This document shows positions 1 through 32,048 of a stretch of 32,048 nt of DNA, piece after piece; position 1 is the stretch's first letter, and every line of letters begins with the position of its first letter. A program made the position numbers and the translations under genes. The DNA lies in assembly GCA_016281125.1 (NCBI GenBank), contig JAEEIA010000028.1:1-32048 (forward strand). Reading direction: 5' to 3'. The stretch is from Oscillospiraceae bacterium. Lineage in GTDB: Bacteria; Bacillota; Clostridia; Oscillospirales; Ruminococcaceae. The notes below the pieces were generated by a model. That model saw only the letters and a list, made by a program, of their open reading frames with translations. It did no database searches and had not been told where the DNA came from.

Positions 1-554
1 CCGAGACGCTTGTGAAGCAGGGAGATCTCGGTTCTCATCTGTGCACGGAGCTTTGCGTCGAGGTTCGACAGCGGCTCGTCGAGCAGGAAGACCTGCGGGT
101 TACGGACGATTGCACGGCCCAGCGCAACTCTCTGACGCTGACCGCCGGACATTGCCTTCGGCTTACGGTTGAGCAGCGGAGTCAGGTCGAGGATTCTTGC
201 AGCCTCTTCAACCTTACGTGCGATCTCATCCTTCGGCACCTTGCGGAGCTTCAGACCGAATGCCATGTTATCAAAAACCGTCATATGCGGATAAAGAGCG
301 TAGTTCTGGAACACCATTGCGATATCGCGGTCCTTCGGTGCGATGTCGTTGACCAGGCGGTCGCCGATGTAGAGCTCACCCTCGGAGATTTCCTCCAGAC
401 CTGCGATCATACGCAGGGTCGTGGACTTACCGCAGCCGGACGGGCCGACCAGAACGATGAATTCCTTGTCGCGGATTTCGAGGTTTACATCGGATACAGC
501 GACAACGCCGCCGGGATACTTCTTGTAGATACCCCGCAAAGACAAACTTGCCAT
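1..554 (-). CDS. ugpC: ABC transporter ATP-binding protein, MalK/UgpC/MsmX type (5' part only)
   Basis: ATPase subunit of a carbohydrate ABC importer. It would hydrolyse ATP on the cytoplasmic side of a permease pair. The 184 visible residues are the N-terminal half of a family usually about 370 residues long; the gene runs off the left edge, so the C-terminal regulatory/TOBE part is not seen. Visible motifs: Walker [10 protein letters not shown] (residues 37-45), Q-loop [12 protein letters not shown], signature [13 protein letters not shown] and Walker [16 protein letters not shown]. The start at 554 ([13 protein letters not shown]) is preferred over the ATG at 560: AGGAGG at 563-568 is 8 nt from the former and only 2 nt from the latter. 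It has its own promoter and a long leader. No permease or binding protein is in the window, so the substrate is unknown; such ATPases often serve several sugar importers. Confidence 0.93.
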
Positions 555-568
555 TCTCATGTCCTCCT

Positions 569-727
569 GTGATTATCAAAAAATTATCCATGCAGAGCCG
601 ACGGTACCGGACGGACGATCCGGACGATCTCATCCTGCAAGTATGCGCCTGACCGCATACATAATGAAACGAGTTTCCAGCGGCACGGCACATGCAGGAC
701 ATACCTGTCCTTGCACATAAAACCGCT
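569..727 (-). other. Structured 5' leader of the ABC ATPase mRNA
   Basis: Between the predicted transcription start and the ribosome site there are three inverted repeats: TGCAGGACA (693-701) with TGTCCTTGCA (706-715, one bulge), GTATGCG (641-647) with CGCATAC (654-660, perfect), and CCGGA (607-611) with TCCGG (619-623). No T-run follows them, so they do not look like plain terminators. I do not recognise a known riboswitch. Whether the leader regulates is inference. Confidence 0.4.
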
Positions 728-733
728 GATACA

Positions 734-762
734 ATCATACCAGATTTTCGGCGTCCGGTCAA
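734..762 (-). promoter_or_regulatory. SigA-type promoter of the ABC ATPase gene
   Basis: On the minus strand TTGACC (757-762), a 17-nt spacer and TATGAT (734-739) with an upstream TG (extended -10). It lies just past the stop of the pseudouridine synthase gene and predicts a leader of about 170 nt before the ATPase start. Confidence 0.75.
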
Positions 763-780
763 GATGATTATTGACCAAAC

Positions 781-1560
781 TTATTTCCTTTCCTTTATCC
801 AATATGACGAATAATGCGCATCGCAAAACGCGCAGACATCTGAAATATCTGAATTTTTCAACGCAGATTCAACATCTTTGTTAAAAATTGGCAAATAGCA
901 TTTTTCGGGCAATTCAGGCGGCAAACGCAGCATTCCGACCTGTACGCGGAGCAGGTTTTCAACATGATTGCCGACTGCCGCAAACATGCGCCGCACCTGA
1001 TGATACTTCCCCTCATGCAGCGCCAGAACAGCCAGATCATGACTGATTGCGCAGCATTCCGCGGGCTGACACTGCTCCTCCGAATCACCCTCGCGGAGCC
1101 GGATCCCGGAACGGAACAATGTGACATATTCCGCCCGGAACGGATCGCGCAGACGCGCCAGATAATACTTTGCGACATGGTGCTTCGGGGAGATCATTCT
1201 GTGCGCGGTCACGCCGTCATCGGTGATGAGCAGCAGACCGGAGGTATCCTTATCGAGCCGCCCGACGGGCGCCAGCTTCGGCAGACGGTCATCGGGGCGC
1301 AGCAGGTCGAGCACGGTTTCCTGCTTCGGGTCGCGGGCGGCGGTAATGACGCCCTCCGGCTTATGGAGCAGGAACCAGTGCGATGTGCTGTATGTGACGG
1401 GACTGCCGCGCAGCGTCACCGCATCGGTTTCGGGCTGAACAGGCGTTTCCGGCCTGCGGATCACCGTGCCGTTGACGGTCACGGCGCCGCTGCGGATCAG
1501 CGCGGTCAGTTCTCTGCGGGAGAGCGCGGTCTGTCCGGATAAAAAGCGGTCTAATCTCAT
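781..1560 (-). CDS. Pseudouridine synthase, RsuA/RluB/RluE/RluF family
   Basis: Isomerises a specific uridine to pseudouridine in rRNA. The 259 residues hold an N-terminal S4 RNA-binding domain (about 1-50) followed by the RsuA-type catalytic domain. The catalytic signature GRLDKDTSGLL is at residues 100-110, with Asp103 the expected nucleophile, and the second conserved motif EGKYHQVRRM is near residue 185. The order S4-catalytic without extensions fits RsuA (16S position 516), but family members with 23S targets look alike, so no symbol is given. The ATG at 1560 has only a weak purine-rich upstream stretch. The gene is divergent from the DUF4830-like gene, with a 67-bp gap. The last 30 residues are rich in Cys, His and aromatic residues and extend past the usual end of the domain. 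Confidence 0.9.
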   Translation of the reverse strand: MRLDRFLSGQTALSRRELTALIRSGAVTVNGTVIRRPETPVQPETDAVTLRGSPVTYSTSHWFLLHKPEGVITAARDPKQETVLDLLRPDDRLPKLAPVGRLDKDTSGLLLITDDGVTAHRMISPKHHVAKYYLARLRDPFRAEYVTLFRSGIRLREGDSEEQCQPAECCAISHDLAVLALHEGKYHQVRRMFAAVGNHVENLLRVQVGMLRLPPELPEKCYLPIFNKDVESALKNSDISDVCAFCDAHYSSYWIKERK

Positions 1561-1627
1561 ATATCTTCATTCTGCGCAGGACATATCTCTGCCTGCGGAT
1601 GCATACATTCAGTCAGGGGGGATCCGT

Positions 1628-2053
1628 ATGAGAAAAACGAACAAGCCGTTTCTCCGCACCGGAATTCTGCTGCTGCTTCTGCTGCTCATCGCAGGACTGT
1701 TCGCCGCAAAAGCACATACAAAGCCGCCGCAGGATGCCGTCATTCTGCCGGACGCCGCCGCAAGGGAGGCTTGGCTGACGCTGCGCGGTTGGCAGCTCGG
1801 AACGCCTGCTGTCAGCGACACCTGCATCCCGGCGGAGTGGAAAACACCGGCCGGTCAGCAATGGCTGGCGCTCCAGCATCAGCAGGGGCTTTCACCGGAG
1901 CAATACGCAGGCCTTGCCGCAAAGCGGTATCTGTATCCTGCGGAGAATGCCGGTTCCGCACACTGCAAGGCGGAGCTGCTGCTCTGCGGGGATGCGCTCG
2001 CCGGCGCACAGATCTATGACGAGGAAACGCAGGTCATGCGTCCTGTCCGCTGA
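1628..2053 (+). CDS. Membrane-anchored or secreted DUF4830-like protein
   Basis: A 141-residue protein of unknown function. Residues 1-10 are basic and residues 11-27 form a leucine-rich membrane segment or signal sequence, so the rest should lie outside the membrane. The remainder resembles the DUF4830 pattern by eye: GW near residue 54, a TCIPAEW segment (65-71), LQHQQG (82-87), a basic-YLYP stretch (98-104) and CGD (120-122). This family is common in Ruminococcus-like genomes and has no assigned role. Start chosen at 1628 because a GGGGGG purine run lies 6-11 nt upstream and the upstream in-frame extension has no signal character. The 3' end overlaps the 3' end of nrdR by 20 bp, tail to tail. 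No good promoter is visible in the short gap from the pseudouridine synthase gene. Confidence 0.75.
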   Translation: MRKTNKPFLRTGILLLLLLLIAGLFAAKAHTKPPQDAVILPDAAAREAWLTLRGWQLGTPAVSDTCIPAEWKTPAGQQWLALQHQQGLSPEQYAGLAAKRYLYPAENAGSAHCKAELLLCGDALAGAQIYDEETQVMRPVR

Positions 2054-2510
2054 CGGGATGCTCTGCCTTTTCCTGCATTTCGCTGATGATTCTGATAAAA
2101 TCGGCGGCATCGGAAAAGCGCAGATACACCGACGCAAAGCGCACATAGGCGACCGGATCAATTTTGATCAGGCGCTCCATGACCATGGAGCCGATCCGGT
2201 CCGGAGAAACCTCCGCGACCATCTCATTGGCAAGCTCGGCCTCGATCTCATCGACCAGCGCCGCGACCTGCTCCATTTTGACCGGTCTTTTCTTGATGGA
2301 ATTGTAAATGCCGCCCATCAGCTTGTTGCGGTTGAACGGTTCCAGCGTGCCGTCCCGCTTGGCGACCATGAGAAGCGGCCGTTCCACACATTCAAAGGTC
2401 GTGAAGCGCCTGCCGCATGCGGTGCAGCATCTGCGGCGTTTTTTCTTTCCTTCCACAGAGCGCGAATCAATGACCTTCGTATCCTCAAATCCGCAAAACG
2501 GACAACGCAT
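2034..2510 (-). CDS. nrdR: Transcriptional repressor NrdR
   Basis: Represses ribonucleotide reductase genes in response to ATP/dATP binding. The 158 residues carry the N-terminal zinc ribbon (Cys3, Cys6, then Cys29 and Cys32 in RRRCCTACGRRFTTFE; Cys28 is an extra cysteine where many homologues have Glu) followed by an ATP-cone domain (about 45-135). The start is placed at the ATG at 2510 (MRCPFCG) rather than the GTG at 2519: AAGGGAG is 8 nt from the ATG and directly abuts the GTG, and family members begin MRCPFC. It lies 72 bp behind the TIM-barrel gene on the same strand and is probably cotranscribed with it. No ribonucleotide reductase gene is in the window. Confidence 0.96.
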   Translation of the reverse strand: MRCPFCGFEDTKVIDSRSVEGKKKRRRCCTACGRRFTTFECVERPLLMVAKRDGTLEPFNRNKLMGGIYNSIKKRPVKMEQVAALVDEIEAELANEMVAEVSPDRIGSMVMERLIKIDPVAYVRFASVYLRFSDAADFIRIISEMQEKAEHPVSGQDA

Positions 2511-2582
2511 AGAGGACACTCCCTTCTGTTTTGTGATCTCCTGTTTTTTCTTTTTTCTGTTTTATGATACAGAACAGGGGGA

Positions 2583-3374
2583 TCAACCCTGCTCCGCATT
2601 TCTGATGAATCTGCTGAGCTTCTGCCAGTCCTCAGCCAGTTCTGCGGTGCTCTCAAAGGCCTCGCGGTAGAGCTCCAGCGTGACGGCGCCGTCAAAGCCC
2701 TGCTGCTTCAGCGCAGTCAGGAACGGCGCAATCTGAAAGCGTCCTTTTCCGAGGCGCAGACAGTCCCCGAGCCCGCCGTGGTCGCTGATATGCACATGCA
2801 CGATATGCTTTCCGACGGCACGCACCGCCTCCGCGATATCCATACCGGCGCGCACCGCCTGCTTGGTATCGAGCGTCAGCTTTGCCTCATCCCCGAGAAT
2901 CCGGCAGAACTCCCGCAGAAAGCGGATGCTCTGGCTCTCGTATTTATGCACGTTCTCCTGCGTCACAGTCACGCCGTAAGGCTTTGCCGCCTCACAGAGC
3001 ATGTGAAAGCGCTCGCAGTAGATCTCCGGCGTCACACGGCCGGGAAAAGCCCCGTGGATGATATAATACTTTGCACCGGCGCGCTGCATCAGCTCAAAGA
3101 CATGCTTTGCCTCGTCCAGATAATCGGCGCAGCGGCGCGGGTAATTGGAAAAGAGCATGAAGCCCTCTTGCGGCGCCGTCCACGGATGCACCGCAGCGCA
3201 GCGCACGCCGAAGCGTTTGAGCAGCGCACACAGATCATTTGCGTAAACCGGCTTGCTCTCAGACGGCGCATTCAGGAAAATTTCAATAGTCTGGATGCCG
3301 TGCAGACAGAGATCATACAGTGCATCCTCCGTCGGCTTCGGGTACAGACATGCGGTCGAAACGGCTGCAATCAT
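2583..3374 (-). CDS. Sugar phosphate isomerase/epimerase-like TIM barrel (AP_endonuc_2 family)
   Basis: A 263-residue single-domain protein of the xylose-isomerase-like TIM-barrel superfamily. Members use one or two divalent metals to isomerise or epimerise sugars, or act on inositols or abasic DNA. Candidate metal ligands in barrel order are Glu140 (TQEN), Asp169 (TLDTKQ), His193/His195 (HVHISDH) and Glu234 (TLELY). His108 (IIHGAF) is another likely ligand. It is slightly shorter than endonuclease IV and lacks that family's full ligand set, so a sugar-directed role is more likely; the substrate cannot be told. Start at 3374 follows AGAAGGAAACC. It has a predicted promoter overlapping a strong hairpin (3456-3486) and is probably read with nrdR. 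Confidence 0.85.
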   Translation of the reverse strand: MIAAVSTACLYPKPTEDALYDLCLHGIQTIEIFLNAPSESKPVYANDLCALLKRFGVRCAAVHPWTAPQEGFMLFSNYPRRCADYLDEAKHVFELMQRAGAKYYIIHGAFPGRVTPEIYCERFHMLCEAAKPYGVTVTQENVHKYESQSIRFLREFCRILGDEAKLTLDTKQAVRAGMDIAEAVRAVGKHIVHVHISDHGGLGDCLRLGKGRFQIAPFLTALKQQGFDGAVTLELYREAFESTAELAEDWQKLSRFIRNAEQG

Positions 3375-3446
3375 GGTTTCCTTCTCCGGTTGCGGTTCCG
3401 GTCAATATCCGCCTTATACGGCAGCATTCACCTTTTATACATCCGT

Positions 3447-3476
3447 ATTATAACACGAAGCACCCTGCAAACGCAA
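3447..3476 (-). promoter_or_regulatory. Predicted promoter of the TIM-barrel/nrdR unit
   Basis: Minus-strand TTGCGT (3471-3476), 18-nt spacer, TATAAT (3447-3452). The spacer and -35 lie inside a perfect 9-bp inverted repeat, CGAAGCACC (3456-3464) / GGTGCTTCG (3478-3486), with an inner TGC/GCA pair. The -10 is perfect; the -35 is weak. Confidence 0.55.
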
Positions 3477-3581
3477 GGTGCTTCGTTGATTTTCAGAAAT
3501 TCCCACAAGGACGGGGAAAATTCCGGATTATTTTTTGTTTTTTCGTATGCATAATTCTCCGGAACGCAGCGGTTTTCCGCT

Positions 3582-4574
3582 TTATTCCTCGGTCTTTGCA
3601 GCCTTCTTCTCACGGGTTTTCCACGCAGTCCAGAGCATCGGCGCGAGGCACAGCGAGGAGTAGCAGCCGGAGATCATACCGACAGTCATCGGGATGGAGA
3701 ACCGCATGATCGAGGTCACGTTGTTGACCGCTGCAAGGATTGTGACAATCAGCATGGCGGTAATGGTCGTGATCGAAGTACGGATCGTTCTGCGCATGGT
3801 CTGGCTCAGGGAAATGTTGACCATCTCCGGCAGCTTGGTGTTTGCCGGAAGCATACCCTGGTTCTCACGGATACGGTCGTAAATGACGATGGTATCGTTG
3901 ACGGAGTAACCGAGGATTGTCAGGATGACGGCCATGAAGTTCGAGTCGATCTCGAAGCCGCAGATGATGAACGTACCGAATACGATTACAAGGTCATGCA
4001 GCAACGCGACGACTGCGAACACACCGGCGCTCCAGCCGGAAATGCGCTTGAATCTCCAGGAGATGTAAAGAATCAGGACGATGGATGCGAAGATCGCAGC
4101 GACGGAGCACTTCAGCAGGAAGCGCTTACCAGACTTTGCAGCAACGTCATTCGTTTCCAGAGATTTGATGTCATTGGACTCAAAATTGTCCTTCAGCTTG
4201 TTCAGAAGGGTGTCCTGCATGTCAGCGGTGAAGCCCTGCTTCATGCTGAACGAAAGGGTCAGGGACTGCTCCTTTTCGCCGGTGAAGGTTTCACCGGTCT
4301 GCACATTGACAGCCGTGCCGAGGTATTCCTTTGCAACTCTTGCAACTTCTGCTTCATCAATCGTACCGGTGTAGCTGTATGTTGCGATTGTGCCGCCCTT
4401 GAACTCGATGGAAACATGCACGCCGAAGATAAAGCAGCTCAGCAGCACCAGCACCATCAGGATCGAGGAAAGCGTGAAGAACTTTTTACGGTTGCCGTAA
4501 AAATCACGCACCTTCACCTGATCAAGGATCGACTGGACATTGTTGTTCTTATTGTTCTTGTTTGACTTACTCAT
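3582..4574 (-). CDS. secF: Protein translocase subunit SecF
   Basis: Membrane partner of SecD in the SecDF complex, which uses proton motive force to pull exported proteins out of the SecYEG channel. The 330 residues show a cytoplasmic N-terminus rich in Asn/Lys, a first membrane helix (about 35-52), the IEFKGGT signature just after it, an extracytoplasmic P1-like domain to about 145, then five helices with GYSVNDTIVIYDRIREN, the typical SecF signature in the proton-path region. The C-terminus is Lys-rich. The start ATG at 4574 overlaps the secD stop by 4 bp (ATGA), which points to translational coupling. No independent promoter is seen. Confidence 0.97.
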   Translation of the reverse strand: MSKSNKNNKNNNVQSILDQVKVRDFYGNRKKFFTLSSILMVLVLLSCFIFGVHVSIEFKGGTIATYSYTGTIDEAEVARVAKEYLGTAVNVQTGETFTGEKEQSLTLSFSMKQGFTADMQDTLLNKLKDNFESNDIKSLETNDVAAKSGKRFLLKCSVAAIFASIVLILYISWRFKRISGWSAGVFAVVALLHDLVIVFGTFIICGFEIDSNFMAVILTILGYSVNDTIVIYDRIRENQGMLPANTKLPEMVNISLSQTMRRTIRTSITTITAMLIVTILAAVNNVTSIMRFSIPMTVGMISGCYSSLCLAPMLWTAWKTREKKAAKTEE

Positions 4575-6028
4575 TTTTCAGCACCTCCGTACAGCTTTCT
4601 GTTCTGGAAGCATTTGAACTTCGAGAGGGAGGTCAGCATCAGACGGGAAGCCAGAACGCCCATGATAAAGTTGAAGATAACACCGGTCAGCAGCGTGAAG
4701 CCGAATGCATAAATGGTACCCTCGGTGGAAACGCCGAACCAGCGGAACAGGAATGAAAGGATCTTTGCGAAGAAGCTCGAGGACACACCGAATGCGCCCA
4801 TCAGGATGATCGAAACGATGATAACGGTCATGTTGCCGTCGAGGATCGAGGTGAAGGAGCGCTTGTACGCGGACTTCAGAGAAGCATCCAACGACTTGCC
4901 GGTGTTCAACTCTTCCTTGATACGCTCGCCGGTGATGATGTTACAGTCAACGCCCATACCGATTGCCAGGATAATACCTGCAATACCCGGAATGGTCAGC
5001 GTGTTGGAATCCTCAAATGCGAACCAACCGGAGATAACGGCCAGCGTACCTGCAACCTGACCGAGCAGTGCAACAGCAGCAACAAAGCCCGGCAGACGGT
5101 ACAGCACGATCATGTAAATCATGATCAGAACCAGTGCGATGGCGCCGGAAATCATCATGATCTTCAGTGCGCCGGAGCCCATGCTCGGGGAAATGGTCTT
5201 GTAGGATTCGGTGGTCAGATTGAACGGCAGCGCACCGCCGTTGATCTTGTCTGCGAGTGCCTTTGCGCCCTCGTAGTCAAAATTACCGGTGATCTGTGCA
5301 TGACCGTCGCTGATGACGGCATTGACGGACGGATAGGAAATGCAGTTGGTGTCCATCCAGATCGAAATCACATGATTTGCATTTGAACCGTTCACGTCGA
5401 GGTATTCCGCATCGCCGTTCATGGCAGCCTGGGTTGCCTCAGCAAACGCATTCTTGCCGCTTTCCTTCAGAACGAGGGAAACTGCGTAATCGCCGGTACG
5501 AGCACCGGAATTATCCGTTGCAGCGGAAACATAAGCCTCCTCAACGTCCGTACCCTCCAGGATAACACCGCCGCCCGGGATGACCGTCGTATTGCCGTTG
5601 TCATCCACATCGGTCGTATAAACCAGACCCTTGCGGAACTGGAGCTTTGCGGTATCGCCCAGCTCCTTGACAGCTGCGGTCGGGTCGAAATTCTTCTCAC
5701 CGCTCTGCCACGGGAAACGGACGATGACCTTGTCATTGCCCTCATCGGTGTAGACCTCGTAGTCATTGATGCCGAGGTTCACCAGACGGTCTTTCATGAC
5801 CTTTTCAACAGCCTCTAACTGTGCTTTGGAGGCGTCCACGCCGTCCGCAGGTGCGAACGTAACATCGACGCCGCCCTGAATATCAATGCCCAGACGGATG
5901 TCCTCCAGACCCTTGATATACCGGGTTGTCACATCACCGTACTGATTTCTGACGCCGAACACGGTTGAAGCCGCGAACGCAAGGATCAGAAAAAATACGA
6001 TGAAAAAGACGGATTTCTTGCTCTTCAC
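4571..6028 (-). CDS. secD: Protein translocase subunit SecD
   Basis: Larger half of the SecDF export motor. The 485-residue protein has one N-terminal helix, the LGIDIQGGVDVTF signature near residue 50, a large extracytoplasmic domain (about 60-300), and five C-terminal helices with the GMGVDCNIITGERIKEEL motif. Start: AGGAGG at 6036-6041 lies 7 nt before the GTG at 6028, but only 1 nt before the TTG at 6034, so GTG is preferred; no ATG is available. It is encoded separately from SecF rather than as a fused SecDF. A near-consensus promoter lies upstream. Confidence 0.96.
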   Translation of the reverse strand: MKSKKSVFFIVFFLILAFAASTVFGVRNQYGDVTTRYIKGLEDIRLGIDIQGGVDVTFAPADGVDASKAQLEAVEKVMKDRLVNLGINDYEVYTDEGNDKVIVRFPWQSGEKNFDPTAAVKELGDTAKLQFRKGLVYTTDVDDNGNTTVIPGGGVILEGTDVEEAYVSAATDNSGARTGDYAVSLVLKESGKNAFAEATQAAMNGDAEYLDVNGSNANHVISIWMDTNCISYPSVNAVISDGHAQITGNFDYEGAKALADKINGGALPFNLTTESYKTISPSMGSGALKIMMISGAIALVLIMIYMIVLYRLPGFVAAVALLGQVAGTLAVISGWFAFEDSNTLTIPGIAGIILAIGMGVDCNIITGERIKEELNTGKSLDASLKSAYKRSFTSILDGNMTVIIVSIILMGAFGVSSSFFAKILSFLFRWFGVSTEGTIYAFGFTLLTGVIFNFIMGVLASRLMLTSLSKFKCFQNRKLYGGAEK

Positions 6029-6094
6029 TGCCAAGCCTCCTTGTTTTTTGAACTAATCGGGCATAGCAGTCGCTTATGCCGACAAGTAATTCCT

Positions 6095-6123
6095 ATTATA
6101 GTGCATTTCTGCTGAATTGTCAA
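6095..6123 (-). promoter_or_regulatory. Consensus SigA promoter of secDF
   Basis: Minus strand TTGACA (6118-6123), exactly 17 nt, TATAAT (6095-6100): a perfect match to the vegetative consensus, suggesting strong constitutive expression. The leader (about 60 nt) holds a small hairpin, TATGCC (6075-6080) / GGCATA (6060-6065). Confidence 0.88.
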
Positions 6124-6179
6124 GGGATTCCGTAAATTTTTGATGCCTGTATGGTTCATTTTGCAGATTTCCGGAATCA

Positions 6180-6317
6180 GGTATCTGCAAACTTTTTGTA
6201 GAAAGCCGATGTCAGCTTTCTGCGAATCCGGCAGGCTTTCGATCAATGCCCGCGGGGGCTCCCCGCCCTTTGGCGGGGTTTGGGACAGAGCCCCATTCCG
6301 AATCTGCCGGAGATACC
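6180..6317 (+). repeat. Intergenic palindromic repeat, copy A (expanded)
   Basis: Ends in GGTATCT (6180-6186) and AGATACC (6311-6317). The right third matches copies B and C: GGGG, then a TGGG/CCCCA hairpin around 6281-6296, then a CATTCCGAATC-like stretch and CCGGAGATACC. It also contains CCCCGCC/GGCGGGG (6261-6267/6272-6278) and AGAAAGC/GCTTTCT (6200-6206/6215-6221) hairpins. The right end touches the purB stop codon. The middle is longer and more diverged than in the other copies. It fills the purB-secD gap together with the secD promoter; no gene is seen there. Confidence 0.65.
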
Positions 6318-7751
6318 TTATACTGTCAGCTCGACGTCCGCGGCGGATTCCGCACCGCTGAGCACAGGCTGTATAAACTCCGCGAGGAACTCCTCAACCT
6401 GCTGCACGCTTCTGCCGGTATAGTTTGCCGGATCGAGCCTGCTCTCCAGCTCCTCCGCAGTCACGCCGAAGATCGGATCATTGACGATGCGCTCGCAGAG
6501 GTCGTTTTTCAGACCTTTCTGCTTGACCTCCGCACCCGCTGCCATCGAATGCACGCGGATATGCTCATGCAGCTCCTGACGGTCGCCGCCCGCTGCCGCT
6601 GCATCCATAATGACGTTTTCGGTCGCCATGAAGGGCAGCTCGTTCATCACACGCTGCCGGATGACCGCCGGATACACGACCATGCCGGACGTGACGTTCA
6701 TCATAATATTCAGGATTGCGTCTGCCGCTAAGAAGCCCTCCGCAACCGCAATGCGCTTGTTCGCGGAATCGTCCAGCGTGCGCTCAAACCACTGCGTACC
6801 TGCCGTGAATGCCGGGTTCAGCGTATCGGTAATCAGATAACGCGCCAGCGCGGTGATGCGCTCGCTGCGCATCGGATTGCGCTTATACGCCATTGCAGAT
6901 GAACCGATCTGACCGGCCTCAAACGGCTCCTCCATCTCCTTGAAGGACTGGAGCAGGCGCAGATCGTTTGCAAATTTCATCGCGCTCTGTGCAATGCCGG
7001 AGAGCACGTTCAGAACCTGCGCGTCCACCTTGCGGGAATAGGTCTGTCCGGAAACCGGAACGACTGCATCCGCTGCAAAGCCCATTTCAACAGCAATCTT
7101 CTGCTCCATTGCGCGGATCTTTGCGCCGTCGCCGCGGAACAGCTCCATAAAGGAGGCCTGCGTACCGGTCGTACCCTTGGAGCCGAGCAGCTTCATTCTG
7201 CCGAGCTGGAAATCCAGCTCCTCCAGATCCATCAGCAGCTCATTCATCCAGAGCGTCGCGCGCTTGCCGACGGTCGTCAGCTGTGCGGGCTGGCAGTGCG
7301 TATATGCAAGGCAGGGCTGTGCCTTCCACTCGTCTGCAAATTTTGCGAGATTGCCGAGCACCGTCACCAGCTTTGTGCGGACGAGCTTTAACGCATCGCG
7401 CATGATGATGATGTCGGTATTGTCGCCGACATAGCAGGAGGTTGCGCCGAGGTGGATGATGCCCTTTGCATTCGGGCAACAGAGGCCGTAGGCATAAACA
7501 TGGGACATGACGTCATGGCGACATTCCTTTTCGCGCTTTGCGGCAGCCTCATAATCAATATCATTGATATGCGCTTCCAGTTCCGCGACCTGCTCCGCGG
7601 TGACGTTCAGTCCCAGCTCATGTTCTGCTCTTGCAAGTGCAACCCACAGGCGGCGCCATGTGGAAAACTTCTTGTCTGCGGAAAAGAGATACTGCATCTC
7701 CTTGCTCGCATAACGGGTACAGAACGGGGATTCGTAGCTGTTGGTACTCAT
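6318..7751 (-). CDS. purB: Adenylosuccinate lyase
   Basis: Catalyses two fumarate-releasing steps of purine synthesis (SAICAR to AICAR, and adenylosuccinate to AMP) as a cytosolic tetramer. The 477 residues match the family length and contain its three conserved regions: LGATSCYVGDNTD (101-113), AYTHCQPAQLTT with the likely catalytic His152, and the flexible-loop signature GSSAMAYKRNP (283-293) with the likely base serine. Start ATG at 7751 follows AAGGAGGAT with good spacing; that site overlaps the stop of the 69-residue gene upstream, so the two are probably coupled. No other pur gene is nearby and no purine riboswitch was recognised. Repeat copy A begins right at the stop codon. Confidence 0.97.
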   Translation of the reverse strand: MSTNSYESPFCTRYASKEMQYLFSADKKFSTWRRLWVALARAEHELGLNVTAEQVAELEAHINDIDYEAAAKREKECRHDVMSHVYAYGLCCPNAKGIIHLGATSCYVGDNTDIIIMRDALKLVRTKLVTVLGNLAKFADEWKAQPCLAYTHCQPAQLTTVGKRATLWMNELLMDLEELDFQLGRMKLLGSKGTTGTQASFMELFRGDGAKIRAMEQKIAVEMGFAADAVVPVSGQTYSRKVDAQVLNVLSGIAQSAMKFANDLRLLQSFKEMEEPFEAGQIGSSAMAYKRNPMRSERITALARYLITDTLNPAFTAGTQWFERTLDDSANKRIAVAEGFLAADAILNIMMNVTSGMVVYPAVIRQRVMNELPFMATENVIMDAAAAGGDRQELHEHIRVHSMAAGAEVKQKGLKNDLCERIVNDPIFGVTAEELESRLDPANYTGRSVQQVEEFLAEFIQPVLSGAESAADVELTV

Positions 7752-7762
7752 TGGTATCCTCC

Positions 7763-7972
7763 TTAAAAATTGGTAATCGAAAGATTGGCACCGTTGACGC
7801 GGTGCGAAAAATGCCGGATGACCGTTTCCTTTTCCAGATCAGCAAGGACAACGTCGCGGCAGTTGCTGCACAGAACGGTGTACTTCATGACAGCATCCGC
7901 AAACGAGTCAAAATACTCCGTTTCGATCTTCGGAGAGTTGATTTTGACTGCATAACAAAGCATGTAACGCAT
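7763..7972 (-). CDS. Small protein of unknown function upstream of purB
   Basis: A 69-residue soluble protein that I do not recognise. It starts MRYMLCYAVKI, has a helix-like DSFADAVMKYTVLCSNCRDVVLAD segment in the middle with a CSNC pair that could bind metal or form a disulfide, and ends with a basic, Asn-rich tail. Start at 7972 is chosen because AGGAG lies 7 nt upstream; the in-frame ATGs at 7978 and 8011 are too close to or lack a ribosome site. The stop is 11 bp before purB and overlaps its ribosome site, so translation is likely coupled. The layout (a short strand, then a helix, then a strand) recalls small accessory proteins, but no function can be given. Confidence 0.65.
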   Translation of the reverse strand: MRYMLCYAVKINSPKIETEYFDSFADAVMKYTVLCSNCRDVVLADLEKETVIRHFSHRVNGANLSITNF

Positions 7973-8017
7973 ATTCATTCTCCTTTTATTGAAAAATTCC
8001 ACGCACTCCATTCGCGC

Positions 8018-8326
8018 TCATATTATGTCGTGCGGCCGGTTTTCTGATATACTGTAAAAACCTATGGAACACACATTCCAAAATGATGAAAGGCTGACCT
8101 GTTCTTCAAATTGATAGTACTTCATATCTTTCTCAGTGAGAATTTTTTCAGACGAACAAATATAATCAATCTGACCGTTATGGATGATAGCACCCCAGTA
8201 TACAGAAGGTGTCAGCGCATTTGCCATATAAACATGATCATGCACCGTTTTCGTATAAAAAGCAGGGAACAGAAATCCGATGATCAGAATGACAAGACAA
8301 CAAAAGAACAAAAAGACTGCTTTCAT
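8018..8326 (-). CDS. Small membrane-anchored protein of unknown function
   Basis: A 102-residue open frame beginning MKAVFLFFCCLVILIIGFLF, a clear membrane helix or signal anchor, followed by about 75 polar residues likely outside the membrane (YWGAIIHNGQIDYICSSEKILTEKD and onwards). I do not recognise the family. The region is more AT-rich than its neighbours. No good ribosome site precedes the ATG at 8326 (a TTG one codon upstream is no better), which lowers confidence. It lies between repeat copy B and the 69-residue gene, on the same strand as purB. Confidence 0.45.
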   Translation of the reverse strand: MKAVFLFFCCLVILIIGFLFPAFYTKTVHDHVYMANALTPSVYWGAIIHNGQIDYICSSEKILTEKDMKYYQFEEQVSLSSFWNVCSIGFYSISENRPHDII

Positions 8327-8370
8327 CAAACTGAATTTCGTTTATCGTCTTTTTTCATATTATTTCCAAA

Positions 8371-8450
8371 ACGGGATTCTTAAAGGACAGTGTCCTTTAA
8401 GCGGGATTTTGAGGGCAGAGCCCGCATTTCCGATCCGTCGGAGACACTTT
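8371..8450 (+). repeat. Intergenic palindromic repeat, copy B
   Basis: Aligns throughout with the reverse complement of copy C: GGGATT, then a 10-bp hairpin CTTAAAGGAC (8379-8388), loop AGT, GTCCTTTAAG (8392-8401), then GCGGG, a GGGC-AGA-GCCC hairpin (8413-8423), GCATTTCCGATCCGTCGGAGACACTT-like right end. The left outer arm seen in copy C is missing, so this copy is truncated. Its right end lies 3-4 nt from the stop codon of the dehydrogenase gene. Confidence 0.75.
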
Positions 8451-9221
8451 TCAGATTGCAGGCATCACTCTGCCGCCGGAAACCGGAATATAGGCACCGG
8501 TCGTGAACGATGCGAGCGGGGACGCCAGAAATGCACACATCTGCGCAATTTCCTCGTCAGTTCCGCGCCGTCCGAGCGGCACGGTCTTTTCGTAATCCGG
8601 CTGTGCTTCGGTATGGTCGCGGCGGTCGTTTTCCGTGACCGTCCAGCCCGGTGCGACCTGATTGACCGTGATCTGATGCGGCCCCAATTCCTTTGCGAGC
8701 ACGCGCACCAGTCCGTCCAGACCGCGCTTGCCCGCGACATAGGCACCGAAATCCGGCTCCGCGAGCGACGCACATTCCGTGTTGATGACAACGATGCGCC
8801 CGCCGTTTCCGCGTGCAATCATCTCCGGCACAAAGGCCTTGGTCATCAGCACAGTCTGCATCACGCAGGAATCAAACTGACTGTTGAAATCCTCGAGCGG
8901 CTGTTCCAGCACGGATTTGCGCTCGTACTGCACAACCGCATTGTGAACAAGGATATCCGGCACGCCGAACTTCGCAATCACATCGTTTTTCATGCGCGCG
9001 ACATCCTCCTCCGAGGTGATGTCCGCCTGTACGGTCATGACTCTGCGGCCGGTTTTGCGGCGCAGCTCGCCCGCGAGCAGGTCAGCCTCCTCCTTGTTGC
9101 GGTAATAATGCAGCACCAGATCGGCACCGCAGTCCGCAAATGTCCGCGCCATCACCCGGCCGAGCATCCCGGACGCACCGGTGATGACGGCAAGATTGCC
9201 GCGCAAATCAATCGACAGCAT
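8451..9221 (-). CDS. Short-chain dehydrogenase/reductase (SDR) family oxidoreductase
   Basis: A 256-residue classical SDR, probably NADP(H)- or NAD(H)-dependent and cytosolic. Cofactor motif TGASGMLG is at residues 14-21, the structural HNAV motif (for NNAG) at 93-96, and the active-site pair Tyr161/Lys165 in YVAGK. At the position of the catalytic serine (13 residues before the Tyr) there is Thr148, which is unusual. Length and C-terminal SGGRVMPAI fit FabG-like enzymes, but many substrates are possible. GGGGGAG precedes the ATG at 9221. It is 56 bp behind the phosphopantetheinyl transferase gene on the same strand, so a role in acyl-chain or cell-envelope lipid chemistry is possible but only inferred. 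Confidence 0.88.
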   Translation of the reverse strand: MLSIDLRGNLAVITGASGMLGRVMARTFADCGADLVLHYYRNKEEADLLAGELRRKTGRRVMTVQADITSEEDVARMKNDVIAKFGVPDILVHNAVVQYERKSVLEQPLEDFNSQFDSCVMQTVLMTKAFVPEMIARGNGGRIVVINTECASLAEPDFGAYVAGKRGLDGLVRVLAKELGPHQITVNQVAPGWTVTENDRRDHTEAQPDYEKTVPLGRRGTDEEIAQMCAFLASPLASFTTGAYIPVSGGRVMPAI

Positions 9222-9277
9222 AAAGCTCTCCCCCTTGATATGATCCGGCAGGATCGTTATAAACAGAGATCATTCTC

Positions 9278-9922
9278 TCACGGTTCGCTTGTCAGAAGCC
9301 TGTCCGCTGCGGGACAGACAATGTGCATCGCCTGCTCTCTCCGGATGCAGAGCGACACGGTCACATCCGCCGTGACCGGCAGTTGAAAAAAACGTACCTG
9401 CTGTGATTCCGGATGCCGGAACGTCACCGTGCCCGCATCGGAAAACGCAAAGCCGAGCTGTGAAAAATCCAGCCCGATGCCCTTGCCGGTATATTTTGCA
9501 TAGGCCTCTTTCAGCGTCCAGAAGCGCGCAAACATGCGGCTTTTGTCATCCGCTGCCCGGATCTGCGCAGCTTCCTCCGCCGTACAGACCTTTTCCAGCA
9601 GCGAATCCCGCACCGTTCTTGGCCCCTCCGCATCGACGCCGAGCGGCATCCGCCCGACCGCTGCGGCTGCAAGCCCCTTGCAGTGCGAGATATTGATATG
9701 CAGAAAATCATGCATCAGCTGCGGTTTTCCGAGCCCCTTGCGCCGGATTACCGCATGGGAAACGCCGAAGTCCTCTGCCAGCGCCGCCCCGAGCAGATCG
9801 AGCGCGGCAAAATGCGCATCTTGATGCTTTATCCGCCTTCCGGTATCGGGCAGCGGTTCAGCATAGACGCGGAACATCAGCATCTGCGTGCTTTGATCGT
9901 AGCCGGACAGCAGCTCCGTCAT
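9278..9922 (-). CDS. 4'-phosphopantetheinyl transferase, Sfp type
   Basis: Transfers phosphopantetheine from CoA to a serine of a carrier protein. The 214 residues match Sfp-type enzymes (about 220-240): GKPQL and HINISHCKG (75-83) at the CoA site, Mg-binding GVDAEG (95-100), and FWTLKEAYAKYTGKGI (134-149) with the conserved Trp, Lys and Glu. The start overlaps the deoC stop by 4 bp (ATGA), so it is coupled to deoC. No polyketide or nonribosomal peptide gene is in the window. It may modify the fatty-acid carrier protein or a distant secondary-metabolite carrier. Confidence 0.92.
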   Translation of the reverse strand: MTELLSGYDQSTQMLMFRVYAEPLPDTGRRIKHQDAHFAALDLLGAALAEDFGVSHAVIRRKGLGKPQLMHDFLHINISHCKGLAAAAVGRMPLGVDAEGPRTVRDSLLEKVCTAEEAAQIRAADDKSRMFARFWTLKEAYAKYTGKGIGLDFSQLGFAFSDAGTVTFRHPESQQVRFFQLPVTADVTVSLCIRREQAMHIVCPAADRLLTSEP

Positions 9923-10566
9923 GCTTCGTCAAACAGAATTCTCGCCGCGCTGCATCCGATGCGGTCACAGCCTGCATCGAGAAATGCCTCCATCTGCTCG
10001 CGCGTGCGGATGCCGCCTGCCGCCTTGATCTTTACGTTTTCTCCGATGTGTGCTCTGAACAGCGCAATATCCTCCAGCTGTGCGCCCGCACTGCCGAAGC
10101 CCGTCGAGGTCTTGATATAATCCGCGCCGCCCTCTGTCACCAGCTTGCAGCAGCGGATCTTCTCGTCCTCTGTCAGGCAGCAGGTTTCGATGATCACTTT
10201 CAGGATCTGTCCGTCGCAGGCCTTGCGGACGGCTCTGATCTCATCCAGCACCACGTCATCTTCGCCGTTTTTCAGCGCAGATACGTTGATAACCATATCA
10301 ATCTCATCCGCGCCGTCGGAAACGGCGTCCGCCGCCTCATAGGCCTTGACTGAGGCCGGCTGATAGCCGAGCGGGAAGCCGATGACCGTGCAGACATTCA
10401 GCGCCGGAAACTGCGCTTTTGCACGCGCGACATAGTAGGACGGGATGCAGACCGATGCGGTGTGATATTGCAGCGCTTCTTCACAGATTTGCGCAATATC
10501 CTCCCACTTTGCATCCTGTTTCAGAACGGTGTGGTCAATATGCGTCAGAATTTCCGCATTTGTCAT
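9919..10566 (-). CDS. deoC: Deoxyribose-phosphate aldolase
   Basis: Class I aldolase that splits 2-deoxyribose 5-phosphate into glyceraldehyde 3-phosphate and acetaldehyde in deoxynucleoside breakdown. The 215-residue protein has the Schiff-base Lys152 in YIKTSTGF, with the supporting Asp90 (DEIDMVIN) and Lys181 (IKAAGGI). Length is typical for the short bacterial form. It starts 5 bp after the small membrane-protein gene and overlaps the next gene by 4 bp, so it belongs to one leftward unit beginning at or before gyrA. No other deo or pyrimidine-salvage gene is nearby. Confidence 0.97.
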   Translation of the reverse strand: MTNAEILTHIDHTVLKQDAKWEDIAQICEEALQYHTASVCIPSYYVARAKAQFPALNVCTVIGFPLGYQPASVKAYEAADAVSDGADEIDMVINVSALKNGEDDVVLDEIRAVRKACDGQILKVIIETCCLTEDEKIRCCKLVTEGGADYIKTSTGFGSAGAQLEDIALFRAHIGENVKIKAAGGIRTREQMEAFLDAGCDRIGCSAARILFDEA

Positions 10567-10571
10567 GACAG

Positions 10572-10991
10572 TTACCTCTTTTCATCGTGATACATCATGG
10601 TTCGCGCTGCGCCTGCCGCAAACGTGACCAGCGCGCTCGCCAGCATCGTAATCAGGGCGCAGCCAAAGAGAATCCAGATGCCGAATTCCTCGCTGTACAG
10701 GTCACCCTGTTCTCCGACTGCAAAATGCATAATCAGCCATTCCACAGCAATGATCGCACATTTTTCCAGCAGATACGGCAGATAATCCGCGGCAAATACA
10801 CGGATACTGTTCCGCCTGGAAGTGAACAGCTCCATTTGCAGAGCTGAGAGAACAAAATCTGCAAACAGCATCAGCAGAATCATAAGCACAAGGTATCCGG
10901 GCTCAAAATCTCTGAGCAGCGTGATGATGACATGCACCGGAAAAATCAGCAGAATCAGGCATTTTTTCAGGATGCGCTTCATCTTTTCCAT
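10572..10991 (-). CDS. Small multi-pass membrane protein of unknown function
   Basis: A 139-residue protein with a basic N-terminus and about four hydrophobic segments (near residues 11-25, 33-50, 78-92 and 103-128). I recognise no family or active-site motif. The start ATG at 10991 is 6 bp after the gyrA stop and its AGGAG site lies inside the gyrA 3' end, so it should be translated from the gyrA message. It ends 5 bp before deoC. Confidence 0.72.
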   Translation of the reverse strand: MEKMKRILKKCLILLIFPVHVIITLLRDFEPGYLVLMILLMLFADFVLSALQMELFTSRRNSIRVFAADYLPYLLEKCAIIAVEWLIMHFAVGEQGDLYSEEFGIWILFGCALITMLASALVTFAAGAARTMMYHDEKR

Positions 10992-10997
10992 GGCTGC

Positions 10998-13679
10998 TTA
11001 CTCCTCAGCCTCATCCTCCGCTTCGGCAGCGTCATCGTCCGGCTCTGCGGGCTCCTCGGGCTGTGCGGCCTCTGCGGTTTCCTCCGCGGCGGCCTCCGCC
11101 TCCTGCGCCTTCAGCTCCTCTTCGGAGAGCTGCTCGACCTCGGTGATTTCCGCATCTTCCTCATGCTCGGTACGCGTGAAGGACATCACTCTGCCGTCCT
11201 CAGATACGCGCATCACGCGGACGCCCTTTGCGATTCTGCCCATGATGCGGATATCACTCGTGCGGATGCGGATGATGATGCCGTCGCTGGAAATCATCAT
11301 AATATCGTCTGTTTCGTCCACGACCTTGATGCCGCAGACCTTGCCGCGCTCGTCGTCCGGCTTGTAATTCGTGATGCCGAAGCCGCCGCGGTTCCGGAGC
11401 GGATAGCTCTCAATATCCGAGCGCTTGCCGAAGCCCTTGTCCGTGACGGTCAGCAGCGTTGCGCCTTCGCGGACACGCGCCATGGAAACAATCTCGTCAT
11501 CGCCGCGCAGCTTCATGATGCGGACGCCGTGTGCGCTTCTGCCCTGCGGACGGATGCAGTTTTCATCGACGCGGATGGCCATGCCGTCCCTGGTTGCGAC
11601 AAAGAGCTGATCCTGACCGCTGGTGATGCGGACGCCCTCAATCTCGTCGCCCGCCTCCAGCTTGATTGCAATCAGGCCGTTTTTGCGGACATTCTTGTAT
11701 GCAGGCAGCGGCGTGCGCTTGATCTTGCCGTTCTTTGTGACGATCACGATATAGCTCTCGTCATTGAACTCGCTGACCTTCATCATTGCCGCGATTTTTT
11801 CGTTTTCGGCAAGCGGCAGCATATTGACAATGTTCGTGCCCTTGGAATCCTTGCCGCCCATGGGAACCTCATAGCATTTGAGATCGAACATGATGCCCTT
11901 GTTCGTGAAGAACAGCACATGGTCATGGCTGGAGCCGACGAACATCTCAGAAACGAAGTCCTCCTCGCGCTGCTTCATGCCGGTGACGCCTCTGCCGCCG
12001 CGGCGCTGCGACTTATACACAGCCAGCGGCACGCGCTTGATATAGCCGAAGTTCGTGTATGTGACAACACAGTCCTCAACCGGGATCAGGTCCTCAATAT
12101 CCATTTCCCCGCTGATGCTCTCGATCTGGGTGCGGCGCTCGTCGCCGAACTTGCCGCGAATCTCCTCCAGATCCTCGCGGATGATGCCGAGCACGCGCTC
12201 TCTGTGCGCCAGAATATCGCGCAGATCGTTGATTTTTGCGCAGAGCGTCAGCACCTCATTGAGGATTTTGTCGCGCTCCAGACCGGTCAGCTGACCGAGG
12301 CGCATCTGCACAATCGCGTCTGCCTGTGCATCGGACAGACCGATGACGCCGTATTCCTTTTCGGACGGATCAACCGCGCTGCCCATTGCCTCGCGGTATG
12401 CCGGATCATCGAGCAGCGTATGCAGATCGACCTCTGCAAAGCGCTCGATCAGGCGCTGCTTGCCCTCCGGAATGGTCTTGGACGAGCGCAGGATCTCGAC
12501 GACCTCGTCGATGAAGTCCAGCGCCACGACAAAGCCCTGCAAAATATGGGCACGCTCTCTTGCCTTGCGCAGATCAAATCTGCACGCGCGCTGCACGACG
12601 TCGATCTGATGATCGAGATAATACTGGAGAATCTCTTTCAGCGTCAGCTCCTTCGGAATGCCGTTGACCAGCGCCAGATTGATGACGCCGTAGGTATCCT
12701 GAAGCTGCGTATAACGGAACAGCTGATTGAGCACAAGATTCGCATTTGCGTCCTTTTTCAGCTCAATGCAGATGCGGATTTTTTCTTCTCTGCCGGATTC
12801 GTCGCGGATGTCGTGAATGCCGTCCACGCGCTTGTCCTTTGCCAGCTCCGCGATTGATTTGATCAGCTCCGCCTTGTTGACCATGTACGGAATCTCCGTG
12901 ACGATGATGCACTGACGGTTCTTGATCTCGGTGATCTCGGTTTTGGAACGGACAGTCAGCTTGCCGCGGCCGGTCGCATAGGCGGCGCGGAGTCCGGCTC
13001 TGCCCATGATGATGCCGCCGGTCGGGAAGTCCGGCCCCTTGATGAAGGTCATGAGCTGTTCCAGCGTCGCATCCGGATTTTCGATCAGATAATCCAGACC
13101 GTCAATGACCTCTCCGAGATTGTGCGGCGGGATATGGGACGCCATACCGACCGCGATGCCCTCCGAGCCGTTGACCAGCAGATTCGGGAATCTTGCGGGA
13201 AGCACAGTCGGCTCTTTCAGACGGTCATCGTAGTTCGACTGGAAATCAACCGTTTCCTTCTGGATATCCGTCAGCATGTTGACGGACATTTTCGCCATCT
13301 TTGCTTCGGTATAACGGTAAGCCGCAGGCGGGTCGCCGTCCACGGAGCCGAAGTTTCCGTGACCGTCCACCAGCGGATAGCGCATCGAGAAGCTCTGCGC
13401 TAGACGCACCAGCGCCATATAAACGGATGCATCGCCGTGCGGGTGATATTCACCGAGCACGGAACCGACGATGTCCGCACACTTACGGTACGGCTTATCC
13501 GGCGTCAGGCTCTTTTCAAAAAGCGTATACAGAATGCGGCGGTGTACGGGTTTCAGTCCGTCCCGTACATCCGGCAGCGCACGCGAGGTGATAACGGACA
13601 TCGAATACGCGAGAAACGATGAGCGCATTTCCTCCTCAATGTCGCGGCGGATCATGATTGCATTGCTGGTATCGTACAA
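10998..13679 (-). CDS. gyrA: DNA gyrase subunit A
   Basis: Breakage-reunion subunit of gyrase, which introduces negative supercoils with GyrB. The 893 residues include the winged-helix/tower region with catalytic Tyr123 ([10 protein letters not shown]) and the C-terminal beta-pinwheel with the GyrA box QRRGGRG (from residue 558), which separates it from ParC. The quinolone-pocket helix reads [11 protein letters not shown] (81-91): Ala84 and Met88 stand where E. coli has Ser83 and Asp87. About 55 residues at the C-terminus are an acidic Glu/Ala/Asp tail. The start is TTG at 13679, with AAGGAGG 8 nt upstream; the next residues ([13 protein letters not shown]) have no better start. It sits downstream of gyrB, separated by two YcxB-like genes. 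Confidence 0.98.
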
Positions 13680-13757
13680 GGCTGTTGCCTCCTTTTTCGG
13701 TTTGCGGTATCAGATCGCAGAAGCCGGGAAACACCGCCGGGCTCCGCGAAAAAATGC

Positions 13758-14381
13758 TCAGAGATGAAAGAGCTGTTTCAGCTGCGCGATTTCTTCATCG
13801 GAGAAATCCTTTTTCGGAATCACGTAAAAATTCTGCTTTACAACATAGGCCATGAAGTATTCCGGAAATTCCAGCAGCTTCATGCCCGTGCCGAACGGCA
13901 GCTCCGTCGGCGGAACCGGATCGCGCTGTGCGGGCTCCTCCGGGAACAGCTGCTGAAAACCGTTTCCGGTCTTTTCCTCCCGTGCCGCCGGTTCCGCAGC
14001 AGGTTCCGGTTCAGCAGAGGCCTCCGGCTGCGGCGCATCCTTCGTGCGGATGACCATGCCGTCCTCGTAAACATTCAGCTCATAGGTGTCCTGCTCGACA
14101 TCCTTCAGTGCATCGTGTACGGCGCGGCGCAGCTTGAACGTCCGGTACCAGCGCACCAGCACCAGCGCCAGACAGGCCGCAATCAGCAGATATGCAAGCG
14201 TCTGCGTGTTATCCTTGATTGCGGCGTGAACATATACGCCGGCAATCGCAAGAAAAATCACAGAAATAAAGATATTCTGCGGATATACAAACTTTTTCTG
14301 GAATCTGCGGAACGCGTCATCGAACATGGAAAGCGGAATATGATAGCTGCGGGACAGAAGCGGTCTCCCTGATTTATTCAT
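13758..14381 (-). CDS. YcxB-like two-helix membrane protein (second of a pair)
   Basis: A 207-residue protein with two adjacent membrane helices (about 36-55 and 61-78), then a cytosolic part. A Pro/Glu/Ala-rich linker (about 115-162) interrupts it, and it ends with FPEYFMAYVVKQNFYVIPKKDFSDEEIAQLKQLF. That ending resembles the C-terminal YcxB-like domain (hydrophobic strands, then IPKR, then an acidic helix). This assignment is by eye. The ATG at 14381 is chosen because GGAGG lies 9 nt upstream; it overlaps the previous gene by 8 bp. The two neighbours share the same architecture and are probably paralogues. No function is known. Confidence 0.75.
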   Translation of the reverse strand: MNKSGRPLLSRSYHIPLSMFDDAFRRFQKKFVYPQNIFISVIFLAIAGVYVHAAIKDNTQTLAYLLIAACLALVLVRWYRTFKLRRAVHDALKDVEQDTYELNVYEDGMVIRTKDAPQPEASAEPEPAAEPAAREEKTGNGFQQLFPEEPAQRDPVPPTELPFGTGMKLLEFPEYFMAYVVKQNFYVIPKKDFSDEEIAQLKQLFHL

Positions 14382-15255
14382 CCCCGGTATCCTCCGCTGC
14401 ATCCTGCTCCTCTGCGTCCTCCGCGATGATGCGTTCCCATTCCTCCTCAACATCGAGGTCGGGAACATCCATCACTTCGGTATGTGCCTCCTCAAGTGCT
14501 TCGTCTTCCTCGGCATCCAGTTCCTCAAGCGCTTCCTCCGCCTCGTCCTCGTCCATTGCAACACGGTGGCCGTCTGCATCATAGAGATGCAGCTTCTTCG
14601 CGCCGTAATATTGATTGCAGACGTCCTCCGTCAGGGAAGTGCTCTCGTCCTCCTCCGGTTCCTGTTCGCCGTCCTCGATCATGGACTTCATTTCGATCAG
14701 GTGATAGCCGCCGGAGCAGCGCTCTTTTGCAAATGCCTGAATATCCGCAAGCTCCTGCTTTTTCAGGCTGCGCTTCGGGATATACAGAAACTGGTTGATG
14801 ATCTTGCTTTCTGCAAACAGAAAGCCGCGTTCATTTTCGTAAGCGGTCAGGCTGACGGTGGAGATTTTCGTCGTTGCCTCCTCGATCTCCTCCTCGTCCA
14901 TGCTCTCGCTCTCGTTCTCCTCAAAAATCTCCATGACGGTGATGCTGTGCGGATAGAACGAGGTTTCGCGCCATTCGCCGAATTGCAGCTTGTTGTTCGC
15001 AATAAACTTCTTGTTGACCGGCACAAACCAGTAGGCAGCCGCCACGATCAGGCAGCCGAGCGCGTAGAAAATGAAGGTCATGTTGCGGAAAATCAGCAGC
15101 AGAATCAGACACACAAGGCACAGCGCACCGCCGCCGATCAGGCCGATGCTTCTGTCCTTGGTGCGCTCTGTTTCCAGATAAATCTTGAACACATCCTCAA
15201 AATCACGGTCATTCAGCTTGCTGCGGACCGTCAGGATCTTTTCTTCCTTTGCCAT
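14374..15255 (-). CDS. YcxB-like two-helix membrane protein with acidic tail (first of a pair)
   Basis: A 293-residue protein: N-terminal segment VRSKLNDRDFEDVFKIYL, two membrane helices (about 38-56 and 60-78), then a cytosolic domain with an acidic insertion (111-128) and the segment GFLFAESKIINQFLYIPKRSLKKQELADIQAF (144-175), the same IPKR-helix ending as the next gene. Residues 195-293 are a very acidic low-complexity tail. AAAGGAACA precedes the ATG at 15255. It lies 32 bp behind gyrB and overlaps the second YcxB-like gene by 8 bp, so both should be read with the gyrase genes. The YcxB relation is by eye and no role is known. Confidence 0.76.
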   Translation of the reverse strand: MAKEEKILTVRSKLNDRDFEDVFKIYLETERTKDRSIGLIGGGALCLVCLILLLIFRNMTFIFYALGCLIVAAAYWFVPVNKKFIANNKLQFGEWRETSFYPHSITVMEIFEENESESMDEEEIEEATTKISTVSLTAYENERGFLFAESKIINQFLYIPKRSLKKQELADIQAFAKERCSGGYHLIEMKSMIEDGEQEPEEDESTSLTEDVCNQYYGAKKLHLYDADGHRVAMDEDEAEEALEELDAEEDEALEEAHTEVMDVPDLDVEEEWERIIAEDAEEQDAAEDTGDE

Positions 15256-15287
15256 TGTTCCTTTTCCTTTTTCTCAGATTTTCCGGA

Positions 15288-17710
<2,423 letters not shown>

Positions 17711-17740
17711 ACTGCCTCCTGACGTCCGCGGCAGAATGCT

Positions 17741-18877
17741 TCATTCCGCCGTGCCGGACTGCTGTATCAATGCACCGTTTTCCATGAAATATGCATGTCC
17801 CTCCGGCACCTGCCCGACAGCCTCGGGCTGCGGCGTCGTCAGAAAAATCTGCATATCCTGCACAATATCATACACAAGCCGCTGACGCTGCGCGTCCAGC
17901 TCGCCCATGACATCATCGAGTAAAATCACAGGTGTTTCGTCCTTATTCTCATAAAAGACCGCTGCCTGTGCCAGCTTCAGAACCAGAGCAAGGCTTTTCT
18001 GCTGTCCCTGCGAGCCGAAATCCCGCACGGAAAGCCCGCCGATCTTGCAGGAGAAATCATCTCTGCCTGCGCCCTTGGCGGTAAAGCCCAGCCGGATGTC
18101 ATCCGCAGCGGATTTCCGCAGTTGTTCGTAATAATACTGCTGCATCTCCGACGTCGGCTTTTCGGGAATCTCCGAATTGCGGAACAGATTGGAGCGGTAT
18201 TTGACAGACAGCTTTTCCTGCCCGTCCGTGATGCGCGCATAGAGCTGCTCGCAGACCGCCGCAAGCTGCCGGATATAGGCATATCGCAGACAGGTCAGCA
18301 GGCTGCCGTGTGCAGCTAATTGCAGATCCCAGTCCGCAAGATCCCGTTCCCGCGCCTTTCCGAGCTGGATCTGTTTCAGCACGGCATTGCGCTGCGCCGT
18401 CAGCTGATCGAACCGCCGCAGACAGCCGAGCATCGCCGGTGTCAGCTGCGATCCGCAGAGATCCATAAAGCCGCGGCGCTTTTCCGGCCCGGAGCGGATC
18501 AGCTCCCGGTCATCCGGCGAAAAGCTCACGCACTGAAACTGCGAGAACAGTCCGCTGCCGCCTTTCAGCGGCACGCCGTTCAGCAGAATTTTTTTCTGCC
18601 TGCCCTCACCGCGGGCAAGATGCATCTGGATCTCCTGCTCTCTGCGGGAATCGCGGAATCGCAGCCTCAGATGCATGGCAGCAGACTTCATGCGGATAAA
18701 ATCCTTTTCCTTTGCACCGCGGAAGCTCCGGCAGCCGGTACAGCTCCAGATCGCTTCCAGCAGATTCGTCTTGCCCTGCGCATTGTTCCCGAAGATCAGG
18801 TTCAGATCCGGGTGCGGCTGCATCCGCACATGCTCCAGATTGCGGAAGCTCTCAGCCTCCAACGATAATACACGCAT
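17741..18877 (-). CDS. recF: DNA replication and repair protein RecF
   Basis: SMC-like ATPase that with RecO and RecR loads RecA at single-strand gaps. The 378 residues show Walker A GNNAQGKTN (30-38), the ABC-type signature region FGSQGQQKSLALVLKLAQ, and Walker B PVILLDDVMGELD. Length is close to the family norm (about 360-375). The start codon ATG directly follows the stop of yaaA with no gap, and the order dnaN-yaaA-recF is the ancestral Bacillota one, so it is translated from the dnaN message. Confidence 0.97.
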   Translation of the reverse strand: MRVLSLEAESFRNLEHVRMQPHPDLNLIFGNNAQGKTNLLEAIWSCTGCRSFRGAKEKDFIRMKSAAMHLRLRFRDSRREQEIQMHLARGEGRQKKILLNGVPLKGGSGLFSQFQCVSFSPDDRELIRSGPEKRRGFMDLCGSQLTPAMLGCLRRFDQLTAQRNAVLKQIQLGKARERDLADWDLQLAAHGSLLTCLRYAYIRQLAAVCEQLYARITDGQEKLSVKYRSNLFRNSEIPEKPTSEMQQYYYEQLRKSAADDIRLGFTAKGAGRDDFSCKIGGLSVRDFGSQGQQKSLALVLKLAQAAVFYENKDETPVILLDDVMGELDAQRQRLVYDIVQDMQIFLTTPQPEAVGQVPEGHAYFMENGALIQQSGTAE

Positions 18878-19111
18878 TTATGTTGTTTCTTCAAGCGGTG
18901 CATCCACAGTAACGGTATATCCTTCCACCGTGACCGTGTCGCCGTTCCGGATTTTTTTTCCGCGCATCGTGCAGACCTCGCCGTTCACCCGAACATGGCC
19001 GTCCTGAATGATGCCCTTTGCAAGTCCGCCCGTATCGACCAGACCGGCCAGCTTCATGAGCTGTTCCAGCTTGATGAACGGGGTGCGGATCTGAATTCTG
19101 ATCTCTTCCAT
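18878..19111 (-). CDS. yaaA: S4 domain protein YaaA
   Basis: A 77-residue protein consisting essentially of one S4 RNA-binding domain ([30 protein letters not shown], residues about 15-44). The order dnaN-yaaA-recF is widely conserved in Bacillota. It probably binds structured RNA, but the role is unknown. The site before the ATG at 19111 is weak (AGGAAACG about 13 nt away). The stop is immediately followed by the recF ATG. Confidence 0.93.
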
Positions 19112-19138
19112 TTGACCTGCGTTTCCTCTCCGCTCAGA

Positions 19139-20248
19139 TTATTTTCTGACCTGCACCGGCATGATGACCGCGACGGAACCGTCGCCGTCCGCCTCCATGA
19201 CCTTGACGGCACGGTCTGCCGCCGTCAGGAACAGACGCACGCGGTCGCCCTGTACGGCACGGACTGCCTCCAGCAGATAGCGGTTGTTGAAGCCGATGAC
19301 CATTTTCTCGCCGGTCAGATCGCAGGTGATCTGATCATCCACGCTGCCGACGACATTCTGACAGCTGACCATTACGCGGTCCTCCTCAAACTGGAACCGG
19401 ACGGCCGTCTTGTTCTTCTCGGAAATCAGTAAGCCGCAACGCTCCAGGCTGTCGATCAGGTCGCGGCGGTTCATCAGAACCTCTGTTCTGGTATTCTCCG
19501 GAATGCTTCTGCGGTAATTGATAAACTCACCGGCCAGCAGTCTGGTATACACCGTATAGCGCCCGACCTCAAAAATCGCATGGTGCTGATCCAGACGGAT
19601 GACACAGGGATGCTCATTCTTTTCGTCATCCCCGAGCAGATGCTGGATCTCGCGCAGCGCCTTTGCCGGAACGACAAACTTCATGGATTCCTGATCCGGC
19701 AGCGGTTCAGTGCGCAGTGCCATGCGGTAATTATCCAGTGCAACAATATTGAGAACGCCGTCTGCCATCTCGATCAGCTCGCCGGTAAAAATCGGCTTGG
19801 TTTCATCGAGCGAAACGGCATAGATTGTCTGGTCGATCATATTTTTCAGCAGACTCTGCGGAATGACCGCGCCCTGCTGCTGCTCCACGTCGGGCAGCTC
19901 AGGATAGTCCTCTGCATTCATGCCTGCAAGCTGGCAGGAGGTGCCGCCGCCGGTAATTGTGATTTTCAGACGCTCGTCTGTTTCAATGACGAGAACGCCG
20001 TCCGGCATTCTGCGGATGATCTCAGAGAAGAAGCGGCTGTCTGCAAGCAGAACGCCCTCCTCCTCCACGGCAGCAGGAATCTGTGTGCGGATGCCGAGCT
20101 CCAGATCATATCCGGTCAGCTCAAGCTCCTGTCCGGCAGCACGCAGACGGATCGCCGCAAGCGCCTCCATCGGTGTTTTGACGCTGGTCGCTTTTGCGAC
20201 GTTCGGCAGGACTTCATACAGATCTGTTTTCTGGCAGGTGATCTTCAT
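19139..20248 (-). CDS. dnaN: DNA polymerase III subunit beta (sliding clamp)
   Basis: Ring-shaped processivity clamp that tethers the replicative polymerase to DNA. The 369-residue protein has the three-domain clamp layout, with conserved segments LADSRFFSEIIRRMPD, FPAL-type region around AEDYPELP, and PKAL/PAKALREI. Its C-terminus VIMPVQVRK matches the usual M-P-hydrophobic ending near the partner pocket. The start is placed at the ATG at 20248 (MKITCQKTDL), with AAAGGA 9 nt upstream, instead of the ATG at 20257, which directly touches that site. It lies downstream of the putative oriC. Confidence 0.97.
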   Translation of the reverse strand: MKITCQKTDLYEVLPNVAKATSVKTPMEALAAIRLRAAGQELELTGYDLELGIRTQIPAAVEEEGVLLADSRFFSEIIRRMPDGVLVIETDERLKITITGGGTSCQLAGMNAEDYPELPDVEQQQGAVIPQSLLKNMIDQTIYAVSLDETKPIFTGELIEMADGVLNIVALDNYRMALRTEPLPDQESMKFVVPAKALREIQHLLGDDEKNEHPCVIRLDQHHAIFEVGRYTVYTRLLAGEFINYRRSIPENTRTEVLMNRRDLIDSLERCGLLISEKNKTAVRFQFEEDRVMVSCQNVVGSVDDQITCDLTGEKMVIGFNNRYLLEAVRAVQGDRVRLFLTAADRAVKVMEADGDGSVAVIMPVQVRK

Positions 20249-20340
20249 TCGGATCATTCCTTTCGGTTTCAGTTTTTCGGCATCTCATTTTTGCACATTG
20301 CACATGCATGCAGCGCACACCGGAACGGTATCGGATAATA

Positions 20341-20800
20341 GGTATTTATCAGAAGCCGCAGTAGGGGATGTGGAAAAGTTGAGAGCCGGTTCCGGGATTC
20401 CGGAAAATGCCGCCGCCACCGGACTGTTCCCGCAGCGGGAACCCGCAGAATATTTCCACGGCGGTGCGTTGGAAGATTTTTGAAAAGTGGAAAGCGGAAA
20501 ATGACAAAAAGGAAACAGTTTGAAAAGTGGAAACTGCGGGAGAGAATGTTGAAAACTTAGTTGAAATTGTGAATACCCGGAGTATATCGGCCGGTTTTCC
20601 ACAATCACAATGTGGGAAAACGAGAAATGCCCGCAAATACAGGGCAGTTTTTCAACATTTCATTCAACAGCTGTTGAAACTCTGAAAATCGAACAAATGC
20701 TCCCTGTCACTGTTTTGTCATATTTTCCGTTGGGTTGAATTTACCGTTTTTGACAACGATCTGTCAAAATCTGTCAAATGCACAAAGAAGTGGAAAACTC
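20341..20800. other. Putative replication origin (oriC) between dnaA and dnaN
   Basis: A 559-bp gene-free interval. It has two perfect DnaA boxes of the TTTTCCACA form (20369-20377 reverse, 20595-20603 forward), a near-box TGTGGGAAA (20611-20619) forming an inverted pair with the second, and GTGGAAA-core half-matches at 20486, 20526 and 20789. The 13-mer TGAAAAGTGGAAA occurs twice (20481, 20521). Also present are the perfect palindrome TTCAACAGCTGTTGAA (20663-20678) and a tandem 10-mer ATCTGTCAAA x2 (20759-20778). The setting between dnaA and dnaN is a classical oriC location. No equivalent boxes were found upstream of dnaA. Confidence 0.7.
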
Positions 20801-20807
20801 CGGGAGA

Positions 20808-22178
20808 TTATTTTCCGGAACCGTCACGGATCGTTTTCGTGATCGTTTCGATCGCGTCGCGGAGGTTCGCATCCTTCTTCATATTTTTCTCGACATACTT
20901 GACTGCATATACAATAGTAGAGTGATCGCGGTTGCCGAATTCCTCGCCGATGGAGGCCAGCGTCATCTGAGTAATCTCATGCACCAGATAGATTGCGACC
21001 TTGCGGGCGTTGGAAATCTGCTGCGAGCGCTTCTTGGAGCGGATATCCTCCGCGGTGACGCCGTACAGGTTGGAAACCTCCTGAATGATGTTCTCGACCG
21101 TAACCGGTGTCGGCTGCTCGTCCGTCAGAATATCGCGGATGACGCTCTGCGCCATGGAAATGGACGGCGAGGAATCCGCAAGGGATTTCAGAGCCTTCAG
21201 ACGCTTGACGGCGCCCTCCAGCTGACGGATATTCGTTTTCAGGCGGTTCGCAATGAATTCCGCGACGTCATCCGGAATATTGAGATCGAGCAGCTCTGCC
21301 TTGCGGCGGATGATTGCGACTCTGGTTTCAAAGTCCGGCATGGAAATGTCCGTAATCAGGCCGGATTCAAAGCGCGTGCGGATCCGGTCCTCCAGAATCT
21401 TGATGTCACGCGGCGGGCGGTCAGAGGTCAGAACGATCTGCTTGCCGGCTGCGTGGAGAATATTAAAGGTATGGAAGAATTCCTCCTGCGTGGATTCCTT
21501 GCCGCTGATGAACTGGATGTCATCGACCAGCAGCACGTCCGCATTGCGGTACTTCTCATGGAATTTGGTGGTATCCTTTTTCTGCTGAATCGCTTCAATC
21601 AACTCATTGGCGAAGGTTTCGCCGGTGACGTAGATGATTTTCAGCCCCGGATTGCGTTTTTTCATTTCATGGGAGATTGCCGTGAGAAGGTGCGTTTTGC
21701 CAAGCCCGGACGGCCCGTAGATAAACAGCGGGTTATAGGTATTGCCGTTGTTGTCGCCGCGGGCAATACTGGTGCAGGCCGCATAGGCAAACTGGTTTGA
21801 GCCGCCGACGATAAATGTATCGAAGGTATAGGCATACTCACCGTCATTCGCTGTCTTTTCCAGTGCGTCCGCTGTTTTCTGATCCTGTTCGGCTGCATCG
21901 GCGGCATCCTCTGTGCCGTCCTGAACGATCAGCCGCAGCTTGACCGGAAAGCCGAGCGTTTCCGCAAAGCCCTCCTCCAGCAGGTGCGCATAGTTATTGT
22001 TGACAACGGAACGCTGAAATTCGGAGGCGCAATAAAAAACAGCGTCTGTTCCCTCCAGACGTGCAGGCTTCAGCGTATCCAGCCAGAGCTTTTTTGCAAC
22101 ATCACCGACTTTTCCGTTCTGCGTGCAGTATGCCTTCACAGCATCAAACACTTCTTCAAAGGAATTCAATCTGTTCAC
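20808..22178 (-). CDS. dnaA: Chromosomal replication initiator protein DnaA
   Basis: AAA+ initiator that binds DnaA boxes and opens oriC. From the GTG at 22178 the 456 residues give domain I (about 4-85), an acidic linker, the ATPase with Walker A GPSGLGKTH (155-163) and Walker B LLVDD (216-220), and domain IV with the DNA-contact signature DHSTIVYAV (418-426). Start is uncertain: GAGG lies only 2 nt before the GTG at 22178 but 11 nt before the TTG at 22169 (MNSFEEVFDAVKAYC), which matches the usual family beginning; either gives a full protein. A SigA promoter lies about 100 bp upstream, and the gene is divergent from YfhO. Confidence 0.97.
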   Translation of the reverse strand: MNRLNSFEEVFDAVKAYCTQNGKVGDVAKKLWLDTLKPARLEGTDAVFYCASEFQRSVVNNNYAHLLEEGFAETLGFPVKLRLIVQDGTEDAADAAEQDQKTADALEKTANDGEYAYTFDTFIVGGSNQFAYAACTSIARGDNNGNTYNPLFIYGPSGLGKTHLLTAISHEMKKRNPGLKIIYVTGETFANELIEAIQQKKDTTKFHEKYRNADVLLVDDIQFISGKESTQEEFFHTFNILHAAGKQIVLTSDRPPRDIKILEDRIRTRFESGLITDISMPDFETRVAIIRRKAELLDLNIPDDVAEFIANRLKTNIRQLEGAVKRLKALKSLADSSPSISMAQSVIRDILTDEQPTPVTVENIIQEVSNLYGVTAEDIRSKKRSQQISNARKVAIYLVHEITQMTLASIGEEFGNRDHSTIVYAVKYVEKNMKKDANLRDAIETITKTIRDGSGK

Positions 22179-22281
22179 ATCCTCGTTTCTATATTTAACT
22201 GACTACTTCCCGTTTCTGCACGAAAAAAGAGCGGAGTTTCGGGCAAAAACGCCGTATTCCGTGCAGTCGTATACATCATAT

Positions 22282-22310
22282 AGTATAGCATATTGCGAAG
22301 ATAATTTCAA
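22282..22310 (-). promoter_or_regulatory. SigA promoter of dnaA
   Basis: Minus strand TTGAAA (22305-22310), 17-nt spacer, TATACT (22282-22287) with TGC in front (extended -10). It would give a leader of about 95 nt. No DnaA box of the TTTTCCACA form overlaps it. Confidence 0.8.
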
Positions 22311-22464
22311 GCGATTCGTAGAATCATTGGCGGTTTATACAAAAGGTAGCAGGGGAATCAAAGGATATTTATAAAACGGCTTCAGCCCTGTTTTTTGCTA
22401 TCTGAAATGACATTCTGACCGGCCCTCCGGCGCCTGCGGGACAAAAAAATTTTCGCAAAACCTC

Positions 22465-22493
22465 TTGTAAAATCCTGCAATATCATGTATAAT
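22465..22493 (+). promoter_or_regulatory. SigA promoter of the YfhO gene
   Basis: TTGTAA (22465-22470), 17-nt spacer, perfect TATAAT (22488-22493), about 57 nt upstream of the start codon. Confidence 0.75.
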
Positions 22494-22556
22494 AATAGAG
22501 TATGCACTTTATTCGTGTACGGGCGGATAAACAGGCAAAGGAAAAGGAGGAATTTC

Positions 22557-25500
22557 ATGTCAAAAGCGAAAAAGAAAGCAGCGGCTGTCCCGGAAACCCC
22601 TGCAACGGTCAATGCAAAGGGCGGCGGGATCAAAGGCTGGCTTTCCCGCAACTGGTGTTATCTTGCGGCATTTGTGCTGCCGGTTGCGCTGATCTACATT
22701 GCATATGCATTCTTCGGAATGTATCCGTTCGGGGAGCACTCCGTGCTGTGTCTTGACCTGAACGGCCAGTATGTCTACTATTTTGAAGCAATCCGCGATG
22801 CATTTCACGGGGACGGCAGCATTCTGTATAACTGGTCGCGCAATCTGTCCGGCGGCTATCAGGGTGTCATCGGCTATTATCTGGCCAGTCCCTTTACGCT
22901 GATCGTGATTCTGCTGCCGCGCACCATGCTGCTCGGCGCCCTGCTGATTATGATTCTCTGCAAGCTGGGCATGGCATCCGTGACGTTCTGCTATTATGTC
23001 AGAAAAGCAAAGCATGTCAAGCCGGAGCTCGGCGTCATGCTCGGCACGATGTTCGGCATGTGTGCTTACGGCATTATCCAGACAATCGACCCGATGTGGC
23101 TGGACGGTCTGGTTTTCCTGCCGCTGATCGTGCTCGGCATCGAGTACCTTGTGGATGACGGCAGAAAGCTGAATTTCATCATTCCGCTGGCGGTGATGTG
23201 CATTGCAAACTTCTATATCGGCTTTATGTGCTGCATCTTCTCCGCGATCTATTTCTTCTTCTATGTCTGCTTCGGTTCGGACAAAGCATTTCTGGCACCG
23301 AAGCACCGCAAAGAGATTCCGGTCGTGTTCGGCCGCATGGCGCTGGCTTCCGCGGTTGCGGTTGCATGTGCAGCGTTCATGATTCTGCCGGTTTACAATG
23401 CGCTGGCACTCGGCAAGTTCGATTTCACCAAGCCGGACTGGTCGATGAAGTGGCAGTTCACGCCGCTGGAATTCATTGCGCAGTTCTGTGTCAATCAGGA
23501 TAACTCCGTCAACGTCGAGGGCAAGCCGGAAATCTACTGCGGCGTGCTCGCGTTCCTCTGCGTGCCGCTGTTCTTCCTGAACAAGCGCATCCCGTGGAAC
23601 AAAAAGGTCGGCTATGCATTCCTGACGGTATTCATGTTCATCTGCATGATCGCAAGACCGATTGACATGATCTGGCACGGCGGACAGATGCCGAACTGGC
23701 TCCCGTTCCGCTATTCCTTCATCTTCTCGTTCATCATGCTGAGCATGGCCGCCATGACGCTGCGCTATGCATCCAGCATTAAAAAGGTATATCTCGGCGG
23801 CAGCTTCACGGTCATGTTCATTCTGCTGATGATCATTGACAAGAAGAAGTATCTGAACATGAAGGGCGTTGTGTATCTCGATACCTACAAGTCGATCTGG
23901 ATCACGATTGCGCTGCTGGCGGTTTACTGCATCTTCATCATGCTGATGAGCAAGAAGAATCTTTCCAAGGGACTGTATCTGACGGTTTCGGTCTGTATGC
24001 TGACGGTCGTCGGCGCGGAGCTGACCTACAATGCAAAGTGTGAATTTGAAGACATTCATACGGAAGTCTGCTATTCCTCCAGAAAATCCTACCGCGAATA
24101 TGTTCAGAGCGGCCGTGACATGGTCGCAAAGCTGACCGATTATGACGACAGCTTTTACAGAGCAGAAAAGACCTACGTCCGTACCGTCAACGATAACGCG
24201 GGCTTCGGTCTGCGCGGCATCACGCATTCCAGCTCCGTCATGAACGCAAAAATCCTGACCTTCATCGAAACCATGGGCTATACGACCAGCTCGTATTTCT
24301 CCAGATATGAGGGCAATACGCCGCTTGCAGACAGCGTGCTCGGCATCAAGTATGTCTTTGACAAGGGCGATGCAAACAAGAACGTGCTGAAAAAGGGCGT
24401 CAATTCCGATATCGGCGCGGCGTATGAGCGGATCTATCAGGATCATGCAATGTCGCAGTCGGAAACGGATATGGTCGTTGACGTGTTCAAGAATCCGAAT
24501 GCGCTGAACATCGGCTACATGGTCAGCAAGGATATTCTCCGCGTCAATGCATTCGGAAATGACAACCCGTTCAACAGTCAGAATATTCTGCTTTCCACCA
24601 TTTCCGGCAACACGACCTTCACCGCAGGCGGCGGCTTTGATGACTGGCACAAATATTATACGCCGATTGCTGTGACGCTCACCGATGAGATGATGGAGAT
24701 GGGTCTGACGAATCCGCGTCTGAATCAGTGCTATGAGGACGCATACGGCGAACAGAGAAGATTCCGTGAATCCGGCTGGGATCCTGCCGATACCAATTCC
24801 CACGCAGCGGATCCGACCGTGGATCTGTTCCTGCAAACCGAAACTGAGGAGCCGCTCTACCTGTTCTTTAAGACGGAGAACCAGAGCAAGGTCAATCTCT
24901 GGATGACGGATCAGTGGAACGAAGATCCGAATATCATGCTCAACACCGACGGTACCTCTGCAAGCTCTCTCGGCTCTTACTTTGAGGGCGATGATTACCG
25001 CATTCTGTATATGGGCACATTCCCGGCCGGCCAGAAGCTCCAGCTCCGCATGACGCTGCTGACAGATTCCGCCGGTACAAAGGAAAAATACTGCATCATC
25101 AAGGACTTCTTCTTCTATCACTTCCATTCCGATCTGTTTGAGCAGGATATCAAGCCGCTCAGGGCAGAGGAATCTCAGTGGAAGCTCAGCAAGTACGGCG
25201 GCAGAACGCTCGTCGGAACCATCACCGCAAAGGACAACGAGATCATGATGACCTCGATTCCTGCGGAGCCGGGCTGGAAGGTCTGGGTGGACGGCAAGCG
25301 CTACACGCATCCGGAAACGGTTGACAATCAGGCTGTCGATGCACCGTTTGTCACGCTGTTCAAGGCGATGATCGGTGTTGAGCTGACGCCGGGCACGCAT
25401 ACCGTCAAGATGAAGTATACGCCGCCCGGACTGAATGCCGGCCTGTTCATGCTGGTCTGCGGTCTGTTCTGCATCGTGCTGTTCTATCGCTACGACAAGA

Positions 25501-25778
25501 AGAACAACAAGGTGCTTGCAATGATCCGCGAGAACAAAAAGAAGGGCATCTATGAGCTGCCGTTCACGGATGATCCGGAGCCGGAAACCGTGAAGAAAAA
25601 GAAAGCTGTTGATAAAAAGGCAGTTGAGGAGCAGGCGAAGGAGGAGATCAAGGAGGCACTTTCCTCTGATATGATCGCTGACGAGATCCGCAAGCTCAAG
25701 GAGCTGCTCGATGAGGGCGTCCTCACGCAGGAGGAGTTCAACGAGCAGAAAAAGAAGCTGCTCAACAAGAAGAAATAA
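22557..25778 (+). CDS. YfhO family membrane protein with C-terminal SHOCT-like segment
   Basis: A 1073-residue polytopic protein of the YfhO family, GT-C-like membrane proteins; in Bacillus YfhO acts in glycosylation of cell-wall polymers. After a Lys-rich cytosolic start, a first helix (about 33-52) leads to the loop LCLDLNGQYVYYFEA, whose acidic residue fits the GT-C catalytic loop. About a dozen helices run to near residue 505, then a large extracytoplasmic domain (about 510-960) and a last helix (LNAGLFMLVCGLFCIVLFY, near 965-983). The cytosolic tail ends in IRKLKELLDEGVLTQEEF-type sequence (1042-1073), which matches the short SHOCT domain. AAAGGAGG is 6 nt before the ATG at 22557. It is a single-gene unit with its own promoter and terminator. 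Confidence 0.92.
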   Translation: MSKAKKKAAAVPETPATVNAKGGGIKGWLSRNWCYLAAFVLPVALIYIAYAFFGMYPFGEHSVLCLDLNGQYVYYFEAIRDAFHGDGSILYNWSRNLSGGYQGVIGYYLASPFTLIVILLPRTMLLGALLIMILCKLGMASVTFCYYVRKAKHVKPELGVMLGTMFGMCAYGIIQTIDPMWLDGLVFLPLIVLGIEYLVDDGRKLNFIIPLAVMCIANFYIGFMCCIFSAIYFFFYVCFGSDKAFLAPKHRKEIPVVFGRMALASAVAVACAAFMILPVYNALALGKFDFTKPDWSMKWQFTPLEFIAQFCVNQDNSVNVEGKPEIYCGVLAFLCVPLFFLNKRIPWNKKVGYAFLTVFMFICMIARPIDMIWHGGQMPNWLPFRYSFIFSFIMLSMAAMTLRYASSIKKVYLGGSFTVMFILLMIIDKKKYLNMKGVVYLDTYKSIWITIALLAVYCIFIMLMSKKNLSKGLYLTVSVCMLTVVGAELTYNAKCEFEDIHTEVCYSSRKSYREYVQSGRDMVAKLTDYDDSFYRAEKTYVRTVNDNAGFGLRGITHSSSVMNAKILTFIETMGYTTSSYFSRYEGNTPLADSVLGIKYVFDKGDANKNVLKKGVNSDIGAAYERIYQDHAMSQSETDMVVDVFKNPNALNIGYMVSKDILRVNAFGNDNPFNSQNILLSTISGNTTFTAGGGFDDWHKYYTPIAVTLTDEMMEMGLTNPRLNQCYEDAYGEQRRFRESGWDPADTNSHAADPTVDLFLQTETEEPLYLFFKTENQSKVNLWMTDQWNEDPNIMLNTDGTSASSLGSYFEGDDYRILYMGTFPAGQKLQLRMTLLTDSAGTKEKYCIIKDFFFYHFHSDLFEQDIKPLRAEESQWKLSKYGGRTLVGTITAKDNEIMMTSIPAEPGWKVWVDGKRYTHPETVDNQAVDAPFVTLFKAMIGVELTPGTHTVKMKYTPPGLNAGLFMLVCGLFCIVLFYRYDKKNNKVLAMIRENKKKGIYELPFTDDPEPETVKKKKAVDKKAVEEQAKEEIKEALSSDMIADEIRKLKELLDEGVLTQEEFNEQKKKLLNKKK

Positions 25779-25783
25779 GCACA

Positions 25784-25820
25784 ACAGAGGCGCTGATGTC
25801 TGATCAGCGCCTCTGTTTGT
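25784..25820 (+). terminator. Rho-independent terminator of the YfhO gene
   Basis: Perfect 13-bp stem ACAGAGGCGCTGA (25784-25796) / TCAGCGCCTCTGT (25804-25816), 7-nt loop, then TTGT. It starts 5 bp past the stop codon. The T-tract is short. Confidence 0.85.
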
Positions 25821-25830
25821 ATGTATAGAA

Positions 25831-25927
25831 GTATCTCCGATGGATTGGAAATGGGGGCGCTGCCCCCATACCCCCGCTTAAGGGCTACTAGCCCTTAAGA
25901 ATCCCATTCTGAATCCATCGGAGATAC
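25831..25927 (-). repeat. Intergenic palindromic repeat, copy C (complete, MITE-like)
   Basis: A 97-bp element with perfect 16-bp terminal inverted repeats, GTATCTCCGATGGATT (25831-25846) and AATCCATCGGAGATAC (25912-25927). Inside are two hairpins: ATGGGGGC/GCCCCCAT (25851-25858/25862-25869) and CTTAAGGGCT/AGCCCTTAAG (25877-25886/25890-25899), both with 3-nt loops. Folded, it makes a three-way junction. Its reverse complement aligns with copies A and B. No transposase is present. The end touches the stop of the dockerin gene (2-nt gap). Confidence 0.85.
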
Positions 25928-25929
25928 CT

Positions 25930-27741
25930 TTAAATCAGCTCCTGCCAGGTGATGACGTTGCCGGCGACGGAATTGTTGACGTAGTATTTCAGAATCAGCT
26001 GTGCGTCGTCCACGCTGACGTCACCGTCGTTGTTGACGTCGGCCGCCTGCTTCTGCGTATCCGTGAACGTGCCCGGATTGCCCGCAATGCTGTTTGTATA
26101 CTCCCGCAGCACAAGCTGTGCGTCCGTGATGCTGACCGCATAGTCGCCGTCCGCATCTCCCCGGCTTGCAAGATCAAATTTGATTTCGTATTTTTCTGCG
26201 TACTGCTTCAAAGTTGAATTCTCTGTGCCGCGGAGCATCCCTGTGTATTTATCGTTATAAATACAGACGTCGTAGGTGTTGTTTTCGTCTGATTCCGGAT
26301 CGGAAAGGTAGCATTCCGGATTCATGACGGTGATCGAATGCAGATCTGTGCAGTTATAGAATGCGCCCGGGCCGATGTATTCCACGGAAGGCGGAACGAT
26401 AATATCTGTCACACCCTCGCTCTCGTCCTCAAGAATGACGCCGCCGCAGATTCGTGTGACGCCGTCCGGAATGACAACCGTGCCGGAAACGCCTGCAATG
26501 TCAATCAGGTTTTGATTGATGATGACAAATGCGCCGTTCTGTTTGTGCTGCTTTTTGAGCCAGGGTGTGCGTCCGGCGATCTGTACGCTGATGTCGGTCA
26601 CACTGGCCGGGATGCTGAGCTCTTCCAGAGCGTCGCATTCCAGAAATGCACCGGTATCAATCTTTGTGACACCGTCCGGAATCACCACGGAGCGCAGCGA
26701 TTTGCAGGTCATAAAGGCGGCCATGCCGATTGTTTTGACGGAATCCGGAACCGTGAATTCTTCCAGTCCGCATCTGTTGAACAGCGCATCCGAAATCTTG
26801 GTGATCTTTTCAGGCATCCGGACTGTTTTCAGTGCCGTGCATGCAAAGAATGCACCCATTCCGATTTCCGTGACGCTGTCCGGAATATACACGCTTGTGA
26901 TATTTTCATTTTCGTTGAAGGCCTGCTCGTTGATCCGCTGCACGGTATCCGGGATTTTGACCTCGCCCGTGCAGGCAGTGCCGTCAATCAGGAATACTCC
27001 GCCGTCGCTGCAAACAAGCGGATTTTCCGCTTTCTTTGCCGCAAGCCACGGCGTATCTTTCAGCGCCTCCGTATAAACCGATTCCAGCGTATCGGGCATA
27101 TTGACGGTTTTCAGCGATTTGCAGCCGCCGAACGCATTGCGTCCGATCCGCGTTGTCTTCGGAGAAAGCTCTGCCTTTTCCAGTGCATCGCAGCTCATAA
27201 ACGCATTCAACGGAATCTCCGTAACTGATTCCGGCAGTTTGATCTCTTTCAGTTTTTTGCAGTAGTTGAATGCATATGGTCCGATCTCCTTTACGGAATC
27301 CGGAATGCTGATGCTTTCAATCGTGCAGCGCATAAACGCACCTGTGCCGATGGTTTCCAGACCGTCCGGCAGAGTGAGCGACCGCAGACTGAAGCAGCCG
27401 TAAAACGCATTGCTGTTGATTTTTTTCAGCGAATCCGGCAGATGGATCTCCGTGAGCTCTACGCAGGCTTCGGCCGTAAATGCTTCTTTTCCGATTTCCG
27501 TGACCGGCTTTCCGTCGATCTGTGCGGGAACCGTGAGGGACGTGCGCGCATCATTGACGGAAAACGTCACGCCGGTGATGGTGATGCAGCCGTCCTGTTC
27601 GGTGTATTGGAAGTCCTGCCAGCTTTTTGTTTCCGCCTGCTCCTCGGCACAGACGGAATAGCCTGCGGGCAGCGCCGTGACGGTGCAGGATGCTGTCAGC
27701 AGAATCGTCGCCAGCAATGCAGTATGCTTTCTGATTTTCAT
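25930..27741 (-). CDS. Secreted BspA-type leucine-rich-repeat protein with C-terminal dockerin
   Basis: A 603-residue exported protein. The signal peptide (about 1-32) is followed by many LRR_5 (BspA/TpLRR) repeats, seen as recurring I-P-D-S/G-V-x-x-I-G-x-x-A-F-x-x-C units to about residue 510; these form a solenoid suited to binding proteins or glycans. Residues 527-603 are a type I dockerin: two Ca-binding loop-helix repeats, DADGDYAVSITDAQL and DVNNDGDVSVDDAQL, 36-40 residues apart. It would dock to a cohesin of a cellulosome-like scaffold or the cell surface. AAAGGAGG lies 9 nt before the ATG at 27741. It is convergent with the YfhO gene and has its own promoter. Confidence 0.93.
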   Translation of the reverse strand: MKIRKHTALLATILLTASCTVTALPAGYSVCAEEQAETKSWQDFQYTEQDGCITITGVTFSVNDARTSLTVPAQIDGKPVTEIGKEAFTAEACVELTEIHLPDSLKKINSNAFYGCFSLRSLTLPDGLETIGTGAFMRCTIESISIPDSVKEIGPYAFNYCKKLKEIKLPESVTEIPLNAFMSCDALEKAELSPKTTRIGRNAFGGCKSLKTVNMPDTLESVYTEALKDTPWLAAKKAENPLVCSDGGVFLIDGTACTGEVKIPDTVQRINEQAFNENENITSVYIPDSVTEIGMGAFFACTALKTVRMPEKITKISDALFNRCGLEEFTVPDSVKTIGMAAFMTCKSLRSVVIPDGVTKIDTGAFLECDALEELSIPASVTDISVQIAGRTPWLKKQHKQNGAFVIINQNLIDIAGVSGTVVIPDGVTRICGGVILEDESEGVTDIIVPPSVEYIGPGAFYNCTDLHSITVMNPECYLSDPESDENNTYDVCIYNDKYTGMLRGTENSTLKQYAEKYEIKFDLASRGDADGDYAVSITDAQLVLREYTNSIAGNPGTFTDTQKQAADVNNDGDVSVDDAQLILKYYVNNSVAGNVITWQELI

Positions 27742-27777
27742 AAATCATGTCCTCCTTTGAAGATGTCTTGTGATTTT

Positions 27778-27806
27778 ATTTTAACACATTTCCGGGAAAA
27801 ATGCAA
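27778..27806 (-). promoter_or_regulatory. SigA promoter of the dockerin protein gene
   Basis: Minus strand TTGCAT (27801-27806), 17-nt spacer, TAAAAT (27778-27783), with TGT just before the -10; about 30 nt from the start of the message to the start codon. Confidence 0.7.
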
Positions 27807-27876
27807 CCGTGTGCTATTTTATTTTTCTGCTGCATAGGAATGTAGCGAACGGACATACTGGAAAGGAGAGAGATGC

Positions 27877-28989
27877 ATGAACGAAACGGTCAAACGGGTG
27901 ATTCTGCTCTGCGGGACAGGTGCAGTCCTGCTTGCGGGCAGGCGTGCGGTTCCGGTCATGGAGGCGGTTACGATCGGCAGGCAGCCGGAAGCGGAGGAAT
28001 CCGCTGTGCCGGAAGCAGAAACCACCGCACCGCCGGAGGACAGCGGTTCCGTGACGCAGCCGCTTCTGCTTGCACCTGCGGCGGAATCCCCGCAGCCGGA
28101 GTTTGCCGCGGAAATCATCAACATTGAATCAGACGGTTCCAAAGCGATGTGGTATTCCCGGCTGTATCAGCAGCTGGATACCGGCAGCGGCGGAGAGATC
28201 GTTGACCGGCATTTCGGGCCGCAGTCCGGCAATCTGTTTTTTACGCTGCCGGGCGGCGGACAGGTCCGCAACAGCACAGCATGGAGCAATGCCGATTTGC
28301 TGGCGGAGAGTAAAATCATGCCGGAGCTGCCGCTGAAAACGGACGGTTCGCCCATGGTGCTGATTTATCACACGCACACGACGGAAAGCTATATGCCGGA
28401 GAAAACCGGGCATTATGACGACAGCTTCAATTTCCGCACGACGGAGCCGGATAAGAACATGGTTGCGGTCGGGGATGCAATCGCGGAACAGCTGTCTGCT
28501 GCGGGAATCGGGGTTGTGCATGCGCGGGAGATTCACGATTTTCCGGTCTGGACGGGCAGTTACAGCAACAGCGCCATGACTGTCCGGGAGATTCTTGCAG
28601 AGTATCCTTCCGTCTGCATTGCGCTGGACATTCACCGGGATGCGATCTCGGATGGCAAAACGGTGGTTGCACCGGTTGCGGAGATTGACGGAAAGCAGTC
28701 CGCGCAGATTATGATTATCTCCGGCTGCGATGACGGCACCATGGGGATGCCGGATTACCGCAGGAATTTTCATCTTGCGAGCCGCTTTCAGGAAACTGCC
28801 GAAAGCATGTTTCCCGGGCTGACGCGGCCGATTCTGTTTGATTACCGGAAATACAATCAGGATCTGACGGACGGCAGCCTGCTGATTGAGGTCGGCTCGC
28901 AGGGGAACACGCTGGAGGAGGCACGCTATGCGGGAACCCTGACCGGTCAGGCGCTCAGCGCGGCAATCAGGGAGATGGCTGCGCAGTGA
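27877..28989 (+). CDS. spoIIP: Stage II sporulation protein P (SpoIIP)
   Basis: Membrane-anchored cell-wall hydrolase that, with SpoIID and SpoIIM, thins septal peptidoglycan and drives engulfment in sporulation. The 370 residues have an N-terminal anchor (about 6-22), a Pro/Glu-rich linker (30-80) and the amidase/endopeptidase domain. Metal-site motifs seen are IYHTHTTESY with His165, His167 and Glu170, the ALDIHRDA stretch and LLIEVGSQGNTLEEA near the end. AAAGGAG lies about 8 nt before the ATG at 27877. No SigA promoter is seen; CATACT at 27854-27859 resembles the start of a SigE -10, which would suit this gene, but the match is weak. A 116-residue gene follows 53 bp downstream. Confidence 0.94.
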   Translation: MNETVKRVILLCGTGAVLLAGRRAVPVMEAVTIGRQPEAEESAVPEAETTAPPEDSGSVTQPLLLAPAAESPQPEFAAEIINIESDGSKAMWYSRLYQQLDTGSGGEIVDRHFGPQSGNLFFTLPGGGQVRNSTAWSNADLLAESKIMPELPLKTDGSPMVLIYHTHTTESYMPEKTGHYDDSFNFRTTEPDKNMVAVGDAIAEQLSAAGIGVVHAREIHDFPVWTGSYSNSAMTVREILAEYPSVCIALDIHRDAISDGKTVVAPVAEIDGKQSAQIMIISGCDDGTMGMPDYRRNFHLASRFQETAESMFPGLTRPILFDYRKYNQDLTDGSLLIEVGSQGNTLEEARYAGTLTGQALSAAIREMAAQ

Positions 28990-29042
28990 CGCGGAATCCT
29001 TTATTATCATGTACCTGATATTTGTCTGATTGGAGGCTCCGT

Positions 29043-29393
29043 ATGAAACGACGCATGAAAAAAGCCGCGTTCATGGCGGCGTTCGGGTATTTATCCGTGA
29101 TGACGCTCGGCTGCGGCATGCTGAAAGCTGCGCAGAGAACCCGCCGCACGCTCTACGGCGGACAGCCGGTCATGGCGCAGGTCACAAGGCAGGCGCTGCC
29201 CGAATGCAGGCCGGTCTATACGGTTTCGCTGGGCGGGGGTGCGTGGCAGTTTTCATTTTCAACACCGGAGCGCGCTGCTGTTGAGAAAGCAGCCGAGCAG
29301 CTTCCGCCCTGTATGGGGAAGCTGCTCGTGCAGATCATATTATTTGCAGACCGTGCCGCGGATCAGACAGCCGAATGGATCAGCGGCATGTAG
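29043..29393 (+). CDS. Small exported or membrane protein of unknown function, downstream of spoIIP
   Basis: A 116-residue protein I do not recognise. A basic start (MKRRMKK) precedes a hydrophobic stretch of about 18 residues (AAFMAAFGYLSVMTLGCGML), likely a signal sequence or anchor; the GCG might be read as a lipobox but the -3 residue is not the usual Leu. The rest is amphipathic with no repeat or motif. GGAGG is 6 nt before the ATG at 29043. It lies 53 bp behind spoIIP without a terminator between, so cotranscription and a sporulation link are possible. Its 3' end overlaps the convergent gene by 31 bp. Confidence 0.62.
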   Translation: MKRRMKKAAFMAAFGYLSVMTLGCGMLKAAQRTRRTLYGGQPVMAQVTRQALPECRPVYTVSLGGGAWQFSFSTPERAAVEKAAEQLPPCMGKLLVQIILFADRAADQTAEWISGM

Positions 29394-29962
29394 GAAAATG
29401 CCTTGTCATTCTGTTCCTGATAGTATTGGTTCAGCTCGCCGCGGTAAATCAGCTTGGCATCCGGCAGATAGCGCAGATCGTCGGGCGAATACAGGCAGGG
29501 CGGTTTATCCAGCGTGACACCGCACTCCTCCAGCACGTAGGCTACAAACTGGGAGCAGACGAATTTTGTCTGCAATTCGCTTTCAATTTGCAGGCGCACG
29601 CGCAGAAGTCCGATAATGCTGTAAGAATACGCCTTGCGGCATTCCTGAAAATGCTCGATCATATGTTCAAAGTGTTCATACTGCGGTTCTGTCAGCGGAA
29701 TTTCGTAGATTTCGCAAGGGATAAAGGAAAATTTCCCGAGGGTTCCGACGCCGATCTGCTCGGTGTTGAATGTGGCGGGCAGCGGAATGGGTGTATAATT
29801 GCGGCAGAAGCTGTACAGTTCATTCAGGGAGGCATCTGCCGAAAGCGACACATGCGAATACGGCATTCTGGATAGTATGCGGATTGCGCGTGCGACGCCG
29901 GTATCCGTTCTTGTGACGACAACATAAACAGAACGGTTTTTTTCAATGATGTCTGTATGCAT
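29363..29962 (-). CDS. Permuted NlpC/P60-like (YiiX/YebB-type) papain-fold protein
   Basis: A 199-residue protein with the order expected of circularly permuted NlpC/P60 (papain-like) enzymes: an N-terminal strand VYVVVTRT, then His37 in MPYSHVSLS, and later Cys136 in KFVCSQFVAYVLEECG, the presumed nucleophile. Family members cleave or transfer amide, thioester or peptidoglycan bonds. No signal peptide is seen, so it is probably cytosolic. The start is taken at the ATG at 29962: AAAGGA lies 9 nt upstream, whereas it abuts the ATG at 29971. The assignment rests on motif order by eye; the substrate is unknown. Confidence 0.7.
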   Translation of the reverse strand: MHTDIIEKNRSVYVVVTRTDTGVARAIRILSRMPYSHVSLSADASLNELYSFCRNYTPIPLPATFNTEQIGVGTLGKFSFIPCEIYEIPLTEPQYEHFEHMIEHFQECRKAYSYSIIGLLRVRLQIESELQTKFVCSQFVAYVLEECGVTLDKPPCLYSPDDLRYLPDAKLIYRGELNQYYQEQNDKAFSYMPLIHSAV

Positions 29963-30039
29963 TCTTTGCATTCCTTTCGCGGAATTATTTGCAGGAACCG
30001 GAAAAAGAAATTTTCCTGCACAAAAATTGAAAAAAGGGG

Positions 30040-30068
30040 TTGCAAAAATTTCTGATTTCTGGTATAAT
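30040..30068 (+). promoter_or_regulatory. Promoter of tRNA-Arg
   Basis: TTGCAA (30040-30045), 17-nt spacer, perfect TATAAT (30063-30068), 21 bp before the mature tRNA 5' end. Confidence 0.85.
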
Positions 30069-30089
30069 AAGGACTGTACTCATGAATAA

Positions 30090-30166
30090 GCGCCTGTAGC
30101 TCAGCTGGATAGAGTGTCAGACTCCGACTCTGAAGGTCGTGCGTTCGAATCGCATCAGGCGTACCA
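30090..30166 (+). tRNA. tRNA-Arg (anticodon CCG)
   Basis: A 77-nt cloverleaf with encoded CCA. The acceptor stem is GCGCCTG/CAGGCGT (first pair G-U), the anticodon stem TCAGA/TCTGA with loop CTCCGAC (anticodon CCG, reading CGG), and the T arm GTGCG-TTCGAAT-CGCAT. It has its own promoter and a terminator 5 bp downstream. The 3' part is duplicated behind it (see the repeat). Confidence 0.96.
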
Positions 30167-30427
30167 ATCTAGCACTCCGGTTCCCGGGGTGCTTTTATAT
30201 TTGAAGTGCTTGGGGGATTGCGTGTCGAATCGCCTGCGGAGGCTCTCCGCTCGGATCGCATCAGGTGTACCAATCGAGCACTCCGGTTTCCGGGGTGCTT
30301 TTATATTTGAAGTGCTTGGGGGATTGCGTGTCGAATCGCCTGCGGAGGCTCTCCGCTCGAATCGCATCAGGCGTACCAATCTAGCACTCCGGTTTCCGGG
30401 GTGCTTTTGTATTATAAAGTGCTCAGG
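30145..30427 (+). repeat. 106-bp tandem repeat of the tRNA-Arg 3' end plus terminator
   Basis: Units start at 30145, 30251 and 30357 (last one partial), period exactly 106 bp. Each begins with the T-loop/acceptor 3' end of the tRNA through CCA (30145-30166, 30251-30272, 30357-30378) and then the full terminator hairpin. Between the units is TCGAATCGCCTG plus the hairpin GCGGAG-GCT-CTCCGC (30236-30250, 30342-30356). CGCCTG there can pair with CAGGCG (or CAGGTG) of the following unit. The first two units are almost identical, so the duplication looks recent. The remaining 160 bp up to the regulator gene hold only its promoter. Confidence 0.9.
30171..30196 (+). terminator. Rho-independent terminator of tRNA-Arg (first of three copies)
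   Basis: AGCACTCCGG (30171-30180), loop TTC, CCGGGGTGCT (30184-30193), one G-U pair, then TTT. Near-identical copies are at 30277-30302 and 30383-30408. Confidence 0.88.
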
Positions 30428-30512
30428 GAATTTTATTGTATGGCGCACTTGTTACTTTCCGGCGCATATCATTTGAAAAGCACGTATTTACGCACATGTA
30501 ACTTTGCATTGC

Positions 30513-30541
30513 TTGCGCAACGGCGTGTTTTGTGCTATACT
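30513..30541 (+). promoter_or_regulatory. Promoter of the XRE regulator gene
   Basis: TTGCGC (30513-30518), 17-nt spacer, TATACT (30536-30541) with TGC in front (extended -10), about 49 nt from the start codon. Confidence 0.7.
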
Positions 30542-30589
30542 CGCATCAGGGACAGGCAAAAGACCTGCCGACGAAAGGAGCTGTTTACT

Positions 30590-31033
30590 ATGCTGAATGA
30601 AAATCTGAAAATGCTGCGGAAAGAAAAAGGTTTCTCACAAGAGGAGCTTGCATCCAAAGTCCATGTCGTCCGTCAGACCGTTTCCAAATGGGAGAAGGGA
30701 CTTTCCGTGCCGGATGCCGAAATACTCGTGCAGATCGCGGACGTCTTTGAGGTGCCGGTCAGCCGGCTGCTCGGGGCGCTGCCTGCGGAATCCGAAGACG
30801 ATGCACCCGGTCAGCGCAATGAAATCGCGGAACAGCTGATGAAGATCAACGAGCAGCTGGTCATCAAAAACAACCGCACCCGCAAAATCATCAAGTGGCT
30901 TATCATCATTTTTGTGGTGATTCCCGCTGCGTTGATTCTGCTGTCCGTGCTTCTCGTGTTCCTGTTCAGAACCAATGTATCCAGTTCCGGTTCTCCGGAA
31001 ATTGAAACCGGTTACATTGAGATGCTGCTTTGA
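30590..31033 (+). CDS. XRE-family helix-turn-helix regulator with C-terminal membrane anchor
   Basis: A 147-residue protein. Residues 5-61 are a Cro/C1-type helix-turn-helix (LKMLRKEKGFSQEELASKVHVVRQTVSKWEKG...PDAEILVQIADVFEVPVSRLLG), a standard DNA-binding module. Residues 80-98 form a short polar helix and 101-126 a single strong membrane helix; about 20 residues follow outside. Many Bacillota carry such membrane-tethered XRE regulators, which may bind a small operator while held at the membrane. AAAGGAG lies about 9 nt before the ATG at 30590. The upstream in-frame extension is repeat-derived and unlikely to be translated. No partner gene is adjacent; target genes are unknown. Confidence 0.88.
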   Translation: MLNENLKMLRKEKGFSQEELASKVHVVRQTVSKWEKGLSVPDAEILVQIADVFEVPVSRLLGALPAESEDDAPGQRNEIAEQLMKINEQLVIKNNRTRKIIKWLIIIFVVIPAALILLSVLLVFLFRTNVSSSGSPEIETGYIEMLL

Positions 31034-31042
31034 GCATATCTG

Positions 31043-31069
31043 CTCCCCGCTTTCGCGGGGAGTTTTTTT
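31043..31069 (+). terminator. Rho-independent terminator of the XRE regulator gene
   Basis: Perfect 8-bp stem CTCCCCGC (31043-31050) / GCGGGGAG (31055-31062), loop TTTC, then seven T. It reaches the stop codon of the convergent metG gene. No T-run follows on the minus strand, so it acts in the plus direction only. Confidence 0.92.
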
Positions 31070-32048
31070 ATTCGTCGTCCTCTGCGGATGCAAACTGTGA
31101 TTCATGCCGCGTGAAGAAGTCCGTGCGCGGCGGCAGGAATTTCAGCTTGTGGTCAGCACCCGTGAAATAACTGACCGGTTCCAGAATCGTATCCCACGAC
31201 CAGATGCGCTCGTCAACCTGCAAGTATTCCCGCAGCTTTTCGGTGCCGATCGGCGCCATCGGGTGCAGCAGGACACCCGCAATGCGGATCATATAAAACA
31301 GATTGCTGAGCACCTGCAAGGTTTCCTCGCGGGTCTGTTCGTCGGGCTTCAGTGCCTTTGCCATGTACTTGCTGGCATTGCGGATATAGCCGTCCAGTAC
31401 ATAGGTACACTGGTGGAATGCAAATTTTGACATGTGGCGCTCATATTCAAGCACCGCTTTTTTCGCTTCTGCGAGGAATTTCTCCTCCGGCTGCAAATCC
31501 GGAAGAATGCCGTCCGTCACCTTCTGCGCGGTATAGAACGCAGTACGGATGATGCGGTTGTAGACATTCGAGAGCAGCAGGCCGTCCTTGATGACCGGAT
31601 CCTGCTCGTTCGGATCGGCGTCGGGGTTATAGGGCTTCGGCATAAAGCTGACGGAACGCTGTCCGAGGCCCAAACCGAGCCAGTGCATGCGCAGCTGTTC
31701 CGGGGTATAGTAATTGAGCAGATCGTCCGCCATCGGCGGCTTGACTGCACCGGAGCTGGATGCTTTCTTATCAAGGAACAGAATGTGGTGGTTCGCAACG
31801 ATGACCGGCATTTGCAGTTCACCCTCCGGCGGGATTGCGGTCTTTTCCGCGGCAGACTGCTGCGCCATCCACATGGCAGGCTCTGCGATGCCGTAGAAAT
31901 AGATATTATCCTGCCCGATGAACTGATACACGGTCGCATCCTTGCTGCACCAGTAATCCTGATAGCTTTCGGGATCCTTGCCCTGCGATTCGAGATACGC
32001 CTGCGTGAACGAGATCGGCGCCCAGAGCGATTCCGGCCAGACCCACAC
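31068..32048 (-). CDS. metG: Methionyl-tRNA synthetase-like class I tRNA ligase (C-terminal part)
   Basis: Charges tRNA-Met. The gene runs off the right edge; 326 residues of the C-terminal half are visible. Conserved segments are VWPESLWAPISFTQAY and IYFYGIAEPAMWMAQQ near the end of the Rossmann fold, and NHHILFLDKKASSSGAVKPPMADDLLNYYTPEQLRMHWLGLGLG, which holds the position of the KMSKS loop as KKASSS rather than KMSKS. The anticodon-binding helical bundle follows (NVYNRIIRTAFYTAQKV...), ending at FASAEDDE. No C-terminal tRNA-binding (Arc1/EMAP-like) domain is present. The start and the N-terminal HIGH motif lie outside the window. Confidence 0.88.
   Translation of the reverse strand: MWVWPESLWAPISFTQAYLESQGKDPESYQDYWCSKDATVYQFIGQDNIYFYGIAEPAMWMAQQSAAEKTAIPPEGELQMPVIVANHHILFLDKKASSSGAVKPPMADDLLNYYTPEQLRMHWLGLGLGQRSVSFMPKPYNPDADPNEQDPVIKDGLLLSNVYNRIIRTAFYTAQKVTDGILPDLQPEEKFLAEAKKAVLEYERHMSKFAFHQCTYVLDGYIRNASKYMAKALKPDEQTREETLQVLSNLFYMIRIAGVLLHPMAPIGTEKLREYLQVDERIWSWDTILEPVSYFTGADHKLKFLPPRTDFFTRHESQFASAEDDE

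Follow-up and report, generated by a model that had tools for sequence, protein, structure and literature searches.

Tandemly repeated tRNA-Arg(CCG) 3' ends with terminators and a possibly constrained hairpin beside metG in a Ruminococcus-like gut bacterium and its relatives

The window, that is, the whole stretch of DNA analysed here, is the 32-kb contig G000:C44 (length 32048) of a Ruminococcus-like gut bacterium; Ruminococcus sp. Phil11 (Oscillospiraceae) is a named close relative of this organism, and all the genomes compared are metagenome assemblies. Towards its right end, about 8 kb from dnaA (20808-22178) and so perhaps near the replication origin, the window holds an intact tRNA-Arg(CCG) gene, an array of copies of the end of this gene, a regulator gene and the convergent metG, in the following arrangement.

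30040..30068, + strand: sigma-70-like promoter of tRNA-Arg(CCG) (TTGCAA, 17, TATAAT); shuffles give 0.9 by chance, so that it is weak alone
30090..30166, + strand: intact tRNA-Arg(CCG) with encoded CCA (ARAGORN; Rfam RF00005, 64.2 bits)
30171..30193, + strand: terminator 1, a stem-loop followed by a T-rich tract (terminator scan)
30222..30250, + strand: hairpin module 1, made of the left flank GTGTCGAATCGCC and the hairpin at 30236-30250 (hairpin pair probability 0.99)
30251..30272, + strand: tRNA 3' tail, copy 2, running from the T loop to CCA and carrying two substitutions (covariance model R1, 78 bits)
30276..30300, + strand: terminator 2 (terminator scan)
30328..30356, + strand: hairpin module 2, left flank and the hairpin at 30342-30356 (hairpin pair probability 0.99)
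30357..30378, + strand: tRNA 3' tail, copy 3, with the same letters as the tRNA (covariance model R1, 81.4 bits)
30383..30405, + strand: terminator 3, the repeat ending beyond it at about 30423 (terminator scan, repeat finder)
30590..31033, + strand: gene of an HTH_3 (Xre-like) regulator, between the array and metG (Pfam PF01381, E 1.3e-15)
31068..32048, - strand: metG (C-terminal part), in convergent orientation to the tRNA, the contig ending within the gene (Pfam PF09334, PF08264)

Tandem Repeats Finder delimits the repeat at 30145-30423, with a period of 106, 2.6 copies, 94% matches and a score of 507. Every array copy contains the tRNA 3' tail ending in CCA and a terminator; the 22-nt tail (TCGAATCGCATCAGGCGTACCA, copy 2 differing at two positions) is found at 30145-30166, 30251-30272 and 30357-30378, the terminator stems start at 30171, 30276 and 30383, and a 15-nt hairpin, GCGGAG-GCT-CTCCGC, is placed between terminator and tail at 30236-30250 and 30342-30356. 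An earlier note on this DNA had described three units of 106 bp, each with tail, CCA and terminator; tails, CCA and terminators are all present, but the first of these units is the genuine tRNA's own end and the third is a partial piece. The near identity of units 1 and 2 reported there holds, with 102 of 106 positions identical, and the 71 nt of the partial unit that were compared match unit 1 at 60 positions and unit 2 at 58. A terminator scan of the interval 29950-30620 picked out the three terminators above plus a single weaker site, the expectation from shuffling being 0.9, and no promoter-like site other than that of the tRNA was found there, none being at the units. A single tRNA, the gene at 30090, is recognised by ARAGORN and Rfam, and these tRNA models find no full cloverleaf of a functional tRNA gene in the array units. 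The direct repeat is in register with the tRNA end and its flank, as a partial tandem duplication would leave it, and from these letters an origin by partial tandem duplication of the tRNA end appears probable.

The array extends to relatives of this bacterium. When 61 genomes were searched with the tRNA and the array, matches ran well beyond the tRNA in several genomes of the same genus, whereas in other genera, among the matches listed, the alignment was confined to the tRNA and a few bases. The covariance model of the unit, R1, matched 11 of 30 genus genomes at E<=6e-6, in all of them solely at tRNA-Arg(CCG), and six more at E 0.004-0.006, in three of which the match is the real tRNA itself; two further members of the genus (G006, G009) have a variant unit that retains more of the tRNA and carries another hairpin. 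Among 117 genomes from the order, searched with stricter filters than the genus, R1 had a strong match in our genome alone, and the best of the 116 others reached E 0.0027. In the loci that were read, complete hairpin-tail units occur in 10 of the 30 genus genomes: two each in our genome and G019, one each in G001, G011, G024, G025, G028 and G020 (with a run of N inside), at least four in G013, and in G022 four sharing a contig (the tail of the last being poor) plus one at the end of another. G016 has one unit with a ruined tail, an end piece alone is found in G002, G003 and G023, and the unit is absent in G005, G007, G008, G010, G012, G014, G015, G018, G027 and G029 (the G029 locus being at a contig end). 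The repeat is thus found at the same locus in relatives and is not the single-strain slippage product that the earlier note had allowed for.

Zero units are therefore present in 13 of the 26 genus genomes in which the locus was seen, a count that leaves aside G004, G017, G021 and G026 (tRNA-Arg(CCG) not found or locus not fetched), and copy number ranges between 0 and at least five, unit numbers being lower bounds where a contig ends in the array. The contigs of G022, G013 and G001 break in the array or in the tRNA, which is the behaviour seen at long repeats; arrays of this sort interrupt metagenome assemblies and may lead tRNA annotation astray. Unit presence on a metG protein tree with 24 labelled rows (G019 and five other genomes are not on it) requires 8 changes against a shuffled mean of 8.3, and the starred, well-supported branches alone force 4; with nine unit-less rows uncounted, the same tree gives 4 changes against a shuffled mean of 4.4. 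Unit carriers show no clustering on this tree, and because the 8 changes are as in shuffles, gain and loss, or exchange, are frequent. For G013, placed among unit-less species, transfer or repeated loss is needed. The two terminator types stand in opposite order, by eye, in the close species G020 and G024 (L002 and L005), which fits shuffling by recombination between tails, and G002 and G003, which have an end piece but lack a unit, suggest contraction.

Such fast gain and loss is unlike a much-needed module and speaks for neutrality. Indeed, slippage or unequal crossing-over could yield tail copies that simply drift and are homogenised by gene conversion, with the hairpin hitch-hiking or being renewed by palindrome-correcting mutation. 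This neutral account, which we consider doubtful although deserving of serious attention, agrees with the variable copy number, with the shuffle-like distribution on the metG tree, with the units being most alike within one genome (by eye), with units that have no promoter in the window and no covariation in the Arg family, and with the partial copies present at several tRNAs. It is opposed by the hairpin, whose 16 nt show 97% mean identity over 36 pairs of nine genomes (one unit each) against 56% at the four-fold sites of metG (range 38-83%; the 8 of the nine genomes that have metG). Over the same nine genomes the tail averages 89% and the left flank 63%, the latter figure alone being affected by a filler letter that pads the G011 string, and terminator plus spacer are 53% identical against 43% when shuffled. 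The 97% is inflated because a fuzzy match to hairpin and tail served to find the units, and it excludes G016 (tail lost), G020 (run of N), and G006 and G009 (other hairpin); adding the last two would lower it, though both of their hairpins are perfectly paired.

The different hairpin of G006 and G009 occupies the position of the usual one, and both sides of its stem are changed. The usual hairpin is kept also in the one-unit genomes G001, G011, G024, G025 and G028, where the lack of a second complete unit means that there is no complete donor for conversion, and in our own genome the exact 16-mer occurs in the array only, which likewise counts against the neutral account. In G013 the four tails have diverged from the usual tail of the tRNA, yet all five hairpins are perfect. 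The tail-less end pieces, which we had hoped would serve as an internal control for constraint on the hairpin, do so only partly and are weak and mixed: the hairpin is broken in G001, G002, G003 and G020 (1-3 of 6 pairs), has changed letters with 5 of 6 pairs in G024, is another hairpin in G023 (by eye) and is intact in G013 and G016, and the G008 and G027 rows of this comparison belong, by eye, to another repeat.

The locus thus presents a duplication found at the same place in many genomes of the genus, with variable copy number, diverged terminators and spacers, and a near-invariant hairpin. On balance, we favour reading it as a set of duplicated, recombining tRNA-end cassettes with a possibly constrained hairpin-tail module. 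A tandem duplication of the 3' part of tRNA-Arg(CCG) and of its terminator would have founded the array, and unequal recombination between the tails would then make the copy number grow and shrink, each extra unit being a fixed module of the 15-nt GC hairpin, the tRNA 3' tail and a terminator. That selection keeps the hairpin-tail module is plausible, and we propose it tentatively, at somewhat less than even confidence. As to its role, the module might offer a second or third 3' end and stop to polymerase that reads past terminator 1, between the tRNA and the convergent metG, but we regard this particular function as unlikely. Among the three origins entertained by the earlier note, namely decayed tRNA copies, old attachment-site duplications and short tRNA-like RNAs, partial tRNA copies produced by tandem duplication give the best fit. 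Fragments of tRNA genes are usually taken as debris or integration scars; if the cassette reading is true, a tandem tRNA-tail cassette that occurs across a genus and has a near-invariant hairpin, together with the covarying tRNA-Thr sibling described below, would offer a testable example of how tRNA pieces are reused as RNA modules.

As short tRNA-like RNAs, the units would be transcribed by read-through, cut by RNase P at a minihelix and left with a CCA end. The proposed acceptor-like stem, in which CGCCTG at 30231 or 30337 is able to pair with CAGGTG at 30262 or CAGGCG at 30368, can be drawn in the window, and both extra tail copies there encode ACCA. In fact, the unaided RNAalifold consensus of 16 units from nine genomes is this very minihelix, a 5-bp acceptor-like helix stacked on the 6-bp hairpin, with 92.5% and 96.9% of the cells paired in the two helices, values that shuffles reach as well. 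However, it is not the fold predicted for the window units: as 52-nt pieces they give a probability of 0.99 for the hairpin and of 0.00 and 0.02 for the acceptor-like stem, which is improbable there because an alternative extended hairpin is more stable, by 3.6 and 2.6 kcal/mol, and so a stable coaxial helix ending in RCCA, such as RNase P would recognise, is hardly predicted to form. In the family, the acceptor-like stem reaches a probability of at least 0.5 in 5 of the 16 units and is broken in G028 and G011, and units of G011, G022, G024 and G025 encode no CCA.

The hairpin itself has a predicted probability of at least 0.8 in 12 of the 16 units (0.00 in the second unit of G019, where two of its pairs are broken, and 0.20 in one unit of G013), and all six of its pairs are kept in 14 of the 16 aligned complete units. 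None of the 11 pairs of the Arg minihelix changes on both sides in the 16 units. Against shuffles, isolated 55-nt pieces of the window units fold no better than most (z -0.09 and -1.35), and 106-nt pieces that include the terminator fold somewhat better (z -1.93 and -2.07). By these predictions the hairpin is solid in the window, and the minihelix is possible but unfavoured there. The tRNA-like RNAs draw additional support from the strong covariation of the extra hairpin in the Thr sibling copies; with the stem unfavoured and free of compensatory changes in the Arg units, we rate functional RNAs of this kind as very unlikely. A by-eye idea, that a permuted acceptor and D-stem 5' strand lies inside the unit, was dropped as too short.

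Similar copies accompany tRNA-Thr(CGT). Our own gene (L073, G000:C79:59230-59302) has one copy of 3' type in which a GC hairpin replaces the anticodon arm, and in relatives downstream 3'-type copies occur in G002, G009, G012 (at least four) and G018, downstream whole tRNA-like copies with an extra hairpin in G022 and G016, and copies in the upstream leader, with the extra hairpin between D stem and anticodon stem, in G001, G006, G009, G011, G017, G020 and G021. These come from loci L149-L176 of the genus and from a search in which one tRNA-Thr query covered mostly the promoter side, tail and head copies still being found. The extra hairpin covaries, 7 of its 10 pairs changing on both sides in eight aligned sequences, which were chosen to stay in register (six rows from three genomes, which by eye pair in another register, were omitted). 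Together with the anticodon stem, 91.6% of the cells pair, a value that none of 500 shuffles attains and that falls to 27-50% in slid versions; the number of pair types is unexceptional, with 125 of 500 shuffles as high. A model of the Thr copies matched 13 of 30 genus genomes at E<1e-8, where intact tRNA-Thr genes score about 2e-8 to 7e-7; most but not all such places, G016:C127 being an exception, enter the description above. Non-canonical tRNAs with altered arms (PMC7609411) are comparable to these Thr copies; the Arg units have neither D arm nor anticodon arm. It is conceivable, though we think it rather unlikely, that the genus holds a family of tRNA-derived, terminator-bearing RNA modules beside tRNA-Arg(CCG) and tRNA-Thr(CGT), the Thr ones often in the leader of the real tRNA, that act as RNA, for example on the 3' ends, the processing or the supply of those minor tRNAs. 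In L170 and L171 (G013 and G010), tRNA-Thr copies are interrupted in the T arm by TTGTCGGTAAAGCGACATCACA... and repeated in tandem, at a spacing of 117-118 bp in L170. In G002, G003, G020, G022 and G024 a single contig carries both the Arg and the Thr tRNA gene, at a distance of 4-8 kb.

We also surveyed the flanks of the tRNA genes in the fetched loci, 700 bp on each side. Partial copies accompany 3 of 46 tRNA predictions in our own genome, 4 of 27 in G012 and 2 of 42 in G022, where one prediction is itself an array unit. Apart from the copies at Arg(CCG) and Thr(CGT), they consist of 5' halves that precede Arg(CCT), Pro(TGG) and Ser(CGA) on the upstream side, those at Arg(CCT) and Ser(CGA) stopping near the anticodon loop. 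We infer that 3' pieces downstream and 5' pieces upstream are the leftovers to be expected from partial tandem duplications in which one intact tRNA survived. The 5' half in the tRNA-Arg(CCT) leader (our own L091 and L230 of G012) has, by eye, a core of ~34 nt that is identical in two distant species though their intact tRNAs differ.

The tRNA 3' end from the T loop onward is a common target of integration, and the fragments at 30251-30272 and 30357-30378 are precisely this part of the tRNA. The tails could then be displaced attachment-site ends of lost phages or islands that used tRNA-Arg(CCG), as the earlier note had also suggested, and the 5' halves that end near the anticodon loop would agree with such an origin. 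That tRNA gene fragments can stem from integration is known (PMC9897764). What speaks against it here is the position of metG, which lies convergently 59-1581 bp beyond the tRNA in 22 of the 23 loci holding tRNA-Arg(CCG) (most of these gaps are plain distances, measured without annotation) and 418-507 bp into the contigs of G001, G022 and G013 that start inside the tRNA or the array. With metG so close there is little room for an island, no mobile element stands between the tRNA and the fragments at their 106-bp spacing in the window, and units of about 90-106 bp with a terminator in each are not elements. In the exception, G019, metG is absent in 4.4 kb that contain a PemK/MazF-like gene (Pfam) and GAPDH (by eye), and no integrase is seen, by eye, among the nine listed ORFs; likewise, none was recognised by eye among the ORFs of the window, L049, L169 and L250, and none of six proteins compared with Pfam is an integrase. 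The comparison of relatives for copy number and inserted elements thus brought out the former, in its range of 0 to at least five, and nothing element-like in the parts inspected. Attachment-site duplication is accordingly unsupported and was ruled out as the main reading by the tRNA-metG distance; relics of integrative elements appear, if anything, slightly less probable than the tRNA-like RNAs.

As with integration-derived fragments (PMC9897764), tRNA pieces lie here beside or away from an intact gene; unlike those described there, the array has no intervening element and is tandem and evenly spaced, with a terminator and a hairpin of its own in each unit. In Pseudomonas fluorescens, serTGA genes were gained through tandem duplications of 45-290 kb with whole genes (PMC7661048); tandem duplication is the source in both cases, but the array repeats about 106 bp and only the tRNA end. 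No published report of such tRNA-tail arrays was among the matches listed from the open-licence literature.

A looser pattern of the hairpin occurs at 53 places in our own genome, a number of which are coding look-alikes, and its reversed control at 0. The genome also has an interspersed, hairpin-ended repeat (end AATCGCCAGCGGGGGCTCCCCGC) whose final 23 nt look like the central part of the unit, with AATCGCC and then a hairpin; it differs in the letters of the hairpin, and no tRNA tail follows the copies that were read. Insertion of this genome-wide hairpin repeat is a possible source of the units: the ends are alike, but the letters differ and the exact hairpin is nowhere else in this genome. 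By eye, our own genome has about ten copies of an interspersed repeat whose end, CCCGGAGGGAATCGCCAGCGGGGGCTCCCCGC or a near variant, is also similar to the mid-part of the array unit; examples are at G000:C1:7535, C16:135068 and C28:85900. Small GC hairpins also lie directly behind several of its tRNA genes, Pro-GGG, Leu-TAA, Tyr and Gln-CTG (L110, L112, L083; by eye).
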